From an uncultured Rikenellaceae bacterium (GTDB taxonomy: Bacteria > Bacteroidota > Bacteroidia > Bacteroidales > Rikenellaceae), in assembly GCA_944321925.1 (NCBI GenBank), contig CALUND010000017.1, forward strand, positions 1-64,000: a stretch of DNA of 64,000 nucleotides, in the 5' to 3' direction. A model generated the notes under the pieces. The model was not told where the DNA came from. It ran no database searches and saw only the letters and a list, made by a program, of their open reading frames with translations. The translations under genes and the position numbers were made by a program. Below are positions 1-64,000 of this stretch, in pieces (the stretch's first letter is position 1; each line of letters starts with the position of its first letter).

Positions 1-21
1 GGCACCCCTTTGGAAACCCCG

Positions 22-77
22 GACAACAAAACAGGCGGTATGCTGCCCTCTCCGGGAGCATACCGCCGTTTGTTGTC
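22..77. terminator. Bidirectional hairpin terminator
   Basis: A perfect 11-bp inverted repeat (GGCGGTATGCT at 34-44 with its complement at 57-67) is extended outward by the nearly complementary flanks GACAACAAA and GTTTGTTGTC. It probably closes a gene lying left of the window. The T-rich right flank favours termination of rightward transcription. Confidence 0.7.
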
Positions 78-303
78 AGCAGCCCGTTTCACGGTCTGCG
101 TGTAGTTCCTTGTAAACTGACCTAATCCTTTCAATTAATAACACATAAACAATTCTCCCATTGACATTTCCGGACAATAAGCGCTATTCTCAACCATTTT
201 TTAGTCGGAAAAATCAAGAGAAACTTTCTGTTTTTAAGTCAGCCGTAAAATAGAAAAAGTGAAATGGGACGCGGATTTTTTAGCATAAAATTAGTGTCCT
301 TTA
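78..303. other. AT-rich intergenic stretch, no gene seen
   Basis: No convincing coding frame is seen here. The stretch separates the terminator at the left edge from the promoter of the first BACON lipoprotein gene. Confidence 0.6.
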
Positions 304-334
304 TTGAAAATCTCCCCATTATTGTTTATGTTTG
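304..334 (+). promoter_or_regulatory. Bacteroidota-type promoter of BACON lipoprotein gene 1
   Basis: TTG (304-306), 20 bases, then TATGTTTG (327-334) fits the Bacteroidales -33/-7 consensus. The predicted transcript begins near 341 and leaves an A/T-rich leader of about 115 bases before the ATG at 456. Confidence 0.6.
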
Positions 335-455
335 TAGTATCCCTCGTTAGATATAAATCCCCATAAAGTTACCGACAAAAAAAACTTACATTTTTATTCT
401 TCACTATTTCCACTAAAACTTTTTCTCTATGGACTCATTACCTGATCCTCTGAAG

Positions 456-3182
456 ATGAAAAAAATTTGCAGAAATCAGAGGGAAAAATTGCATCAAATT
501 GGACTGACAATCGCATTGGTGTTGTCTGTATCGCTTGCTTTTACCGGTTGTAAAGACAGTGGAACCGACGATGGCCCTTCTGGTCCATTCCTGACTACGG
601 ATGTCGACACACTGCAATGCACTGATGAAACCGCAAGACTCTCACTCGAGATTCAGAGTAATGGTGACTGGGAAGTGACCTGTGATCAAAGTTGGGTTGT
701 CATTTCCGGTGCCGATAAGACTGGATCGGGCAACAAGACCATCTCCCTGCTGATTCAGACAAATGAAGATCTGACACAACGCAATGCCATAATCACGATC
801 ACTGGCACCGGCAACGGAACGGTCGGTCTGACCAAAGAAGTACGCGTAGAACAGCTCGGACAAGCAGCTTCCGTATTGGTTTCCCGCCAAACTATTCAAT
901 TCTCCTCGGAAGCGGATGACTATGACCTGATCGTAACCTCCAATGTCAACTGGACCCTGGAAGTGCCCGAAGACCTCACATGGGTGACCATTACAGAAGA
1001 AGAGGATAATCGTGCAACAGTTCGCTCATATCTGAATGTAGCCGTTGAAAACAACGAAGAACTCGAAGCTCGCAGTGGCACCTTCGATCTCTGCTGGACA
1101 GATCCGAACACCAATGAAGAAGACAAAGTAACCGTAACGGTCAATCAGTCTCCTTGCGTTCCTTCCGTTTCCATTATCGGGAAGAATACAATAAACCTTA
1201 CCACCTACGAAGCCGCTCGTGATTCTATCGACGTCAAGATCACCGGACTCTGGGAGGTTGTATTACCTGCAGGTGCCGAAGAGTGGATCACACCGACTCC
1301 TGCCAACGGTGGAACAGGCACTCATCGCATCTATCTGGATATTACGGAAAACAATAGCGCAGAGCCTCGTACAGTTGAGATTAACATCATCAGTTCAGGT
1401 ACTGAAACAGCGACCGTCTCCATCTCGCAAGGCGGACGCCAGCCGAGCATCAGCGTATCGAAAGATACCTACAATTTCACCATCTCCGGTCAGTCTCAAC
1501 CGATTCTCGTCACCTCGAACTTCCCGTGGACTGCTACCATCAGCGATGATGCCAGCAGCTGGCTCAGCGTGAATCCCGAAGTAGGCCCCGTAGGTGCAGA
1601 TACACCGGCCAAGATCATCGTAACGAAGAACACGACTCCGACAGAACGCACCGGCACGATCACCTTCACCTGTTCTGCAGATGTCGCTACGGCGACCTGT
1701 GAAGTTACCGTGACTCAGGAACTTTATAACGGCGAAGACCTCAGCGAGTTCGGTACGGCAAACTGCTACATCATTAATCAGGCCAATACCACCTACAAAT
1801 TCAAAGCAACCGTAATGGGTAACGGTAAAGCTGACGCAGAAGGAAAGATCCGCATTGAAACCCTCAATCCGGCACATGCCGAAGAGTTGTGGCGTACCAC
1901 ACCGGAAGACCCGATCTCCGATGTTCGTCTGGAAGATGATGGCTACATCTATTTCAAGACTCCGGAGACTCTGATCCCGAGCAACGTTGTTATTGCTGCC
2001 TACTCGGAATCTCAGGTTGCTCTGGGGAAAGAAGAGGTTCTCTGGTCGTGGCATCTCTGGATCGACAACTACGACGAAGAGGCTGTTACCTACCCCATCA
2101 CCTATCCGGACTACATTACTCCTCCCTTCCAGGTAACCTTCATGAACCGCAACCTCGGTGCCATGAGCGACGGCGAACTCCGCACGGAAGAGGATGTATT
2201 GAAAGCCTACGGATTCGGATACCAATGGGGACGCAAAGATCCATTCCCCGGGCCGGCAACCTTAACAGTTCCTATAGGCGTAGCTGGTGGAGCCACGATA
2301 CCCATGTATTATGGAGACGGATCACAAGTGCCTGTAAACCAAAATCCGGGCATACTGGTCGAGAATATCAGAGCCATCATAGAGGAGAACCCCTATTTGA
2401 CCGAGAATGAATACAACACAATCGATTATGCCGTTATGCACCCCATGGTTGCGTTAACTTCGAACAACGGAACTCTGGTATGGGAGCCTGAAAAAAATAA
2501 ATATCCGTGGCAATATCGTTGGATGTACACCACCCTGCAACAACTCAACAACAATACCTGGACCAACTACCTCTGGGGTAATGCCTATGGCGGTTATACA
2601 ACCAAAGGTGGTCCTGGCGACGTGAATGTATACGGCACAAAGACCTGCTACGACCCGTGTCCTGTGGGATGGCGCGTCCCCGACCGCTGGAGCTGGACAT
2701 TTGTCAGCAAAATCCCCAATAACTCCGGCAATAATAACGATGTATCGACATCCGCGTACAATGGATCCGACATCTATGTTTGCGATGCGACACTCGTTGG
2801 TGAAGATGGTAAACCAGGAACAGGAGACCCGAACCGTGGATTCCAGGATTGGCGCTGGGGATTCAACGTCTACACCGGTGGTGAAGGTGTAGGTCCGACC
2901 ATGTTCCTGCCTGCCGCCGGTTGCCGTACATACAGCTCGACGATGCGTTACACCGACTGGGGTAACAATGGTTCTTCCGCACATTACTGGACCAACTCAC
3001 CCTACAACGCACCTGCTGTTCAGAATCTGGTAACCCGTCTTCACATGGACGCCGGTTATGCAAACCAGGCTGTAGACGAAAAACAAGGTCCTCTGAACAA
3101 TAAGATTTCGATCTATACAGAGTGCTACTGCAACATTATCATGCCGGTACGTTGTATCCGTGACGTAACGACCATGGAATAA
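456..3182 (+). CDS. BACON-domain surface lipoprotein, paralog 1
   Basis: Predicted lipoprotein of 908 aa. I place the start at the ATG at 456 (MKKICRN) rather than 429, because it begins a normal signal peptide ending in the lipobox LAFTGC (Cys about residue 32). Four BACON repeats of about 95 residues follow (roughly residues 45-425), each ending in a strand such as VRVEQLG or VSISQGG. The C-terminal 480 residues hold FISUMP/fimbrial-tip-like motifs: MNRNLGAMSDGE, GFGYQWGRKDPFPG, DPCPVGWRVPDRW, and a final MPVRCIRD. BACON domains are known in Bacteroidetes surface and secreted proteins that bind glycans or mucin. An adhesin or surface-binding role is inferred; the ligand is unknown. It is a close tandem duplicate of the next gene and a more distant paralog of the one at 6709-9282. 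Confidence 0.9.
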   Translation: MKKICRNQREKLHQIGLTIALVLSVSLAFTGCKDSGTDDGPSGPFLTTDVDTLQCTDETARLSLEIQSNGDWEVTCDQSWVVISGADKTGSGNKTISLLIQTNEDLTQRNAIITITGTGNGTVGLTKEVRVEQLGQAASVLVSRQTIQFSSEADDYDLIVTSNVNWTLEVPEDLTWVTITEEEDNRATVRSYLNVAVENNEELEARSGTFDLCWTDPNTNEEDKVTVTVNQSPCVPSVSIIGKNTINLTTYEAARDSIDVKITGLWEVVLPAGAEEWITPTPANGGTGTHRIYLDITENNSAEPRTVEINIISSGTETATVSISQGGRQPSISVSKDTYNFTISGQSQPILVTSNFPWTATISDDASSWLSVNPEVGPVGADTPAKIIVTKNTTPTERTGTITFTCSADVATATCEVTVTQELYNGEDLSEFGTANCYIINQANTTYKFKATVMGNGKADAEGKIRIETLNPAHAEELWRTTPEDPISDVRLEDDGYIYFKTPETLIPSNVVIAAYSESQVALGKEEVLWSWHLWIDNYDEEAVTYPITYPDYITPPFQVTFMNRNLGAMSDGELRTEEDVLKAYGFGYQWGRKDPFPGPATLTVPIGVAGGATIPMYYGDGSQVPVNQNPGILVENIRAIIEENPYLTENEYNTIDYAVMHPMVALTSNNGTLVWEPEKNKYPWQYRWMYTTLQQLNNNTWTNYLWGNAYGGYTTKGGPGDVNVYGTKTCYDPCPVGWRVPDRWSWTFVSKIPNNSGNNNDVSTSAYNGSDIYVCDATLVGEDGKPGTGDPNRGFQDWRWGFNVYTGGEGVGPTMFLPAAGCRTYSSTMRYTDWGNNGSSAHYWTNSPYNAPAVQNLVTRLHMDAGYANQAVDEKQGPLNNKISIYTECYCNIIMPVRCIRDVTTME

Positions 3183-3203
3183 TAGAGCCAATAGTGTTTT
3201 CCT

Positions 3204-3238
3204 AAAAAAAGGGTCCATGAGTGGGCCCTTTTTTTTAT
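3204..3238 (+). terminator. Intrinsic terminator after BACON gene 1
   Basis: An A-run, GGGTCC, a short loop, GGGCCC and a T8 run form a stem with paired A/T flanks 22 bases after the stop codon. Confidence 0.85.
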
Positions 3239-3342
3239 TCACCCTTCTCCGTCAGCTTTTCCCATCCAGACAAAAAACAGCAAGAAAAAACAGTTTCGTT
3301 TTTTTTCCGTTTATTTTCGTTTCGAAATTCATTTTTTCTTAT

Positions 3343-3350
3343 TAACTTTG
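3343..3350 (+). promoter_or_regulatory. -7 element of BACON gene 2 promoter
   Basis: TAACTTTG matches TAnnTTTG and lies about 100 bases before the ATG at 3449. No clean TTTG -33 box is visible; GTTTCG near 3319 is the best candidate. Confidence 0.5.
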
Positions 3351-3448
3351 TTTAAACAGAAAATATTCCATATAAATTTAAGACTGATTGCACGAAAACA
3401 ACATATAAACTAATCATTTCACTTTTTATCAACTTAAACTATTAACGT

Positions 3449-6196
3449 ATGAAGAATTCAACTAATCTACTTGGGATGAAACATTCCATTCTCTCTAAAT
3501 TAAGGGGGGGGGAACTCGTTTCGTTTCGCACGGCAGTCGTGTTGTTTTTTTCGGGGTTGTTAGCATTCACCAGTTGTGAGAAAAGCGGATCAGAGGTCGA
3601 CGGTCCTTCAGGCCCTTTCCTGACTACGGATGTGGACACGTTGCAATGTACGGATGCAACAGCAAAACTCTCCCTCGAAATTCAAAGTAACGGTGATTGG
3701 GAACTGGCCTGCGAAGAGAGCTGGATCGTCATTTCCGGAGCCGACAAGACCGGATCGGGCAACAAATCCATCACAGTCCTAATCAAAACAAACGAGGACC
3801 TCGATCAACGCAACGCGGTGATCACAATCACCGGCACGGGTAACGGAACGGTCGGTCTGACCAAAGAGGTACGCGTAGAGCAGCTCGGACAAGCTCCCTC
3901 CGTATTGCTTTCGCGTCAGATCATTCAATTCTCCTCTACAGCAGACGACTACGATCTGATCGTGACCGCCAACATCCCCTGGACCCTGGATGTCCCCGAA
4001 GATCTCACGTGGGTTACCGTAACACAGGATGAGAACCGCGCAACAGTCCGCTCTTATCTGAAAGTTACAGCCGAAAATAACGAAGAACTCGAAGCCCGCA
4101 GCGGCACCTTCGACCTCTGCTGGACCGATCCGAACACCAAACAGGAAGATAAAGTAACCGTGACTGTAAATCAGTCGCCCTGCGTTCCGACGGTCACCAT
4201 CCTTGGCAAGAACACAATTAACCTCACCTCCTACGAAGCCGCTAACGATTCGACAGACGTGCAGATCGCCGGCCTTTGGGAAGTCGTGCTGCCTGCAGGT
4301 GCCGAAGAGTGGATCACGGTCGACCCGGCTGAGGGCGGCACAGGAAGCTATCGGCTCTATTTCGACATCGCCGAGAACAACAGCGAGGAACCCCGTACGG
4401 CTGAAGTAGCCATCACCAGCTCCGGAACCGAAACCGCTACCGTCTCCATCTCGCAGGGTGGACGCAAACCGGCTATCAGCGTATCGAAAGACACCTGCAA
4501 CTTCACAATTTCCGGTCAGTCGAAACCGGTCCTCGTTACCTCGAACTTCCCGTGGACCGCTACGGTCAGCGACGACGCCACCAGCTGGCTCAGCGTAGAA
4601 CCGGCTACGGGGCCTGTGGGTGCCGATACTCCGGCAAAAATCGTCGTAACGAAGAACACCGCTCCGACAGCCCGTACCGGCAAGGTTACTTTCAGTTGCT
4701 CGTCCGACATCTCCACAGCTACCTATGAGGTTCTCGTAACTCAGGAGCTCTACAACGGTGAAGACCTCAGCGAGTTCGGTAGTGCGAACTGCTACATCGT
4801 CAACATGCCCAACACTACCTACAAGTTCAAAGCGACGGTAATGGGTAACGGCAAGACCGATGCCGAAGGCAAGATCCGTCTCTACGAACTCAATCCAACA
4901 CATGCCGAAGAGTTGTGGCGTACCACACCGGAAGACCCGATCTCCGACATTCGTCTGGAGGATGGCTACATCTATTTCAAGACTCCGGAAACCCTGATCC
5001 CGAGCAACGTAATCATCGCTGCCTACTCGGACGCTCAGGTTGCTCAGGGCAAAGAAGAGGTTCTTTGGTCGTGGCATCTCTGGATCGACAACTACGACGA
5101 AGAGGCCGTTACCTACCCCATCACCTATCCGCATATCACACCGCCATTCCAAGTTGTTTTCATGAACCGTAACCTTGGTGCCATGAGTGACGGCGAACTC
5201 CGCACGGAAGAGGATGTGCTGAAAGCCTACGGCTTCGGATACCAATGGGGACGCAAAGATCCATTCCCCAACATGACTCAACTTCATGTTGCTCCTAAAG
5301 GAACCGGTCCGACCGCACCTATGTATTATGGTGACGGTACAATTGTACCGGTAGAGATCAATCCGGGCATTCTCTGGGAAAACATCAAGACACTGTGCGA
5401 AACGTATCCCGACCAATTCACTCAGAATGAATATCAATGTGTCGAATATGCTGTAGCCAAACCAATGACCAGTCTTATCTCTGCAGATGGCACTAAGGAA
5501 TGGACAGACGAAAATGATCCTCAACCATGGCAAAACCGCTGGACCTATACTACCCTGCAGCAACTTCGCAACACCACCTGGACTAACTACCTCTGGGGTA
5601 ATCCTCACGGAGGAGACAATTCTGGAGATATCAATCTCAGTGCGAATGTTGTCGGTACAAAAACCTGTTACGATCCGTGCCCTCCGGGATGGCGCGTTCC
5701 CGACCGCTGGGCCTGGAGTTTCATCAGCAAAACAGCACAAAACCAAAGCAATAATAACGACGTAACAACTTCAACATACAATGGATCCGACATCTATGTC
5801 TGTGATCTAACAGCCGGTGGCAAGACTGATGGTACGGGCGATCCGAACCGTGGATTCCAGGATTGGCGCTGGGGATTCAACGTCTACACCGGTGGTGAAG
5901 GTGTAGGTCCGACCATGTTCCTGCCTGCCGCCGGTTGCCGTACATACGGTAGCACACCTCGCTACACAGACTGGGGCGAAAGTGGCAACCGAGCATCTTA
6001 CTGGACAAACTCGACGTATAGTGCTCCGGCAATTTACAACCTTGCCTCTCGCCTACAAATGGATGCTGGTTTAGGTAATGAGGTTGCAGATGAGAAAAAG
6101 AACAATTTGAATCAAAGTACTTATGTATACAGTAGTATGTTTACCTCTGTAACAATGTCGGTACGATGCATCAAAGATGTAACTGGTGCTGAATAA
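3449..6196 (+). CDS. BACON-domain surface lipoprotein, paralog 2, with G9 tract
   Basis: Predicted lipoprotein of 915 aa with the same plan as paralog 1: signal peptide with lipobox LAFTSC (Cys near residue 43), four BACON repeats (about 50-435), then the FISUMP-like C-terminal region with DPCPPGWRVPDRW and a final MSVRCIKD. The BACON part is highly similar to paralog 1. The stretch between the YQWGRKDPFP and GTKTCYDPCP motifs differs much more, giving a constant scaffold with a variable patch. The signal-peptide region contains an uninterrupted run of nine G (3504-3512) encoding R-G-G, absent from paralog 1. Gain or loss of one G would frameshift the protein before the lipobox. A surface adhesin with possible on/off phase variation is inferred. 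Confidence 0.9.
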   Translation: MKNSTNLLGMKHSILSKLRGGELVSFRTAVVLFFSGLLAFTSCEKSGSEVDGPSGPFLTTDVDTLQCTDATAKLSLEIQSNGDWELACEESWIVISGADKTGSGNKSITVLIKTNEDLDQRNAVITITGTGNGTVGLTKEVRVEQLGQAPSVLLSRQIIQFSSTADDYDLIVTANIPWTLDVPEDLTWVTVTQDENRATVRSYLKVTAENNEELEARSGTFDLCWTDPNTKQEDKVTVTVNQSPCVPTVTILGKNTINLTSYEAANDSTDVQIAGLWEVVLPAGAEEWITVDPAEGGTGSYRLYFDIAENNSEEPRTAEVAITSSGTETATVSISQGGRKPAISVSKDTCNFTISGQSKPVLVTSNFPWTATVSDDATSWLSVEPATGPVGADTPAKIVVTKNTAPTARTGKVTFSCSSDISTATYEVLVTQELYNGEDLSEFGSANCYIVNMPNTTYKFKATVMGNGKTDAEGKIRLYELNPTHAEELWRTTPEDPISDIRLEDGYIYFKTPETLIPSNVIIAAYSDAQVAQGKEEVLWSWHLWIDNYDEEAVTYPITYPHITPPFQVVFMNRNLGAMSDGELRTEEDVLKAYGFGYQWGRKDPFPNMTQLHVAPKGTGPTAPMYYGDGTIVPVEINPGILWENIKTLCETYPDQFTQNEYQCVEYAVAKPMTSLISADGTKEWTDENDPQPWQNRWTYTTLQQLRNTTWTNYLWGNPHGGDNSGDINLSANVVGTKTCYDPCPPGWRVPDRWAWSFISKTAQNQSNNNDVTTSTYNGSDIYVCDLTAGGKTDGTGDPNRGFQDWRWGFNVYTGGEGVGPTMFLPAAGCRTYGSTPRYTDWGESGNRASYWTNSTYSAPAIYNLASRLQMDAGLGNEVADEKKNNLNQSTYVYSSMFTSVTMSVRCIKDVTGAE
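3504..3512 (+). repeat. Homopolymeric G9 tract in the coding start of BACON gene 2
   Basis: Nine consecutive G within codons 19-22 (AGG GGG GGG GAA context). Tracts of this kind in the first codons of surface-protein genes are classical slipped-strand contingency sites. Here the open frame corresponds to the on phase. Confidence 0.75.
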
Positions 6197-6221
6197 ACTT
6201 CCATCACGTTACTCTTAATCG

Positions 6222-6257
6222 AAAGGGAGACGCTGTTAAAGCGCCTCCCTTTTTTAT
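6222..6257 (+). terminator. Intrinsic terminator after BACON gene 2
   Basis: GGGAGACGC and GCGCCTCCC pair with one mismatch and are followed by a T-run, 26 bases past the stop codon. Confidence 0.8.
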
Positions 6258-6645
6258 TCCTTTTAGGAGGAAATACAACAATCGGAATTCATGGTTGGAA
6301 TACGAAGGCTGTCTACTCAACAACACCATCTACACAATCCGATGCAGCAACAACAGCATATCATCCAAGTATGAAAAGTTCGAACCGTCACTATGAACAT
6401 GGAATCTTTCACCCGCTGAAAATAATAACACGGAAACGAATTCCCTTGTTCAGATAAACCGCTTCTTTTCCCTGCCAGAAAACCTTTTCTGAAAGCCCTT
6501 TAAAATATCGACAGGAAAGAAGAGCTGTTCTATGCAGAAGCGAAAAGATATTTACTTTCCCCAAAACAGATCGGCACAGTCCATTCGCACATCATAGCCA
6601 TTCCCGTTCGACTTGCATGCCAAAACGCAATGAAGCCTCCCCTCC
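6258..6645. other. Intergenic region between convergent BACON genes, no gene recognised
   Basis: About 390 bases with short frames only. The part near 6285-6400 could be eroded coding sequence from another paralog, but no frame aligns convincingly with the C-termini of the neighbouring genes, so no pseudogene is called. Confidence 0.5.
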
Positions 6646-6683
6646 AAAAAAAATAGAGGCCGCTCATCTCTGAGCGACCTCTA
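6646..6683 (-). terminator. Intrinsic terminator of BACON gene 3
   Basis: On the - strand, TAGAGGTCGCTCA, a 4-base loop and TGAGCGGCCTCTA (one mismatch) are followed by T8. It lies 25 bases after the stop codon of the gene at 6709-9282. Confidence 0.85.
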
Positions 6684-6708
6684 CCGATATTCAAACAGTC
6701 ACAACCGA

Positions 6709-9282
6709 TTACTCGGCATCTTTCATACAACGCACGGGACTTCCTGCAGATTTCCACATGTCGCTGATGGGATAGACTGTTCCTTGTAAATTACCATATT
6801 GCTCTTCGGCAACCTGATTTCCATTTCCAGCCAGAGCCTGGAAGCGGGAACCCAAAGCACCTCCATAAGAGGTCGGATGCGGGGCATTTGTCCAATAATA
6901 ACATCCTACCCCAAGTTCACTCCAGTCGGAATAGGTTCCCATCGTATAAGACACTGCACCGGCGGCAGGCATAAACATGGTCGGGCCGGTTTCAACGCCT
7001 CCCGTATAGAAATAGAAACCATATTTCCAATCCAGGAAACGAGACTTATCGGTAGTTGTACCGTCTCCGTTATCCACTACATCTTCCTGCCAAACTGCAT
7101 CTGCATTAATCGTTGCGCCACGATCCAAATAACAGTTTACGGTATTTTTGGTCGCGAACTTAAAGGCCCAATAATCGGGAACGCGCCATCCCGGAGGACA
7201 CGGGTCGTAGCAGGTCTTTTTACCTACGGCTAAAAGATCCGGATAGGCCTGTCCCCAAAGATAACTTGTGAAACGTTGTTGTGCGATCTGATCCGGCGTT
7301 GTATAGGTCCAACTCCAATAATAAGGAGCGTCCTGACTCCGGCTGAGGATATATGTCATCGGATGCTCTATCGCATAATAGATCGAATTGGCTTCGTCCT
7401 TTGCCAAATCTTCATCGAACTCCAGATCGGGCAGATAGGCTTTCTCCGTAACTGTAATAGGTATACCGTCGCCATCCCACGTCATTTTGATTTCAGCTGC
7501 TCCGTTAAGCGGTGTAAAAAGTGCATTCGCGCTGGGGAACGGGTCTTTTCTGCCCCACTGATAGTTCATACCGAACGATTTGATCACATCCTCCTGTGTG
7601 CCGAGCGTACCATCGCTCAAAGCACCGATGTTCCGATCCATGAGGACCACATCGACCGGCGGAATATAACCTTCCGGATAGGTAATCGGAAAGGCCTTAG
7701 CTTCAGCATCATAGTTGTCGACCCAGATATGCCACGACCACTGCGGCTCTGTTCCACCTTGCCCGTAAACAGCGATCACGACATTACCGGGGATCAAAGT
7801 CTCCGGAGTTTTGAAATAAACGAACCCTTCTTCCAGGCGGATATCCGTCACAACGGGAGAAGCATTGTCTCGCCACAGCTCTTTCACAGTCACCGGATTG
7901 AGCTTATAAGGCTGAATATAACCCTCTTCATCGCCCTGTCCGTTACCCATCACCGTAGCATCGAACTTATAGGTTGTACCCGGTTTATTCACAATGTAAC
8001 AGTTGGCCGAACCATCAGCACTCAACTCATCGCCATCGTATCCTTTTTGCTCAATCGTAAGAGGCTTTTCAGCTGTAGAGGTTCCTGTCGTGCAGGAGAA
8101 CTTTACAGTTGCCGTACGCATGTCGACACTTGTGTTTTTCTCGATGGCTACCTGTACAGATACATCCTGACCAGCCTCTCCGTTCGAAGGATCGATCGTA
8201 ACCCAGTCAGCTTCCGTTTCAGCTGTCCATGCATAGTTCGACGAGAGAGTCAAAGTTTCCGTACGCTCCTTGCTCGATACAGAAAGTGTATCGCTGGAGA
8301 GAGTGATCGAGGGGGCTAAACCGGCCTGGGTAACCGTGATCTCTTTCGACTCGGTCTCCATGCTGGTCACGATAATTTTGCCCGGACGAGCATCCTCAGC
8401 ATTGTTCGCCGTAACATTGATCGTCAAAGTGAACGATCCGGAAACTCCTTCCGACGGAGTTACGGAAAGCCACTCCTCCTCTCCTTCTACTTCTACGGCA
8501 GTCGTCCACGTTCCGGCAACTTCCAGGTCAACCGTTTGTTCTCCAGCCTGGGCCTGTTGGAATTCAATCGTTTCTTTGGAAAGTGTAACAGAAGGAACCA
8601 TCGCCTCCTGCGTTACGGTCACCGTAATTGTATCCTCGTCCCAAACCAGATCGAAAGAACCTTCACGTGCTTCGGTAGACTCGTTCGGCGCAGCCGATAC
8701 GGTAAGATTCGTACGCACATCTGCGCGATTCACATCTTTCCGCTCAACTTTAAGCCAGGAGAATGCCTCGTCTTTCTCAATCGTCCAATCGGTGTTGGAG
8801 GTTACAACCAACGATTTCGCTGTACCCATGGCATCGAGCGTAACGGTTTCGCTTGAAATATCGACCGTAGCGCTCTTACCGAGCTGTTTCACAACCACAT
8901 CGACAGGAATTCCACCCTGCAGGGCCTTCACCGTGATCGTGGCCTCACGCATCTCCATCTCTTCGTTTGCCGTAACCGACACACGAACGGTCTGGTTACC
9001 GGATCCGTTCCGAGGCGAAATGACGCACCAGGACTGGTCGCTCGAAGCCACCCAGTCGCAATTCGACTCTACATTAAACGTAAGGTTCGAAGAGCCCTCT
9101 GCCGGACTCGACAGGGTGCTTTCGCTCGTCTCAAGGGTCGGTGTAGCATTTGCGTCATCGCCTTTGTTGTCACAACTCCAGCCGAACAACGTCACAAAAA
9201 GCCCTACGCCCAACCAAAGAGAGGCTTTTCGTAAAACAGCCCGAGAATGATTGCACTCTCTTCCTAACAAAACTTTCTTCAT
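6709..9282 (-). CDS. BACON-domain surface lipoprotein, paralog 3
   Basis: Predicted lipoprotein of 857 aa: signal peptide ending LFGWSC (Cys near residue 37), four BACON repeats (about 45-430, with typical DWTIE, EEWLSVTPSEG and DWVTIDPSNG segments), then the FISUMP-like C-terminal region (MDRNIGALSDGT, MNYQWGRKDPFPS, DPCPPGWRVPDYW, ending SPVRCMKDAE). It has the same architecture as the two + strand genes but is clearly more divergent, so the duplication is older. It lies convergent to paralog 2, separated by two terminators, and so is transcribed independently. A surface adhesin or glycan-binding role is inferred from the domains only. Confidence 0.9.
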   Translation of the reverse strand: MKKVLLGRECNHSRAVLRKASLWLGVGLFVTLFGWSCDNKGDDANATPTLETSESTLSSPAEGSSNLTFNVESNCDWVASSDQSWCVISPRNGSGNQTVRVSVTANEEMEMREATITVKALQGGIPVDVVVKQLGKSATVDISSETVTLDAMGTAKSLVVTSNTDWTIEKDEAFSWLKVERKDVNRADVRTNLTVSAAPNESTEAREGSFDLVWDEDTITVTVTQEAMVPSVTLSKETIEFQQAQAGEQTVDLEVAGTWTTAVEVEGEEEWLSVTPSEGVSGSFTLTINVTANNAEDARPGKIIVTSMETESKEITVTQAGLAPSITLSSDTLSVSSKERTETLTLSSNYAWTAETEADWVTIDPSNGEAGQDVSVQVAIEKNTSVDMRTATVKFSCTTGTSTAEKPLTIEQKGYDGDELSADGSANCYIVNKPGTTYKFDATVMGNGQGDEEGYIQPYKLNPVTVKELWRDNASPVVTDIRLEEGFVYFKTPETLIPGNVVIAVYGQGGTEPQWSWHIWVDNYDAEAKAFPITYPEGYIPPVDVVLMDRNIGALSDGTLGTQEDVIKSFGMNYQWGRKDPFPSANALFTPLNGAAEIKMTWDGDGIPITVTEKAYLPDLEFDEDLAKDEANSIYYAIEHPMTYILSRSQDAPYYWSWTYTTPDQIAQQRFTSYLWGQAYPDLLAVGKKTCYDPCPPGWRVPDYWAFKFATKNTVNCYLDRGATINADAVWQEDVVDNGDGTTTDKSRFLDWKYGFYFYTGGVETGPTMFMPAAGAVSYTMGTYSDWSELGVGCYYWTNAPHPTSYGGALGSRFQALAGNGNQVAEEQYGNLQGTVYPISDMWKSAGSPVRCMKDAE

Positions 9283-9354
9283 ACTTTACATAAATTCATA
9301 ATAGGGTTTAACGAATGTTTTAGGACATAATCTTTTGTGGATAAAAGACATTAA

Positions 9355-9362
9355 CAAATGTA
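9355..9362 (-). promoter_or_regulatory. -7 element of BACON gene 3 promoter
   Basis: On the - strand TACATTTG matches TAnnTTTG about 75 bases upstream of the start codon. No good -33 box is seen. Confidence 0.45.
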
Positions 9363-9555
9363 ATAATTAAAAATGGGAATAAAAGACCTGCTTCATTTTT
9401 TTCATGTTTCTCGCATTGAGAAAGTCAGCCTTAGCCCCTACGCTTTTCGACATCTGGGGTTGTTGAGATTTATTATTATCGTTCCTCCAATAAGATTCAG
9501 GATGCAGCCTGGCATAAAATCGAGCCAGTATGTTTTTTCTATGCACACCTTTCAC

Positions 9556-9563
9556 TATCTTTG
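9556..9563 (+). promoter_or_regulatory. -7 element of the RNase P RNA promoter
   Basis: TATCTTTG ends eight bases before the predicted 5' end of RNase P RNA at 9571, the spacing expected for a -7 element. A T-rich stretch at 9531-9539 is at -33 distance. Confidence 0.7.
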
Positions 9564-9570
9564 TCGCCGC

Positions 9571-9933
9571 ACAGCAGGGAGGCTCTGCCGCTGCCAGTCT
9601 CGCGACTGGGAGAGGAAAGTCCGGGCAACGCAGAGCACCGTCCTTCCTAACGGGAAGATGTCCGTAAGGGCATAGCAGCGTAACAGAAAACGACCGCCTT
9701 GATTTTCAAGGTAAGGGTGAAAAGGCGGGGTAAGAGCCCACCGCGGAAGTGGCGACACGTTCCGGCCGTACGTCTGACGGGTTGCAAGACCATGTATACC
9801 GGCGCCATCAGGGTTGCTCGCCCGATGCCGGGGGGTAGGTCGCTGGAGACTGCGGGTGACCGCAGCCGTAGATAAATGGCAGAGGCCTGCCGTCCTGCGG
9901 CAGGTACAGAACCCGGCTTATACGCCCTGCTGT
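9571..9933 (+). ncRNA. rnpB: RNase P RNA, bacterial class A
   Basis: Catalytic RNA of ribonuclease P, which removes 5' leaders from pre-tRNAs. Its universally conserved blocks are present: GAGGAAAGTCCGGGC near 9612-9626, a GGTAAGGGTGAAAAGGCG region, and ACAGAACCCGGCTTA at 9906-9920. The ends pair as helix P1 (ACAGCAGGG at 9571-9579 with CCCTGCTGT at 9925-9933). The length of about 363 bases is normal. No protein-coding frame over this interval is credible. Confidence 0.96.
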
Positions 9934-9943
9934 GTTTTTTTAT
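9925..9943 (+). terminator. Terminator of RNase P RNA
   Basis: The 3' strand of helix P1 runs directly into GTTTTTTTATT, so P1 or a sub-stem followed by a U-run ends the transcript. Confidence 0.6.
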
Positions 9944-10213
9944 TCCGAAACTTGTCCCGCTTCGGGAAAGATCCCCCCCCCAAAAAAAATTTGCAACCTT
10001 CTTCGCAGGCATACACCACGATCGATCCCTCGACCGATAAAATGTTCTATACAGAACGGACTCACACAACGTCGGAAAAATCTTTCGATCCCGTACGCCG
10101 ACAGGAGCGTTCCGTCTACCCCGAATACACTGTTCTTCTCCAAAAATAGACAAACAGAAAGCAGAGAAACAAAAACAGAACTTTCAGAGCGCTCTTCCCG
10201 GCGTCGGCCCCGA
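9944..10213. other. Intergenic region with a C9A8 tract
   Basis: No gene is supported between rnpB and the 3' end of the Rel-family gene. The notable element is an uninterrupted C9 (9973-9981) followed by A8 (9982-9989). The frames crossing it show no recognisable protein. Confidence 0.6.
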
Positions 10214-12397
10214 TCAGCCGGCATTCACCCGATAGGCCTTCTGCACCCCCTTGATCTTCAGAATGCGATAGACCACCATGTCGACCACTCCGCTACTCGG
10301 CACCTCAATGCTGACAATACCGGTCACCGTACCGTTGCGGGTCGAAAGATTCATCGAACGGATGCCCAGTTTCAGCTCCTGCGTGATCACCTCCGTGATC
10401 CGGTTCACCACACCGGTCACATCGTCGGCCACGATACGGATTGCAGCCCGAAAAGCGCCCTGCGAGGCGTTGTCCCGCCAACGAGCCTCCAACACCCGGT
10501 AAGGATACATCTCGCGCATCCGCATCGCATTCGGACAATCGCTCCGATGGATCGTAATACCCGAATTGACTGTCACGAATCCGAAGATGTCGTCGCCGAA
10601 GATCGGATTGCAACACTTGGCGAATTTATACTCCAGATTCTCGATCGTATCGTCGATCACCAACGCATCGCCCGACGAAGAGGAACGCGCTTTGGGCGTC
10701 GAGACAGGAGTTACGCGACGCTCCTCCTCCAGCTCTCCGTTCAGATGGCGCACGAGCACATCCTTCACCTCCGCCAGATCGATCTTTTCGGAGGCAATCT
10801 GCCCATAAAGTTCCGTACCGGTCCGCACCTTATAATATTTTCCGAGTACGGTCACGGCATCGTCTATTCCGATGGATAGCTTCCAGTTCTTGATTTTGCG
10901 CTCCAGCTCTTCGCGACCGAGATTGGCCCGTTTGGCCTCCTCCTCCCGGAGGCAGGCACGGATTTTATTTCTGGCACGTGTCGTGGTCGCTACCGAAAGC
11001 CAATCGGGTTTCGGACGCTGGACCTTCGATGTGAGTATCTCCACGATATCGCCGTTCGAAAGGACATGTTTGAAGGGCACGTTACGGCCATTCACCCGCC
11101 CGCCCGTACAGCCGGCACCCAGATTGGTGTGGATGTAAAAGGCGAAATCGAGCACCGTAGCCCCTTCGGGCAACTTGCGCAGATCGCCGCTCGGCGTAAA
11201 GACAAAGATCTCCCCCGAGGAAAGTTTCGTGTCGAAACGGGCTCCGATGCTTTGCGTATCGGTGCTCTCGATCAGATCGCGCAGACGTGCGAGCCACTCT
11301 TCGCTGCCCATTCCGCCCTGCTGCACCCCTTTGTAGCGCCAGTGGGCGGCAATGCCTCGTTCGGCCACCTCGTCCATCCGCTCCGTGCGGATCTGTATCT
11401 CCACCCAATGGCCGTCGGGTGTTACCACGGTCGTATGGAGCGATTCGTAGCCATTCGATTTCGGAATCGAAATCCAGTCCCGCAGACGATCGGGATTCGG
11501 TGTATAAAAGTCGGTCACGACCGAATAGACATTCCAACAGGCGGTTTTCTCCTGCTCGGGCGGGCAATCGATGATGATGCGCAAGGCAAAAATATCATAA
11601 ACCTCCTCGAAGGGAATGCGCATCCGTTTCATCTTGCTCCAGATGGAGTAGACCGATTTGGTCCGGCTTTTTATGTGGTATTTGAGACCCGAGCGGGAGA
11701 GTTTCTCCTCGATGGGCACCAGGAAACGGGCGATGAACTTCTCCCGTTCGACGGCTCCTTCGGCCAGTTTCCGCACAATGTGGTCGTAATCTTCGGGCTG
11801 CAGATACTTGAGCGAGATATCCTCCAGTTCACTCTTGATCCCATAGAGGCCCAGTTTATGAGCGATCTTGGCATAGAGATTCAGACTCTCCCAGCTCTTT
11901 TTCACATGTTTCTGCGGCGGAAAAATATCGAGTGCACGCATCACCTCCAACCGATCAGCCAGTTTGATGAGGATTACGCGCGGATCGGTCGAATAGGAGA
12001 TGATCAGTTCGCGTATGTTGTCGGCCTGTTGATCGGAGATCTTCGGATGGATGTCGGAGATGTTGCAGAGGCCCCGAATGATGCCCGTGCAGGCTTCGCC
12101 ATAACGAGCCCCCACCTCTTCGGCCTCCATGCGTCCCAGGCGCACCACGTCGTGCAGCAACGTGGAGATGGTGGAATTACGCCCGAGACCGATCTCCGAG
12201 ATGACGATTCGAGCCGTCTTCACCGAATGATCCAGCAACGGACTGCCGTCGTAACGTGTCAGCGAGGCAAGCTTGTCTGCCGCCACAACAAGCGCATCCT
12301 CGATCATCTTCACACTCTCGGCGCTGAAACTCGCTCTGCACAAGTTCAGAAAGTCTCCGTAACGCTCCTTTGCCCACTCGCCGCTATTCTCTTCCAT
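10214..12397 (-). CDS. relA: Rel-family (p)ppGpp synthetase with degraded hydrolase site
   Basis: Stringent-response enzyme of 727 aa. The start is the ATG at 12397 (MEENSGEW); the longer frame would need a TTG. Domains in order: N-terminal HD-type hydrolase domain (about 40-190), synthetase domain (about 225-385) with SRTKSVYSIWSKMKR, LRDWISIPKSNGYESLHTT and VEIQIRT, TGS domain (about 395-460), a Cys-rich region (KFAKCCNPIFGDDIFGF) and a C-terminal ACT domain. In the HD domain, His (LDHSV), His-Asp (LLHDVV) and the Asp of LADRL remain. However, the catalytic Glu-Asp that normally follows HDVV is replaced (HDVVRLGRM), and the Asn of the usual DRLHNM motif is Val (DRLEVM). It is therefore probably synthetase-only or hydrolase-impaired, with a separate SpoT expected elsewhere. 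The symbol relA is chosen on that basis. Confidence 0.9.
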   Translation of the reverse strand: MEENSGEWAKERYGDFLNLCRASFSAESVKMIEDALVVAADKLASLTRYDGSPLLDHSVKTARIVISEIGLGRNSTISTLLHDVVRLGRMEAEEVGARYGEACTGIIRGLCNISDIHPKISDQQADNIRELIISYSTDPRVILIKLADRLEVMRALDIFPPQKHVKKSWESLNLYAKIAHKLGLYGIKSELEDISLKYLQPEDYDHIVRKLAEGAVEREKFIARFLVPIEEKLSRSGLKYHIKSRTKSVYSIWSKMKRMRIPFEEVYDIFALRIIIDCPPEQEKTACWNVYSVVTDFYTPNPDRLRDWISIPKSNGYESLHTTVVTPDGHWVEIQIRTERMDEVAERGIAAHWRYKGVQQGGMGSEEWLARLRDLIESTDTQSIGARFDTKLSSGEIFVFTPSGDLRKLPEGATVLDFAFYIHTNLGAGCTGGRVNGRNVPFKHVLSNGDIVEILTSKVQRPKPDWLSVATTTRARNKIRACLREEEAKRANLGREELERKIKNWKLSIGIDDAVTVLGKYYKVRTGTELYGQIASEKIDLAEVKDVLVRHLNGELEEERRVTPVSTPKARSSSSGDALVIDDTIENLEYKFAKCCNPIFGDDIFGFVTVNSGITIHRSDCPNAMRMREMYPYRVLEARWRDNASQGAFRAAIRIVADDVTGVVNRITEVITQELKLGIRSMNLSTRNGTVTGIVSIEVPSSGVVDMVVYRILKIKGVQKAYRVNAG

Positions 12398-12542
12398 GCG
12401 ATTCAACTATTTTCCCGCAATATACGAAATTTCCGCGAAAGTTTCGGCCTCCGCGGGTCGGATACGATCGATTTTATTCCTTCCTCCCGCGCTTTCTCTC
12501 CTTCCCCTCCTGTATAAAGGCTGAGCGTTGCAAGAAAATCGC

Positions 12543-12550
12543 TACCTTTG
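12543..12550 (+). promoter_or_regulatory. -7 element upstream of the HAD phosphatase gene
   Basis: TACCTTTG matches TAnnTTTG and lies 29 bases before the ATG at 12580. This supports that start over longer in-frame starts upstream. Confidence 0.55.
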
Positions 12551-12579
12551 CTTCCCGAATCCCGCAACGCGAACCAACG

Positions 12580-13230
12580 ATGAACAAACGACTCGTAATT
12601 TTCGACCTCGACGGCACCCTGCTCAATACGATAGGCGACCTGGCCGCAGCGACGAATGCCGTCATGCGTGCCCACGGCTATCCGGAACACGATCTGACGG
12701 CATACCGCCGGTTCGTGGGAAACGGCGTTTCGAAACTCATCGAGCGGGCGCTCCCTGCCGAACTGCGCGATCCGGCTCACATCAAAACGCTCCTGCAAGA
12801 ATTTCTCGTCCATTACCAGGCGCACATCGACGAGCAAACAGAACCTTACGACGGCATTCCGGAGCTGCTTGCAGAACTGACCGCCCGTAAAATCGCCACA
12901 GCCGTCGCCTCGAACAAATTCCACGCAGGGACCGTTCGCCTGATCGCCCGCTTTTTTCCCGAGATCCCGTTCATTGCGGTTTTGGGACAGCGGGAAGGCA
13001 TCCCCATCAAGCCCGACCCGACCGTCGTGCAGGAGATTCTTCGCAAAGCCGACCTCTCCACCGAGGCTGTTCTCTACGTGGGCGACTCAGGTGTCGACAT
13101 GCAAACGGCCCGCAATGCGGCGGTCGAATCGGTCGGCGTCACCTGGGGCTTTCGCAGCCGCGAAGAGCTGCTCGAAAACGGTGCCTGCCACCTGGTCTCC
13201 CATCCCGCAGAGATAGTCTCCCTGCTCTGA
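12580..13230 (+). CDS. gph: HAD-family phosphoglycolate phosphatase
   Basis: Haloacid-dehalogenase-type phosphatase of 216 aa, predicted to dephosphorylate 2-phosphoglycolate (from DNA 3'-end repair or Rubisco-like side reactions) or a similar small phosphate ester. Motif I is IFDLDGTLLNT (nucleophile Asp about residue 9). A helical cap follows (about 15-85), then motif II AVASNKFH, the conserved Lys in GIPIKPDP, and motif IV VGDSGVDMQTARNA. The start at 12580 puts motif I at the usual N-terminal position and fits the promoter. It is divergent from relA and convergent with asnB. The substrate is assigned by family only. Confidence 0.85.
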   Translation: MNKRLVIFDLDGTLLNTIGDLAAATNAVMRAHGYPEHDLTAYRRFVGNGVSKLIERALPAELRDPAHIKTLLQEFLVHYQAHIDEQTEPYDGIPELLAELTARKIATAVASNKFHAGTVRLIARFFPEIPFIAVLGQREGIPIKPDPTVVQEILRKADLSTEAVLYVGDSGVDMQTARNAAVESVGVTWGFRSREELLENGACHLVSHPAEIVSLL

Positions 13231-13276
13231 CCACCCCTCGCCTGCCCCATACTTTTCATCTCCCGACAACCACAAC

Positions 13277-13316
13277 GATGGCCGACCTGCTCCTTTGTCG
13301 GAGCTGATCGGCCATC
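13277..13316. terminator. Hairpin between convergent gph and asnB
   Basis: GATGGCCGA (13277-13285) pairs with TCGGCCATC (13308-13316), with an inner GCTCC/GGAGC pair. There is no clear T-run on either side, but its position between two convergent genes suits a shared terminator. Confidence 0.4.
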
Positions 13317-13390
13317 GGCTTCCATTATACTGTCTGGAATCGTGACGGTCGCACACATCCTGCGGCCAACCGCCTCTTATTCAAGCCAAA

Positions 13391-15055
13391 CTATACGTTA
13401 TCCTTGTGAACCCCTTTCACAGCCCGACCGGAAGGCTCGTTCACATTCTGGAAAGAGGCATCCCATGCCAAAGCCTCCGCCGTACTGCAGGCGACAGAGG
13501 GAACAGAGGGAACGCACTGTGCCGCCGTCTGCGACGGGAAATGCTCCTCAAAAATCGTCCGGTAGTAATACTCCTCCTTGTTGCGGGGCGGGTTGATCGG
13601 GAAACGCTCCTTCACATGTTCCATTTCGCGGTCGGAAACCATTTCGGAGGTGATCCGTTTCAATGTGTCGATCCAACTGTAACCCACGCCGTCGGAGAAC
13701 TGCTCTTTCTGGCGCCAGGCCACGCTCTCGGGCAACATATCCTCGAACGCCTTGCGCAAGATCCACTTCTCGATCCGTCCGTTGCGGGCCATCTTTTCCG
13801 CCGGGTTGATACGCATGGCCACATCGAGGAACTCCTTGTCGAGGAAGGGAACACGCCCCTCCACACCCCAGGCACAAAGCGATTTATTGGCACGCAGACA
13901 GTCGTAAAGATGCAGCTTGCTCAATTTGCGCACGGTCTCTTCGTGGAATTCCCGCGCATTGGGAGCCTTGTGGAAATAGAGATAACCGCCGAAGATCTCA
14001 TCGGCCCCTTCTCCCGAGAGCACCATCTTGATTCCCATCGACTTAATGACCCGCGCCAACAGATACATCGGCGTAGAAGCACGTACGGTGGTCACGTCGT
14101 AGGTCTCGATGTAATAGATCACGTCACGAATGGCATCGAGCCCCTCCTGAACGGTGTAGTGGATCTCGTGATGGACCGTACCGATGTACTCGGCCACCTT
14201 CCGGGCCGCCTCCAGGTCGGGAGCGCCCTTCAAACCCACCGCAAAAGAGTGGAGCTGTGGCCACCAGGCCGCCTCCCGGCTATCGCTCTCCACACGCAAC
14301 GCCGCATATTTCTTGGCCACGGCCGAGATGATCGAAGAGTCGAGACCCCCCGAGAGAAGCACTCCGTAAGGCACATCGGACATCAGCTGACGCTTGACAG
14401 CAGCTTCGAGCGCCGCCCGCAACTCCTGAATATCGGCTCCGTTATCTTTGACATTCTCGTAATCGGTCCAGTCGCGTTCGTACCAACGGACCATCTTCCC
14501 ATCGCGGCTCGACCAATAATGGCCCGGGAGGAAGGGTTGAATCGTAGTACATACCCCCTCGAGCGCCTTCAGTTCGGAGGCAAAATAGAACTGTTCGTCG
14601 GCATCCCACCCTATATAAAGAGGAATAACCCCGATGTGATCGCGACCGATCAGATATTCGCCCCGCTCCACATCGTAGAGGGCAAACGCGAAAATGCCGT
14701 TCAGATGTTCGAACAGACCCGTTCCATATTTCTTATAAAGAGGCAGAATCACTTCGCAATCCGATCCGGTCTGGAAGTCGTACTCCCCGCTGAACTGCTC
14801 CCGGATCGCCTGATGGTTATATATCTCGCCATTGACGGCCAACACCAACTTGCCATCGGGACTGAAGAGCGGCTGACCGCCCGACTGCGGATCGACAATC
14901 GACAACCGTTCGTGGGCCAAAATAGCCCGCTCGCCACACCAGATACCCGACCAATCGGGACCGCGATGACGTATCTTTTTAGACATTCCGAGCAACCGAG
15001 GCCTGAGGCTCCCGGCATCCACCTTGAGGTCAAAAACCCCCACAATACCGCACAT
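13391..15055 (-). CDS. asnB: Asparagine synthase (glutamine-hydrolysing)
   Basis: Converts aspartate, glutamine and ATP to asparagine in the cytoplasm; 554 aa, the usual AsnB length. The N-terminal class II glutaminase domain begins MCGIVGVFD, with Cys2 as nucleophile after Met removal. RHRGPDWSG, HERLSIVDPQSGGQPL and NGEIYNH are glutaminase-pocket motifs. The C-terminal synthetase domain has the PP-loop LLSGGLDSS and LSGEGADEIFGGY. The start codon is fixed by the catalytic Cys2 requirement. A consensus promoter lies directly upstream, so it is monocistronic. The last 35 residues are more variable than the rest. Confidence 0.97.
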   Translation of the reverse strand: MCGIVGVFDLKVDAGSLRPRLLGMSKKIRHRGPDWSGIWCGERAILAHERLSIVDPQSGGQPLFSPDGKLVLAVNGEIYNHQAIREQFSGEYDFQTGSDCEVILPLYKKYGTGLFEHLNGIFAFALYDVERGEYLIGRDHIGVIPLYIGWDADEQFYFASELKALEGVCTTIQPFLPGHYWSSRDGKMVRWYERDWTDYENVKDNGADIQELRAALEAAVKRQLMSDVPYGVLLSGGLDSSIISAVAKKYAALRVESDSREAAWWPQLHSFAVGLKGAPDLEAARKVAEYIGTVHHEIHYTVQEGLDAIRDVIYYIETYDVTTVRASTPMYLLARVIKSMGIKMVLSGEGADEIFGGYLYFHKAPNAREFHEETVRKLSKLHLYDCLRANKSLCAWGVEGRVPFLDKEFLDVAMRINPAEKMARNGRIEKWILRKAFEDMLPESVAWRQKEQFSDGVGYSWIDTLKRITSEMVSDREMEHVKERFPINPPRNKEEYYYRTIFEEHFPSQTAAQCVPSVPSVACSTAEALAWDASFQNVNEPSGRAVKGVHKDNV

Positions 15056-15081
15056 ATATATCCGTTTATAAAGTTACTTCG

Positions 15082-15112
15082 CAAATATATAAAAGGAGGA
15101 AGCTGTAACAAA
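15082..15112 (-). promoter_or_regulatory. Consensus promoter of asnB
   Basis: Read on the - strand: TTTG, exactly 19 bases, then TATATTTG. The expected transcript start is near 15075, about 20 bases before the ATG. This is one of the best promoter matches in the window. Confidence 0.8.
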
Positions 15113-15300
15113 TGGAAAAATAAATTTTTTTAATTTGACGAAACAAAACCGCAGACAGCTCCGTCTCAGCATGGAGGCGTTCGACCGATCAATGCCCAAA
15201 AAATTATTCTATCGATTAAGCGGGCATTGCGGGGTCGAAAGATCGATGCAACGCGTTATGATTTATTTACCCCCTCAACAAACGGGGATCGAAACAGGAC

Positions 15301-15334
15301 AAAAAAGTTCCGGCACACCGCAGTATGCCGGAAC
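15301..15334 (-). terminator. Intrinsic terminator of the candidate small RNA
   Basis: On the - strand, GTTCCGGCA, a 10-base loop and TGCCGGAAC form a perfect 9-bp stem followed by T6. No coding gene on this strand ends nearby, which is why an RNA gene is suspected. Confidence 0.7.
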
Positions 15335-15597
15335 CGTGCAATCACCGCACTCTCCCTCATATAATCAGTGACTGCACAAAATGCGGGAAAATCTCCCGAA
15401 ATTGCTGCTCAATCTACCACAAACATCCTTCGCACTCATTCTCGCAGCAATCTTGCTGTCTCTCTATCCGAGAAAACTCCCGGAAAACCTCTTTTCAATT
15501 TCAATGCCGCCATCGGCAAACATCGATATTCAGCGGAACCTTTCCAGGATCTTTTCTCACTTCTACGAAAAGAAAACGATCGAGATCCTTTTTTATT
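15301..15597 (-). ncRNA. Candidate structured small RNA between asnB and the trp operon
   Basis: No protein gene is convincing here, but the - strand shows the layout of an independent RNA of about 290 bases: a -7 box TACCTTTG at 15611-15604 and a strong intrinsic terminator at 15334-15301. Helices in between include a 10-bp stem with one mismatch (GTGCAGTCAC at 15377-15368 with GTGATTGCAC at 15345-15336), CAGCAA/TTGCTG, CGGGA/TCCCG and a GGATC/GATCC outer pair near the 5' end. It does not resemble tmRNA, SRP RNA or 6S RNA as I know them. A 25-codon frame (MAALKLKRG...) lies inside, but it lacks a clear ribosome-binding site. Confidence 0.45.
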
Positions 15598-15603
15598 GTG
15601 CAT

Positions 15604-15611
15604 CAAAGGTA
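15604..15611 (-). promoter_or_regulatory. -7 element for the candidate small RNA
   Basis: On the - strand TACCTTTG matches TAnnTTTG exactly. The -33 position (near 15630-15635) reads only TTTTCG. Confidence 0.45.
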
Positions 15612-15879
15612 GGTAAAAATAGCTAAAAACGAAAATGTCTTTTGCAGAAAAAAAGTAAAAAAAGTCACTTTTCAAACCGTTCATTTCGCATACCACTATC
15701 AATCTGCCACTTAATCGATCGGCCTCTGTGTCTATTTTTTTATACTTTCATGGATTATTTTCCATTTTAGGCGGTTCAATTGCACTTATTTTATCAGTCA
15801 AACTGTTTCTACGGGCCCAAAAAAGACAACAAAAGACCTCCGGAAGATCTGCCGAACTTTCAAAAAGAAATGAAAAAAT
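15612..15879. other. AT-rich spacer upstream of the trp promoter
   Basis: Nothing recognisable as a gene. The frames that cross it encode low-complexity, unlike-protein sequences. Confidence 0.6.
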
Positions 15880-15910
15880 TTTGTTTTTCTCCGACTCATC
15901 TCTATATTTG
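15880..15910 (+). promoter_or_regulatory. Consensus promoter of the trp operon
   Basis: TTTG (15880-15883), exactly 19 bases, then TATATTTG (15903-15910). The expected start near 15917 yields a leader of about 190 bases before trpB. That leader encodes the Trp-rich leader peptide and ends with a terminator hairpin. Confidence 0.85.
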
Positions 15911-15939
15911 CCACGAAGAACAATACAAATCGAATCGAA

Positions 15940-15996
15940 ATGTTCGGATCGAAACAATACTGGTGGTGGCGCAACTTACAACTTCCAAAGTCGTAG
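15940..15996 (+). CDS. trpL: Tryptophan operon leader peptide
   Basis: An 18-residue open frame, MFGSKQYWWWRNLQLPKS, beginning about 24 bases into the predicted transcript. Three consecutive Trp codons (TGG x3 at 15961-15969) act as a sensor for charged tRNA-Trp: the ribosome stalls on them when tryptophan is scarce. The frame is too short for routine gene calling. Its position between the trp promoter and a strong terminator hairpin just before trpB makes an attenuation role very likely. Confidence 0.88.
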   Translation: MFGSKQYWWWRNLQLPKS

Positions 15997-16074
15997 GGAG
16001 CGATCTCGTATTGGTATTGAATCAGCACATCACAACGAGCCTCATCGTAACTACGATGGGGCTCGTTTCTTTTC
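15949..16074 (+). promoter_or_regulatory. Transcription attenuator of the trp operon
   Basis: Terminator: ACGAGCC-T-CATCGT, loop AACT, ACGATG-G-GGCTCGT, then TTTCTTTT (16035-16074). Competing antiterminator: CGAT and CTCGT at 16001-16009 can pair with ATCG and ACGAG of the terminator's left arm (16035-16047). A further pairing, CAATAC (15955-15960) with GTATTG (16008-16013), would hold the antiterminator strand. A ribosome stalled on the Trp codons at 15961-15969 would mask CAATAC, freeing 16001-16013 to block the terminator. The pairings are visible in the sequence; the mechanism is inferred from classical trp attenuation. Confidence 0.8.
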
Positions 16075-16107
16075 GGGCATATCCAAAAAACAAAACGCAT
16101 AGACACG

Positions 16108-17301
16108 ATGAAAAACACAAAGACATTTCTGGTAAACGACGAGGGCTATTACGGTCGATTCGGAGGTTGCTACGTGCCGGAAATTCTCCACGGATGCGTG
16201 GAGGAGTTGCGACGCACCTATCTGTCGGTACTCGAAAGCGACGATTTCCGACAGGAATTCGACCGGTTGCTGCACGACTACGTGGGTCGTCCGTCGCCCC
16301 TCTACCTGGCCGGTCGGCTCTCCGAGAAGTACGGCTGCCGCATCTACCTGAAGCGGGAAGATCTGAACCACACCGGAGCACACAAGATCAACAACACCAT
16401 CGGACAGATTCTGCTCGCCCGCCGCATGGGTAAAAAACGGATCATCGCCGAGACGGGTGCGGGTCAGCACGGAGTGGCAACGGCCACGGTCTGCGCCCTG
16501 ATGAACATGCCCTGCGTAGTCTACATGGGCAAGACCGATGTGGAACGTCAACGGATAAACGTCGAAAAGATGCAGATGCTCGGGGCCGAGGTACGTCCCG
16601 TCACATCGGGCAACATGACGCTCAAAGACGCCACCAACGAGGCGATCCGCGACTGGTGCTGCCACCCTTCCGACACCTATTACATCATCGGGTCGACGGT
16701 GGGTCCGCACCCCTATCCCGACATGGTAGCGCGTCTTCAGTCGGTCATCAGCCGGGAGATTCGCGCCCAACTGCTCGAAAAAGAGGGACGCGACCACCCC
16801 GACTACCTCATCGCTTGCGTCGGCGGCGGCAGCAATGCGGCCGGAACCATCTACCACTACGTCGACGACGAACGCGTACGCATCGTGCTGGCCGAGGCGG
16901 GAGGCAAAGGAGTCGACAGCGGACAGACCGCTGCCACCATCCAACTGGGCCGCATCGGCATTCTGCACGGCGCAAAAACGATGGTCATTCAGAACGAGGA
17001 CGGACAGATCGAAGAGCCCTACTCCATCTCTGCCGGACTCGATTATCCCGGCGTAGGACCGATGCACGCCAACATGGCCCAAGCGGGTCGGTCGACAGTA
17101 CTGGCCGTCGATGACGACGAAGCCCTCGCCGCCGCCTACGAACTGACCCGACTGGAGGGGATCATCCCCGCCCTCGAATCGGCCCACGCCCTCGGAGCCC
17201 TTCCGAAAATGAAATTTCGGCCGCAGGAGATCGTCGTGCTGACCCTCTCCGGTCGCGGCGACAAAGATATGGACACCTACATTCGACACATGCAATCATG
17301 A
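16108..17301 (+). CDS. trpB: Tryptophan synthase beta chain
   Basis: PLP enzyme of 397 aa that condenses indole with serine to form tryptophan, working as an alpha2-beta2 complex with TrpA at the other end of this operon. Visible motifs are the opening GRFGGCYVPEIL, the PLP-binding lysine in NHTGAHKINN (about residue 94), AETGAGQHGVATA, and the phosphate-binding loop CVGGGSNAAG. It is the first gene after the attenuator, and its stop codon overlaps the trpE start by four bases (ATGA), implying translational coupling. The operon order trpB-E-G-D-C-F-A is typical of Bacteroidales. Confidence 0.97.
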   Translation: MKNTKTFLVNDEGYYGRFGGCYVPEILHGCVEELRRTYLSVLESDDFRQEFDRLLHDYVGRPSPLYLAGRLSEKYGCRIYLKREDLNHTGAHKINNTIGQILLARRMGKKRIIAETGAGQHGVATATVCALMNMPCVVYMGKTDVERQRINVEKMQMLGAEVRPVTSGNMTLKDATNEAIRDWCCHPSDTYYIIGSTVGPHPYPDMVARLQSVISREIRAQLLEKEGRDHPDYLIACVGGGSNAAGTIYHYVDDERVRIVLAEAGGKGVDSGQTAATIQLGRIGILHGAKTMVIQNEDGQIEEPYSISAGLDYPGVGPMHANMAQAGRSTVLAVDDDEALAAAYELTRLEGIIPALESAHALGALPKMKFRPQEIVVLTLSGRGDKDMDTYIRHMQS

Positions 17302-18704
17302 AGACTTTTCATTATACCGTCCGCAGCAAAAAAGTGCTGGGCGATCTCCACACCCCCGTAAGCATCTACCTGAAAGTGCGGGATCTCTATCCCCAGTCGG
17401 CCCTGCTCGAAAGTTCCGACTTCCATGCCGGAGAGAACTCGCTCTCTTACATCGCACTCGCACCCCTGGCCTCGGTCGCCGTCAACCACGGCCTCTGTAC
17501 GCTCTCCTTTCCCGATCGGAGCGTGGAACAAAAACCACTCGACGACCACTTCCGACTCGACGACGCCGTAAACCGCTTCCTCGATCGGTTTCAGGTGGAG
17601 GGAAACGACAGGAGCGTTTGCGGTCTGTTCGGCTACACAGCCTTCAATGCCGTCAAATACCTCGAACGGATTCCGGTCATGCCGACTCGCGACGAGCTGA
17701 ACGATGCCCCCGACCTGCTCTATATCCTCTATAAATATGTTCTGATATTCAACCACTTCAAAAACGAACTGACGCTTGTCGAGCTGCTCGCCGACGGGGA
17801 GGATTCTTCCCTCGAAGAGATCGAAACCGCCATCGCCGACCGCAACTTCGCCTCCTACGACTTCACCCCCAAAGGAGAGGTACGCAGTACGATGAGCGAC
17901 GAACAATACATGGAGTCCGTACGGCGCGGCATCGAGCATTGTCTGCGGGGAGACGTATTCCAGATCGTACTTTCACGACGGTTCGTACAACCCTACAGCG
18001 GCGACGACTTCAAGGTCTACCGCGCCCTGCGAAGCATCAACCCCTCCCCCTACCTTTTCTATTTCGATTTCGGCGGCTTCCGCATTTTCGGCTCATCGCC
18101 CGAAACCCACTGTAAGGTACAGGATGGGCGCATCACCATCGACCCGATCGCCGGAACGACCCGACGTACGGGCGACCTGACCCGGGACAAGCAACTCACC
18201 GAACAACTGCTGGCCGATCCCAAAGAGAACGCCGAACACGTGATGCTCGTCGACCTGGCCCGCAACGACCTGAGCCGCAACGCACACAACGTAGCGGTCG
18301 AATTCTACAAAGAGCCGCAATACTACAGCCACGTCATCCACCTCGTTTCGCGTGTCAGTGGCGAACTCGACGCCGATCGGAGCCCCGTAAGCGCATTTCT
18401 CGACACCTTCCCGGCCGGCACCCTAAGCGGCGCCCCGAAAGTACGCGCCATGGAGCTGATCTCCGCAATCGAACCGCACGACCGGGGTGCCTACGGCGGC
18501 TGCATCGGATTCATCGGATTCGACGGCAACCTGAATCAGGCCATCACCATCCGCTCGTTCGTCAGCCGCAACGGCGAACTCTCCTTCCAGGCGGGCGCGG
18601 GCATCGTTGCCAAGAGTTCGCCTGCCAATGAGCTGCAAGAGGTGAATAACAAACTGGGCGCACTCAAAAAAGCGGTAGACCTCGCCGCCACTCTCGACCA
18701 CTGA
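17298..18704 (+). CDS. trpE: Anthranilate synthase component I
   Basis: Chorismate-binding subunit (468 aa) that makes anthranilate from chorismate with ammonia supplied by TrpG. The N-terminal regulatory element ALLESSDF matches the LLES tryptophan feedback-inhibition motif of TrpE. The chorismate-binding core shows FQIVLSRRF, FGSSPETH, DPIAGTTRRTGD, LVDLARNDL and FPAGTLSGAPKVRAMELI. The LLES motif and the adjacent trpG favour TrpE over PabB. It overlaps trpB by four bases and lies 14 bases before trpG. Regulation is therefore probably double: transcriptional attenuation plus enzyme feedback. Confidence 0.96.
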   Translation: MKTFHYTVRSKKVLGDLHTPVSIYLKVRDLYPQSALLESSDFHAGENSLSYIALAPLASVAVNHGLCTLSFPDRSVEQKPLDDHFRLDDAVNRFLDRFQVEGNDRSVCGLFGYTAFNAVKYLERIPVMPTRDELNDAPDLLYILYKYVLIFNHFKNELTLVELLADGEDSSLEEIETAIADRNFASYDFTPKGEVRSTMSDEQYMESVRRGIEHCLRGDVFQIVLSRRFVQPYSGDDFKVYRALRSINPSPYLFYFDFGGFRIFGSSPETHCKVQDGRITIDPIAGTTRRTGDLTRDKQLTEQLLADPKENAEHVMLVDLARNDLSRNAHNVAVEFYKEPQYYSHVIHLVSRVSGELDADRSPVSAFLDTFPAGTLSGAPKVRAMELISAIEPHDRGAYGGCIGFIGFDGNLNQAITIRSFVSRNGELSFQAGAGIVAKSSPANELQEVNNKLGALKKAVDLAATLDH

Positions 18705-18718
18705 AAAAACCGAAGATC

Positions 18719-19291
18719 ATGAAACAGAAAACATTGCTGCTCGATAACTACGACTCCTTCACCTACAACCTGCTCCACCTGTTGCGGGAGTTAGGAGCCG
18801 ATGCCGAAGTCCGTCGCAACGACCAAATCACGCTGGAGGAGGTGGCCCGCTTCGACCGGATCATCCTCTCGCCCGGGCCGGGCATCCCCTCCGAAGCGGG
18901 AATTCTGTTGCCGCTCATCCGACGCTATGCTCCCAAAAAAAGCATTCTGGGCGTCTGTCTGGGCCATCAGGCCATTGCCGAGGCGTTCGGAGGCCGCCTC
19001 GAGAATCTTTCGGAGGTGTTCCACGGTGTACAGACTCCGATTCGGGTGATTCAGCCCGCAGAAAAGTTGTTTCGGGAACTCCCCACGACATTTCCCGTGG
19101 GTCGTTACCACTCCTGGATCGTGAGCCGGGAGAACCTCCCCGACTCGCTGGAGGTCACAGCCGTCGACGACGCCGGACACATCATGGCTCTCCGGCATCG
19201 CACCTACGATGTGCACGGCCTGCAGTTCCATCCCGAATCGATCCTTACCCCCAACGGGAAACAACTCATCGCCAATTTCTTAAACCGATAA
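18719..19291 (+). CDS. trpG: Anthranilate synthase glutamine amidotransferase component II
   Basis: Class I glutamine amidotransferase, 190 aa, giving ammonia to TrpE. It opens LLLDNYDSFTYNLLHLL, with the oxyanion region LSPGPGIPSEAG and the catalytic triad Cys in GVCLGHQ, His in LQFHPES and the following Glu. It is a stand-alone subunit rather than a TrpG-TrpD fusion. It sits between trpE and trpD with gaps of 14 and 4 bases. It may also serve a PabB elsewhere, as in many bacteria, but nothing here shows that. Confidence 0.95.
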   Translation: MKQKTLLLDNYDSFTYNLLHLLRELGADAEVRRNDQITLEEVARFDRIILSPGPGIPSEAGILLPLIRRYAPKKSILGVCLGHQAIAEAFGGRLENLSEVFHGVQTPIRVIQPAEKLFRELPTTFPVGRYHSWIVSRENLPDSLEVTAVDDAGHIMALRHRTYDVHGLQFHPESILTPNGKQLIANFLNR

Positions 19292-19295
19292 AAAA

Positions 19296-20291
19296 ATGAA
19301 AGAGATACTCTACAAGCTGTTCGAGCATCGCTATCTCGGACGCGAAGAAGCCCGTACGATCCTCACCGGCATCGCCCACGGAGCTTACAACGATGCGCAA
19401 ATCGCCTCGCTCATCACCGTGTTCCTCATGCGGAGCATCTCCGTGGAGGAGCTCATCGGTTTCCGGGAAGCCCTGCTCGAGATGCGTACGCCGGTCGATC
19501 TGGGCAACTGCCAGCCCATCGACATCGTGGGCACGGGCGGCGACGGGAAAAACACCTTCAACATCTCGACAGCAGCCTGTTTCGTCGTGGCGGGAGCCGG
19601 CTATCCCGTCGTAAAGCACGGCAACTACGGTGCCACCTCCGTAAGCGGCGCCAGCAACGTCATGGAGCAGCACGGTGTCCGCTTCACCACAGACAGCGCC
19701 CGACTCCGCCGCTCCATCGAGACATGCGGCATCGCCTATCTCCACGCCCCGCTGTTCAACCAGGCGCTCAAAGCGGTCGCCCCGATCCGACGGGCGCTCG
19801 GCGTACGCACCTTCTTCAACATGCTCGGCCCGCTGGTCAACCCCGTGATGCCCCGCTACCAACTGCTCGGCGTCTACAACCTGCCACTGCTCCGGCTCTA
19901 CTGCTACACCTACCAGGAGAGCGGCACAGACTACGCCGTCGTACACAGTCTCGACGGCTACGACGAAATATCGCTTACCGACGCCTTCAAGGTTGCGATG
20001 CCCGGCTGCGAGAAGCTCTACACCCCCGAAGAGCTCGGATTCGCCCGCTGCCGAGAGGAGGAGCTCTCCGGAGGAGAGACCCCCGAAGAGGCGGCCCGCA
20101 TTTTCGATCGCGTGCTCGACGGTACGGCCACACGCGCCCAAAGCGATTGCGTAGTCGCCAACGCAGCTTTCGCCATCCGGGTCATGTGCCCGCATAAGAG
20201 CCTCGAAACCTGCATCGACGAAGCCCGCACCTCGCTCGACAGCGGCCGGGCCAAATCGGTATTCCGCAAATTTGTCGAACTGAATCGGTAG
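19296..20291 (+). CDS. trpD: Anthranilate phosphoribosyltransferase
   Basis: Transfers the phosphoribosyl group of PRPP to anthranilate; 331 aa, normal family length. The PRPP-binding glycine-rich loop is DIVGTGGDGKNTFNIST. KHGNYGATSVSGASNVMEQHG and FNMLGPLVNP are further family signatures. The start follows trpG by four bases. All active-site motifs look intact. Confidence 0.96.
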   Translation: MKEILYKLFEHRYLGREEARTILTGIAHGAYNDAQIASLITVFLMRSISVEELIGFREALLEMRTPVDLGNCQPIDIVGTGGDGKNTFNISTAACFVVAGAGYPVVKHGNYGATSVSGASNVMEQHGVRFTTDSARLRRSIETCGIAYLHAPLFNQALKAVAPIRRALGVRTFFNMLGPLVNPVMPRYQLLGVYNLPLLRLYCYTYQESGTDYAVVHSLDGYDEISLTDAFKVAMPGCEKLYTPEELGFARCREEELSGGETPEEAARIFDRVLDGTATRAQSDCVVANAAFAIRVMCPHKSLETCIDEARTSLDSGRAKSVFRKFVELNR

Positions 20292-20298
20292 AACCCCT

Positions 20299-21093
20299 AT
20301 GAAAGATATTTTACAAACGATCATTGCAAGCAAACGATCGGAGATCGAACGTGCCAAAGCTGGAAAAACCTACGCCGAACTGGAACGTTCGATCGATCCG
20401 ACACGCCCCCGTCGTTCGCTCAAAACGGCATTGGCGACATCCGACACCGGCATTTTGGCCGAATTCAAACGGCGTTCTCCCTCCAAAGGGTGGATCCATC
20501 GGGATGCCGACCCCGTTGCCGTCAGTCGGGGCTACGAAACAGGCGGGGCCTCCGCCATCTCGGTACTGACCGACCCGGATTACTTCGGCGGCACACTCGA
20601 CGACCTGAAAAACGTGCGGCAAACCGTCTCGTTACCGATTCTGCGCAAAGAGTTCATCATCGATCCCTACCAACTGCTCGAGGCTGCAGCAGCCGGAGCC
20701 GACGCCGTCCTGCTAATTGCAGCAGCACTTGATATAACTCGATGCAAACAACTTTCCGAAAAAGCAAAAGAACTCGGACTGGAAGTATTGCTCGAAATAC
20801 ATTCGGAGCGGGAGATCGACTACCTGGAGGCCGAAGCCGATTTGATCGGAGTGAACAACCGCAACCTGGGAACCTTCATCACCGATCCGGAAAACTCCCT
20901 GCGTCTCGCCGAAAAATTGCCGAAAGAGAAGCTTCTCGTTTCGGAGAGCGGCATCTCGGACCCGCGTATCGTCGCCCGACTCCGCACGGCCGGCTACAAG
21001 GGATTCCTGATCGGCGAAACCTTCATGCGGGAAACGGACCCGGCTGCCGCTCTTGCCGAATTCATCGAACAGTTGAAAAAAACGGAGATATGA
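20299..21093 (+). CDS. trpC: Indole-3-glycerol phosphate synthase
   Basis: TIM-barrel enzyme (264 aa) that cyclises and decarboxylates CdRP to indole-3-glycerol phosphate. Family motifs: ILAEFKRRSPSKGWI (catalytic Lys and Ser), ISVLTDPDYFGG, PILRKEFIIDPYQ, ADLIGVNNRNL and VSESGISDP. It is a separate protein, unlike the TrpC-TrpF fusion of enterobacteria. Its stop overlaps the trpF start as ATGA. Confidence 0.96.
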   Translation: MKDILQTIIASKRSEIERAKAGKTYAELERSIDPTRPRRSLKTALATSDTGILAEFKRRSPSKGWIHRDADPVAVSRGYETGGASAISVLTDPDYFGGTLDDLKNVRQTVSLPILRKEFIIDPYQLLEAAAAGADAVLLIAAALDITRCKQLSEKAKELGLEVLLEIHSEREIDYLEAEADLIGVNNRNLGTFITDPENSLRLAEKLPKEKLLVSESGISDPRIVARLRTAGYKGFLIGETFMRETDPAAALAEFIEQLKKTEI

Positions 21094-21698
21094 TCGTGAA
21101 AATTTGCGGCATGCGCGATGCCGACAACATTCGCGAAATCGAACGCCTCGGCATAGATTGGATGGGCTTCATTTTTTACGAAGGCTCCGCGCGTCATATC
21201 CTCCGGAAACCGGCCTATCTGCCCGACAAAGCGCGCCGGGTAGGTGTATTCGTAAACGAACGACCGGAACGGATCGTTGAAATAGTCGCCGATTTCGATT
21301 TGTCATTCATTCAATTGCACGGTGACGAAACACCGGAGACCTGTCGAATTCTGCGAACGGCTGGCCAATCGCTTATCAAAGCGTTTCCGATCGCCAGCGA
21401 AAAGGACTTTCAAGCCACGGAGCCGTTCGAATCGCTGTGCGACTACTATCTTTTCGACACGAAAACATCCGGATATGGCGGTTCGGGCACCTCATTCGAC
21501 TGGTCGCTGCTCCGTCACTACCACGGGACGACCCCCTTTCTGCTGAGCGGCGGCATCGGTCCCGACGATGCAGAAGCCATCCTCAAGCTGCGGCATCTCC
21601 GGTTCGCCGGCATCGACCTAAACAGCCGTTTCGAAATCGTCCCCGGTCGGAAAGACCCGGAAACTGTACGAAATTTTTTAGCAAAAATCAGAAAATAA
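21090..21698 (+). CDS. trpF: Phosphoribosylanthranilate isomerase
   Basis: Amadori isomerase of 202 aa that converts PRA to CdRP, the substrate of TrpC. The start is the ATG at 21090, overlapping the trpC stop by four bases, which puts VKICGMRDADN (catalytic Cys) right at the N-terminus as in the family. Other motifs are FIQLHGDE, FLLSGGIGPDDA and GIDLNSRFE. The longer open frame to the left is just the trpC region in another phase and is not part of the protein. Confidence 0.95.
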   Translation: MIVKICGMRDADNIREIERLGIDWMGFIFYEGSARHILRKPAYLPDKARRVGVFVNERPERIVEIVADFDLSFIQLHGDETPETCRILRTAGQSLIKAFPIASEKDFQATEPFESLCDYYLFDTKTSGYGGSGTSFDWSLLRHYHGTTPFLLSGGIGPDDAEAILKLRHLRFAGIDLNSRFEIVPGRKDPETVRNFLAKIRK

Positions 21699-21708
21699 AA
21701 CAGATACC

Positions 21709-22485
21709 ATGAATCGCATCAACCAATTATTCAAAAACAAGAGACAAGACATTCTCTCCATCTATTTCTGTGCCGGCTACCCCGATCCCGACGGCACGAC
21801 AGAAACGATCGAAACCCTTGCCCGTAACGGAGTCGACATGATCGAAATCGGCATCCCCTTCAGCGATCCGATGGCCGATGGACCGGTTATCCAGCAGGCT
21901 GCTACCGAATCTCTGCGCAACGGCATGTCTCTACACAAACTTTTCGAATCGCTCTCCGAAATCCGCCAACGGGTCGATATCCCACTGCTGCTGATGGGTT
22001 ACCTCAATCCGGTGATGCAATACGGCTTCGAAAACTTTTGCCGCGCCTGCCAGGATTGCGGCATCGACGGATGCATCATCCCCGACCTGCCCTTCAAAGA
22101 GTACATGGAAGAGTATCGGGCAACGGCGGAACGATACGATCTGAAAATGATCATGCTCATCACGCCCGAGACAAGCGAAGAACGCATCAAATTGATAGAC
22201 AATCACACAGATGGATTTATCTACATGGTATCTTCAGCTGCAACAACCGGAGCGCAACACGATTTCGATGCCCGTAAGCAGGCCTATTTCGAGCGAATCG
22301 ACGGCATGGCGCTGCGCAATCCGCGCATGATCGGCTTCGGCATCTCCAACGAGGCCACATTCCGGGCAGCCTGCAAATATGCCTCCGGAGGAATCATCGG
22401 CAGTCGGTTCGTAACTTTGCAAAAAGAGAGGGGTGATTCCGAAACCGCCATCAAACAATTGCTTCATGAAATCGGCAAAAAATAG
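21709..22485 (+). CDS. trpA: Tryptophan synthase alpha chain
   Basis: TIM-barrel lyase (258 aa) that splits indole-3-glycerol phosphate and channels indole to TrpB. It shows AGYPDPDGT, the catalytic Glu and Asp in MIEIGIPFSDPMADGPVIQ, GCIIPDLPF and VSSAATTGA, where the family normally has TG and R/K residues. It is the last gene of the operon. No strong intrinsic terminator is visible right after the stop codon. Confidence 0.95.
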   Translation: MNRINQLFKNKRQDILSIYFCAGYPDPDGTTETIETLARNGVDMIEIGIPFSDPMADGPVIQQAATESLRNGMSLHKLFESLSEIRQRVDIPLLLMGYLNPVMQYGFENFCRACQDCGIDGCIIPDLPFKEYMEEYRATAERYDLKMIMLITPETSEERIKLIDNHTDGFIYMVSSAATTGAQHDFDARKQAYFERIDGMALRNPRMIGFGISNEATFRAACKYASGGIIGSRFVTLQKERGDSETAIKQLLHEIGKK

Positions 22486-23162
22486 AAGATAATAAGAGAG
22501 TTACGTGGAATAGAAGCATACCGGTTGGGGAGATGAACTACCGACGCACACAAATTATCGATAAATAACAGAAAATAACAATGTTAGGTCCGCTACCTCC
22601 ACAGCCGATTCACCCAGATCGATCACGGCATTGAACAGTGCAATACGGCTGTAACAACGGATTTTCTCAAACGGAATTTCTGCCAGACGGATCTATCCAG
22701 ATGCTAGCAAACGAGCCCGTGTCATACCTCCAAGTACCCGTGTCTTATCTCCAAGTAGAAGTTAAGGCATAGCAACTCATTTTTCTACTTACCAAAATTT
22801 TACATTGCATTATAATGTCTGAGATCGTCCCTTAACAGACAATCAAACCCTCGTCGGTTTCCCCGCAAAAAGCGCAGAAGTGCAACAGCCGACGCAACAT
22901 CTATACGGATAGCTTATCGCCTCATCCACGACCGGTCGAAAGGTTCGAAACGACGGCAGCCCCAAAAAACAGCGCCCATCCCAACTTCGCCGCACGAAGC
23001 ATACAGCATCCTATTCAAAATCAACAAAGTCATGATGCAGTTGCAACCCTATCGGCCAATCCCACCCCTGAAAAAACGTCCGAAAAAATCTCCCGACATA
23101 AAAAACATCGGTTTATGAACGAGAATTTTCTGTAACTTGCGCCTCCGAAAACGCTTGTTGCG
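22486..23162. other. Long intergenic region after trpA
   Basis: About 680 bases without a supportable gene. Two things are visible. First, a pair of tandem 21-bp units lies at 22716-22757. Second, an isolated - strand frame of 45 codons (22692-22555) with protein-like composition (IRLAEIPFEKIRCYS...) is bounded upstream by a TAG and has no start codon. It may be the tail of a decayed gene that I cannot identify. TAACTTG at 23133-23139 could be a weak -7 element for the next gene. Confidence 0.5.
22716..22757. repeat. Two tandem 21-bp repeats
   Basis: The unit begins CCCGTGTC and ends CTCCAAGTA. The copies at 22716-22736 and 22737-22757 differ at two positions. It is too short to classify; it could be an operator pair or replication slippage. 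Confidence 0.6.
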
Positions 23163-24077
23163 ATGCCTCTTTTTCAGAATAATGCACGCTATCACCTGCT
23201 CGCACTACTGGCCACCGTCATCTGGGGAACCACCTTTGTCTCCACGAAAATACTCCTCTCTCACGGTCTGACACCGGCCGAAATCATGTTCCTACGCTTT
23301 CTGCTCGCCTACATCGCCATCTGGAGCATCTCTCCCGCACGACTTTTCGCAGAGAATCTGCGCGACGAAGCCAAATTGATTGCGGCAGGCATGTGCGGCG
23401 GATCGCTCTATTTCTTCGCTGAGAACAGCGCATTGGAGATCACGCAGGCCTCGAACGTAGCGATCATCATCTCCATAACTCCACTCTTGACCGCCATTTT
23501 ATCGCACCTGTTCGTTCGCGGGGAACGTTTCGGATCGCGGCTGCTTGCCGGAGGTCTCCTCTCTCTAATCGGCATCGCCTGCGTAGTGCTCAACGGCCGT
23601 TTTGTCCTGCACATCTCCCCGCTGGGTGACCTGCTCACGCTGTTTGCCGGATTCATGTGGGCCTGCTACAACATCATTCTGACCAAACTCTACGCCCGTT
23701 ACGACACCGTTTTCATCACCCGCAAGGTCTTCTTTTACGGACTTGTCACGCTGCTTCCGGTCTTTCTGATCCAACCCGTAGAATTCCATTTCCGCCAACT
23801 GCTCGACCCGACCATTGCACTGAACCTGCTTTTCCTCGGGCTGTTGGCCTCGTTCGGTTGCTTCCTCATCTGGAATATTGCGGTACGCCACATCGGCACC
23901 ATTCGGGCCAACAGCTACCTCTACCTCTCCCCGCTCATCACATTCACCACGGCAGCCATCTTTCTCCAGGAGGAGATCACGCCCGTAGCATTGGCCGGCA
24001 CAGCTCTGATTCTGAGCGGCGTATGGATCTCCGAGCAAGGCCTTCCGAAACCGAAACGCCACCCATTCCACAAATAG
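23163..24077 (+). CDS. EamA/DMT-family membrane transporter
   Basis: Inner-membrane protein of 304 aa with ten predicted hydrophobic helices in two EamA repeats (about 10-145 and 155-290). Family-typical features are LATVIWGTTFVSTKILL at the start, a conserved R/E in LFVRGERFG, and LSGVWISEQ at the end of the second repeat. Drug/metabolite transporters of this family export or take up metabolites; the substrate cannot be read from the sequence. It stands alone, convergent with the LRR gene, whose stop codon is 16 bases away. Confidence 0.85.
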   Translation: MPLFQNNARYHLLALLATVIWGTTFVSTKILLSHGLTPAEIMFLRFLLAYIAIWSISPARLFAENLRDEAKLIAAGMCGGSLYFFAENSALEITQASNVAIIISITPLLTAILSHLFVRGERFGSRLLAGGLLSLIGIACVVLNGRFVLHISPLGDLLTLFAGFMWACYNIILTKLYARYDTVFITRKVFFYGLVTLLPVFLIQPVEFHFRQLLDPTIALNLLFLGLLASFGCFLIWNIAVRHIGTIRANSYLYLSPLITFTTAAIFLQEEITPVALAGTALILSGVWISEQGLPKPKRHPFHK

Positions 24078-24092
24078 CCGGGAAAGCTCCTC

Positions 24093-27000
24093 TCAATCCT
24101 CGTTTGGTATAACAATCAGGACTCTTGAGGAGTAATCAACCGGACCGTTCTCAAAACCATAACCCTTGTTCTGGACAGCCACATCCCAAGACTTAAATTT
24201 AGGGTGATTCAAGACCGTATCGGGAATTAAACCGCTCAAGTTATTGTAATTCAGGTTAACAGATTGTAAGGCTGTCAGGTTACCGATCTCCGCCGGAATC
24301 GTGCCACTCAAATAATTTCTACCCAACCCTAAATTCGTCAATGCCGTCAAATTACCAATTTCAACTGGAATCCTGCCCCTCAAATAATTACCGCTCAGAT
24401 TCAAATTGGTCAATGCAGTCAGATTACCAATCTCAACGGGGATCGTGCTGCTCAAAGAATTTCCACTCAGATCCAAATTGGTCAACGCGGTCAAATTTCC
24501 AATCTCTACGGGGATTTTTCCCTTCAAAGAATTTCCGCTCAAATCCAAATTGGTCAAGCCAATCATATGCCCTATCTCGACCGGGAGTAACCCACTCAAT
24601 TTATTATCATGCAATTCTAAAGACTGAAGGTATTTCAACCCACTCATCTCAGCCGGAATCTGCCCACTCAGGTTATTGTTGTTCAAATTCAACAATCGAA
24701 GATTTTGCAGTTTACTAATTTCTGTCAAAATCTCCCCTGAAAATTTATTAAAGGACAAATTCAACTCCCTCAGCGACACTAATTTCCCGACTATAGACTG
24801 CAACTGACCTCCCAACCTATTTGAAGCTAAATTCAACTTCAGAAGTTGATTCAGATTACTGATCTCCACCGGGACCTTTCCTTTTAACCAATTGTTAGAC
24901 AAATTCAATTCCAATAAAGAGACGGCCTGACCAATCGTCTTCGGAATTCGGCCTTGCAATTCGCATCGAGAGAGATCCAACACGACTAATCCAGGTATTT
25001 CAAACAATTTGTCGCTAAGCCGACCATGAATTATCTTATCTTTCAATTTGACCGACAGTTCTCCATTCGTGTAATAGATGTCTTCCCATTCCTCCAGCGG
25101 GCGGTCTTCCTTCCATCCCCAGTTATTAAATTGTCTTTGGGTAATTCCCATATCTCGAAATGCATCCAACAACAATCTTTTGACAGTCCGCTCCTCCTCG
25201 AATGTGTTTTTTACATTTCGGTTTGACGATATCTCCTGCTTGGTCGCGGAAGTAATTCCCGACCCAGCTTGAGCTGTCTGAACCTTCGTATTAGCACCAT
25301 AATCAACTGACGGAACCGGATAATTTTCGAATCCATACCCTTTATTCTGGGGAAGTAAATCCCAATAAGAAAAAAGAGGGTGGCTTAATATCGCATCGGG
25401 GACCCATCCGCTCAAATTATTGTTTTTTAATGTCCAATCGAACACGAGTATTACCAATCCCTTGTTTTTCTTTCTCCTAATATTTCCCAGTTCGGCCGGG
25501 ATCGAACCGCTCAATTGGTTATGATCCAACCTTAATTTTTTAAGATTAACCAAATTACCGATTTCAGGAGGAATCGAGCCGGTCAAATTGTTATGGTTTA
25601 AACTCAGGCAATCAAGTTCTGTTAAATTCCCTATTTCGGGCGGGATTTCTCCGCTCAATTGATTATTATCTAAACACAATTCTTCCAACTGTGTTAAATT
25701 TCCGATTTCAACCGGGATCGGACTGTCCAATTGATTTCTACATAACAACAGCCAATTAAGCTTTGCCAGATTACCTATTTCTGCAGGAATTGCCCCGGAG
25801 AATTCATTGCTTGATAAGTTCAGAACGTTTAAAGATGTCAGATTTCCGATCTCTGCGGGAATGGATCCGCTCAAGTTATTGAACGATAACTGTAATGCAT
25901 TAAGACAACCCAGATTGCCTATATCGGATAAAATCGGGCCACTCAATTTATTACTATTTAAGATCAATTTTTCAAGATGCGTCAATCCGTAAATTTCATT
26001 CGGGATAGGTCCAATAAAACGATTCGATGATAAATCCAGTTGGGTCAGGGCCGTCAACTTTCCGATTGCCGAAGGGATAGAACCGCTCAGAAGATTATTT
26101 CTTAAATCTAAAATCTGAAGGTCTTTCAGTTCTCCCATCTCGGCTGGAATCTCTCCACTCAATTTATTATAGCCTACCACCATTTCTTTCAAGTGTGTCA
26201 ATTTGCCAATTTCATTCGGGATAGGTCCGATGAGACGATTCGATGATAAATCCAATTGGGTCAGGGCCGTCAACTTTCCGATTGCCGCAGGGATCGGACC
26301 GCTCAAAAGATTATTTCTTAAATCTAAAACTTGAAGATCTTTCAGTTCTCCCATCTCAACTGGAATCTCTCCACTCAATTTACTATTGATTACCACCAAC
26401 TCTTTCAAGTGTGTCAATTTGCCAATTTCATTCGGGATCGCACCTGAAAAATCATTCGATGATAAATCTAAATTACGCAGAGCTGTCAACTCTCCAATTT
26501 CTTTCGGCAGGGAGCCACTCAATTTATTGAATGCTAATGACAATTCTTCAAGATGTGTCAATTGGCCAATTTGTGCCGGAATTTTTCCAGACAAATCGGC
26601 ATATCTTAACCTAAGAGATTCAAGTTTTGTCAGATTGCCGATTTGTACCGGAATCTTTCCGGTAATTTTATTCATCGTCAAATTTAATTTCCGCAAATCG
26701 ACTGCCTGACCGATCGTTTTCGGGAGAGGTCCCCGTAATAAATTGGTCGGAAGATACACCTCTACCAACCCAGGAATCTTAAACAACTTACGGCTAAGTC
26801 GACCATTGAGTAGTTCTCCTTTTAATCTGACAGACAATTCCCCGTCCTTATAAGTAATACCTTTCCAATCATTCAACGGACACTCTTTCTGCCAGCCCCA
26901 TGACGCGAACTTCTCTTCGCTAACGCCCATCTCTCTAAATGCCTCCAAGAGCAACTTTTTGAGGGTCTTTTCATCCGTCGAGGCTCTCTTCTCGTCTGTA

Positions 27001-27134
27001 GTTGTTTGAGGTTCTTGCGCAATCGCAACGGCCGGCTCAATGGAGGTTTGCGACTCCCTAACGGCTCCATTGGCTCCGCTGCCGGCCAACAGCATCCCGA
27101 CGACCGACAGCCCTATCATCCAAAACCTTTTCAT
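24093..27134 (-). CDS. Secreted plant-type leucine-rich-repeat protein with duplicated architecture
   Basis: 1013 aa with a signal peptide (MKRFWMIGLSVVGMLLAGSG). It consists of two copies of one plan. Each copy starts with a cap (LLLEAFREMGVSEEKFASWGW and LLLDAFRDMGITQRQFNNWGW, then an NGELSV-type and a GRLSxKLFxIPGL segment). A ladder of 24-residue repeats of the type L-x-G-x-IP-x-EIGNL-x-x-L-x-x-L-x-L-x-x-N follows: about 19 in copy 1 and 11 in copy 2. Each copy then ends in a tail NHPxFxxWD..QNKGYGFEN (about residues 585-615 and 980-1000). The IP-x-EIGNL consensus is the plant-specific LRR class. No anchor or catalytic domain is visible, so a periplasmic or secreted binding protein is inferred. 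GC content is visibly lower (near 40% in sampled stretches) than in flanking genes, suggesting transfer. Confidence 0.88.
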   Translation of the reverse strand: MKRFWMIGLSVVGMLLAGSGANGAVRESQTSIEPAVAIAQEPQTTTDEKRASTDEKTLKKLLLEAFREMGVSEEKFASWGWQKECPLNDWKGITYKDGELSVRLKGELLNGRLSRKLFKIPGLVEVYLPTNLLRGPLPKTIGQAVDLRKLNLTMNKITGKIPVQIGNLTKLESLRLRYADLSGKIPAQIGQLTHLEELSLAFNKLSGSLPKEIGELTALRNLDLSSNDFSGAIPNEIGKLTHLKELVVINSKLSGEIPVEMGELKDLQVLDLRNNLLSGPIPAAIGKLTALTQLDLSSNRLIGPIPNEIGKLTHLKEMVVGYNKLSGEIPAEMGELKDLQILDLRNNLLSGSIPSAIGKLTALTQLDLSSNRFIGPIPNEIYGLTHLEKLILNSNKLSGPILSDIGNLGCLNALQLSFNNLSGSIPAEIGNLTSLNVLNLSSNEFSGAIPAEIGNLAKLNWLLLCRNQLDSPIPVEIGNLTQLEELCLDNNQLSGEIPPEIGNLTELDCLSLNHNNLTGSIPPEIGNLVNLKKLRLDHNQLSGSIPAELGNIRRKKNKGLVILVFDWTLKNNNLSGWVPDAILSHPLFSYWDLLPQNKGYGFENYPVPSVDYGANTKVQTAQAGSGITSATKQEISSNRNVKNTFEEERTVKRLLLDAFRDMGITQRQFNNWGWKEDRPLEEWEDIYYTNGELSVKLKDKIIHGRLSDKLFEIPGLVVLDLSRCELQGRIPKTIGQAVSLLELNLSNNWLKGKVPVEISNLNQLLKLNLASNRLGGQLQSIVGKLVSLRELNLSFNKFSGEILTEISKLQNLRLLNLNNNNLSGQIPAEMSGLKYLQSLELHDNKLSGLLPVEIGHMIGLTNLDLSGNSLKGKIPVEIGNLTALTNLDLSGNSLSSTIPVEIGNLTALTNLNLSGNYLRGRIPVEIGNLTALTNLGLGRNYLSGTIPAEIGNLTALQSVNLNYNNLSGLIPDTVLNHPKFKSWDVAVQNKGYGFENGPVDYSSRVLIVIPNED

Positions 27135-27337
27135 TTGTGCGTTGATTGGGTAGTTAAACTCTATTTAAATTTGGGTTGGAGGGAACTTTTCGAAATTTCA
27201 GGAACCCTTTCAAACAAAATTAAACAATCGATCCCGGATTTCCTAACCATCCATCTCTGAAAATAAATGCACCCGCCGGACAGATTATCAAAAAGTCCGC
27301 AAATCAGGATCTCCAAAGACGAGACATTGCCATACAA

Positions 27338-27367
27338 AAGTTCCCGAACCGCATGGTTCGGGAACTT
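27338..27367. repeat. Perfect 13-bp hairpin
   Basis: AAGTTCCCGAACC, loop GCAT, GGTTCGGGAACTT. No T-run follows on either strand. It may end leftward transcription from the collagen-like gene or be a recognition site. Confidence 0.6.
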
Positions 27368-27549
27368 CACTCTGCCGAGTGTTGAGAAGAGGCGGAATAA
27401 CCGATCGGGATTTTCACTCCTGGAGTCGATTCACGACCCAAATAAAAAGAAAAATTCGAGAGAGAAGAAAAGGAAGAGAGGAAGAAAAGATGGTAAGGAG
27501 GTAGACAAGAAACTGGCAAGCAGACAGAGAAGCGAACAGTCTGGCAGTC

Positions 27550-27579
27550 GTGAGGGTTAACCCGTAAAACCAATCGTTT
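27550..27579 (+). repeat. Copy A of a 30-bp inverted repeat
   Basis: Begins GTGAGGGTTAACCCG and ends CAATCGTTT. It is identical, in inverted orientation, to 37055-37084. It contains the palindrome GGGTTAACCC. An ATG follows 12 bases downstream. Confidence 0.85.
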
Positions 27580-27688
27580 CAGGCAGCAAAAATGCACGCG
27601 GGACAGGAGTGTACCCTCTCTCCACACGAAGTCCGGTTAATCTATGGGCAACTTTCTAGCGATGTCCGGCTGACTGTAACCGACACCT

Positions 27689-28366
27689 CTACACCGAAGT
27701 CCGGTTGATTCCATCGAGTGCCGTTGCGATGTCGCCGGTCAGTCGTTCGACCGCCTCCATCGTCACAAGATCATCGACCGACACCGTATGCGTCGCATCG
27801 GTGATGGAGAGACGACAAGTGCCGTCGTCGTTGTCCGTAAGCTCCACCACGGGAGAAAAGCCCGACGGACCTTGCTCGCCACGTTCTCCCCGATCGCCCT
27901 GCGGGCCTTTCAAGGCAGCGAGCTGTTCCGGCGTGAAATCCTCGTAACGAAACGGATCGCCCTTCTCTCCCCTCAGGTAATTGGCCAAAAAGATGCTCTC
28001 CGTCCCCGCCTCGCCATCGGTAGGTCCGTCCCATAGCTCGACTCCTGTCTCTCCCGGCAGGCACACCGTCTGCACACCTTCGGGGAATGCCGGATTGGGG
28101 GTTTCGATCCATACCGTCTTACGTAAAGCTCCTGCAGGCAACCCATGCTGATGAAAGAGTACCACGACCTGCCCGTTATCGTCGGGCAGGCAGTGTTGAA
28201 ATAGCCCCTGGCGATGCGAAACCGTGTAACAGTTCCACCCCGTCGTCCGATACTCGATCCGCCAATCGCATGCATCCGGCGCCATTGGAGTCCCATCGAT
28301 TTCGAATGATTCCAAAAGGGTGAAATCGGATTTTCGATTCTGTTTAATCATTGATTTTGTCTCCAT
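27689..28366 (-). CDS. Collagen-like phage-type structural protein
   Basis: 225 aa from the start at 28366 (METKSMIKQ). An ATG five codons later is an alternative; the longer frame to 28636 is rejected because it runs through the promoter. The N-terminal 130 residues form a carbohydrate-module-like domain I do not recognise. Then comes RYEDFTPEQLAALKGPQGD, a short Gly-X-Y collagen stretch (about 165-185), and a C-terminal segment with VVELTDNDDGTCRLSI. The pattern FTPEQLAALKGPxGDxG is common in tail-fibre-associated proteins of Bacteroidetes prophages. A role in tail or surface adhesion is inferred. The 3' end contains one of the repeated CGGACTTCG elements that recur downstream. No other phage gene adjoins it. 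Confidence 0.6.
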   Translation of the reverse strand: METKSMIKQNRKSDFTLLESFEIDGTPMAPDACDWRIEYRTTGWNCYTVSHRQGLFQHCLPDDNGQVVVLFHQHGLPAGALRKTVWIETPNPAFPEGVQTVCLPGETGVELWDGPTDGEAGTESIFLANYLRGEKGDPFRYEDFTPEQLAALKGPQGDRGERGEQGPSGFSPVVELTDNDDGTCRLSITDATHTVSVDDLVTMEAVERLTGDIATALDGINRTSV

Positions 28367-28392
28367 AAAACGATGTAAAAGTTCACTCCGAG

Positions 28393-28400
28393 CAAATGTA
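28393..28400 (-). promoter_or_regulatory. -7 element of the collagen-like gene promoter
   Basis: TACATTTG on the - strand, 26 bases upstream of the start codon at 28366. No -33 box at the right distance. Confidence 0.5.
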
Positions 28401-28559
28401 GTCCGGAAGCGAGAGGATCGATTTATACAAATACGAACTCCAGCCGCACCGACCGGGAGGTAAAAAGCGAAAATTGCACGATTTATGGAGAGACTTCGAT
28501 CCGAAGTCGCGACACACGGAAAAAACGACTCGAAACGACAACATAAAACAAAAAAAGAG

Positions 28560-29177
28560 ATGAAAACTATTTTCGATCGACTCACCTCCGCCGTCAAGAA
28601 TTGGTGGATGTCCCTCATTGCCGGCATTCTGTTCATCGCCGCCGCACTCTGGCTGATGTTTGCACCGGCAGCAAGCTACGTGATACTGAGTATTCTGTTC
28701 AGCCTCCTGATGTTCGTCAGCGGCATCGTCGAGATTGTATTCGCCGCCTCCAACCGCCACATATCGAGTTGGGGCTGGTATCTGGCGGGAGGTATCATCG
28801 ATCTGATTCTCGGCATCCTGCTGCTCGCCATTCCGTCGCTCAGCATGCAGGTTCTACCCTTTGTACTGGCCTTCTGGCTCATGTTCCGCGGGTTCACGAC
28901 CATCGGCTACGGCATGGACCTCCACCGTTACGGCATCACCCATTGGGGATGGCACCTCGCTTTCGGTATCCTGGCCGTACTCTGCTCTCTCGGCATCCTC
29001 TGGCAACCCATGGCCGGGGCTCTCACGCTGGTCTACCTGGCAGCATACGCACTGCTCGTCATCGGCATCTTCCGCATCATGCTCGCTTTCGAGTTGCGAG
29101 CTCTCTACCGACACAACTGCGAAGCCTGCGATCACGCCGACCACGTCCATTCCGCAGCCGAAAGACGAAAAGAATAA
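28560..29177 (+). CDS. HdeD/DUF308-family membrane protein
   Basis: Inner-membrane protein of 205 aa with six hydrophobic helices arranged as three DUF308 repeats (about 17-65, 72-118 and 128-178). Segments such as WWMSLIAGILFIAAALWL, SGIVEIVFAA and FRGFTTIGYGMDL are typical. HdeD is linked to acid resistance in enterobacteria; the role here is unknown. The start is the ATG at 28560 after AAAAAAGAG, which gives a normal family length. The C-terminal tail is His- and Cys-containing (HNCEACDHADHVHSAAE), which could bind metal; that is only a guess. Confidence 0.8.
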   Translation: MKTIFDRLTSAVKNWWMSLIAGILFIAAALWLMFAPAASYVILSILFSLLMFVSGIVEIVFAASNRHISSWGWYLAGGIIDLILGILLLAIPSLSMQVLPFVLAFWLMFRGFTTIGYGMDLHRYGITHWGWHLAFGILAVLCSLGILWQPMAGALTLVYLAAYALLVIGIFRIMLAFELRALYRHNCEACDHADHVHSAAERRKE

Positions 29178-29199
29178 ACCCTCCCGATCGGACTTTCAG

Positions 29200-29231
29200 A
29201 TGCCGCGTTTCTACGGACGCGGCATTTTTTC
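29200..29231 (+). terminator. Intrinsic terminator after the HdeD-like gene
   Basis: ATGCCGCGT and ACGCGGCAT form a perfect 9-bp stem with an 8-base loop, followed by T6. Confidence 0.85.
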
Positions 29232-29271
29232 GCTCCTGCAGGCAGCGTCCGGAGAGAAAATCGGAAAAATC

Positions 29272-29302
29272 TTGTTTCTTCTCTCCATTTACACTACCTT
29301 TG
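29272..29302 (+). promoter_or_regulatory. Promoter of the SulP transporter gene
   Basis: TTG (29272-29274), 20 bases, then TACCTTTG (29295-29302). The predicted transcript starts about 25 bases before the ATG at 29335. Confidence 0.7.
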
Positions 29303-29334
29303 CCGCTCCCGTTTGGGAATAACGCATTTTTAGC

Positions 29335-31053
29335 ATGATGAAAACATTTTCATTCAGACCCAAACTGCTGACCTCTCTCAAAAACTACAACCGTACAGAT
29401 TTTACCGCCGATCTCATGGCGGGTCTCATCGTGGGCATCGTGGCCCTGCCGTTAGCCATCGCATTCGGCATCGCTTCCGGAGTTTCGCCCGAAAAAGGAA
29501 TCGTGACAGCGATTATCGCCGGCTTTCTCATCTCTCTGTTGGGAGGCAGCCGCGTACAGATCGGTGGCCCCACAGGGGCATTCATCGTCATCGTCTACGG
29601 CATCATCCAACAGTACGGCGAAACGGGACTCATCGTAGCCACCATCCTCGCAGGCGCATTTCTTGTGCTGCTGGGGCTCTGCAAACTCGGCACGATCATC
29701 AAATTTATCCCCTACCCGATCGTCGTCGGATTCACCAGCGGCATCGCCGTAACGATCTTCACGACCCAGATCCGCGACCTCTTCGGACTGCGCATGGAGG
29801 AGGTTCCGGCCGACTTCATCGGCAAATGCGCCGCCTATTTCCACGACTTCCCGACGCTCGATCCGTGGAGTACGGCCGTCGGCATCGCAAGCATCGCGAT
29901 CATCTTCCTCACACCCCGACTGAATCGTCGCATTCCCGGTTCGCTCGTGGCCATCGTGGTGATGACCCTCATCGTCTGGCTGCTGCGCCAATACGCCGGC
30001 ATAACCTCCGTGGAGACCATCGGCGACCGCTTCTCGATCCAGGCAACACTACCCGACGCAGAGATCCCGGAAATGAGCTGGGAGACGATCCGGGGACTCC
30101 TCCCCGCCGCCTTGACCATCGCCGTACTGGGGGCCATCGAATCGCTGCTCTCGGCCACGGTAGCCGACGGTGTGACGGGCGATCGCCACGACTCCAACCA
30201 GGAGTTGCTCGCACAGGGAATCGCCAACATGGTGACCCCGCTTTTCGGCGGCATCCCGGCTACCGGAGCCATTGCACGCACCATGACCAACATCAACAAC
30301 GGCGGACGTACTCCGATAGCCGGCATCGTCCATGCCGTCGTGCTGCTGTTGATCCTCATCCTGCTGATGCCGTTGGCCGGCTACATTCCGATGGCCTGCC
30401 TCGCCGGCGTACTGGTGGTGGTCTCCTACAACATGAGTGAATGGCGCAGTTTCCGTGCGCTCATGAAAAACCCCAAAACGGATGTAGCGGTACTGCTGAT
30501 CACCTTTTTGTTGACCGTATTCTTCGATCTGACCATCGCCATCGAAGTGGGCGTAGTCATCGCCTGCCTCTTCTTCATGAAACGCATCGCAGAAACCACC
30601 CGCATCTCGGTAATTCGCGACGAGATCGATCCGGCAGCCGACACCGACCTCACAACCGTCGATGAGCCGAGACTCTCGCTACCGAAAGGGGTGGAGGTTT
30701 ATGAGATCGACGGTCCGTTCTTCTTCGGCATCGCCAACAAATTCGAGGAGACCATGGCCGAACTGGGCGACCGACCCGCCGTACGGATCATCCGCATGCG
30801 GCGCGTGCCGCTGATCGACTCCACCGGAATCCACAACCTCACGAATCTCTGCCGCATGTCGCAACGCGAAAACATCCGCATCATCCTCTCCGGCGTGAAC
30901 GGACAGGTGCGCGAAGCGCTCCGCAAAGCGGGATTCTATGAGCTGATCGGGGAGAAATACATCTGCAGCCATATCGACGAAGCGGTAGCCCAAGCGAACG
31001 AATACATGATCGCCCATCCGCTCTCCCGTAAAAACCGACCGGTGCACGACTAA
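29335..31053 (+). CDS. SulP-family anion transporter with STAS domain
   Basis: Inner-membrane secondary transporter of 572 aa. The SLC26/SulP core (about 20-430) has the opening DLMAGLIVGIVALPLAIAFGIASG, GGPTGAFIVIVYG and the signature region around SLLSATVADG..HDSNQELLAQGIANM. A cytoplasmic STAS domain (about 445-560) follows, with RMRRVPLIDSTGIHNL. SulP proteins carry sulfate, bicarbonate or dicarboxylates; the sequence does not decide which. Two ATG codons are adjacent; the first is used. It is monocistronic between a terminator and the convergent msr gene. Confidence 0.9.
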   Translation: MMKTFSFRPKLLTSLKNYNRTDFTADLMAGLIVGIVALPLAIAFGIASGVSPEKGIVTAIIAGFLISLLGGSRVQIGGPTGAFIVIVYGIIQQYGETGLIVATILAGAFLVLLGLCKLGTIIKFIPYPIVVGFTSGIAVTIFTTQIRDLFGLRMEEVPADFIGKCAAYFHDFPTLDPWSTAVGIASIAIIFLTPRLNRRIPGSLVAIVVMTLIVWLLRQYAGITSVETIGDRFSIQATLPDAEIPEMSWETIRGLLPAALTIAVLGAIESLLSATVADGVTGDRHDSNQELLAQGIANMVTPLFGGIPATGAIARTMTNINNGGRTPIAGIVHAVVLLLILILLMPLAGYIPMACLAGVLVVVSYNMSEWRSFRALMKNPKTDVAVLLITFLLTVFFDLTIAIEVGVVIACLFFMKRIAETTRISVIRDEIDPAADTDLTTVDEPRLSLPKGVEVYEIDGPFFFGIANKFEETMAELGDRPAVRIIRMRRVPLIDSTGIHNLTNLCRMSQRENIRIILSGVNGQVREALRKAGFYELIGEKYICSHIDEAVAQANEYMIAHPLSRKNRPVHD

Positions 31054-31067
31054 ACCCGGCCGATGAA

Positions 31068-31090
31068 CCGGTCCGGTCCGGTCCGGTCCG
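31068..31090. repeat. Short tandem repeat of GTCCG
   Basis: Four consecutive GTCCG units lie in the gap between the convergent SulP and msr genes. Confidence 0.7.
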
Positions 31091-31126
31091 CTCTCCTGCT
31101 CCGTTCCGATCACCAAAGGGCAGGGA

Positions 31127-32050
31127 TCAGAACCGTTTCGTATAGGCGTGGCAATAGGGCATCGACCCTTTTCTTTCGTAGTAATTCTGATGGTACTCCT
31201 CCGCCGGCCAAAAGGTGGAGGCGGCCGAAACCCGGGTCACGACCCGATAGCCCTTGGCCCGCAACTGGGCAATGAGTTTTTCAGCGATCGTTTTCTGTTC
31301 GGGAGTGGTATAGAAAACCTCGGAACGATACTGATCGCCGATGTCCGGTCCCTGCCTGTTGAGTTGCGTCGGATCGTGAATCTCGAAAAAGAGCCGGGCC
31401 AGGGTTTCGTAGGAGACTTTGGTCGGATCGAACACAATCCGGACCGCCTCGGCATGCCCGGTCGTGTGGCTACACACCTCTTCGTAGGTGGGATTTTCCT
31501 TACGGCCACCGATGTATCCGGCCTCCACGCTGAGCACACCCGGCAGCCGCTCCATCATATACTCCACGCCCCAGAAACAACCTCCGGCAAAGATCGCTGT
31601 TTCGGTCTGTCCGGTCGTCGCTTCGCGTACCGTATCGGCCGGAGAGAACTCGAGCGACACGGAGTTCACGCAATGCCGCACATTCTTGCGGGTAAATCCC
31701 TCTCCGGCAAACACATGACCCAAATGGCCTCCGCAACGGGCACAAACGATCTCCGTACGCCGTCCGTCGGGATCGGGACGACGTTTCACGGCTCCCGGAA
31801 TCTCATCGTCGAAACTGGGCCAGCCGCATCCCGAATCGAACTTGTCGTTCGATCGATAAAGCGGGGCTCCGCATTGACGGCAAAGATAAACGCCTTTCTC
31901 ATGGTGGTCATAGTACTTTCCGGAGAAGGGAGCTTCCGTTCCCCTGTCGACGATGACCCTTTTCTCTTCGGGTGTCAAACTTTTCATAACCTGAGCATGC
32001 AACGCAGATAGACTGCAGACGAATATAGCTAAAAACAGAATCTTTTTCAT
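31127..32050 (-). CDS. msrBA: Secreted MsrB-MsrA methionine sulfoxide reductase fusion
   Basis: Bifunctional repair enzyme of 307 aa that reduces both stereoisomers of methionine sulfoxide. The start at 32050 follows AAGGAGGAAGG, a strong ribosome-binding site, and gives a signal peptide (MKKILFLAIFVCSLSALHAQ). This implies export to the periplasm or beyond. The MsrB domain comes first (about 25-145): two zinc CxxC pairs (CRQCG, CARCG), GCGWPSF and the catalytic Cys in RHCVNSVSL. The MsrA domain follows (about 155-300): catalytic Cys in GGCFWGVE, then GYIGGRKENPTYEEVCSHTTGHAEAV and DQYRS. The order MsrB-MsrA is the reverse of several known fusions. It probably protects envelope proteins from oxidant damage. 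Confidence 0.93.
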   Translation of the reverse strand: MKKILFLAIFVCSLSALHAQVMKSLTPEEKRVIVDRGTEAPFSGKYYDHHEKGVYLCRQCGAPLYRSNDKFDSGCGWPSFDDEIPGAVKRRPDPDGRRTEIVCARCGGHLGHVFAGEGFTRKNVRHCVNSVSLEFSPADTVREATTGQTETAIFAGGCFWGVEYMMERLPGVLSVEAGYIGGRKENPTYEEVCSHTTGHAEAVRIVFDPTKVSYETLARLFFEIHDPTQLNRQGPDIGDQYRSEVFYTTPEQKTIAEKLIAQLRAKGYRVVTRVSAASTFWPAEEYHQNYYERKGSMPYCHAYTKRF

Positions 32051-32159
32051 AACCTTCCTCCTTTCCTTCCGGCAGAAATCGACCAAAAACCGCACCGTCC
32101 TGACAAATAAACGAAAAAACAGCCGATTTCGCATGAGGGAAGCGACAGAATCTCGTCTA

Positions 32160-34601
32160 CTATAATTCGATGGTGATACCGATCGTCGGTAAAATCGTAC
32201 CGCCGATATCGTCGGCGATCCGTTCCATCTTGTAGTGTCCGGGGCGCGTTTCGTCCACGATGTAGTCGCCCGCTGCATCGACAGCCGGCATGAGGATATC
32301 CGATCCGCGGGTCTTGAAGTTGTAGAGATTTTGGATGTCGACATAAAAGCCCAGTCGCCACTTCCGGAAGTACCACACCTTATCGACACGCACATCGAGC
32401 TGGTGATAGAACTCCGAGCGGCAGGCATTGTAGAGTGCATAATCGGGATAGGGACGGCGCCGGAGATCCCATGCCGTGATGAGCGACGACAGTTCCTCGT
32501 CGTAAGGAGTAAAGGGGAGTCCGCCGGTAAGGTTCCATTTCAGTCCCAGGCTCCAGTTTCGGGCGAACTTATGGATGGCCGAGATGTTCAGGATATGGCG
32601 GGCGTCCCAACTCGACGACCAGTATTCGGATACCGGAACAAGGTGGTCGTCGAGTTTATTCACTTTCGACCAGAAGAGCGTATAGGAGAGCCCCACAACC
32701 GTATTCCACAGGTCGAGGTTGCGATAGGAGAGCTCCACGCCATAGGCCCGCCCCTTCCCTACCGACAGAACCGGAACATTTCCCACGATGAAGTCGGCAA
32801 AATCGCCCGTTGAGACAGGCAGGGAATCGACCAACGAGACAGGCAACCTGCGATAACCTTTGAAAAAGGCCTCCAGCCGCAGATCGGAAATCGTCGTCGG
32901 AGAGAAGTTGACTCCGACGACATATTGATCCACCGACATATATCGCAAGCCATTCCGTTGATCGAAGCCCTCCGGATCGTTCTCCGCATAGCCCATCATG
33001 GTGAAAGTGGGCTCCTGATAGTAGCGTCCGGCCGAAGCGTTGAGACTCCATTTCGGAGCCACTTTCCACGACAGGCTCAACCGCGGCGAGAAATGGCGGA
33101 AAGGATTCGACATAAGCCTCGAATAGGTCATGCCGTCGATTCGAAGCCCGACAAGCGCAGAGAGCCGCTCGCCGAAAAAGTAACGGCTGACCGTTCCGAA
33201 TGCGGCGTAACGCCATACGGTAAAAGAGCTCCTGCTGTCGCTCTCTCTCCAGACGCCCTCCTCCTGCAACCGTTGCTGCGTCCGACCGGAATAGGCTCCG
33301 GAACCGCCTCCTATGCCTGCCGTAATGCGGAATCGTCCCACATTCCACCACTCCGTCTCGACTCGCAGACGGTGGTTGGTCTCCCGGCTGTCGAGGTCCA
33401 TGATCCGAGGCAGGGAGTTGTCGTTGCGTTCGTGTTTGTAGAGCTGATTGCGCAGGTAGTCGCGGCTCAGCACCACCCGCAGACGGCCCGAAGCAAACGA
33501 CCGGAGATAGCCCACCCCGAATGCATAGCTCAGCTGGTCGTTCTCGGGCAGATAACCGAGGATGTACCGCCGACTCGGCTCCAACTCGCCACTCCCGGTA
33601 TTGAGGCGGTTGTGATCGAACGAACCGAGACCGATCACATAGAGCACATCCCGTTCGGAGAGCACGGAGTTCAATTTAAACTGGTAATCGTTATACGTCG
33701 GCAGAAAAGGCAATTTCAAAAGCGAAAAAAGCAGTTTCAAATAGCTGCGCCGGAACGACCCGATCAAAGTCGTCCGGCCGTTGCGCGACACGGGCGTATC
33801 GAAACTGACCCCGAGGTCCGACGCTCCGGCTACGACCTTACCGTGGAACCGTTCGGAGTTGCCCGAACGCATCTGCATGTCGAGTACCGAGCTGAGTCCC
33901 GTAGAGATCGCCACGGGAAAAGCCGACGTGTAGAAATCGACCGACCGGAGCTGCTCCGTATTGACCAGGGAGGCATTGCCTCCGGAACCGCCCTGCACGG
34001 AGAAATGGTTCAGAACCGGGATCTCAATTCCGTCGAGGTAGTAACGGTTCTCGTTGGCCCCTCCGCCCCGCACCAGCAGGTCGTTGCGATTGGCCGCACG
34101 GACCGTCACGACGCCCGGCGCCGACTGCACAACCTTCGAGATGTCGCGATTGGCCCCGGGCGTCAGATCGATCTCTTCCGTACCGATGCGGCGCATCGAC
34201 ACGGGCGACTCCACCGTAGCCACGAAAGGCATCGACATCACGACAACCTCCCCGATCTCCACAAGTTGCGGATCGAGCGCCATGTCGACCTGTGCCGGCA
34301 CATTGGCCGTCACAAGAAACGACGAAGAGACAAACCCCTTGTAACCGAAAGCCTGCACGATCAGCGTTCTGTAGCCTGTACGGACCCGATCCAACACGAA
34401 CCTCCCGGCCGAATCGGTCAACGCCTGCAACGTATCGTTCGCCACAGAGATCAACGCTCCGGCTACCACCTCCCCACTCTTCGCATTTGTCACCGTTCCG
34501 CGCACTACACCCGTATCCGGCGGCAAAGAGGCTCCGAACAGTCGAGTGCCAAGCAATAAAAAAACGCAAACCCATCCCAACCGGAGAAGGTGGCGTTCCA
34601 T
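32160..34601 (-). CDS. TonB-dependent receptor with carboxypeptidase-regulatory-like domain
   Basis: Outer-membrane transporter of 813 aa. The start at 34601 (MERHLLRLGWVCVFLLLGTRLFGA) gives a clean signal peptide; longer in-frame starts do not. An N-terminal CarboxypepD_reg-like domain (about 30-110; GVVRGTVTNAKSGEVVAGALISV, DSAGRF) precedes the plug (about 125-230; DLLVRGGGANENRYYLDGIEIPVLNHF) and a beta-barrel ending in an aromatic-poor ITIEL. No SusD partner is adjacent, so it is not a classical SusCD glycan system. Its substrate is unknown. It is transcribed toward msrBA with a gap of about 110 bases and may share a transcript with it. Confidence 0.9.
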   Translation of the reverse strand: MERHLLRLGWVCVFLLLGTRLFGASLPPDTGVVRGTVTNAKSGEVVAGALISVANDTLQALTDSAGRFVLDRVRTGYRTLIVQAFGYKGFVSSSFLVTANVPAQVDMALDPQLVEIGEVVVMSMPFVATVESPVSMRRIGTEEIDLTPGANRDISKVVQSAPGVVTVRAANRNDLLVRGGGANENRYYLDGIEIPVLNHFSVQGGSGGNASLVNTEQLRSVDFYTSAFPVAISTGLSSVLDMQMRSGNSERFHGKVVAGASDLGVSFDTPVSRNGRTTLIGSFRRSYLKLLFSLLKLPFLPTYNDYQFKLNSVLSERDVLYVIGLGSFDHNRLNTGSGELEPSRRYILGYLPENDQLSYAFGVGYLRSFASGRLRVVLSRDYLRNQLYKHERNDNSLPRIMDLDSRETNHRLRVETEWWNVGRFRITAGIGGGSGAYSGRTQQRLQEEGVWRESDSRSSFTVWRYAAFGTVSRYFFGERLSALVGLRIDGMTYSRLMSNPFRHFSPRLSLSWKVAPKWSLNASAGRYYQEPTFTMMGYAENDPEGFDQRNGLRYMSVDQYVVGVNFSPTTISDLRLEAFFKGYRRLPVSLVDSLPVSTGDFADFIVGNVPVLSVGKGRAYGVELSYRNLDLWNTVVGLSYTLFWSKVNKLDDHLVPVSEYWSSSWDARHILNISAIHKFARNWSLGLKWNLTGGLPFTPYDEELSSLITAWDLRRRPYPDYALYNACRSEFYHQLDVRVDKVWYFRKWRLGFYVDIQNLYNFKTRGSDILMPAVDAAGDYIVDETRPGHYKMERIADDIGGTILPTIGITIEL

Positions 34602-34932
34602 CCGGGAGAGAGTCTTCCCGGAAGCGAAAAATGAAAATAAACAACACATCGTCAACCGAAAAGCAAATACCGGACCCTTCGACTCCGAATCAATCGGAAA
34701 AACAGCCCCCAATCTGTTCATCCCGAGTCCGAACGCCAAAAAAACCGCGCAACGATCCCTGAAACAGCGTTTTCCACGACCTCTCGGAGCTATTCCCGCA
34801 AATCATTACTTCCGTTCTGACACCGCACCGTATCGATCCGGCACCTAAAAAAGCCGGTTGCGGGAAATAAAAACGGAAACGGCTCCGATCCGGCACACTC
34901 CTTGCCCGATCCGGACAGACCTCTGAAACCAA
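34602..34932. other. Divergent intergenic region, nothing recognised
   Basis: About 330 bases between the TonB receptor and the AI-2E-family gene. No TAnnTTTG element is evident on either strand. CCGGC and GCCGG near 34840-34856 could form a small hairpin. Confidence 0.4.
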
Positions 34933-35946
34933 ATGTCTATTAGAGAACAATACTGGCGTTATTCGCTGATTGCGATCATTCTGGTGAGCGGCGTAGTGAT
35001 TTTTCGCGAACTGCGTCCCTTTCTCGGCGGCATAATGGGCGCAGCAACGATCTATATGCTCCTGAAGGGACAGTTGGAATACCTCACCGTCCGGAAACGA
35101 TGGCGACGAAGTCTCGCGGCCACGCTGCTGCTCATCGAAGCGATCCTCTGCTTTCTGGTTCCACTCTCCCTGGTGACCTGGATGCTCGTCGACCGCATTC
35201 AGCACATCGCCATCGATCCGCAAAGCATCATACGACCGATCAACCACATCGCGCACCTGATCGAGGAGCGGACAGGCTACTATCCGTTCGAACAGCGCAA
35301 TATCAACTACCTGATTTCGCTCATCCCCAAAGCGGGGCAATGGGTCATGAGCAGCATCGGCAATCTCGGCATCAACATGGCGGTTTTGCTGCTGGTCCTC
35401 TATTTCATGCTGATCGGCGGAGAGCGCATGGAACACTATTTCCGCGACATTCTCCCGTTCAATCGGACCGATTCCGACAACATACTCCACGAAATCGGCA
35501 TGATCGTCCGTTCGAACGCCATAGGAATCCCGCTGTTGGCGCTCATCCAAGGTCTCGCCGCCTACATAGGCTACGTGATATTCGGAGCCCCGACGCCCCT
35601 GTTCTGGGGAGTAATCACCTGTTTCGCCACCATCATTCCGCTGTTCGGAACCGGACTGGTATGGCTTCCGCTGTCGCTCTACATGGGGCTGAACGGCCAA
35701 TGGGGCGCCGCCATCGGACTATCGATCTATTCGGCGGTCATCCTTTCGCAGATCGACAACTTCGTCCGGCTCATCCTGCAAAAAAAGATGGCCGACATTC
35801 ATCCGCTGGTCACCATCTTCGGCGTCTTCATCGGACTTTCGCTCTTCGGCTTCATGGGGATCATTTTCGGGCCGCTGCTGTTGTCGCTCTTCATCTTCTG
35901 CATCAACCTTTTCAAAGAGCACTACCTGGGAAGCAAACCCCGATGA
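34933..35946 (+). CDS. AI-2E/PerM-family membrane protein
   Basis: Inner-membrane protein of 337 aa with about eight hydrophobic segments. There are two N-terminal helices (YSLIAIILVSGVVIF onward), a longer soluble or amphipathic part (about 90-155), then C-terminal helices containing the family hallmarks FGAPTPLFWGVITCFATIIPLFGTG and LILQKKMADIHPLVTIFGVFIGLSLFGFMGIIFGPLL. Family members have been linked to autoinducer-2 export or sodium/proton exchange. The specific job here is unknown. Confidence 0.85.
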   Translation: MSIREQYWRYSLIAIILVSGVVIFRELRPFLGGIMGAATIYMLLKGQLEYLTVRKRWRRSLAATLLLIEAILCFLVPLSLVTWMLVDRIQHIAIDPQSIIRPINHIAHLIEERTGYYPFEQRNINYLISLIPKAGQWVMSSIGNLGINMAVLLLVLYFMLIGGERMEHYFRDILPFNRTDSDNILHEIGMIVRSNAIGIPLLALIQGLAAYIGYVIFGAPTPLFWGVITCFATIIPLFGTGLVWLPLSLYMGLNGQWGAAIGLSIYSAVILSQIDNFVRLILQKKMADIHPLVTIFGVFIGLSLFGFMGIIFGPLLLSLFIFCINLFKEHYLGSKPR

Positions 35947-35973
35947 TTGCGCAGGCCGGACTGCCGTCCGCAC

Positions 35974-36008
35974 AAAAAAAATCCCGGACCTGCTCCAGGA
36001 GGTCCGGG
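35974..36008 (-). terminator. Intrinsic terminator of the DUF362 gene operon
   Basis: On the - strand, CCCGGACCT, an 8-base loop, AGGTCCGGG and a T8 run lie 47 bases past the stop codon of the DUF362 gene. It may also act on the AI-2E-family gene from the other side. Confidence 0.8.
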
Positions 36009-36054
36009 AAACTTCCGACGTACCGACGATCCGTACGTCGTCACGATCCATCGG

Positions 36055-37047
36055 CTATTTCAGCTCGACCAGTTCATATTTCCGGCTTCCCAAGCCGATC
36101 GACTCTCCGTATTCCAACGTATGGACACCGTTACGCGACTCCATGCGCTCGATCAGATGCACCTTGCCGGGATCCTCCGAAGCATACACCAGGTCGACGC
36201 ACGCCTGATCCAACGCAACCGGATCCAACGACGCCAGGATCCCGATATCGCCCATCTGAGGCGCTTCCGGATGGGCGTCGCAATCGCAATCCACCGAAAG
36301 GTTGTTCGCCACGCTGATATAAAGGATACTGTCGCCGCAATGGTCTGCTACCGCTTTGGCAGCCTCGGCCATCGACTCCAGGAAATCGTTCTGAGGCGGC
36401 AGGTTGCTCCAGGTGTCGTTGGCATCCTTCGTTCTGCCGGCCGAGTGGATCCACGCCTTGCCGGCCGAAGAGGCGATACCGATCGAAATGTTCTTCACGG
36501 CACCTCCGAAACCGCCCATCGCATGGCCCTTGAAATGGGAAAGCACCACGGTAAAATCGTAATCGGGATAGTGCGAACCGACAAAATCCTCTTTCAGATG
36601 CCTGCCGCCCGCCACCGGCAGCGCAACTTCACCCTCGGCATCCATGATATCCACCGGTGCGATGGCCGTGAATCCATGATCGGCCGCCGCCTTGAGGTGT
36701 TTTTCCGTCTGATCCCGTCCGCCGCCATAAGCCGTATTGCACTCGACGATCGTGCCGTTGACCTTCTGCACGAGCTCTTTGATCAGGGCCGGCTGCAGAA
36801 AATTGTGGCCGCCCGGCTCTCCGGTCGACAATTTGACGGCAACACGTCCTTTGGCCTCCCGCCCGAGCGCCTCATAGATGCGCACGAGATTGGCCGACGT
36901 GATCTCCTTCACGAAATAGACCTTCGGCGTTTCGGCCTCTTCGCCCTCAGCGGACTGGGCCGTTCGATTTCCACCATTGGCCGAACCGCAGGCAGAAGCC
37001 ATGAACGACAGAAACATCGTCGTGGCGATTATGGCTATCTTTTTCAT
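36055..37047 (-). CDS. DUF362-domain lipoprotein
   Basis: Predicted lipoprotein of 330 aa: signal peptide MKKIAIIATTMFLSFMASAC (lipobox MASAC, Cys20) and a short linker. A DUF362 domain follows (about 45-325) with VAVKLSTGEPGGHNFLQPALI, VLSHFKGHAMGGFGGAVKNISIGIAS and NNLSVDCDCDAHPEAP. DUF362 proteins are often annotated as Fe-S-centre or ferredoxin-like proteins. The CDCD cluster and several His could bind metal, but a canonical ferredoxin Cys spacing is not present. It follows, on the same strand, the S-component-like gene after a 161-base gap that contains one copy of the 30-bp repeat. Function unknown; a link to uptake or processing of the ligand of the neighbouring TonB receptor is inferred from context. 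Confidence 0.8.
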   Translation of the reverse strand: MKKIAIIATTMFLSFMASACGSANGGNRTAQSAEGEEAETPKVYFVKEITSANLVRIYEALGREAKGRVAVKLSTGEPGGHNFLQPALIKELVQKVNGTIVECNTAYGGGRDQTEKHLKAAADHGFTAIAPVDIMDAEGEVALPVAGGRHLKEDFVGSHYPDYDFTVVLSHFKGHAMGGFGGAVKNISIGIASSAGKAWIHSAGRTKDANDTWSNLPPQNDFLESMAEAAKAVADHCGDSILYISVANNLSVDCDCDAHPEAPQMGDIGILASLDPVALDQACVDLVYASEDPGKVHLIERMESRNGVHTLEYGESIGLGSRKYELVELK

Positions 37048-37054
37048 ATTTCTA

Positions 37055-37084
37055 AAACGATTGGTTTTACGGGTTAACCCTCAC
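37055..37084 (-). repeat. Copy B of a 30-bp inverted repeat, in the leader of the DUF362 gene
   Basis: Identical to 27550-27579 when read on the - strand. It ends seven bases before the DUF362 ATG, so it lies in that gene's 5' untranslated region and contains the GGGTTAACCC palindrome near the translation start. Confidence 0.85.
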
Positions 37085-37208
37085 AAATGATACGGCACTC
37101 CCGGACGGCAAGTGCCACGAACAGATCTCTCCTTCCGCCAGCCCCTCTCATCGGCTGCGAAAACATTGTCCGGGAGCTCCTCCCGGAAGCGTCGCTTCAG
37201 ACCGCACT

Positions 37209-37721
37209 CTACTTCCGCATGAGGTAACGCATGACGGCCCAGCCCCCGAAGAGCTGCAATGCCATGCCCGGCAGAGCGATCCACAGATTACGGAATGCGA
37301 CGGCGAGATCGCCCGTAACGGCCCACTCAACGCACACGCCGAGAAGTTGATAAGAGACAACGACACCTGCGAGTATCCCGATCGATACCCGATGGAACCG
37401 GGCCACTGCAGCGGCCGCAAAAAGCACCAACAGAAGCGATTTACCGACAACGACCGGCAGCATGGAAACTGCGGGCATACCGAAAAGGGCCGAATTGACG
37501 GTCGGTGAGAGGAGTGCCGTGAGCAGACCCACACGCCATCCATACTTGCAGGTTCCCACCAGCGTGAAGAAATAGATGGGGAGCCAGCGCGCCCCTCCGT
37601 CCGGGAAAAGATGACACAACTGCGGCAAGACGATATTGCCCGCCACGAAAAGTGCTGCGATCCACCAGGTTCTCAACCTACCGTATGGCAGCGAATAGAG
37701 TTTTACGACATTTGCTTCCAT
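37209..37721 (-). CDS. ECF-transporter S-component-like membrane protein
   Basis: Small inner-membrane protein of 170 aa with about five to six hydrophobic helices. Length and pattern resemble substrate-binding S components of energy-coupling-factor vitamin transporters, including the segment RWLPIYFFTLVGTCKYGWRV and the loop LLSPTVNSALFGMPAVSMLP. EcfA/EcfT energising subunits are not in the window and would have to be encoded elsewhere. It lies 21 bases downstream of the TonB receptor gene, clearly in the same transcript. Together they suggest outer- and inner-membrane steps for one ligand. The ligand is not identifiable; vitamins, corrinoids and metal chelates are candidates. Confidence 0.7.
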   Translation of the reverse strand: MEANVVKLYSLPYGRLRTWWIAALFVAGNIVLPQLCHLFPDGGARWLPIYFFTLVGTCKYGWRVGLLTALLSPTVNSALFGMPAVSMLPVVVGKSLLLVLFAAAAVARFHRVSIGILAGVVVSYQLLGVCVEWAVTGDLAVAFRNLWIALPGMALQLFGGWAVMRYLMRK

Positions 37722-37742
37722 TCTATTAACGAAATAAAAAGA

Positions 37743-39674
37743 TTAAAATTCAATATTAACGCCGGCCATGCAGGTCGCCCTCGGCATGGGAAATCCTTCG
37801 TTGATTTCGTAACGCTGGGCCAACAGATTCTCCCCGCGGACCCAGACTGAGAGCCAGCTGGCAGCCTGAAACTGTCCGCGAAGATTCCAGAGGAGGAAAT
37901 TCTCCTGCTTATAACTGCCCGCTCCGGCCACTACCACTGCGGTATAGAGTCCGTTCACGTATTGCATCCCCGTCGACACCGACCAGCGCCCCTTGACAAA
38001 AGCTCCGCCCACATAGAGTTTGTGTTCGGGCGATGCCAACACGGGCTGCTCCATGTGCAGGAAGCTGTAGTTCGCATCCAACGACCAGGCTCGGCCGATT
38101 CGCCAGGTAACCTCGGCCTCCGCACCGACATTTCGGATCCGCCCCGTATTGAGGTTCTTCGGACGTCCGTCGACCGGAATACGCATAATCAGATTATCGC
38201 CGTCGATGTAGAAGAGATTCAAGCCGTAGGAGAGCCGTCCCTTGCAGAGTTGCTGGGTCCAGGCAAGCTCGTAGCTCCAGAGACGCTCCGGCTGAAGATC
38301 GGGATTGGCCGGAGGGAACATGTACATCTCGCGGATGGTCGGATAACGGAATCCCTTGGATACCATCAGTTTGAGTCCCGCATCTTTCGGCAGCCGGAAC
38401 GACAGACCCGCCTGCGGAACCCACTCCGTCCCCACATGCGTATGGTGATCCACCCTCAATCCCGCATCGATCGTCAACCATCGTGTCAGATCCTGCCGGA
38501 AATCGAGATAGGCGGCCACTTCGTCCTGACGTTCATCCGCCTGCATCTGCCGGGCACTTCCGTCGACCGGCTGGTTCCAGGCCCGACCGCCGAAACGGAA
38601 CCAGTCAAGACCCGCCGTCACCCGGTTGCCCCGGAAGAAACGGGCACTCTGATACCACGAAACGCCCATCATGTCGTCCCGCGACTGGAAACGATAATCC
38701 AGAGGCTCTTCACCCGGGCTATAACCGTCATTGATCCAATGTTTTCCCCAATTATAGAAAAAGCTCAATGCTCCGGAGGTCATCTTGTAATCGTTTTCCA
38801 AAGCGACGGAGGTCATGCCCCGCGTGATCCGCTGATCGTTGTCGATAAGCGGATCGTCCGTTTTCCCCGGATTCGAAGCATTGAAGTGTGTCAGGTTCAG
38901 ATCGGCTCGGATCCGCCAGGCTTGAGTCAACTCGTAAGCCAACTTCGCATAACCGCCATACTGTTCGAACGCCATGTCGGGACGGTGTCCGTCCGACCGG
39001 TTGTAGGAGACGCTCACCACGCTGCTGAACCGTTTCCAGTTCACCAGATTCGTCGCTTCGCTTTGCAACGTGTTGTAAGATCCGTAGCCCAGATTTACCC
39101 GGGTTCTCACGCCATCCGGCTGCGTCTGTCGCGTAACGATATTGATCACGCCACCCATGGCATTCGACCCGTAGAGCACCGAGGCCGGGCCACGCACCAC
39201 CTCGACCCGTTCGGCTAAAAACGACTGGCAGGCATCGGAAACGGGATGGGCAAAAAGCCCCATGTATTGAGGATGGCCATCGATAAGCACCAACATGCCG
39301 GTCGTCGGTACACCCTCCTGGACGGGTCCGCCGACACCACGCAACGACATCTGCCCTGCGCCACCACCGGAGACGCCGTAGCCCATCGTGCTGCGTGCCG
39401 TAACGAACAGGCCGGGGATCCGTTCCGTCAACAGCGGGAGCAACGAGGGTTCGTTGCTCTGCTCGATGCGGGCACGATCGACCACCGAAACGGTCATAGG
39501 CAGATGGCGCACATCCGCACGGCTGCGCGTCCCGGTAACGACCACCCGATCGATATCGTAAATGCGGTCCGTTCGTGTACTATCCGCCTCCGGCCGGGCC
39601 TCCGCCGCAAAAGCGCAGCACAGGAGCGAAAGAGTCGCTCCGAAAAGACGGCTTATCTCAGGAAAATTTCTCAT
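37743..39674 (-). CDS. TonB-dependent outer-membrane receptor, BtuB/CirA-like size
   Basis: 643 aa from the ATG at 39674 (MRNFPEISRLFGATLSLLCCAFAAEA, a signal peptide), which overlaps the DUF1893 stop codon as ATGA. No carboxypeptidase-like N-terminal extension. The plug (about 45-160) begins with the TonB-box-like YDIDRVVVTGTRS and shows LPMTVSVVDRARIEQS, MSLRGVGG and RVEVVRGPASVLYGSNAMGGVINIVT. A 22-strand-type barrel ends with the C-terminal Phe signature AGVNIEF. This compact type usually imports cobalamin, haem, siderophores or other chelates rather than glycans. It is part of the operon DUF1893 - receptor - S-component-like protein - DUF362. Confidence 0.92.
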   Translation of the reverse strand: MRNFPEISRLFGATLSLLCCAFAAEARPEADSTRTDRIYDIDRVVVTGTRSRADVRHLPMTVSVVDRARIEQSNEPSLLPLLTERIPGLFVTARSTMGYGVSGGGAGQMSLRGVGGPVQEGVPTTGMLVLIDGHPQYMGLFAHPVSDACQSFLAERVEVVRGPASVLYGSNAMGGVINIVTRQTQPDGVRTRVNLGYGSYNTLQSEATNLVNWKRFSSVVSVSYNRSDGHRPDMAFEQYGGYAKLAYELTQAWRIRADLNLTHFNASNPGKTDDPLIDNDQRITRGMTSVALENDYKMTSGALSFFYNWGKHWINDGYSPGEEPLDYRFQSRDDMMGVSWYQSARFFRGNRVTAGLDWFRFGGRAWNQPVDGSARQMQADERQDEVAAYLDFRQDLTRWLTIDAGLRVDHHTHVGTEWVPQAGLSFRLPKDAGLKLMVSKGFRYPTIREMYMFPPANPDLQPERLWSYELAWTQQLCKGRLSYGLNLFYIDGDNLIMRIPVDGRPKNLNTGRIRNVGAEAEVTWRIGRAWSLDANYSFLHMEQPVLASPEHKLYVGGAFVKGRWSVSTGMQYVNGLYTAVVVAGAGSYKQENFLLWNLRGQFQAASWLSVWVRGENLLAQRYEINEGFPMPRATCMAGVNIEF

Positions 39675-40135
39675 TTCGATTGCATCGTTTGCAGGAAGGT
39701 CCCGATCCGCTCGAAACACTGCTCCGGGCTCTCGGCATCGAGACAAAGGCTCTCCACCGGACAACGTCCCGTACCGGCTCGGTTGATAATGTAAGGGACC
39801 TCCTGTCCGAGGAGCAGACGAACGCCCGATCGCCTCAACAATTCGACCGCCGAAGTGCTGATTACACCGGCATAAACCTCCCGTACGCCACCCAACACCA
39901 TCAAGGCAGCGGCCCCTTTTCCGACCACCTTGTCGGCCACGGAAGTGCCCTTCAAAAAGGCAGGGTCATGCTCCAGTAATTCATACAGATTGCGGACGCC
40001 TCGCTCATGGAACGATCGGATTTCGTCCCCCTGACGAATGACACAGGAACATCCCTCCTCCCGCAGTTGCCGGGCAAGGCCATCGAGCCAATCCGCCGAT
40101 GGTTGCGATTTTTCGATTCGATTCGATCCGTTCAT
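39671..40135 (-). CDS. DUF1893 (TM1506-like) protein
   Basis: 154 aa, cytoplasmic. The start is the ATG at 40135: it follows GGAGGGG by a normal distance and lies downstream of the -7 box at 40173-40166, whereas the longer frame would start before the transcript. The whole protein matches the DUF1893 pattern: GCSCVI, the segment ADKVVGKGAAALMVLGG, YAGVISTSAVELL, and PYIINRAGTGRCPVESL near the C-terminus. The TM1506 structure is described as having a cytidine-deaminase-like fold; no activity is established. It is the first gene of the putative uptake operon. The Cys and Asp/Lys residues in the conserved segments suggest enzyme or ligand-sensor activity, but this is speculation. Confidence 0.8.
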   Translation of the reverse strand: MNGSNRIEKSQPSADWLDGLARQLREEGCSCVIRQGDEIRSFHERGVRNLYELLEHDPAFLKGTSVADKVVGKGAAALMVLGGVREVYAGVISTSAVELLRRSGVRLLLGQEVPYIINRAGTGRCPVESLCLDAESPEQCFERIGTFLQTMQSK

Positions 40136-40165
40136 TTGTTCCCCTCCAGGTTCACTCTTTGTGGA

Positions 40166-40173
40166 CAAAGATA
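40166..40173 (-). promoter_or_regulatory. -7 element of the DUF1893-TonB uptake operon
   Basis: TATCTTTG on the - strand, 30 bases upstream of the ATG at 40135. A good TTTG -33 element is absent. Confidence 0.6.
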
Positions 40174-40580
40174 CGAAACTCTGCGATTTCTTCCGCTACC
40201 CTTTTCACCTAATTTGCTACCCGAATTCCTGTTGCGCATTGCGAACGGGTAAAGCGGTTGAGACGGACAACGTTTCTCCGGAGTCCCGTTGAAAGCGAAG
40301 AGATGGAGTTATACGACTGTATTTTTTCGGGTCCAAAGATTCTTTTCCTCCCGGCCTACTAAATTTTCGGAACTTCAATCCTATTATGAGTAATCGCTCT
40401 ATCTTGCAGACAAAATAACCATTCCCGGCAGCAAATCTCACAAAAATTCGAATACGGAGAAAGCTCTTTTTCAGAGTGGTCCGACCCAACCGACACTTAT
40501 TCAACAGCAATAGGTGCCGGTTTTCACACGGAGAGGCCTCCCCGATGAACGAAAGAGAAACGACCTAACCTTTTTACCAA
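40174..40580. other. Intergenic region, no gene recognised
   Basis: About 400 bases between the glycosylase gene's 3' end and the uptake-operon promoter. Only low-quality short frames are present and no repeat was noticed. Confidence 0.5.
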
Positions 40581-41186
40581 TTACAAACAGTCGAACAGCG
40601 TGTCGAACATGACGCGATAAACCTCGGCCTTGCGCTCCAAAGCCATCGGATAGGCCCGCGACGAGGATGGCATACGCCACAGCCTCATCGGACGATCCTC
40701 GAAGGTAAAATCTGTGAACGCTCCCACGGCCGGCACCGTACAGCCGAATCGTCCGGCCGCCGTCTCCGCCGCCTTGCCGCCCGTCGCGACTACCGCACGA
40801 CACTCGGGCAGACGTCGCAGCAATGCCGCGATATCGGTCGGTTCGACGATCTCGAGAAATTGGTCCGAGGCGTTCTCCTTCAACCGGCGCACGACATGCG
40901 CCGTATCGTACAAGGCGATCCCCTTCCGAGTCAAAAACGCCACGATCCGCTCCCGATCGAAAGCCTTCCGGTCGGGAGTCAGAAAATGGTTCCGATCCTC
41001 AAAAAAGAGCGATCCGAAGATGCGCCACATGTCGTTCTGAAAATTGGGATAGTAGAAGTCCATCGACCACCGCTTGCGTTGCGGCGGGAAACTGCCCAAC
41101 ATCAACAGACGGGCATGCCCGGGCAGGAACGGTTCAAGCGGATGGCGTTCCAGATCGGGCCGGGTCATCGTATCGACGTCACTCAT
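40581..41186 (-). CDS. Uracil/hypoxanthine-DNA glycosylase family protein
   Basis: Base-excision-repair enzyme candidate of 201 aa in the uracil-DNA glycosylase superfamily, closest to the hypoxanthine (deoxyinosine) glycosylase group. Motif 1 is LLMLGSFPPQRKRWSMDFYYPNFQNDMWRIFG. The central ALYDTAHVVRR and VVATGGKAA resemble its other strands, and the late motif LWRMPSSSRAYP matches the H/N-P-SxxxR-type loop. Starts at 41186 (MSDVD) or 41168 (MTRPD) are both possible; the longer frame overlaps the upstream gene and is rejected. It is the last gene of the DUF1573-nfnA-nfnB cluster, 31 bases after nfnB. Exact base specificity is uncertain. Confidence 0.78.
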   Translation of the reverse strand: MSDVDTMTRPDLERHPLEPFLPGHARLLMLGSFPPQRKRWSMDFYYPNFQNDMWRIFGSLFFEDRNHFLTPDRKAFDRERIVAFLTRKGIALYDTAHVVRRLKENASDQFLEIVEPTDIAALLRRLPECRAVVATGGKAAETAAGRFGCTVPAVGAFTDFTFEDRPMRLWRMPSSSRAYPMALERKAEVYRVMFDTLFDCL

Positions 41187-41217
41187 TGCGGAAGATGGCC
41201 TAAATCGATCCCGACGA

Positions 41218-42606
41218 CTATCTTTTCGCACTGAGGTAACGATCGATCGCCTGAGCCGCCTTACGGCCTGCCCCCATGGCCAGAATCACCGTTGCCGCAC
41301 CGGTCACCGCATCGCCTCCGGCGAAGACTCCCTCGCGGGAGGTTTGGCCCCATTCGTCGGCCGCTATACACCCTTTTCGCCCCGTCTCGAGCCCTTCGGT
41401 CGTCGAAGCGATGAGCGGATTGGGCGACGTACCGAGCGCCATGATCACCTGCTCGCAAGGTATTTCGAATTCCGAGCCCACCAAAGGCACCGGAGAACGT
41501 CGGCCCGAAGCATCCGGTTCACCGAGCTCCATCGCCACGCAGCGGACGCCGCGCACCCATCCCTTTTCGTCGCCGAGCACCTCCACCGGATTGGTCAGCA
41601 TGCGGAATTGGATTCCCTCTTCACGTGCATGGTGTACCTCCTCGACCCGGGCAGGCAACTCCGCTTCCGAACGACGGTAGACGATCGTCGCCTCGGCACC
41701 CAAACGACGTGCCGTACGCACGGCATCCATCGCCACGTTGCCTCCTCCGACCACCACCGTACGACGGCCCACGAAAACGGGTGTATCATACGTCTCATCG
41801 AAGGCCCGCATCAGGTTGACCCGCGTCAGGAACTCGTTGGCAGACACCACCCCGTTGAGATTCTCCCCCGGGATGCCCATAAACTGAGGCAGTCCGGCCC
41901 CCGAGGCGATAAATACGGCACCGAAGCCCTCTTCATCAAGCAGCGAATCGATCGTCAGGGTCCGTCCGGCAATCGTATCGGTTTCGATCTCCACGCCGAG
42001 CGCCTTCACCTTTTCGATCTCCGGGGCCACTACCCGCTCTTTCGGCAGACGGAATTCCGGAATACCGTATACCAATACGCCGCCCGGTTTGTGGAGCGCT
42101 TCGAAAATCTTCACACCATAACCCATCCGGGCCAAATCGGCCGCACAAGCCAACCCGGCAGGTCCGCTACCGATCACCGCCACACGCTGTCCGTTCGACG
42201 GTGCAATCGTCGGTTTCTCGCCGCCCTGTTTCAGCTGCCAGTCTCCCACGAAGCGTTCCAGCTTGCCGATCGCCACCGGCTCGCCCTTCACGCCGAGGAT
42301 GCAGGCCCCTTCACACTGCGTCTCCTGCGGACAGACCCGACCACAGATCGACGGCAACAGGCTGTCGGCAGCTATCACCGAAGCAGCCTCCGCGAAACGT
42401 CCTGCAGCGACCTCCCGGATAAAATCGGGGATATGTACCGACACGGGGCAGTGCTCCACACAGCGCGGTTTTTTGCAATCCAGGCAACGAGTAGCCTCCA
42501 AACGGGCCTCCTGCTCGTCGTAACCGTAACAAACCTCTTCGAAATTGGATGCCCGTTTCAGCGGGTCTTGTTCCCGCACCGGGACACGTGGTATCTTATT
42601 TGCCAT
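41218..42606 (-). CDS. nfnB: NfnB/GltD-like NADPH:ferredoxin oxidoreductase large subunit
   Basis: 462 aa. The N-terminal part binds two [4Fe-4S] clusters (CLDCKKPRCVEHCPV and CGRVCPQETQCEGAC, about residues 35-105). The FAD-binding motif is VAVIGSGPAGLACAADLARMG (about 130) and the NADPH-binding motif VVVGGGNVAMDAVRTARRLGA (about 270). It ends with FAGGDAVTGAATVILAMGAGRKAA. On its own it could be the glutamate synthase small chain. Because the NfnA-like subunit is 20 bases upstream and no large GltB is present, the electron-bifurcating NADH-dependent ferredoxin:NADP oxidoreductase is the better call. That cytoplasmic complex exchanges electrons among NADH, NADPH and ferredoxin in anaerobes. 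Confidence 0.88.
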   Translation of the reverse strand: MANKIPRVPVREQDPLKRASNFEEVCYGYDEQEARLEATRCLDCKKPRCVEHCPVSVHIPDFIREVAAGRFAEAASVIAADSLLPSICGRVCPQETQCEGACILGVKGEPVAIGKLERFVGDWQLKQGGEKPTIAPSNGQRVAVIGSGPAGLACAADLARMGYGVKIFEALHKPGGVLVYGIPEFRLPKERVVAPEIEKVKALGVEIETDTIAGRTLTIDSLLDEEGFGAVFIASGAGLPQFMGIPGENLNGVVSANEFLTRVNLMRAFDETYDTPVFVGRRTVVVGGGNVAMDAVRTARRLGAEATIVYRRSEAELPARVEEVHHAREEGIQFRMLTNPVEVLGDEKGWVRGVRCVAMELGEPDASGRRSPVPLVGSEFEIPCEQVIMALGTSPNPLIASTTEGLETGRKGCIAADEWGQTSREGVFAGGDAVTGAATVILAMGAGRKAAQAIDRYLSAKR

Positions 42607-42626
42607 GCTTATCTTTTTCTGTTGTT

Positions 42627-43511
42627 TCAACGATCGAGGCCGATCCGGCAACGATGTCCGGCAGCCCTCTCCTCCTCTATTTTCCGGGCACGCTCCTCCA
42701 AGGTCCGATACATGCCCTGTCGACGCATCGCCTCGTCGAAATCGACCTCGTGGCCATCGAATTCCGGACCGTCCACACAGGTGAAGCGGGTACGTCCGCC
42801 CACGGTTACCCGGCAGGCTCCGCACATGCCCGTTCCGTCGACCATCAGCGAGTTGAGGCTCACCACCGTCGGAATACCGTAGGTACGGGTTGCTGCCGCC
42901 ACGAACTTCATCATGATCATCGGACCGATCGCAATCACCCGATCGTAATGTTGACCCTTTTGTTCCACGAGCTCTTGCAACAGACCGGTTACCAGCCCTT
43001 TATAGCCTGCGCTGCCGTCATCCGTAGCAAGGAAAAGCCTTCCCGCCACGGCCCGCATCTCGTCGACGAGAATCAGCGTAGCGGCATTTTTGGCCCCCAC
43101 GATCACATCGGCAGCGACACCCCTTTCGTAGAGCCACTTCACCTGCGGATAGACCGGCGCCGTACCGACACCGCCGGCCACAAAGAGGAAACGCTGCTTT
43201 CTGAGCGACTCCAACGGTTCGGAGACAAAATCGGAGGGACGGCCCAACGGACCGACAAAATCGGCGATCTCATCGCCCGCCTCCCGGTCGCAAAGTTTAC
43301 GCGTGGAGACTCCGACCGTCTGGATAACAATAGCCACCCAACCCTCTTGCGCATCATAATCGGCGATCGTCAGCGGCACGCGCTCGCCCTGTTCATCGAC
43401 ACGAACGATCACGAACTGCCCGGGCTGAGCCGACCGCGCCACACGGGGCGCCTCCACATGCATCAGCACGATGTCGGGCGTAAGTTGCCTTTTCAGGAGA
43501 ATTTTATACAT
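42627..43511 (-). CDS. nfnA: NfnA-like ferredoxin--NADP reductase small subunit
   Basis: 294 aa, start at 43511 (MYKILLKRQLTPDIV). It has a ferredoxin-NADP-reductase fold: the FAD-binding barrel (about 1-95; PGQFVIVRVDEQGERVPLTI), the NAD-binding domain (about 100-225; FLFVAGGVGTAPVYPQVKWL), and a C-terminal [2Fe-2S] site DGTGMCGACRVTVGG..FTCVDGPEFDGH. This matches the small subunit of Nfn/sulfide dehydrogenase (SudB-type). It lies 25 bases after the DUF1573 gene and 20 bases before nfnB, so the three are probably co-transcribed. Confidence 0.88.
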   Translation of the reverse strand: MYKILLKRQLTPDIVLMHVEAPRVARSAQPGQFVIVRVDEQGERVPLTIADYDAQEGWVAIVIQTVGVSTRKLCDREAGDEIADFVGPLGRPSDFVSEPLESLRKQRFLFVAGGVGTAPVYPQVKWLYERGVAADVIVGAKNAATLILVDEMRAVAGRLFLATDDGSAGYKGLVTGLLQELVEQKGQHYDRVIAIGPMIMMKFVAAATRTYGIPTVVSLNSLMVDGTGMCGACRVTVGGRTRFTCVDGPEFDGHEVDFDEAMRRQGMYRTLEERARKIEEERAAGHRCRIGLDR

Positions 43512-43536
43512 ACTATGCGGTTCTTTTTTTGAAGAT

Positions 43537-44637
43537 TCAATCACGTATACGGGCCACGATGCGAATCGTGCGCATCGGGCGCAACGGGTCGTTCACGATG
43601 ACGGAGAGCGTTCCGAGGTAGTCGCCCAACATTCTGTCGGAGGTATCGAACGACACCTCGAAGACTCGACTTTCTCCCGGTTCGAGACGGAGACCCTCCT
43701 CGATGTCGCTCTTCAGTTCCGGTTTGGTCTCCGCATAACGGACGATGAGAGGCTCCTCGCCCCGATTCTCGAACGTAACGCGGCAGGTATAGGGCTCCTC
43801 CCGGCGACGAATCGAACCGAAGTCGTGGTACTGACCTTCGATAGAGAGTCTCGGAGCGATCTCGTTGCTCTGTCTTGCGAAGTCGTCGACCCCGATGGCC
43901 GAGGTATAGAGCGACCGTTCCGACTCTTTTCCTCCGGCGGAGAGAATCACATTATCGTGAAACAATCCGTAATGATCCTCCCCCTCCGGCAGGCTGTAGG
44001 TCAACGTTATTTCGCCCCGACAGCCGGCACAGACACTCTCCGGCGCATCGATGCGCAGCAATCCGCTCTGTTCGGTGAAGGAGAAGGCCAGAGGGAGCTC
44101 CCGATCGGACGTATTGACGTAGCGCACCACCATGGAACGGGTTCCCCCCTGGGGCAACGTACGGAATGCGAAGGTCGTCTCATCGAAACGGATACCGGAA
44201 ACCATATAATAAGGATAGTCGTCCTCCACGGTACGCGGGCGGGGGATCACTTCGCCCCGAATAACCAGCCGATCGCGACAGCGGCCCTTTTCGCTGATCA
44301 CGTAGATCTCTTTTCGGAAACTGTCGGGACGACCCGTCGGATCGAACGTCACCTCGATGGTTCCTTCAGCCCCCGGCATGATGGGCGCCCGCGAATAGGA
44401 AGGGGTCGTACAACCGCACGAGGTCGTCACCCGGTCGATCAGAATCGGCTTCTTGCCTCCGTTCACGAAACGGAACGTATGGCTGACCGGCCCGTCGGCT
44501 TCGCGGATGCGGCCGAAATCCCACTCCGTACCCTCAAAAACGAAGGAGGCATTGGACTGAGCCGCAACCTTTCCGTTTCCCGAGAGGACGAACAGCAGAA
44601 AAAAAGCTGCAATAGAGTGTAAAACGAATCTGGCCAT
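43537..44637 (-). CDS. DUF1573-domain exported protein
   Basis: 366 aa with a signal peptide (MARFVLHSIAAFFLLFVLSG...AAQ). At least two DUF1573/ASH-like beta-sandwich domains are seen: about 30-130 (FDFGRIREADGPVSHTFRFVN, the CGCTTPSYSRAPI motif, VTFDPTGRPDSFRKEIYV) and about 265-365 (HDFGSIRRREEPYTCRVTFENRGEEPL). The middle region contains CAGCRGEITLTY. The CGCT motif is characteristic of the family in Bacteroidetes. Its role is unknown; an envelope structural or chaperone-like function is likely. It is the first gene of the apparent operon with nfnAB. Confidence 0.85.
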   Translation of the reverse strand: MARFVLHSIAAFFLLFVLSGNGKVAAQSNASFVFEGTEWDFGRIREADGPVSHTFRFVNGGKKPILIDRVTTSCGCTTPSYSRAPIMPGAEGTIEVTFDPTGRPDSFRKEIYVISEKGRCRDRLVIRGEVIPRPRTVEDDYPYYMVSGIRFDETTFAFRTLPQGGTRSMVVRYVNTSDRELPLAFSFTEQSGLLRIDAPESVCAGCRGEITLTYSLPEGEDHYGLFHDNVILSAGGKESERSLYTSAIGVDDFARQSNEIAPRLSIEGQYHDFGSIRRREEPYTCRVTFENRGEEPLIVRYAETKPELKSDIEEGLRLEPGESRVFEVSFDTSDRMLGDYLGTLSVIVNDPLRPMRTIRIVARIRD

Positions 44638-44731
44638 CGATCATCCGAATCGGTTTTCTCACGGTAGCCCTCCTCCGGCGCAAATCGGATCGGCCCGAAG
44701 CGGAAGCCCCGCTGAAATCTGTTTTCGCCAA

Positions 44732-44739
44732 CAAAGATA
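44732..44739 (-). promoter_or_regulatory. -7 element of the DUF1573-nfnAB operon
   Basis: TATCTTTG on the - strand about 95 bases upstream of the ATG at 44637. Confidence 0.55.
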
Positions 44740-44850
44740 GCGATTTTTGCAGGGAAACCGATACAGAGTCGACCGAATTTCACACGACCGGTCCGAACTG
44801 TGAAATTTCCGACATTCCGAACATTTTCCCCTCACTCAAACGTCCTGAGC

Positions 44851-45342
44851 TCAATAGAGGTCGGTGAACTCCCAACTGTTTCCCACGGCAGCGAGGTAAC
44901 GCAGGAATTGGTCGAGGGAGATCACTACCGTGGCCCGATTGTCGTTGGGATGAAAACTGAGACGTTCCTCACGCAGCAGGTTGCGGTCGAGAAACAGGTG
45001 GACATGGTTGGCCGTATCGTTGATCAGTCCAAACGGGGAGACGGAACCGGGCGTAAGCCCCAGCCAACGCTCCATGCGTTGCGGCGAGGCGAAGGAGAGT
45101 TTGCCTTGACGAAGACGCCGCTCCAGATCGTGAATATCGAGCGAATGGTCGCAATCGAACGAAACGAGATAATGCCTGTCCCCCTTGTGGTTACGCAGAA
45201 AGATGTTTTTGCAGTGCCGCGATCCGTCGTCGCGCCACCAACGGCGTGCGATCTCGATGGTAGGGGCCTCCGGATGGGCGTACCATTCGTAGACGATCCC
45301 CGCATCGTCGAGAAAATCGAAAACCTTTTGCATGCGCTCCAT
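44851..45342 (-). CDS. ProX-type prolyl-tRNA trans-editing deacylase
   Basis: Free-standing INS-superfamily editing factor of 163 aa that hydrolyses mischarged tRNA-Pro (Ala-tRNA-Pro in the PrdX/ProXp-ala group). The start at 45342 (MERMQKVFDF) or 45333 is chosen because the -7 box at 45378-45371 lies upstream; a longer frame would begin inside the promoter. Family features are IVYEWYAHPEAPTIE, HCKNIFLRNHKGDRHYLVSF (the catalytic Lys region), LGLTPGSVSPFGLINDTANHV (the typical GSVSPFGL loop) and FHPNDNRATV. It is divergent from a YbaK homolog, so two different Pro-tRNA proofreaders lie side by side. Confidence 0.88.
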   Translation of the reverse strand: MERMQKVFDFLDDAGIVYEWYAHPEAPTIEIARRWWRDDGSRHCKNIFLRNHKGDRHYLVSFDCDHSLDIHDLERRLRQGKLSFASPQRMERWLGLTPGSVSPFGLINDTANHVHLFLDRNLLREERLSFHPNDNRATVVISLDQFLRYLAAVGNSWEFTDLY

Positions 45343-45370
45343 AAAAAGAAACCCCAATTTTACACTGTGA

Positions 45371-45378
45371 CAAAGATA
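45371..45378 (-). promoter_or_regulatory. -7 element of the ProX-like gene
   Basis: TATCTTTG on the - strand, 29 bases before the chosen start. It overlaps the first codons of the longer frame, which rules that frame out as the start. Confidence 0.65.
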
Positions 45379-45459
45379 AGCCATCCCCGGCGGATTTCAA
45401 CACCTCATCCCGTTTTTCACCGACGGATTGCGGAGCGTTCGAGAGAAACTCTTCTACGG

Positions 45460-45491
45460 TTTGTCTTTGCGCCCGTCGTGTCGTATCTTTG
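45460..45491 (+). promoter_or_regulatory. Promoter of ybaK
   Basis: TTTG (45460-45463), 20 bases, then TATCTTTG (45484-45491). The predicted leader is about 77 bases long before the ATG at 45575. Confidence 0.7.
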
Positions 45492-45574
45492 TTGCGACAC
45501 AAAATGCCATATCGGGGTTGGCCCCTGTGCAGAAAAAGTGCACGCTGCCACGAAACACGCACAAACAGAGAATA

Positions 45575-46051
45575 ATGGGAAAGATAACCAAGACCAATGC
45601 TGCACGTCTGCTCGACCGCGCAGGAATTGCATACGAACTCGTCCCCTACCACGTGGACGAAGAGCACCTCGATGCCGTGCATGTTGCGGAACAGCTCGGA
45701 GAGGATGTACGCCAGGTCTTCAAGACCTTGGTATTGCGCGGCGACCGTACGGGGCTGTTCGTCTGCGTCGTCCCCGGTGATAAAGAGGTGAATCTCAAGA
45801 GTGCCGCCAAAATATCGGGCAACAAGAATGCGGAACTGATCCACGTGAAAGAGCTGCTGCCGACGACAGGCTACATCCGGGGAGGCTGCTCGCCGATCGG
45901 CATGAAACGTTCCTATGCCACCTTCATCGATCGCAGCTGCATGGATCACCCCTTCATCTACATCAGCGCCGGCATGCGCGGGTTGCAACTGCGCCTCTCG
46001 CCGGTCGATCTCGTGCAATTTTGCGGGGCAGAGACCGCCGATCTGGTCTGA
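45575..46051 (+). CDS. ybaK: YbaK/EbsC Cys-tRNA(Pro) deacylase
   Basis: 158 aa. It clears Cys-tRNA-Pro and related mischarged tRNAs made by prolyl-tRNA synthetase. YbaK hallmarks are seen: VFKTLVLRGD (catalytic Lys about residue 46), VCVVPGDKEVNLKSAAKISG, TGYIRGGCSPIGMKR and YISAGMRGLQLRLSPVDL. The start at 45575 gives the normal family length and follows the promoter. Its neighbour on the other strand is the ProX-type editing factor, a functional partner in tRNA-Pro quality control. Confidence 0.92.
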   Translation: MGKITKTNAARLLDRAGIAYELVPYHVDEEHLDAVHVAEQLGEDVRQVFKTLVLRGDRTGLFVCVVPGDKEVNLKSAAKISGNKNAELIHVKELLPTTGYIRGGCSPIGMKRSYATFIDRSCMDHPFIYISAGMRGLQLRLSPVDLVQFCGAETADLV

Positions 46052-46141
46052 ACGGGAGAGGAGCGAAAAGATTTTTCAACTCACAAAGAGACGGTTACGA
46101 TAAAACCGATGATTTTTTCCGCAGTTTTTTGGCCGAAATAT

Positions 46142-46171
46142 TTTGTGCAATAAAAAATTGCTGTATATTTG
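46142..46171 (+). promoter_or_regulatory. Promoter of tRNA-Asn
   Basis: TTTG (46142-46145), 18 bases, then TATATTTG (46164-46171), about 45 bases before the mature 5' end. Confidence 0.65.
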
Positions 46172-46216
46172 CACTCCGAAAACGGGATACAACACGATCC
46201 CGGATTCAGAAAAAAT

Positions 46217-46290
46217 TCCTCAGTAGCTCAGTTGGTTAGAGCACCTGACTGTTAATCAGGGGGTCCCAGGTTCAAGTCCTGGCTGAGGAG
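46217..46290 (+). tRNA. tRNA-Asn (anticodon GTT)
   Basis: 74 bases. Acceptor TCCTCAG pairs with CTGAGGA, with discriminator G at 46290. D-arm AGCTCAGTTGGTTAGAGCA, anticodon loop CTGTTAA, variable GGGTC, T-arm GGTTCAAGTCC. CCA is not encoded. It stands alone, with its own promoter and terminator. Confidence 0.96.
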
Positions 46291-46298
46291 CTCCTTCC

Positions 46299-46330
46299 AG
46301 GGCGACTTTTGAAAAGTCGCCCTTTATTTT
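46299..46330 (+). terminator. Terminator of tRNA-Asn
   Basis: AGGGCGACTTTT and AAAAGTCGCCCT form a long perfect stem followed by TTATTTTT, starting nine bases after the tRNA. Confidence 0.9.
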
Positions 46331-46460
46331 TGTTTCGGATTATCGTTCGGATTATCAGCCTTTTTATCCCGACTTCGTTGTCAAAGTCCCTTGCGGACCC
46401 TCTTTCCGCGTAGATTCCCCCGAGATCCATCGCATCGACCGGCAACAACCAGCCCAACAG

Positions 46461-47879
46461 CTACCGGCCCTCGAAAAAGCGATCGTCGAAATTCACGAGC
46501 CAGAGCTCTTCCGTAGCCCGTGTAAGCGCCGTATAGAGCCACCGGAGCAGATCGCGACTCATCGGCTCCTCGCCGAACAACATGCGGTCGACAAAGACAG
46601 CCTTCCACTGACCGCCCTGCGCCTTATGGCAGGTGACTGCATAGGCGAACTTCACCTGCAGTGCATTGAAATGGGGATTCTCGCGGATCTCCTTATAACG
46701 TTTGGCCCGGCTCGGAATATCGAGATAATCCTCTTCCACAGCCCGCATGAGACGAAGACTCTCTTCGCGCGTAAGAGCCGGAGCCTCCGACGAGAGCGTA
46801 TCGAGCAGCATGCGGCACTCCAACTCCGTATCGCCGTAGTCGTCGAAACGGAGGATCGCCTGAGCGAAGCGGAATCCGTACAGCTCCTCGAAACGTCGCA
46901 ACCGACGGATGGAGGCAATATCGCCGTTGGCAATGAAGCCGATGGGAGAATCCGGATCGTTCTCCGTATAATAATAGTTGTTTTTCACGATCATCAGCCG
47001 GTCGCCCGACTCGATCTCCTCCTCGGCCATCAGCACATGACGACGGATACCTTCGTTGTAACGGTTGGCCCGGCGATTCGACCGCGTGATCACCACCACC
47101 TCGTCGCGTCCCCAACGGTTGTAACAGGAGTCGAGCGCCTCCATGAACTCACCCCCATCCACCGCGTGCACATCGGGAAAGTCGAGCCGGAAAAGCGGGA
47201 TTTCGAACAGATCGTTCTCCAGCATGCAACGCACCAGCGTCGCATTAAAGAGGATGCCCGAGTCGGCCTCCTGACGCACCACCTCATCGAGCGAAGCGTA
47301 ATCCACCTCTCCGTAGATGCTCATATGAGCGGGATCGAGTGCCGGACTGCGGTCGCGCCCCACGGGCGGCAGCTGCGCATTGTCACCCACCAGCACCAGT
47401 CGGCATCGGCGGCCGGAACGAACGTAACGCACCAGATCGTCGAGCAGATCGCCTTCGCCAAAGATCGAATCCGAAGAGCCGTTCGAAAGCATCGAAGCCT
47501 CATCCACGATAAAGCAGGCATCCTGCTCCCGGTTCCGATCGAGGCTGAAGCGTACCTCTTCCGAAGTCTGTGTATGCTGCCGGTAGATGCGACGATGGAT
47601 CGTGTGGGCCGGCATACCCGCATAACGAGCCAAAACTTTCGCAGCCCGTCCGGTCGGAGCCAACAGAATCGGCTTGATGCCGATCTCCCGCAAGGTTGCG
47701 ACCAAAGCGGCCACCAGGGTTGTTTTGCCCGTTCCGGCATAGCCATTCAAGATAAATATACGTTCCGGATCAGGCTGACAGAAGTAGTCCGATAACTTTT
47801 CTATGATTTTTTTTTGCCCAAATGTTGGTTCGAATGCAAATTTGCCGTAAATTTGGGTCGCAATCGATTCGTTCGGCAT
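46461..47879 (-). CDS. RecD-like ATP-dependent DNA helicase
   Basis: Superfamily 1 helicase of 472 aa, start at 47879 (MPNESIATQIYGKFAFEPTF). It shows Walker A ILNGYAGTGKTT (about residue 50), motif Ia LLAPTGRAAKVLA, Walker B CFIVDEASML, motif III LVLVGDNAQLPPVG, and the C-terminal VKFAYAVTCHKAQGGQW and YTALTRATEELWLV. The short form without the RecD2 N-terminal extension is common in Bacteroidetes. It has a role in DNA repair or replication-fork processing. It is divergent from the 47947 gene, and the + promoter of that gene lies inside its first codons. Confidence 0.9.
   Translation of the reverse strand: MPNESIATQIYGKFAFEPTFGQKKIIEKLSDYFCQPDPERIFILNGYAGTGKTTLVAALVATLREIGIKPILLAPTGRAAKVLARYAGMPAHTIHRRIYRQHTQTSEEVRFSLDRNREQDACFIVDEASMLSNGSSDSIFGEGDLLDDLVRYVRSGRRCRLVLVGDNAQLPPVGRDRSPALDPAHMSIYGEVDYASLDEVVRQEADSGILFNATLVRCMLENDLFEIPLFRLDFPDVHAVDGGEFMEALDSCYNRWGRDEVVVITRSNRRANRYNEGIRRHVLMAEEEIESGDRLMIVKNNYYYTENDPDSPIGFIANGDIASIRRLRRFEELYGFRFAQAILRFDDYGDTELECRMLLDTLSSEAPALTREESLRLMRAVEEDYLDIPSRAKRYKEIRENPHFNALQVKFAYAVTCHKAQGGQWKAVFVDRMLFGEEPMSRDLLRWLYTALTRATEELWLVNFDDRFFEGR
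47825..47855 (+). promoter_or_regulatory. Promoter of the 47947-49781 gene cluster
   Basis: TTG (47825-47827), 20 bases, then TAAATTTG (47848-47855). It lies within the 5' coding end of the opposite-strand helicase gene, so the two transcription units overlap. Confidence 0.5.
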
Positions 47880-47924
47880 TTTCAAGCGTAAGAAGCTGAA
47901 ACGGATTGTTTGACAAACATCGCA

Positions 47925-47932
47925 CAAACTTA
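47925..47932 (-). promoter_or_regulatory. -7 element of the RecD-like helicase gene
   Basis: TAAGTTTG on the - strand, 45 bases upstream of the helicase start. Confidence 0.45.
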
Positions 47933-47946
47933 ATAAAATTATAGCA

Positions 47947-48579
47947 ATGAAAAAAGGAATCAAGATTGTTATTCAAGTGGTCCTCGCTGTGGTCATCGTA
48001 GCACTCGCATACATCGTGACGGAGCAGATCATGGGTCCGCTCCGCTTTGAGAAAGCGGTGGCTTCGCGTTCGGCTGCCGTGATCGACCGCATCAAAGATA
48101 TCCGCTCGGCGGAACGCGCTTTCAAACAGAAGCACAAACGCTACACGGGCGATTTCGACTCGCTGATCCAGTTCGTTCTGACCGATTCGATCGAGTACGA
48201 ACGTAAGATCGGTTCGGCCGACGACTCCGTAGCCGTGGCAAAAGGTCTGGTTCGTACCGAGAAATTCACGAAGGCCATCATCGACACCGTGTTCGGCGCC
48301 AAAAAACTTACGCCCGACCAGGTACGTCAGCTCCGCTTCGTGCCATTCGCACCCGAAGGGACGGAATTTATCCTCAACGCAGGCATGTTCACCACCGAAT
48401 CGAAAGTCGTGGTTCCCGTTTTCGAAGCGAAGGCTCCCTACAAGTTCTTCCTCGGCGACCTCGACCATCAGGAGCTCGTAAACCTCGTGGATGAGGCGAA
48501 AAACGTCTACAACAAATATCCGGGCATCAAGGTTGGTGCATTGGATCAGGCGACGAACGATGCCGGAAACTGGGAATAA
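47947..48579 (+). CDS. Conserved membrane-anchored protein of unknown function
   Basis: 210 aa. It has one N-terminal transmembrane helix (IKIVIQVVLAVVIVALAYIV, about 5-24), then a soluble region rich in charged residues (SAAVIDRIKDIRSAERAFKQKHKRYTGDFDSLIQFV). The order, hydrophobic helix followed by an Ala/Lys/Arg-rich helix with AERAFKQKHKRYTGDFDSL, recalls pilin-like pseudopilins, but no prepilin peptidase site is visible. I do not recognise the family. It leads a three-gene + cluster with a DUF3822 protein and rsmD, with gaps of 22 and 10 bases. Confidence 0.7.
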   Translation: MKKGIKIVIQVVLAVVIVALAYIVTEQIMGPLRFEKAVASRSAAVIDRIKDIRSAERAFKQKHKRYTGDFDSLIQFVLTDSIEYERKIGSADDSVAVAKGLVRTEKFTKAIIDTVFGAKKLTPDQVRQLRFVPFAPEGTEFILNAGMFTTESKVVVPVFEAKAPYKFFLGDLDHQELVNLVDEAKNVYNKYPGIKVGALDQATNDAGNWE

Positions 48580-48601
48580 CCGTCCGTCTACCGAACAAGT
48601 C

Positions 48602-49234
48602 ATGTCCATCCGGCTCCTGCTGGATGGACATGATTTTTCCGACAGTGCCGCCCGACTCCGCCAGGCCGTTCCCTCGGAGAGCAACGTCTCCCTGTTGCTG
48701 ACGATCGACACGCCGGAAACGGTTCTCGTACCCCGGGACCTTTTCCTCCCCGGAGCGGAGGAGCGTTATCTCCAACTCTGTGGCATAAACTGCCCAAAAG
48801 ATTCTTCGCTCATAACATCGTCACCGGATGCTCCCGTCGTAGCCGTTATGGCATGCGACAGGGAACTGGTGCAATTCATCCGCGAAAATTACGGAGAAAG
48901 GGTCTCTTTCACCTCCCCGTTGCTCGAAACAATCGATGAAGCGACACGCAGTCTGCAAATTTTCCTTACGGGGAATTGCGCCTACGTGACCTACCGGAAA
49001 GGCGAAAAGTTGCTCTATGCCGAAGCGCTTCCCGATCCCGCACCTCTGAGTGTCCTCTATTATGTACGACACCTCGACCAACTTTTCGGTCTCTCCCGGT
49101 CAAGAATCTCCATCGCGGGCGACCATGCGGAAGAGGTCTTCCAGGAGGTAAACCACTATTATCGCCGATGCGAGATCGTCGCAGCTCCCTGCGAGCCAAC
49201 GGCATCCAACAACACGAGAGGCAACACCCAATAA
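48602..49234 (+). CDS. DUF3822-family protein
   Basis: 210 aa from the ATG at 48602 (MSIRLLLDGHDFSDSAARL). An in-frame ATG at 48560 would overlap the previous gene by 20 bases and is less likely. It has the two-half alternating strand/helix pattern of DUF3822, with VSLLLTIDTPETVLVPRDLF in the first half and FLTGNCAYVTYRKGEKLLYAE in the second. The fold resembles an inactive ASKHA-type domain. Its position just before rsmD is common in Bacteroidetes, but the function is unknown. Confidence 0.78.
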   Translation: MSIRLLLDGHDFSDSAARLRQAVPSESNVSLLLTIDTPETVLVPRDLFLPGAEERYLQLCGINCPKDSSLITSSPDAPVVAVMACDRELVQFIRENYGERVSFTSPLLETIDEATRSLQIFLTGNCAYVTYRKGEKLLYAEALPDPAPLSVLYYVRHLDQLFGLSRSRISIAGDHAEEVFQEVNHYYRRCEIVAAPCEPTASNNTRGNTQ

Positions 49235-49244
49235 CCGACCGACT

Positions 49245-49781
49245 ATGCGGATCATCAGCGGGAAATATCGCGGCCGAACCATCCATCCTCCGCGCAACCT
49301 GAGGGCACGTCCTACAACCGATTTTGCGAAGGAGAATCTCTTCAACATACTGAGCGGGAGATTCTGTTTCGAGGAGCTCGATGTGCTCGATCTGTTTGCC
49401 GGAACGGGCTCCGTAAGCTATGAATTCGCCTCACGCGGAGCCAAATCCGTGACCGCTGTCGAGATCAATGCCGTTCACCACGCCTTTATCCGGCAAACCG
49501 CCTCTGAACTGAAATTCGACAACCTGCATGCGGTCAAGGCAAACGTATTCCTCTATCTGAAAAGTTGTCAGAAGCAGTTCGACATCATCTTCTCCGACGC
49601 CCCTTACGACCTTTCCGACAGCGAACAGGTAATCGAACAGGTGTTCGAAAGGGAACTTCTACGAAAAGGGGGCGTCCTGATTTTCGAACACGGCAAAAGC
49701 CAAAATTTCCACGACCATCCCCACTTTCTGGAGCAACGCAGCTACGGCAGCGTACAATTTTCTTTTTTCGGCATGGAATAA
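49245..49781 (+). CDS. rsmD: 16S rRNA (guanine(966)-N(2))-methyltransferase RsmD
   Basis: SAM-dependent methyltransferase of 178 aa that modifies G966 of 16S rRNA in the 30S subunit. It shows the N-terminal RIISGKYRGRTIHPP, the SAM-binding motif DVLDLFAGTGSVSYEFASRGA and the acidic VTAVEIN. The catalytic motif IV reads SDAPYDL where D/N-P-P-Y is usual. The Pro-to-Ala change in motif IV is unusual and may lower activity or be a lineage feature. The start follows the DUF3822 stop by 10 bases. Confidence 0.92.
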   Translation: MRIISGKYRGRTIHPPRNLRARPTTDFAKENLFNILSGRFCFEELDVLDLFAGTGSVSYEFASRGAKSVTAVEINAVHHAFIRQTASELKFDNLHAVKANVFLYLKSCQKQFDIIFSDAPYDLSDSEQVIEQVFERELLRKGGVLIFEHGKSQNFHDHPHFLEQRSYGSVQFSFFGME

Positions 49782-50166
49782 TCCGCTGCCGAACGCATCC
49801 TTTCCAAAGGCAACCGGCTCCTTCCGCACGGCAGGTCCGATACACGCAAGAAGGCCTCGTAAACCAACTCCGCAAACTTTTCCTGCGCACAAATCGTCCC
49901 CACCGAAGGAACGAGAGGATGAATCTTTCCGGAAATGTATAATTTCCTCGCATCTGCAAAAAAGTAAATTAGGGGCTCTATCCATTGCGGAAGAACCTTT
50001 TCACGAATCGGCCGTTCCGTCATCCGCCGGAGAGGAGCCGAACGGACAAATCGGATCACCTGCCCCGGCCCCAGCAAGCCAATCGTTCCGACCTCTCCCG
50101 TTGACCATGCCGGGCAGACAAAGGGTCTCTGCAAAGACATTGTCAACTACAAAACCTGTTTTACAC
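49782..50166. other. Intergenic region before the lysis genes
   Basis: About 385 bases. Frames on the - strand (for example 49742-50146) are open but resemble no protein I know and overlap rsmD; I do not call them. No promoter of the usual type was found before the endolysin gene. Confidence 0.45.
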
Positions 50167-50697
50167 ATGCAGATCACGAACGAACAACTCCACAAAATCA
50201 TGCCGGCAGCCTCGGCGACAGATATCGCCCTATACCTGCCGCATCTGAATCGATCGATGCCGGAATATGCCATCGATACACCGCTGCGTGCGGCCCATTT
50301 CATCGCCCAGATCGGCCATGAAAGCGGTTCACTCCGCTACGTCGAAGAGATTGCCTCGGGGCGTCAATACGAAGGCCGATCCGATTTGGGAAACCGCTAT
50401 CCCGGCGATGGCGAACGCTTCAAAGGACGGGGCCTGCTTCAGCTAACCGGACGCGCCAATTACACAGCCTTGACCCAACATACTGGCTACGATTTCGTCG
50501 GGAAGCCTCAGGCCCTTTCCGACCCCCGTTATGCCGTTCTTTCGGCTTGCTGGTTCTGGCAGTGCCGCCACCTGAACCGGTGGGCCGATGCCGACGATCT
50601 CTCAGCCATCACGCGCCGCATCAACGGAGGTCTCAACGGAATAGAAGATCGCAGAGCATTTCTGCAAAGAGCGAAGGAGGTGATGCAATGTCTGTGA
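50167..50697 (+). CDS. GH19 chitinase-like endolysin
   Basis: 176 aa from the ATG at 50167 (MQITNEQLHKIMP). Glycoside hydrolase family 19 lysozyme/chitinase fold: the catalytic Glu lies in FIAQIGHESGSLRYVEE (about residue 50). The second acid region is in YPGDGERFKGRGLLQLTGRANY, followed by CWFWQCRHLNRWAD and ITRRINGGLNGIEDRRAF. Such enzymes are phage endolysins or toxin-type muramidases that cut peptidoglycan. There is no signal peptide, so release would need a holin or SAR-like route that is not seen here. It overlaps the following spanin-like gene by 10 bases, forming a compact lysis pair. Confidence 0.88.
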   Translation: MQITNEQLHKIMPAASATDIALYLPHLNRSMPEYAIDTPLRAAHFIAQIGHESGSLRYVEEIASGRQYEGRSDLGNRYPGDGERFKGRGLLQLTGRANYTALTQHTGYDFVGKPQALSDPRYAVLSACWFWQCRHLNRWADADDLSAITRRINGGLNGIEDRRAFLQRAKEVMQCL

Positions 50698-51191
50698 AAT
50701 GGCCTGTTTTGCTCGGTTTGTTAACGGTCTTCACGAACTGTTGCCCCAGGAAAACTCATCTATCGACCGACACACGAGACAGTGTGCGGATCGTCACGGT
50801 GGTACAGACCCGCGAGATCATCCGTATGGATACCGTGACGATCCGTCTGCCCCTGCAGGAAAAAAGTCACACCGTCCCGGACAGCGCCTCCCACCTGGAG
50901 AACGACTATGCCTCCTCCGATGCATGGATCGAAGCGGACGGATCGCTCTACCACGATCTGAAAACCAAACCCGGTGACCAAAAGATAGCAATAGAAACCA
51001 AGGATCGGGAAACCGTACGCATCGACACCGTTCGACTCATACAACAACAGACGAACACGATCGAAGTAGCGGCCCCGCTCACTCCGTGGCAAGCACGTTG
51101 GATGACACTCGGAAAGATCTTCGCAGGGATTCTTGCGGCGCTGCTGGTCGGAGGCGTTCTCAAAATTGCCCGCAAAATCAAAGTGGGATAA
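50688..51191 (+). CDS. Spanin-like (Rz-like) phage lysis protein
   Basis: 167 aa starting inside the endolysin gene. N-terminal signal-like segment MSVKWPVLLGLLTVFTNCC, with Cys after TN, could be a lipobox. A periplasmic middle follows, with heptad-like TDTRDSVRIVTVV and the segment VPDSASHLENDYASSDAW, which I recognise from Bacteroides prophage proteins. A single C-terminal transmembrane helix (GKIFAGILAALLVGGVLKIA) ends in a Lys-rich tail. An N-terminal lipoprotein with a C-terminal inner-membrane anchor is the architecture of unimolecular spanins, which fuse outer and inner membranes during lysis. This role is inferred. Confidence 0.65.
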   Translation: MSVKWPVLLGLLTVFTNCCPRKTHLSTDTRDSVRIVTVVQTREIIRMDTVTIRLPLQEKSHTVPDSASHLENDYASSDAWIEADGSLYHDLKTKPGDQKIAIETKDRETVRIDTVRLIQQQTNTIEVAAPLTPWQARWMTLGKIFAGILAALLVGGVLKIARKIKVG

Positions 51192-51341
51192 TCCAAAACA
51201 ACACTCGCTCCTCAATGCCTCCATCCGAAATCCCGCACAACCGAACGGATCGTCAGACTACTTTCTCTCTCTTCCCCCATCGCCACCTCCATCTCCACGC
51301 CCTTGTTCTACCCCCCCTCTCACACACGCCAGGAGCGAGTG

Positions 51342-51385
51342 GTAAAAAGAAAAAGCCCGAAAGACTGTTTGTCTTTCAGGCTTTT
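51342..51385 (-). terminator. Terminator of tRNA-Asp
   Basis: On the - strand, AAAGCC and GAAAGAC segments pair with GTCTTTC and GGGCTTT (one mismatch), followed by TTTCTTTTT. It may also stop the spanin-gene transcript from the + side. Confidence 0.75.
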
Positions 51386-51386
51386 G

Positions 51387-51460
51387 CGGTATGGACGAGA
51401 CTCGAACTCGCGACCTCCTGCGTGACAGGCAGGCATTCTAACCAACTGAACTACCACACC
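51387..51460 (-). tRNA. tRNA-Asp (anticodon GTC)
   Basis: 74 bases on the - strand. Acceptor GGTGTGG pairs with CCATACC (one G-T pair), discriminator G. D-arm TAGTTCAGTTGGTTAGAA, anticodon loop CTGTCAC, T-arm CGAGTTCGAGTCTCG. It is flanked by phage-type genes on both sides, so the locus is a plausible former integration site. I did not find a duplicated tRNA 3' end that would mark att sites. Confidence 0.96.
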
Positions 51461-51509
51461 GTGCACTCCACGAGAAACAACCTCTCGGGTTTATCCCGTT
51501 TTGCGAGGG

Positions 51510-51540
51510 CAAAGATAATGCAATTTCCGTAATCTGCAAA
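51510..51540 (-). promoter_or_regulatory. Consensus promoter of tRNA-Asp
   Basis: On the - strand TTTG, exactly 19 bases, then TATCTTTG; about 50 bases before the mature 5' end. Confidence 0.8.
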
Positions 51541-51654
51541 GAATTCCCCCAAAAAATCTTTCGTTTTTTTGTTTCTTTTCGCGACACAGCGATTTTTCGT
51601 TTCTCTCTCCACAGGGGTCTGACCGGAGTTCCGCGCACCACGATCTTTTGCCGT

Positions 51655-51690
51655 AAAAAAAAGAGGGAGCCCACTCATTGGACTCCCTCT
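51655..51690 (-). terminator. Terminator of the tail-fibre-like gene
   Basis: On the - strand AGAGGGAG-TCCA, a short loop, TGG-GCTCCCTCT and T8 lie about 20 bases after the stop codon. Confidence 0.85.
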
Positions 51691-51711
51691 TGTCCCTACA
51701 TATCCAGGAGA

Positions 51712-52758
51712 TCATATCGCCGTCACGGTATAGGTCCAATTCCGCATGCGCAGCAACTCCTTCAGTTCGTCCGAAAGCCGGGCATCCTGCGCCTGGCATA
51801 CGGTAAAAGAACGCGTTTCTCCGCTCTCATTGACCGGCATATTTTCTATGATGTAACGCAACGAATCTTGGGAGAGCTGCGGAGAGCCCGAAATGTTGGC
51901 CGATCCATTTGCGGACAGAACGATTTGCGCCTTCGTCAGCGCCGGGAAGTTAAGGTCGACCGGATTGGGAGAGCCACTGCAATCCAGATTCGACAGGCTA
52001 CGCAACAAATAGCAATAAGCGAACATAGCCCGGTAATCGGCCGTAGAAGGAGCCTCGATCTGCGCAGCATGGAGCAGGCTCGAACAGTTGATACAGATCT
52101 GAGAAAAAGAGACGGCATTAGGCGCTACAATCCGATCGGGCATCTTATTCAGGCATCGCCAGGCATAAAAAAGATTCTGAAAATTGGTCCCGTTCGAGAA
52201 GGTGTCGTCATTGGCCTCCACGGCCAGTATGGTCCGGCCGCAAAGCGTATTGGAAATATCTCCCGACGGATTTCCCGAGAAACGGAACCGCCACACCGAC
52301 CACAAGATACGCTCTACGCCATAAAAAGCGGACATTTCGTAGGTCGGAGAGAGATACATCACCCAACGGGTATAACTCCCCGGAACGGAAGTTGGACGAT
52401 CCAGAGAGGTATTCCACGTATGATCGATCTCCGTAAGCGCATCGGCATACGTAGCCCCATCGGAGGTAATCACGGTGCACGTGGCGAGTTTTTTGATCCG
52501 TGTCGTAAACTGCCCGTTATCGATCAGGGATATGTAGCCGCCTTTCCACTCCGGATGTTCTGCCAGATAGGTATCGATGATCTCTTTGATATTGAACCAA
52601 TCCGGATCGGGCTCCCACTCATCGATGAGACGAATACGTTCCGGATAATCGGCAAGCGGCCGACCATCCAACGATCGTCCGATTCGTGTTTCGATAGCCG
52701 ATTGGATAGCATCGACTGCATCTGCCGTGTAATGTAGTTTGTCTGTCAAGGTTCCCAT
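51712..52758 (-). CDS. Phage tail-fibre-like / BspA-LRR-like protein
   Basis: 348 aa. The N-terminus MGTLTDKLHYTADAVDAIQSAIETRIGRSLDGRPLADYPERIRLI has the shape of short N-terminal attachment segments in Bacteroidetes prophage tail proteins. The middle (about 60-260) is beta-rich and unrecognised. The C-terminus, LSQDSLRYIIENMP..., ending in LSDELKELLRMRNWTYTV, matches the ending seen in BspA-type leucine-rich-repeat and phage tail proteins (a SLQYII... turn followed by a GWT end). It probably determines adhesion. It has no signal peptide. The gene is monocistronic and lies opposite the endolysin/spanin genes, beyond tRNA-Asp. Confidence 0.6.
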   Translation of the reverse strand: MGTLTDKLHYTADAVDAIQSAIETRIGRSLDGRPLADYPERIRLIDEWEPDPDWFNIKEIIDTYLAEHPEWKGGYISLIDNGQFTTRIKKLATCTVITSDGATYADALTEIDHTWNTSLDRPTSVPGSYTRWVMYLSPTYEMSAFYGVERILWSVWRFRFSGNPSGDISNTLCGRTILAVEANDDTFSNGTNFQNLFYAWRCLNKMPDRIVAPNAVSFSQICINCSSLLHAAQIEAPSTADYRAMFAYCYLLRSLSNLDCSGSPNPVDLNFPALTKAQIVLSANGSANISGSPQLSQDSLRYIIENMPVNESGETRSFTVCQAQDARLSDELKELLRMRNWTYTVTAI

Positions 52759-52884
52759 GTGAATTCTGATTTTGCTATAGTGTAATTTTTTCGCCCTTGC
52801 TCGTCTAAAAATAATCGACCCTCAGAACCGCTTTCAATCCATATATCGAATCCCTTCTTGCAAAAGGATCAATCGATATACGAC

Positions 52885-52916
52885 AAAAAAGCGTCGACAC
52901 CTGAGGTATCGACGCT
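52885..52916 (-). terminator. Terminator of the AT-hook/HTH regulator gene
   Basis: AGCGTCGA-ACC and GGT-TCGACGCT arms with one mismatch and a 3-base loop, followed on the - strand by T6, 62 bases past the stop codon. Confidence 0.75.
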
Positions 52917-52977
52917 AAATTATTTCAATCGCAAACAAAAATTTTTACACAAAATCAGAATTATGTCCGCCCAACGA

Positions 52978-53280
52978 TCACTCTTTCTTTTTCCGCGGGC
53001 GCCCGGGGCCCCGTTTTACAGATTCATTCGTACCTGCAACTTCAGACTGTTTTCGCCGAGTTGCCTTCTCATACTTCACGGGGAAGAGCTCTAAGGGAGA
53101 TTTTCCTAAAAAATCCGCAATAATCTCCATATTGCGCAATCGTGGAGTCCGAGTTCCTTTGTACCACGACTGCACGGTCCAGATGGAGACATTACAGGCA
53201 TCCATAATACGGATAATCAATCGATTCTGTTCTACGACCGGAAGAGAGGCAAAAAGTTCTCCAAAAGTTTGTTTTGCCAT
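52978..53280 (-). CDS. Small HTH regulator with a C-terminal AT-hook
   Basis: 100 aa. A helix-turn-helix-like N-terminal domain (about 1-68) has RIMDACNVSIWTVQSWYKGTRTPRLRNMEIIADFLG, where VSIWTVQSWYKG reads as turn and recognition helix. A basic tail ends KRGPGRPRKKKE, containing the AT-hook core GRPRK. The combination suggests a DNA-binding regulator that prefers AT-rich DNA. It is divergent from the regulator at 53400; a perfect palindrome lies over its transcription start. It is probably a phage-type or islet-specific control protein. Confidence 0.75.
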   Translation of the reverse strand: MAKQTFGELFASLPVVEQNRLIIRIMDACNVSIWTVQSWYKGTRTPRLRNMEIIADFLGKSPLELFPVKYEKATRRKQSEVAGTNESVKRGPGRPRKKKE

Positions 53281-53310
53281 AATCGCATTTGATTTTTTGA
53301 AAAAATATTC

Positions 53311-53335
53311 CTACAATTGTACAATACAATTGTAG
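53311..53335. promoter_or_regulatory. Palindromic operator between divergent regulators
   Basis: Perfect 11-bp arms, CTACAATTGTA at 53311-53321 and TACAATTGTAG at 53325-53335, flank a 3-base centre. It overlaps the predicted transcription start of the - strand HTH gene (about 53337). This is a typical repressor-binding geometry. Confidence 0.75.
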
Positions 53336-53343
53336 CACTATTA

Positions 53344-53374
53344 CAAATATAAAACAAGTTTTATATATAAACAA
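53344..53374 (-). promoter_or_regulatory. Promoter of the AT-hook/HTH regulator gene
   Basis: On the - strand TTG, 20 bases, then TATATTTG (53351-53344). The operator lies immediately downstream. Confidence 0.7.
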
Positions 53375-53399
53375 GGCCGTTTAAAACTTTTTCAGAAAA

Positions 53400-53903
53400 A
53401 TGAGTTCGAATGTTTTATCGCCGGTAAGTCAGAGGATCAGAGAAATCATCGATGCAGATTTTCGCGGGAGCGTTCGCAAATTCTGTCTCTATCTCGGGCT
53501 GACCGATTCACAAAAAATCAACCGGTTGTTCCATATCGACTCACGGAACGGGAAATATCCGAATCCCAGTTACGAAGTTCTTAAGCTAATCTCCACACGA
53601 TTAGACATTCCGTTGGAATGGCTCACCGAAGGACGTGGAGAACGGAAACCTATTGTCGCAGACAATTCCTATCGGACGGAACCTGAAAGAAGGCAAGTGA
53701 GCGATGTGGATCGGCCCTATATCGCAAAACAGACCGTCGACGAACAGACGCCCATTTCCATCTTGTTGGAGATCATCGCCCAACAAAATAAACAGATGGC
53801 CGCCATGCAGGGGCAAATTCTCGAATCTCAGAAACAGATCAACAAAGCCCTGCAAAAAATCGATCAGTTGACTGAGATCATCGAAAAAGTGGCTGTAAAA
53901 TAA
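53400..53903 (+). CDS. Phage-repressor-like HTH protein with coiled-coil tail
   Basis: 167 aa. The N-terminal XRE/CI-like DNA-binding domain (about 1-80) has SQRIREIIDADFRGSVRKFCLYLGLTDSQKINRLFHID, then YPNPSYEVLKLISTRLDIPLEWLTEGRGE, a pattern common in Bacteroidetes prophage repressors. A flexible linker follows (about 85-115), then a heptad-rich coiled coil (QNKQMAAMQGQILESQKQINKALQKIDQLTEIIEKV, about 128-163), likely for oligomerisation. No peptidase (LexA-like) domain. It lies about 65 bases from the palindromic operator and is divergent from the AT-hook regulator. Confidence 0.82.
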   Translation: MSSNVLSPVSQRIREIIDADFRGSVRKFCLYLGLTDSQKINRLFHIDSRNGKYPNPSYEVLKLISTRLDIPLEWLTEGRGERKPIVADNSYRTEPERRQVSDVDRPYIAKQTVDEQTPISILLEIIAQQNKQMAAMQGQILESQKQINKALQKIDQLTEIIEKVAVK

Positions 53904-54173
53904 TCCGGCCCATTCTTGAGAGTCGCTACTTCTCAATCATTCCGGCCTCGGTCCACAGACTTCTGACAAATCAGTAAAAGCCCCATTGGCAGGAGATGCG
54001 TTGTCTGTCGCAACGATTATTCATGCGCTGTACACGGACTTTCGGACTCGTTTTCTCACGCACTGAACGACACACTTGACGAACGGGAACGAAGCATCCC
54101 GTCTCCGTCGTGTATGGATCCTCGATTTCTCTCGCGAACGACCCACGTCAGAAACTTCTCTTTCCGAAAAAGA
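53904..54173. other. Intergenic region, no gene recognised
   Basis: About 270 bases between the repressor-like gene and the 3' end of the GlsB-like gene. No repeat, RNA or promoter is evident. Confidence 0.5.
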
Positions 54174-54440
54174 TTAGCGTTCTGCTCTGCTTCGTTTTCC
54201 CCGGGAGGCTATCAATCCGACGATCCAAAGCAAGACGACCGCTCCGGCGACAGACGTAAGCAAACTGCCCAAGGTCCCAACAGGAACGAGACCGAAAAGG
54301 CCGAAAAGCCATCCTCCGAGCAGACCGCCGATCACCCCGACGATGAGGTTGACAACAAGACCCGATCCGCTCCCTTTGACGATCAGATTGGCCAGCCATC
54401 CGGCAACCAACCCAATCAAAAGATACCATAAAAAATACAT
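54174..54440 (-). CDS. GlsB/YeaQ/YmgE-family small membrane protein
   Basis: 88 aa from the ATG at 54440 (MYFLWYLLIGLVAGWLANLIV); longer in-frame starts add an unlikely N-terminus. There are three hydrophobic helices with conserved glycines: LIGLVAGWLANLIVKGSGSGL, NLIVGVIGGLLGGWLFGLFGL and LLTSVAGAVVLLWIVGLI. The family is tied to envelope or general stress responses in several bacteria; the biochemical activity is not established. Confidence 0.85.
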   Translation of the reverse strand: MYFLWYLLIGLVAGWLANLIVKGSGSGLVVNLIVGVIGGLLGGWLFGLFGLVPVGTLGSLLTSVAGAVVLLWIVGLIASRGKRSRAER

Positions 54441-54771
54441 GCTGTGTGTAAGTTTTGTCGAGACTCTCTTCTGCAAATATGCAGCCACACATTTCCGCCC
54501 CACTCCGGTTTCTATTCCTTGCCTCGCAGAATAGCAATAGTCATCTGTTTATCAATAAAAAAAACACAAAAACTCTCCCACCCTGCCACGCCCCGCGATA
54601 TCCGAAGAAAGCGCATCTCAAAAATTTTGTTTTTCAGAGAGGGGGCCAACACATTATGCAGCTCGACATAGCCGAACACCCATTAATCTATATTCGATTG
54701 AATTCTTTCACACAATGGAAAAAATACCTAATTTTGGATCTTACAAAGAATACGGAACCAATATATACAAC
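54441..54771. other. Divergent intergenic region with two weak -7 boxes
   Basis: About 330 bases. On the - strand CATATTTG (54481-54474) is one mismatch from the -7 consensus and could serve the GlsB-like gene. On the + strand TAATTTTG (54729-54736) fits the consensus and lies 36 bases before the ATG at 54772. Nothing else is recognised. Confidence 0.5.
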
Positions 54772-57000
54772 ATGAAAACACGACTATTTTGTCTTTTATT
54801 TTTTTTGCCGCTATCGGGCGTGCTGACCGCCCAAACCATTGACAGCCCGACATTCAAGAGCCGCAACGGAAGCATCCACAACATTACCCGCATCGAACGT
54901 ACCGCCGAGTGTACCAAAGTCTATATCCATGCCATCTTTCGTCCGCACTGGTGGATCATGGAAAACGGCGACAGCTATCTGGAAGACGCCGCGACCGGCA
55001 AGCGCTACATGCAAACGGGAGCCGAAGGCATCGAACTGAAGGAAAAAATCGTCATGCCCGCATCCGGTGAAACGGATTTTGTCCTGCTGTTCGAACCGCT
55101 ACCCGAGGAGGTACGGACCTTCCACCTTATTACTCCCAATAGTACGGAATGCAACACCTGGGACATTTCACTCGTTCCCGCCCCCAAAGATGGACAACTC
55201 CTGAGGCCGGTGAAAGGCAACTGGTTTGCCGACGATGCACAAGGCCGTTGGACGTATGGCATCTACGACTCACTCGTCATCGTAAACAACCGTCTGTACC
55301 ATCTGACCGAATGCCGTAAAAAAGGCAAACGTCTGGTACTCTCCATCCACAACGGCACCGACGGTTCTACCGCCACTCTGCGTCTGACACCCCGCGAGGA
55401 TGGCTCCTGCCTCATTGCCCTCGACAACGGAGAGAGGCAACGTTACGTCCGTACCCGTCCCGGCACACCCATCGTGGATGCCGACAACGGTTACGGCGAA
55501 GATTTCTTCCGCCGCGACAGTGTCTGCCTGCAAGGCTACCTGGAGCACTACGATCCGAGGCTGGGTTTCGAGAGCGGCATCCTCTACCTGTCCGATGAAA
55601 TCACCCGCAAGGAGTATCCCACGGCAGTTCCTATCAATCCCGATGGTAGCTTCCAGTGCAAGTTCGCTCTGCAGCATCCCGTCTGCCTGAACCTGACCAT
55701 AAACAACAATGGCATTCCCTTCTATGCCGAGCCGGGCGACACCGTCACCCTCTATCTGGACTGGGAAGACCTCTTGGCCCGCAGCCGTGCGCGCGACTAC
55801 TTATACCCCCTGGTCCACACGGCTTACATGGGAAAGCATGCCGATTTATCCTACCTCGCCACGACGCTGAGCCAACACTTCAACTATCCCTACAACAAGT
55901 TGACAAAGGCGCAGAAGACTCGGACGCCCGCACAATTCCAGAAACAACTGAAGCCCGTCATAGCCCAATGGGAGCAGCAAGCCGACTCGCTTTGCCGCCT
56001 CTACGCCCCCTCACAGAAGGCTGTTGCGCTGATACGTAACCAGATGAACCTGCAGGCTGGATTCACCTACCTGGAGTTCCAGGCCCACCGAGACTACTAC
56101 GCCTGGAAGGACACGACCAACCTGGCCCTGAAAGTGAAGCCCGATGCCTCCTACTATCACTTTCTGAAGGAGATGCCGCTGAACAATCCGTCGGCATTGG
56201 TCAATAACATCACAAACGTCTTTATTAATCGCTTTGAATTCATGGATCCACTCGCTGTCACCTACCAAATTCAGACAGAGCTGGAGGAGAACGAGCTCTT
56301 CAATGCACTGCCTGACGACGACAAGCCGTTGCAGCTCCTGCTGAAAATCAACGAAGCGAAAGACAGTATCATCAACGACCTGTGTGGCACGAACTCGCCC
56401 CTGCTCTGGCAGGTGGCCTGCATACGCAGTCTGAACTCCACGTTATCCGGAAACCTGAAACGGCGCCAGGATGCCGAACGCTTCATCGATCAGCTGGAAA
56501 AGAGCGTTACCCATCCCTACCTGCGAGCCACAGCCCGCGAAATAGTGGAGGAACACTACCCCAGCACCCGAACGACCTCGTACCGACTGCCCGAAGGGAA
56601 AGCCACCGACATTTTCCGCCGCATCATCGCGCCCCACGCAGGTAAAGTACTGTTCATCGACTTCTGGGCCACATCCTGCGCTCCCTGCCGGGCAGGCATA
56701 CAGGCTACGGCCAAGCTGCGCGAGCAATACCGCAACCATCCCGAATTTCAGTTCGTCTATATCACCAATGAAACCGAATCGCCCGAAAAAGCCTATACGG
56801 AGTATGTGGATAAGCATCTGAAAGGCGAAGCCTGCTACCGTCTGCCAGAGACGGAATACAACTATCTGCGCGAGCTCTTCCGCTTCAACGGCATTCCCCA
56901 TTACGTGGTAGTGGAACAAGACGGGAGCATCGCAACCGAAGAGGTGAACACCCACAATTTAGCCCACTTCCTGCAACGTCGTTTCGAAGACGAACAATGA
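54772..57000 (+). CDS. Exported TlpA/ResA-type thioredoxin-fold protein
   Basis: 742 aa with a signal peptide (MKTRLFCLLFFLPLSGVLTAQ). The start is the ATG at 54772; the longer frame would begin upstream of the -7 box. The large N-terminal part (about 25-560) includes two beta-rich regions and a domain with FYAEPGDTVTLYLDWEDL, typical of the DUF4369-like portion found in Bacteroidetes TlpA proteins. The C-terminal thioredoxin-like domain (about 600-735) shows AGKVLFIDFWATSCAPCRAG with a CxxC active site and a cis-Pro in FNGIPHYVVVEQDG. Role: periplasmic thiol-disulfide reductase, possibly serving envelope proteins or cytochrome maturation. No partner genes flank it. Confidence 0.85.
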   Translation: MKTRLFCLLFFLPLSGVLTAQTIDSPTFKSRNGSIHNITRIERTAECTKVYIHAIFRPHWWIMENGDSYLEDAATGKRYMQTGAEGIELKEKIVMPASGETDFVLLFEPLPEEVRTFHLITPNSTECNTWDISLVPAPKDGQLLRPVKGNWFADDAQGRWTYGIYDSLVIVNNRLYHLTECRKKGKRLVLSIHNGTDGSTATLRLTPREDGSCLIALDNGERQRYVRTRPGTPIVDADNGYGEDFFRRDSVCLQGYLEHYDPRLGFESGILYLSDEITRKEYPTAVPINPDGSFQCKFALQHPVCLNLTINNNGIPFYAEPGDTVTLYLDWEDLLARSRARDYLYPLVHTAYMGKHADLSYLATTLSQHFNYPYNKLTKAQKTRTPAQFQKQLKPVIAQWEQQADSLCRLYAPSQKAVALIRNQMNLQAGFTYLEFQAHRDYYAWKDTTNLALKVKPDASYYHFLKEMPLNNPSALVNNITNVFINRFEFMDPLAVTYQIQTELEENELFNALPDDDKPLQLLLKINEAKDSIINDLCGTNSPLLWQVACIRSLNSTLSGNLKRRQDAERFIDQLEKSVTHPYLRATAREIVEEHYPSTRTTSYRLPEGKATDIFRRIIAPHAGKVLFIDFWATSCAPCRAGIQATAKLREQYRNHPEFQFVYITNETESPEKAYTEYVDKHLKGEACYRLPETEYNYLRELFRFNGIPHYVVVEQDGSIATEEVNTHNLAHFLQRRFEDEQ

Positions 57001-57107
57001 TCCGGACCCGACAGAAACAAGATCGGGAAAATCGAAACACGACCTAAAAAACGAAGAGGCAACCTCAAAATAAGCGAGTCTCTGCGGCTTTTTTCTCCTG
57101 ATTTGCG

Positions 57108-57370
57108 TATATTTGCAGGAGAGAGGATGCGGTTCAACAGATTCGGATTCAGAAACTTCAGTTCTCGTTCGCCTTTGCGCTCGCCTTCCGCTATATTTGG
57201 AGAATATAGGATGCGGCCCGGCATGGTCAAATCGGAAAACTGTGGTTTTCCATTTGCCTTTGCGCTCGCCTTTCACTATATTCGGAGAATATAGGATGCG
57301 GCTCGGCATAGTCAAATCGGAAAACTGTGGTTTTCCATTTGCCTCTGCGCTCGCCTTTCACTATATTTGA
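57108..57370 (+). repeat. 85-bp tandem repeats carrying promoter elements upstream of mutS
   Basis: Two full 85-bp units (57171-57255 and 57256-57340), a third partial unit (57341-57370) and a more diverged partial unit before them (about 57108-57170). Each carries a -7 box: TATATTTG at 57108 and 57192, TATATTCG at 57277 (degenerate), TATATTTG at 57362. The second and third full/partial units also have TTTG 20 bases upstream of the box. A small hairpin GGAAAAC-TGTG-GTTTTCC lies in both full units. The repeats occupy most of the 57001-57406 gap; no gene is present there. Confidence 0.85.
57338..57369 (+). promoter_or_regulatory. mutS-proximal promoter in the last repeat unit
   Basis: TTTG (57338-57341), 20 bases, then TATATTTG (57362-57369), 38 bases before the TTG start of mutS. 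Upstream repeat copies provide additional potential promoters. Confidence 0.7.
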
Positions 57371-57406
57371 ATCCCGTAAACGAACCCGGTAAAAATCTAC
57401 TTAGTC

Positions 57407-60037
57407 TTGAATAACGAAAAGAAATATGTGGAAACGCCTCTGATGAAGCAATACTATGCCGTCAAAGCGCAGCATCCCGAAGCCATTTTACTCTTCCGCG
57501 TAGGCGATTTCTACGAAACATTCGGCGAAGATGCCATCCGGGCAAGTTCCATTCTGGGAATCACGCTCACACGCCGGGCCAACGGCAAAGCCTCCTTCAT
57601 CGAGTTGGCGGGTTTCCCCTTCCATGCAGTCGACTCCTACCTGCCCAAGTTGGTCCGCGCAGGCGAACGGGTGGCGATCTGCGAACAACTGGAAGACCCG
57701 CGCACCGTGAAGGGGATTGTCAAACGCGGTGTGATCGAACTGGTTACACCGGGCATTTCGCTCGACGCAGGGGTCCTCACCGGCAAGGAGAACACCTTCC
57801 TCGCCTCCATTTTTTTCGGCCGCAGTAGCACCGGTGTCGCTTTTCTCGATCTCTCGACCGGTGAATTTTACGTAAGCGAAGGAAGCGACAGCTATATCGA
57901 CAAATTGTTGGGCAACCTGTCGCCGAAAGAGGTTCTCTATCCCCGAGGGAGCGAGGGACGTTTCCGGGAATCGTTCGGCGACCGCTACTACACGACGCGG
58001 CTCGACGAGTGGGTCTACTCCGAAGAGATCAACCGCGACAAGTTATGCAAACAGTTCGAAGTCACGACGCTCAAGGGATTCGGCATCGATCGTATGGGCA
58101 GCGGCATATCGGCTGCGGGAGCGATTCTTTACTACCTGGAATTCACCGAGCACCGATCGATCGGTCACCTGACCCGCATCGCCCGGATCGACGAAGATCG
58201 ATACGTCTGGATCGACAAATTCTCGATCCGGAACCTGGAACTTTTTGCCTCCAACGGATCGACTCCGGGAGGGTCGTTTGCCGAGGTGATCGACCGTACG
58301 ATCTCCCCCATGGGTGGACGGCTGTTGAAACGGTGGATTGCGCTGCCGATCAAGGAGGTCGACAAGCTGAATCGCCGTCTCGACCGGGTGGAAGCTCTGA
58401 TGAACGATTCAGACAAAGCCTCGGCTCTTGCCGAGCAGATCGAGTTGGTAGGAGATTTGGAGCGCATCGCCTCACGCATTGCAGCAGGACGCGTAACTCC
58501 GCGTGAAATCGTTCAGCTGAAGAACTCGCTTTTCGCCGTCGAGAAGATCGCTGCCCTACTTCAGGAGCTCCCTGCTTTTCGCGAACTGGCCGACAAGATC
58601 GATCTCTGTACCGACGTTCGCGATCGAATCGGGCGCGACATCTATCCCGACCCGCAATCGAACCAGATCGCCCGCGGAGGGATCATTGCCGACGGAGTCG
58701 ACATGGAACTCGACGATTTGCGACGCATCGCGCTCCACGGCAAAGAGGTCCTCTCCGAGATTCAGCAACGCGAAAGCGAGGCGACGGGCATCCCCTCGTT
58801 GAAAATCAGCTACAACAATGTTTTCGGCTATTACATCGAGGTCCGCAATACCCACAAAGACAAAGTCCCGGAAGAGTGGATCCGGAAACAGACGCTGAAA
58901 GATGCCGAGCGTTACATCACCCAGGAGCTCAAAGAGTACGAAGAGAAGATTCTGGGCGCTGAGGAGCGTATTCTTTCGATCGAGATGCGTATCTACAACG
59001 AACTGATCGCATTTCTCTGCACACGGCTCACGGCGCTGCAAAACGATGCGGCAGTCATCGCCCGCGTCGATGTGCTGCACTCTTTCGCGCGCATCGCAAC
59101 CGAACGAAACTACTGCCGGCCCCTGCTTGATGACAGTCCCGTGATCGATATCCGCGAAGGACGCCATCCGGTCATCGAAACCCTGTTGCCTGTCGGCGAA
59201 CAGTATATTCCGAACGACGTCTACCTCGACGACACGACCCAACAGATCATGATGATCACCGGACCCAACATGTCGGGAAAGAGCGCTCTGTTGCGACAGA
59301 CTGCTCTCATCGTGCTGATGGCCCAGATCGGCTCTTTCGTACCGGCCACCTCGGCCCGTATCGGAGTGGTCGACAAGATCTTCACCCGCGTCGGTGCCTC
59401 GGACAACATCTCTCAGGGTGAATCGACCTTCATGGTGGAGATGATCGAGTCGGCCAATATCCTGAACAACATCTCCAACCGCAGCCTCGTGCTGTTGGAC
59501 GAAATCGGCCGGGGCACGAGTACCTACGACGGCATTGCCATCGCCTGGGCCATGGTGGAATACCTGCACAATCACCCCACGGCACGAGCCAAAACGCTTT
59601 TTGCCACCCACTACCACGAACTCAACGAGATGGCCGAGAGTTGCGAACGGGTAAAAAATTTCCATGTCTCGGTTAAAGAGGTCGACAAAACCGTCATTTT
59701 CCTGCGCAAATTGGTGGAAGGCGGCACCGAGAAATCGTTCGGCGTACACGTAGCGCGCATCGCCGGCATGCCGCGCAGTGTAGTGGCACGGGCCGAACAG
59801 ATCCTCGAGGGCTACAGCAAAGGAGAGAGTCGTCCCGAACCGGCCCGCCAGCCGAAACTTACGAAGGTGAGCCGCAAAGGGGCCATCAATGCTGACATGC
59901 AGCTCAGCATCTTCCAGTTGGACGATCCGGTGCTCATTCAGATACGCGACCAGATCAAAGGCATCGACATCGATTCGCTCACGCCGCTGGAGGCACTCAA
60001 CCGACTGAGTGAGATCAAAAAAATCGCCGGCTTATAG
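57407..60037 (+). CDS. mutS: DNA mismatch repair ATPase MutS
   Basis: 876 aa. It recognises mismatches and starts repair. Mismatch-binding domain I begins [12 protein letters not shown] and contains the wedge motif [14 protein letters not shown] (Phe stacking on the mismatch). Core and clamp domains follow. The C-terminal ATPase shows Walker [15 protein letters not shown] (about residue 620), Walker [16 protein letters not shown] and [12 protein letters not shown]. The start codon is TTG at 57407: a stop lies 27 bases upstream in frame with no ATG between, and the family's conserved ETPLMKQ segment must be included. The next ATG (57443) would cut it. It stands alone, driven by the promoter repeats and ended by a palindromic terminator. 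Confidence 0.95.
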
Positions 60038-60304
60038 GCGCCTTTCTGTCGGAACCCCTGAGGCATCGTATAAAGGGAAGAGTTCACGCATCCCTGACGC
60101 GGAACAGCAACGAAGAGCCTCAATGCTGCACGCAGAAATAAACACAACACGATCTCTTTCTGCCCACACAACTGTTCTTCCTGCACAATACCTGAAGAGG
60201 ATAACACGGAAAGGAAATGCCCGCATAAAAAGGGAAGTCGTACGCAGAAGCAAAAGGTTCTTACCCAGGGACACTCTTCACATCCGCGACACACAGCGAC
60301 AAAT
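60038..60304. other. Spacer between convergent mutS and nqrF, no gene
   Basis: About 270 bases with only short, unlike-protein frames. No repeat was noticed before the shared terminator. Confidence 0.6.
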
Positions 60305-60338
60305 AAAATAAGGCCCTGTTGCAACAGGGCCTTATTTT
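60305..60338. terminator. Bidirectional terminator between mutS and the nqr operon
   Basis: AAAATAAGGCCCTGTT followed after GC by its exact complement: a perfect 16-bp stem with A/T ends, giving U-runs in both directions. Confidence 0.92.
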
Positions 60339-60371
60339 ATTCTCGAGAAACTTTTTTCTCTCCAGAAAATA

Positions 60372-61619
60372 TCAGGAACCGAAGTTGTCGTACATGATAT
60401 TCTCAGGCGGCACACCGAGGCTGTCGAGCATCTTCACAGCTGCAGCCGTCATCATGGGAGGACCGCAGAGGTAGTACTCGATATCTTCGGGAGCCTCATG
60501 ATTCTTGAGATAATTGTCGTAAATCACCTGATGGATGAATCCCACGTAACCCGTCCAGTTGTCTTCCGGTTTCGGTTCGGAAAGAGCGATATTGAACTTG
60601 AAGTTGGGGAATTCGCGTTCGATCTCCTCGAACTGCTCCTCGTAGAAGATCTCTCTGCGGCTACGCGCACCATACCAGAAGGTAACGGGCACCGTGGTCT
60701 TCTCCGTTTTGAAGAGATGGAAGATATGGGAACGCATGGGAGCCATACCGGCACCACCGCCGATGAACATCTTTTCGTTGGGCGTATCCTTGACGAAGAA
60801 CTCTCCGTAAGGGCCCGAGATCGTAATCTTGTCGCCCGGCTTGAGCGAATAGATATAGGAGGAACAGATACCGGGGTTGACCGGTTTGAAGCCGCCCGTA
60901 GCACGATCGAACGGAGGCGTAGCGATACGGATGTTGAGCATGATGATATTGCCCTCGGCCGGATGGTTGGCCATCGAGTAGGCACGGAACGTAGGTTCGG
61001 GATTCTTGGTCACGAGGTCCCACATCTTCATCTTGTCCCAATCCTCGCGGTATTCGGGATCGATATCCATGTCTTTGAAACGAATGGCATCGTATTTCGG
61101 CACATCGATTTGGATGTAACCACCGCTACGGAAATTGAGGGTTTCGCCCGGCGGGAGTTTCACGACAAATTCTTTGATGAACGTAGCCACGTTGTGGTTC
61201 GATACCACCTCGCACTCCCACTTCTTCACACCGAGTACGGAAGCGGGTACGGCGATTTTCAGGTCCTCCTTCACTTTCACCTGGCAACCGAGGCGCCAGT
61301 GCTCTTTCTGCTGCTTGCGGGTAAAGAAGTTCACCTCCGTGGGCAGGATATCGCCGCCACCGGAAAGCACCTGGCAACGGCACATGCCGCACGAGCCGCC
61401 TCCGCCGCATGCCGACGGGAGAAAGATCTGGTTATTGGCCAACGTCGAGAGCAGCGAACCTCCGGCATCGGCTGTAATCACCTTTTCTCCGCCGTTGATA
61501 TCGATAGTCACCTGACCGGAGGCCGTTAATTTCGCTTTGGCGTAAAGCAGGAGGCCGACCAACAGGAGGGTCACCACCAGGAACGCCACAATCGCGATGA
61601 TAATGGTTTGTAGTATCAT
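60372..61619 (-). CDS. nqrF: Na+-translocating NADH:quinone reductase subunit F
   Basis: 415 aa. NADH-oxidising subunit of the Na+-NQR respiratory pump. One N-terminal transmembrane helix ([22 protein letters not shown], about 5-26), then a [2Fe-2S] ferredoxin domain with [12 protein letters not shown] and a later LGCQV Cys (about 70-112). A ferredoxin-reductase FAD/NADH module follows (about 130-415; [55 protein letters not shown]). It is the last gene of the operon, 25 bases after nqrE. Confidence 0.97.
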
Positions 61620-61644
61620 AGTCTCTATTCGCTTGTCTTAAAGG

Positions 61645-62259
61645 TTACAACTGAATGCCGAGGAACGCCATGAAAGCAATGCCCATGAGTCCCGTAATGA
61701 TGAACGTGATGCCCGGACCGCGCAGAGGAGCCGGAACATTCGAATAGGCGAGTCTTTCGCGAATGGCCGCCATCATGATGATGGCCAACCACCAGCCGAG
61801 ACCGGATCCGAGGCCAAAAGCCGTCGCCTGTCCGATATTGGCATACTCGCGTTCCTGCATGAAAAGCGAGCCACCCATGATCGCACAGTTCACGGCGATC
61901 AGCGGCAAAAAGATACCGAGCGAATTGTAGAGCGCGGGAGTAAATTTCTCCACGACCATCTCCACGAGCTGCACGAAAGAGGCGATCACCGCGATGAACA
62001 CGATGAAGCTGAGGAAACTCAGGTCCACATCATGGAACGATTCGCTGAGCCACGAAAGGGCTCCGGCTTTGAGGACATACTCGTTGAGCAACCAGTTGAG
62101 AGGGACCGTAACCGCCATCACGAAGGTCACGGCAACACCCAAACCCATGGCGGTCTTGACGCTCTTCGAAACGGCGATGTAGGAACACATGCCGAAGAAG
62201 AAGGCGAAGACCATGTTGTCGATAAAGATCGACTTGATAAATATGTTCAGACTTTCCAT
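61645..62259 (-). CDS. nqrE: Na+-translocating NADH:quinone reductase subunit E
   Basis: Integral membrane subunit, 204 aa, six helices. With NqrD it forms a pseudo-symmetric pair that holds an iron centre between Cys residues near FFFGMCSYIAVSKS and VNCAIMGGSLFMQ. The start MESLNIFIKSIFIDNMVFAFFFGMC is typical. It lies 15 bases after nqrD. Confidence 0.96.
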   Translation of the reverse strand: MESLNIFIKSIFIDNMVFAFFFGMCSYIAVSKSVKTAMGLGVAVTFVMAVTVPLNWLLNEYVLKAGALSWLSESFHDVDLSFLSFIVFIAVIASFVQLVEMVVEKFTPALYNSLGIFLPLIAVNCAIMGGSLFMQEREYANIGQATAFGLGSGLGWWLAIIMMAAIRERLAYSNVPAPLRGPGITFIITGLMGIAFMAFLGIQL

Positions 62260-62273
62260 ATCTTATCTCTCCC

Positions 62274-62903
62274 CTATTTTTCGATCAGATCTTTGTTGCG
62301 GCTGCGGTGTATCCAGATGATGAGGCCGACCAGGATGAGGGCCATGGGCGGGAGCAGCATGAGACCGTTGTTGGCGTAGAATCCGCCGTTCTGGATGTAC
62401 CAACTTGCGGGGATCACCGACACGCCCCAGAGCGTACCGTTTCCGAGCAGTTCGCGGAAGAAAGCCACGACGATCAGAATCATACCGTAACCGAGTCCGT
62501 TGCCTATACCATCGAGGAACGAAGGCCACGGTTTGTTACCGAGAGCGAAAGCCTCCACGCGACCCATGATGATACAGTTCGTGATGATCAGACCCACATA
62601 TACGGAGAGTTGCTTGCTCACGTCGTATACATACGCCTTGAGGACCTGATCGACGAGGATCACCAGGGCGGCGATCACGACCAGCTGGACGATGATGCGG
62701 ATCCGATCGGGAATACCCTTCCGAAGCGCCGACATAATGAGGTTGGAGAAGGCGGTGACCACCGTCACGGACATCGCCATCACAAAGGCCGGTTTAAGCT
62801 GTGCGGTGACCGCAAGCGCCGAGCAGATACCGAGGATCTGGACGATGACCGGATTGTTTTTGTTCAGAGGACCGAACAGGTATTTCATGTTTTTGCTATT
62901 CAT
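62274..62903 (-). CDS. nqrD: Na+-translocating NADH:quinone reductase subunit D
   Basis: Integral membrane subunit, 209 aa from the ATG at 62903 ([19 protein letters not shown]), which overlaps the nqrC stop by eight bases. Six helices include [16 protein letters not shown], where the Cys corresponds to one of the inter-subunit iron ligands, and [17 protein letters not shown]. The normal NqrD length supports this start. Confidence 0.95.
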
Positions 62904-63795
62904 GGCATTCAGCATTTAGAGGGTTAGCTGCATCGGCAGCAACGGCCAGCTGTTGTTCGATATAGGCTTTGTAGCCGGAGAGGCAATCGAGGAGCATCTG
63001 TTGTACTCCGCGCGAGGTGATTGTTCCGCCCGACACGGCATCCACGGCATTCGGATTGCCCGCCGAGGAGCCGGCACCTTTCAGGACGGCAATTGCCACC
63101 AGTTCGTCTCCGCTGAAGATGCTCTTGCCTTCGAATTGCGACTGGAATTTTTCGCCGGCGATTTCAGCGCCGAGACCCGGCGTCTCTCCCTTGTGGTCGA
63201 ATACCACACCCGAGATGGTCCGCCAATCGGAATTCAATGCCACATAGCCCCAGATCGGTCCCCAAAGGCCTTTCCCGTAGACCGGCAGGATGTAGCGCAC
63301 CTGACCGTCGACATTGCTGACAAAAACAGGCAGAAGTCGCTCTGCAGCCGGCTTGTCATATTCGGCCTTGATGTTTTTCAAGACTTCGAAAGCATTGCCG
63401 TCCACCCGTTCGCCAGCCTCGTTGACCAGGAATGCATCCGTAATATACTTATTGTATTCGTCGTTGATGTAGGCATTTTTATCGGCAGCCTCCGCAGCAC
63501 CGGCCCCTTGACCGATCGAAGCGAGAACGGCGCCCTTGGTCTCCAATTCGACATTGGCATTCTGGATCGGCTGGAGTTTCAAGGCAGCAAAAGCGAGAAC
63601 CGCAGCGACCAGCACGACCATCACCACCGAATAAGTAATGATGTAGGCATTGCTGTTCTTACCTCCGAGCAGCGGTTTTTTCTCTTCGGCTTCCAGGCGG
63701 AATTCGGAAGCCGGAGCCTTGCATACCGGACAGGTTTCGGGAGCCGAATCGCCTTCGTGGACATATCCACACACCGTACAGATATATTTTTTCAT
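62896..63795 (-). CDS. nqrC: NqrC with an N-terminal rubredoxin-like domain
   Basis: 299 aa. Residues 1-35 form a rubrerythrin-type rubredoxin domain ([20 protein letters not shown] and a following CPVC), with Cys at 6, 9, 22 and 25 and the short 12-residue spacing. A transmembrane helix follows (about 50-72, [23 protein letters not shown]), then the periplasmic NqrC FMN-binding domain (about 100-280; [25 protein letters not shown]), with the flavin-attachment region [17 protein letters not shown] (FMN on the first Thr by family rule). Standard NqrC lacks the rubredoxin part. By topology the rubredoxin faces the cytoplasm. It could take electrons from the complex or feed them in, for example to oxygen- or peroxide-reducing enzymes. 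That role is inferred. Confidence 0.93.
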
Positions 63796-63803
63796 ATTCT
63801 CCC

Positions 63804-64000
63804 CTATTTTGCAAGTTTAAGACGTTTGTTACGACGGTTGATATTGGCCTGTACCACGTAATGGTCCACCAGCGGCGCCAAAGCGTTCATAAAGAGGATG
63901 GCCAACATCATGCCTTCGGGATATCCGGGGTTCACCACGCGAATCATCACGGCCAATGCGCCGATCAAAAATCCGACGATGCATTTTCCCACGTTGGTCT
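63804..64000 (-). CDS. nqrB: Na+-translocating NADH:quinone reductase subunit B, C-terminal end (partial)
   Basis: The gene enters from the right edge of the window. The visible 65 residues read [20 protein letters not shown], then [20 protein letters not shown] and [22 protein letters not shown], the typical NqrB C-terminus with two helices. An apparent start at 63992 is a GTG codon within the frame, not a real start. nqrC follows after eight bases. Confidence 0.9.

Follow-up and report, generated by a model that had tools for sequence, protein, structure and literature searches.

The region upstream of trpB in the window (the whole stretch of 64,000 nucleotides analysed here) very probably contains a ribosome-mediated transcription attenuator of the trp operon that is also a divergent member of the Rfam family RF01692 (Bacteroid-trp), as judged from its sequence and from modelled folding. 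Little is new in the kind of element, which RF01692 covers; what our analysis adds is an antiterminator in which the stop codon of the leader peptide is embedded, the RF01692 model being devoid of an antiterminator. A preliminary description of this DNA was right on the kind of element and on nearly all of its parts.

Promoter, leader peptide and trp operon

All features of the leader and its operon lie on the plus strand. The promoter (15880-15910) consists of a -33 TTTG (15880-15883), a 19-nt spacer and the -7 element TATATTTG (15903-15910), and would start transcription near 15917. It had been called a consensus promoter, and it is one, although of the Bacteroidota sigma-ABfr type, with which TTTG-N19-TATATTTG agrees, and not of the sigma-70 type (consensus: PMC7366714). 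Downstream of it an open reading frame of 18 codons, from ATG to UAG (15940-15996), encodes the peptide MFGSKQYWWWRNLQLPKS, in which the regulatory codons are three consecutive Trp UGG codons (UGGUGGUGG, 15961-15969), as had been read from the letters. The sequence ahead of the ATG is A-rich and carries no Shine-Dalgarno motif, and a Shine-Dalgarno-like motif was found upstream of the leader ATG in only one of 100 relatives. The promoter recurs in these relatives, with TANNTTTG present within 90 nt 5' of the leader ATG in 95 of the 100, compared with 4% of shuffles, and the -33 TTTG additionally present in 62.

The leader is intergenic, lying between a divergent asparagine-synthase-like ORF (13391-15055, minus strand) and trpB (16108-17301; TIGR00263, 576 bits), the first gene of the regulated operon. 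The site had been placed just before trpB of a trp operon, and the operon proved to be complete in the window, trpB being followed at 17298-22485 by trpE (17298-18704), trpG (18719-19291), trpD (19296-20291), trpC (20299-21093), trpF (about 21087-21698) and trpA (21709-22485).

Conservation of the leader among relatives

From 101 genomes of the same family, a search retrieved 30 trpB loci together with their upstream sequence, the window included, and a short ATG ORF with WW or WWW was present 80-260 nt before trpB in all 30. A scan of GTDB genomes with the window's TrpB yielded 80 more loci, nearly all bearing Bacteroidales names, of which 79 had enough sequence; a WW or WWW leader was found at 72 of these, and the leader scan detected none at the remaining seven. 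By chance, a WWW leader arose once in 10,700 mononucleotide-shuffled upstream regions of 300 nt. An intrinsic terminator stood between leader and gene at 99 of 100 loci, the exception being locus L005, where none was detected. Thus the Trp run, the hairpins and the promoter recur upstream of trpB within the family and in other, nearly all Bacteroidales, genomes. The alignment of trpB upstream regions that had been proposed as a check thereby supports the reading of the leader as an attenuator, and the outcome named as its refutation, hairpins kept while the leader frame or its Trp codons are lost, was not what these loci displayed. The trpB loci at which the scan detected no WW leader include L058, L093, L094, L103, L133 and L134, which may have degenerate leaders, other start codons or true losses.

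A covariance model of the 1:2 and 3:4 hairpins was used to search 392 Bacteroidota genomes and found leaders in 71. In leaders from other families of the class, which precede a trpE-like gene, a GUCGUGA/UCACGAC pairing was again present; these trpE-first leaders were absent from the training set of the model that found them, and those that were tested match RF01692.

Membership of RF01692 and relation to known attenuators

At gathering thresholds no Rfam family, T-box included, matches the window. At a permissive threshold RF01692 aligns over its full model (1-131) with 19.9 bits (E 9.1), a score below the gathering cut-off of 49 bits, so that the score by itself does not confer membership, whereas relatives from Bacteroides and Parabacteroides score 67-100 bits. 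The window aligns, however, with leaders that are all over the cut-off and in the same place before trp genes (L056, L057, L059, L064 and L079), and it contains the conserved 1:2 core of the family, CAACUU..AAGUCGUA. A model built on the aligned relatives (R1) gives the window 81.6 bits, the window itself being in the training set of R1. On these sequence comparisons, the window leader is a divergent member of RF01692 and of a known kind. The preliminary description had implied novelty in remarking that such leaders are easily missed, and this cannot be upheld, since the leader belongs to a family published in 2010 as the 'tryptophan peptide leader RNA' of Bacteroidetes (Weinberg et al. 2010, PMC2864571). 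The RF01692 model nevertheless misses many leaders: only 4 of 101 genomes of the window's family pass its cut-off, yet the leader stands at 30 of 30 trpB loci.

The likeness of Bacteroid-trp to the Escherichia coli attenuator has been noted for Flavobacterium psychrophilum (PMC6414381), for which a transcriptome study proposed leader-peptide attenuation before amino-acid operons (PMC9723704); no experiment testing Bacteroid-trp turned up in the literature that we searched. With RF01692 the window has in common the place before trp genes, the Trp-codon leader, the 1:2 hairpin and the full-length alignment, but the RF01692 model ends inside the 5' arm of the terminator and thus lacks the terminator and the antiterminator described here. 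With E. coli trpL (Rfam Trp_leader, which gave no match to the window up to E 10) it shares consecutive Trp codons, mutually exclusive 1:2, 2:3 and 3:4 pairings and a terminator before the first gene, but differs in its Bacteroidota promoter, in having no Shine-Dalgarno site and in placing within region 2 a stop codon that base-pairs with the loop of the terminator. The trp leader attenuators of Actinobacteria (PMC1262725) are described as using the same general mechanism outside Proteobacteria.

The 1:2 hairpin and the terminator

The segment 15917-16080, whose unmasked fold had been suggested as a check, folds at -55.8 kcal/mol (z = -5.4), and none of 200 shuffles was equally stable. In this minimum-energy fold the 1:2 hairpin spans 15955-16019, with a core that pairs 15975-15983 with 15989-15997 and an outer stem, CAATAC/GTATTG, that pairs 15955-15960 with 16014-16019 exactly as previously claimed. 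The core covaries among relatives, 89% of cells being paired (score 0.36, against 0.25 when shuffled). The terminator (3:4) is a 15-bp hairpin of -24.7 kcal/mol at 16034-16067, followed by a U-rich tail to about 16073; the strong terminator earlier put at 16035-16074 is this stem together with its tail. Terminator and U tract end about 34 nt before trpB. Covariation in 3:4 is also marked, with 105 double-changed cells against 29 when shuffled.

An antiterminator with an embedded stop codon

Duplex calculation, nascent folding and covariation define region 2, the antiterminator strand, at 15990-16009, where 15990-15996 (GUCGUAG) and 16000-16009 (GCGAUCUCGU) pair with region 3 (16035-16057), that is with the terminator 5' arm (16035-16039 and 16044-16048) and with its loop and upper 3' arm (16051-16057, CUACGAU). 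The duplex of the two regions has an energy of -19.5 kcal/mol, and region 2 also forms the 3' half of the 1:2 hairpin. The leader stop UAG (15994-15996) is contained in the strand GUCGUAG. A competing strand had been recognised before, at 16001-16013, and it is real in part; its extent had been drawn too small, as the true one is wider, includes the leader stop and takes the terminator loop as well as the 5' arm.

When the relatives are aligned, the sequence YUYRCGAC of the terminator loop and upper 3' arm proves to be the complement of GUCGURAG in region 2. Pairing of region 2 with the terminator of the same leader is stronger (mean -18.8 kcal/mol) than with terminators of other leaders (mean -16.3 kcal/mol; z -8.8), a preference that persists on 60 dereplicated sequences (z -7.3). 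With the terminator 5' arm alone there was no excess of own over foreign pairing (z +0.3 to +1.0), and hence the 2:3 covariation rests on the loop and the 3' part. Across an alignment of 57 sequences, 93.6% of the cells for the eight 2:3 pairs hold a standard pair, and the covariation score is 0.348, which falls to 0.253 on shuffling and to no more than 0.121 on sliding. The middle base of the stop codon and its loop base were G-C in 26 and A-U in 25 of the 57 sequences. These sequence counts exceed the number of independent events, the 2:3 sites having changed only four to seven times each on the TrpB tree, and tree-based independent-pair and sign tests had too few changed branches to reach significance. 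RNAalifold on the whole alignment recovered the terminator alone, because mutually exclusive structures compete.

Of 99 leaders, 56 have the URA of GUCGURAG as their stop codon, and which stop is used goes with the terminator loop, UAA occurring mostly with UUA or UUG, UGA with UCA, and UAG with CUA or CUG; in other leaders the stop has moved and the RNA motif is kept. From these alignments we consider it likely that, across the class Bacteroidia, the Bacteroid-trp antiterminator pairs with the loop and upper 3' arm of the terminator and has the leader stop within its strand, with the choice of stop coevolving with the loop.

This pattern bears on one rival explanation, a TnaC-like nascent-peptide arrest in which a conserved C-terminal LQLxKS peptide, and not codon supply, stalls the ribosome. 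An R-x-LQL-x-KS end does recur in many relatives. However, the reading frame through the RNA motif changes, giving KS-stop, KSREG, NCE-stop and VVNS endings while the motif is kept, and the middle base of the stop covaries with the terminator loop; together these place the conservation at the level of the RNA, and the RNA motif accounts for the conserved 'KS-stop' peptide end. The regulatory Trp codons, moreover, form a run, as in sensors of tRNA charging. Selection on the C-terminus at the peptide level was thus rejected, and we regard peptide arrest as very improbable.

Separately, AAGUCGUA of region 2 (15988-15995) appears similar to AAGUCGUAAC, which in 16S rRNA lies close to the 3' end; the resemblance is probably due to chance.

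Computed states of the switch and a proposed mechanism

The effect of ribosome position was computed by folding the nascent chain with ribosome and polymerase footprints assumed from E. coli, and the outcome depends on these footprints, which we infer to apply here. In the window, with a ribosome stalled at the third Trp codon and the free RNA end at 16058-16060, the 2:3 pairing had a probability of 0.83-0.98 and 3:4 one of at most 0.04; when the ribosome stood at the stop codon, or when there was none, 3:4 rose to 0.34-0.50 and 2:3 was about 0. A stall at the first Trp codon gave a weaker switch. For 99 loci, terminator probability at the decision point averaged 0.12 with the ribosome stalled, 0.62 with it at the stop and 0.60 without it, and shuffling region 2 in the stalled state raised it to 0.53. 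The earlier proposal that a ribosome stalled on the Trp codons would mask the 1:2 pairing agrees with these computed states, the stalled footprint giving the antiterminator and the other states the terminator. In the complete transcript at equilibrium, the terminator (-24.7 kcal/mol) beats the antiterminator (about -15.6 kcal/mol), and once the whole 3' arm is free it wins in every ribosome state. The decision must therefore be kinetic, as in known attenuators.

The following sequence of events is proposed. Transcription would begin near 15917 and a ribosome would initiate on the leader ORF without a Shine-Dalgarno site. When charged tRNA-Trp is scarce, the ribosome would stall on the UGG codons and cover region 1 (15975-15983), leaving region 2 free to pair with region 3 of the terminator, and polymerase would read through into trpB. 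When Trp is plentiful, the ribosome would reach the UAG at 15994-15996 and, as this stop lies inside region 2, would cover that region on terminating, so that the terminator could fold and stop transcription near 16073. In the absence of a ribosome, region 2 would be held in the 1:2 hairpin, and here too the terminator would form. The response to Trp is in this scheme an expectation from the computed states.

The preliminary interpretation as a Trp-codon attenuator is supported by the conserved leader, by covariation in each of 1:2, 2:3 and 3:4 and by the expected structures in three ribosome states. Parts, conservation, covariation and the energetics of these states were established by computation. 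A short ORF bearing a run of Trp codons precedes the trp genes, as in the functional class, and the mutually exclusive terminator and antiterminator were demonstrated by computation only. The same evidence weighs on a second rival, in which a constitutive terminator follows a chance ORF and an ordinary 5'-UTR hairpin allows partial read-through with no sensing of Trp. The hairpin is indeed very stable, and the window leader is known from its sequence and from calculation only, but a WWW leader as rare among shuffles as stated above is set against near-universal conservation, and the three pairings covary; we judge this explanation extremely unlikely. A third rival, control at the level of translation or by a protein (TRAP-like or T-box) for which the hairpins would be the binding site, has the precedent that trp genes of other phyla are regulated by TRAP or T-box, and is just as implausible here, given that neither a T-box nor any other Rfam family reaches gathering score in the window, no (G/U)AG repeat array is visible and the terminator with its U tract finishes about 34 nt before trpB.

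To our knowledge, Bacteroidota are without Shine-Dalgarno sites and little of their post-transcriptional control has been established. If a ribosome on a leader lacking such a site is to steer polymerase, as a conserved attenuator of the type favoured here implies, translation must follow transcription closely in time, and the antiterminator worked out above offers a precise and cheap test of transcription-translation coupling in laboratory strains of Bacteroides.

Distribution of the trp operon

The trp operon is patchily distributed, trpE being present in none of 10 other genomes sampled from the genus, in which trpB was represented only by paralogues of about 30% identity. The window's TrpB is up to 83% identical to that of Parabacteroides and 80% or less within its own family, and it fell outside the main clade of its family in a quick, weakly supported tree; RelA from the same contig groups with the window's family. 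Horizontal gain or differential loss of the operon is possible. Another genome of the family (G014) carries two Bacteroid-trp elements (L032 and L053), each directly upstream of one TrpB copy, the two copies sharing about 60% and 71% identity with TrpB of the window. Further downstream in the window, on the minus strand (24093-27134), lies a 1013-aa ORF of leucine-rich repeats (LxxLxLxxNxLSGxIPxEIGNLT) that resemble plant-type LRRs.
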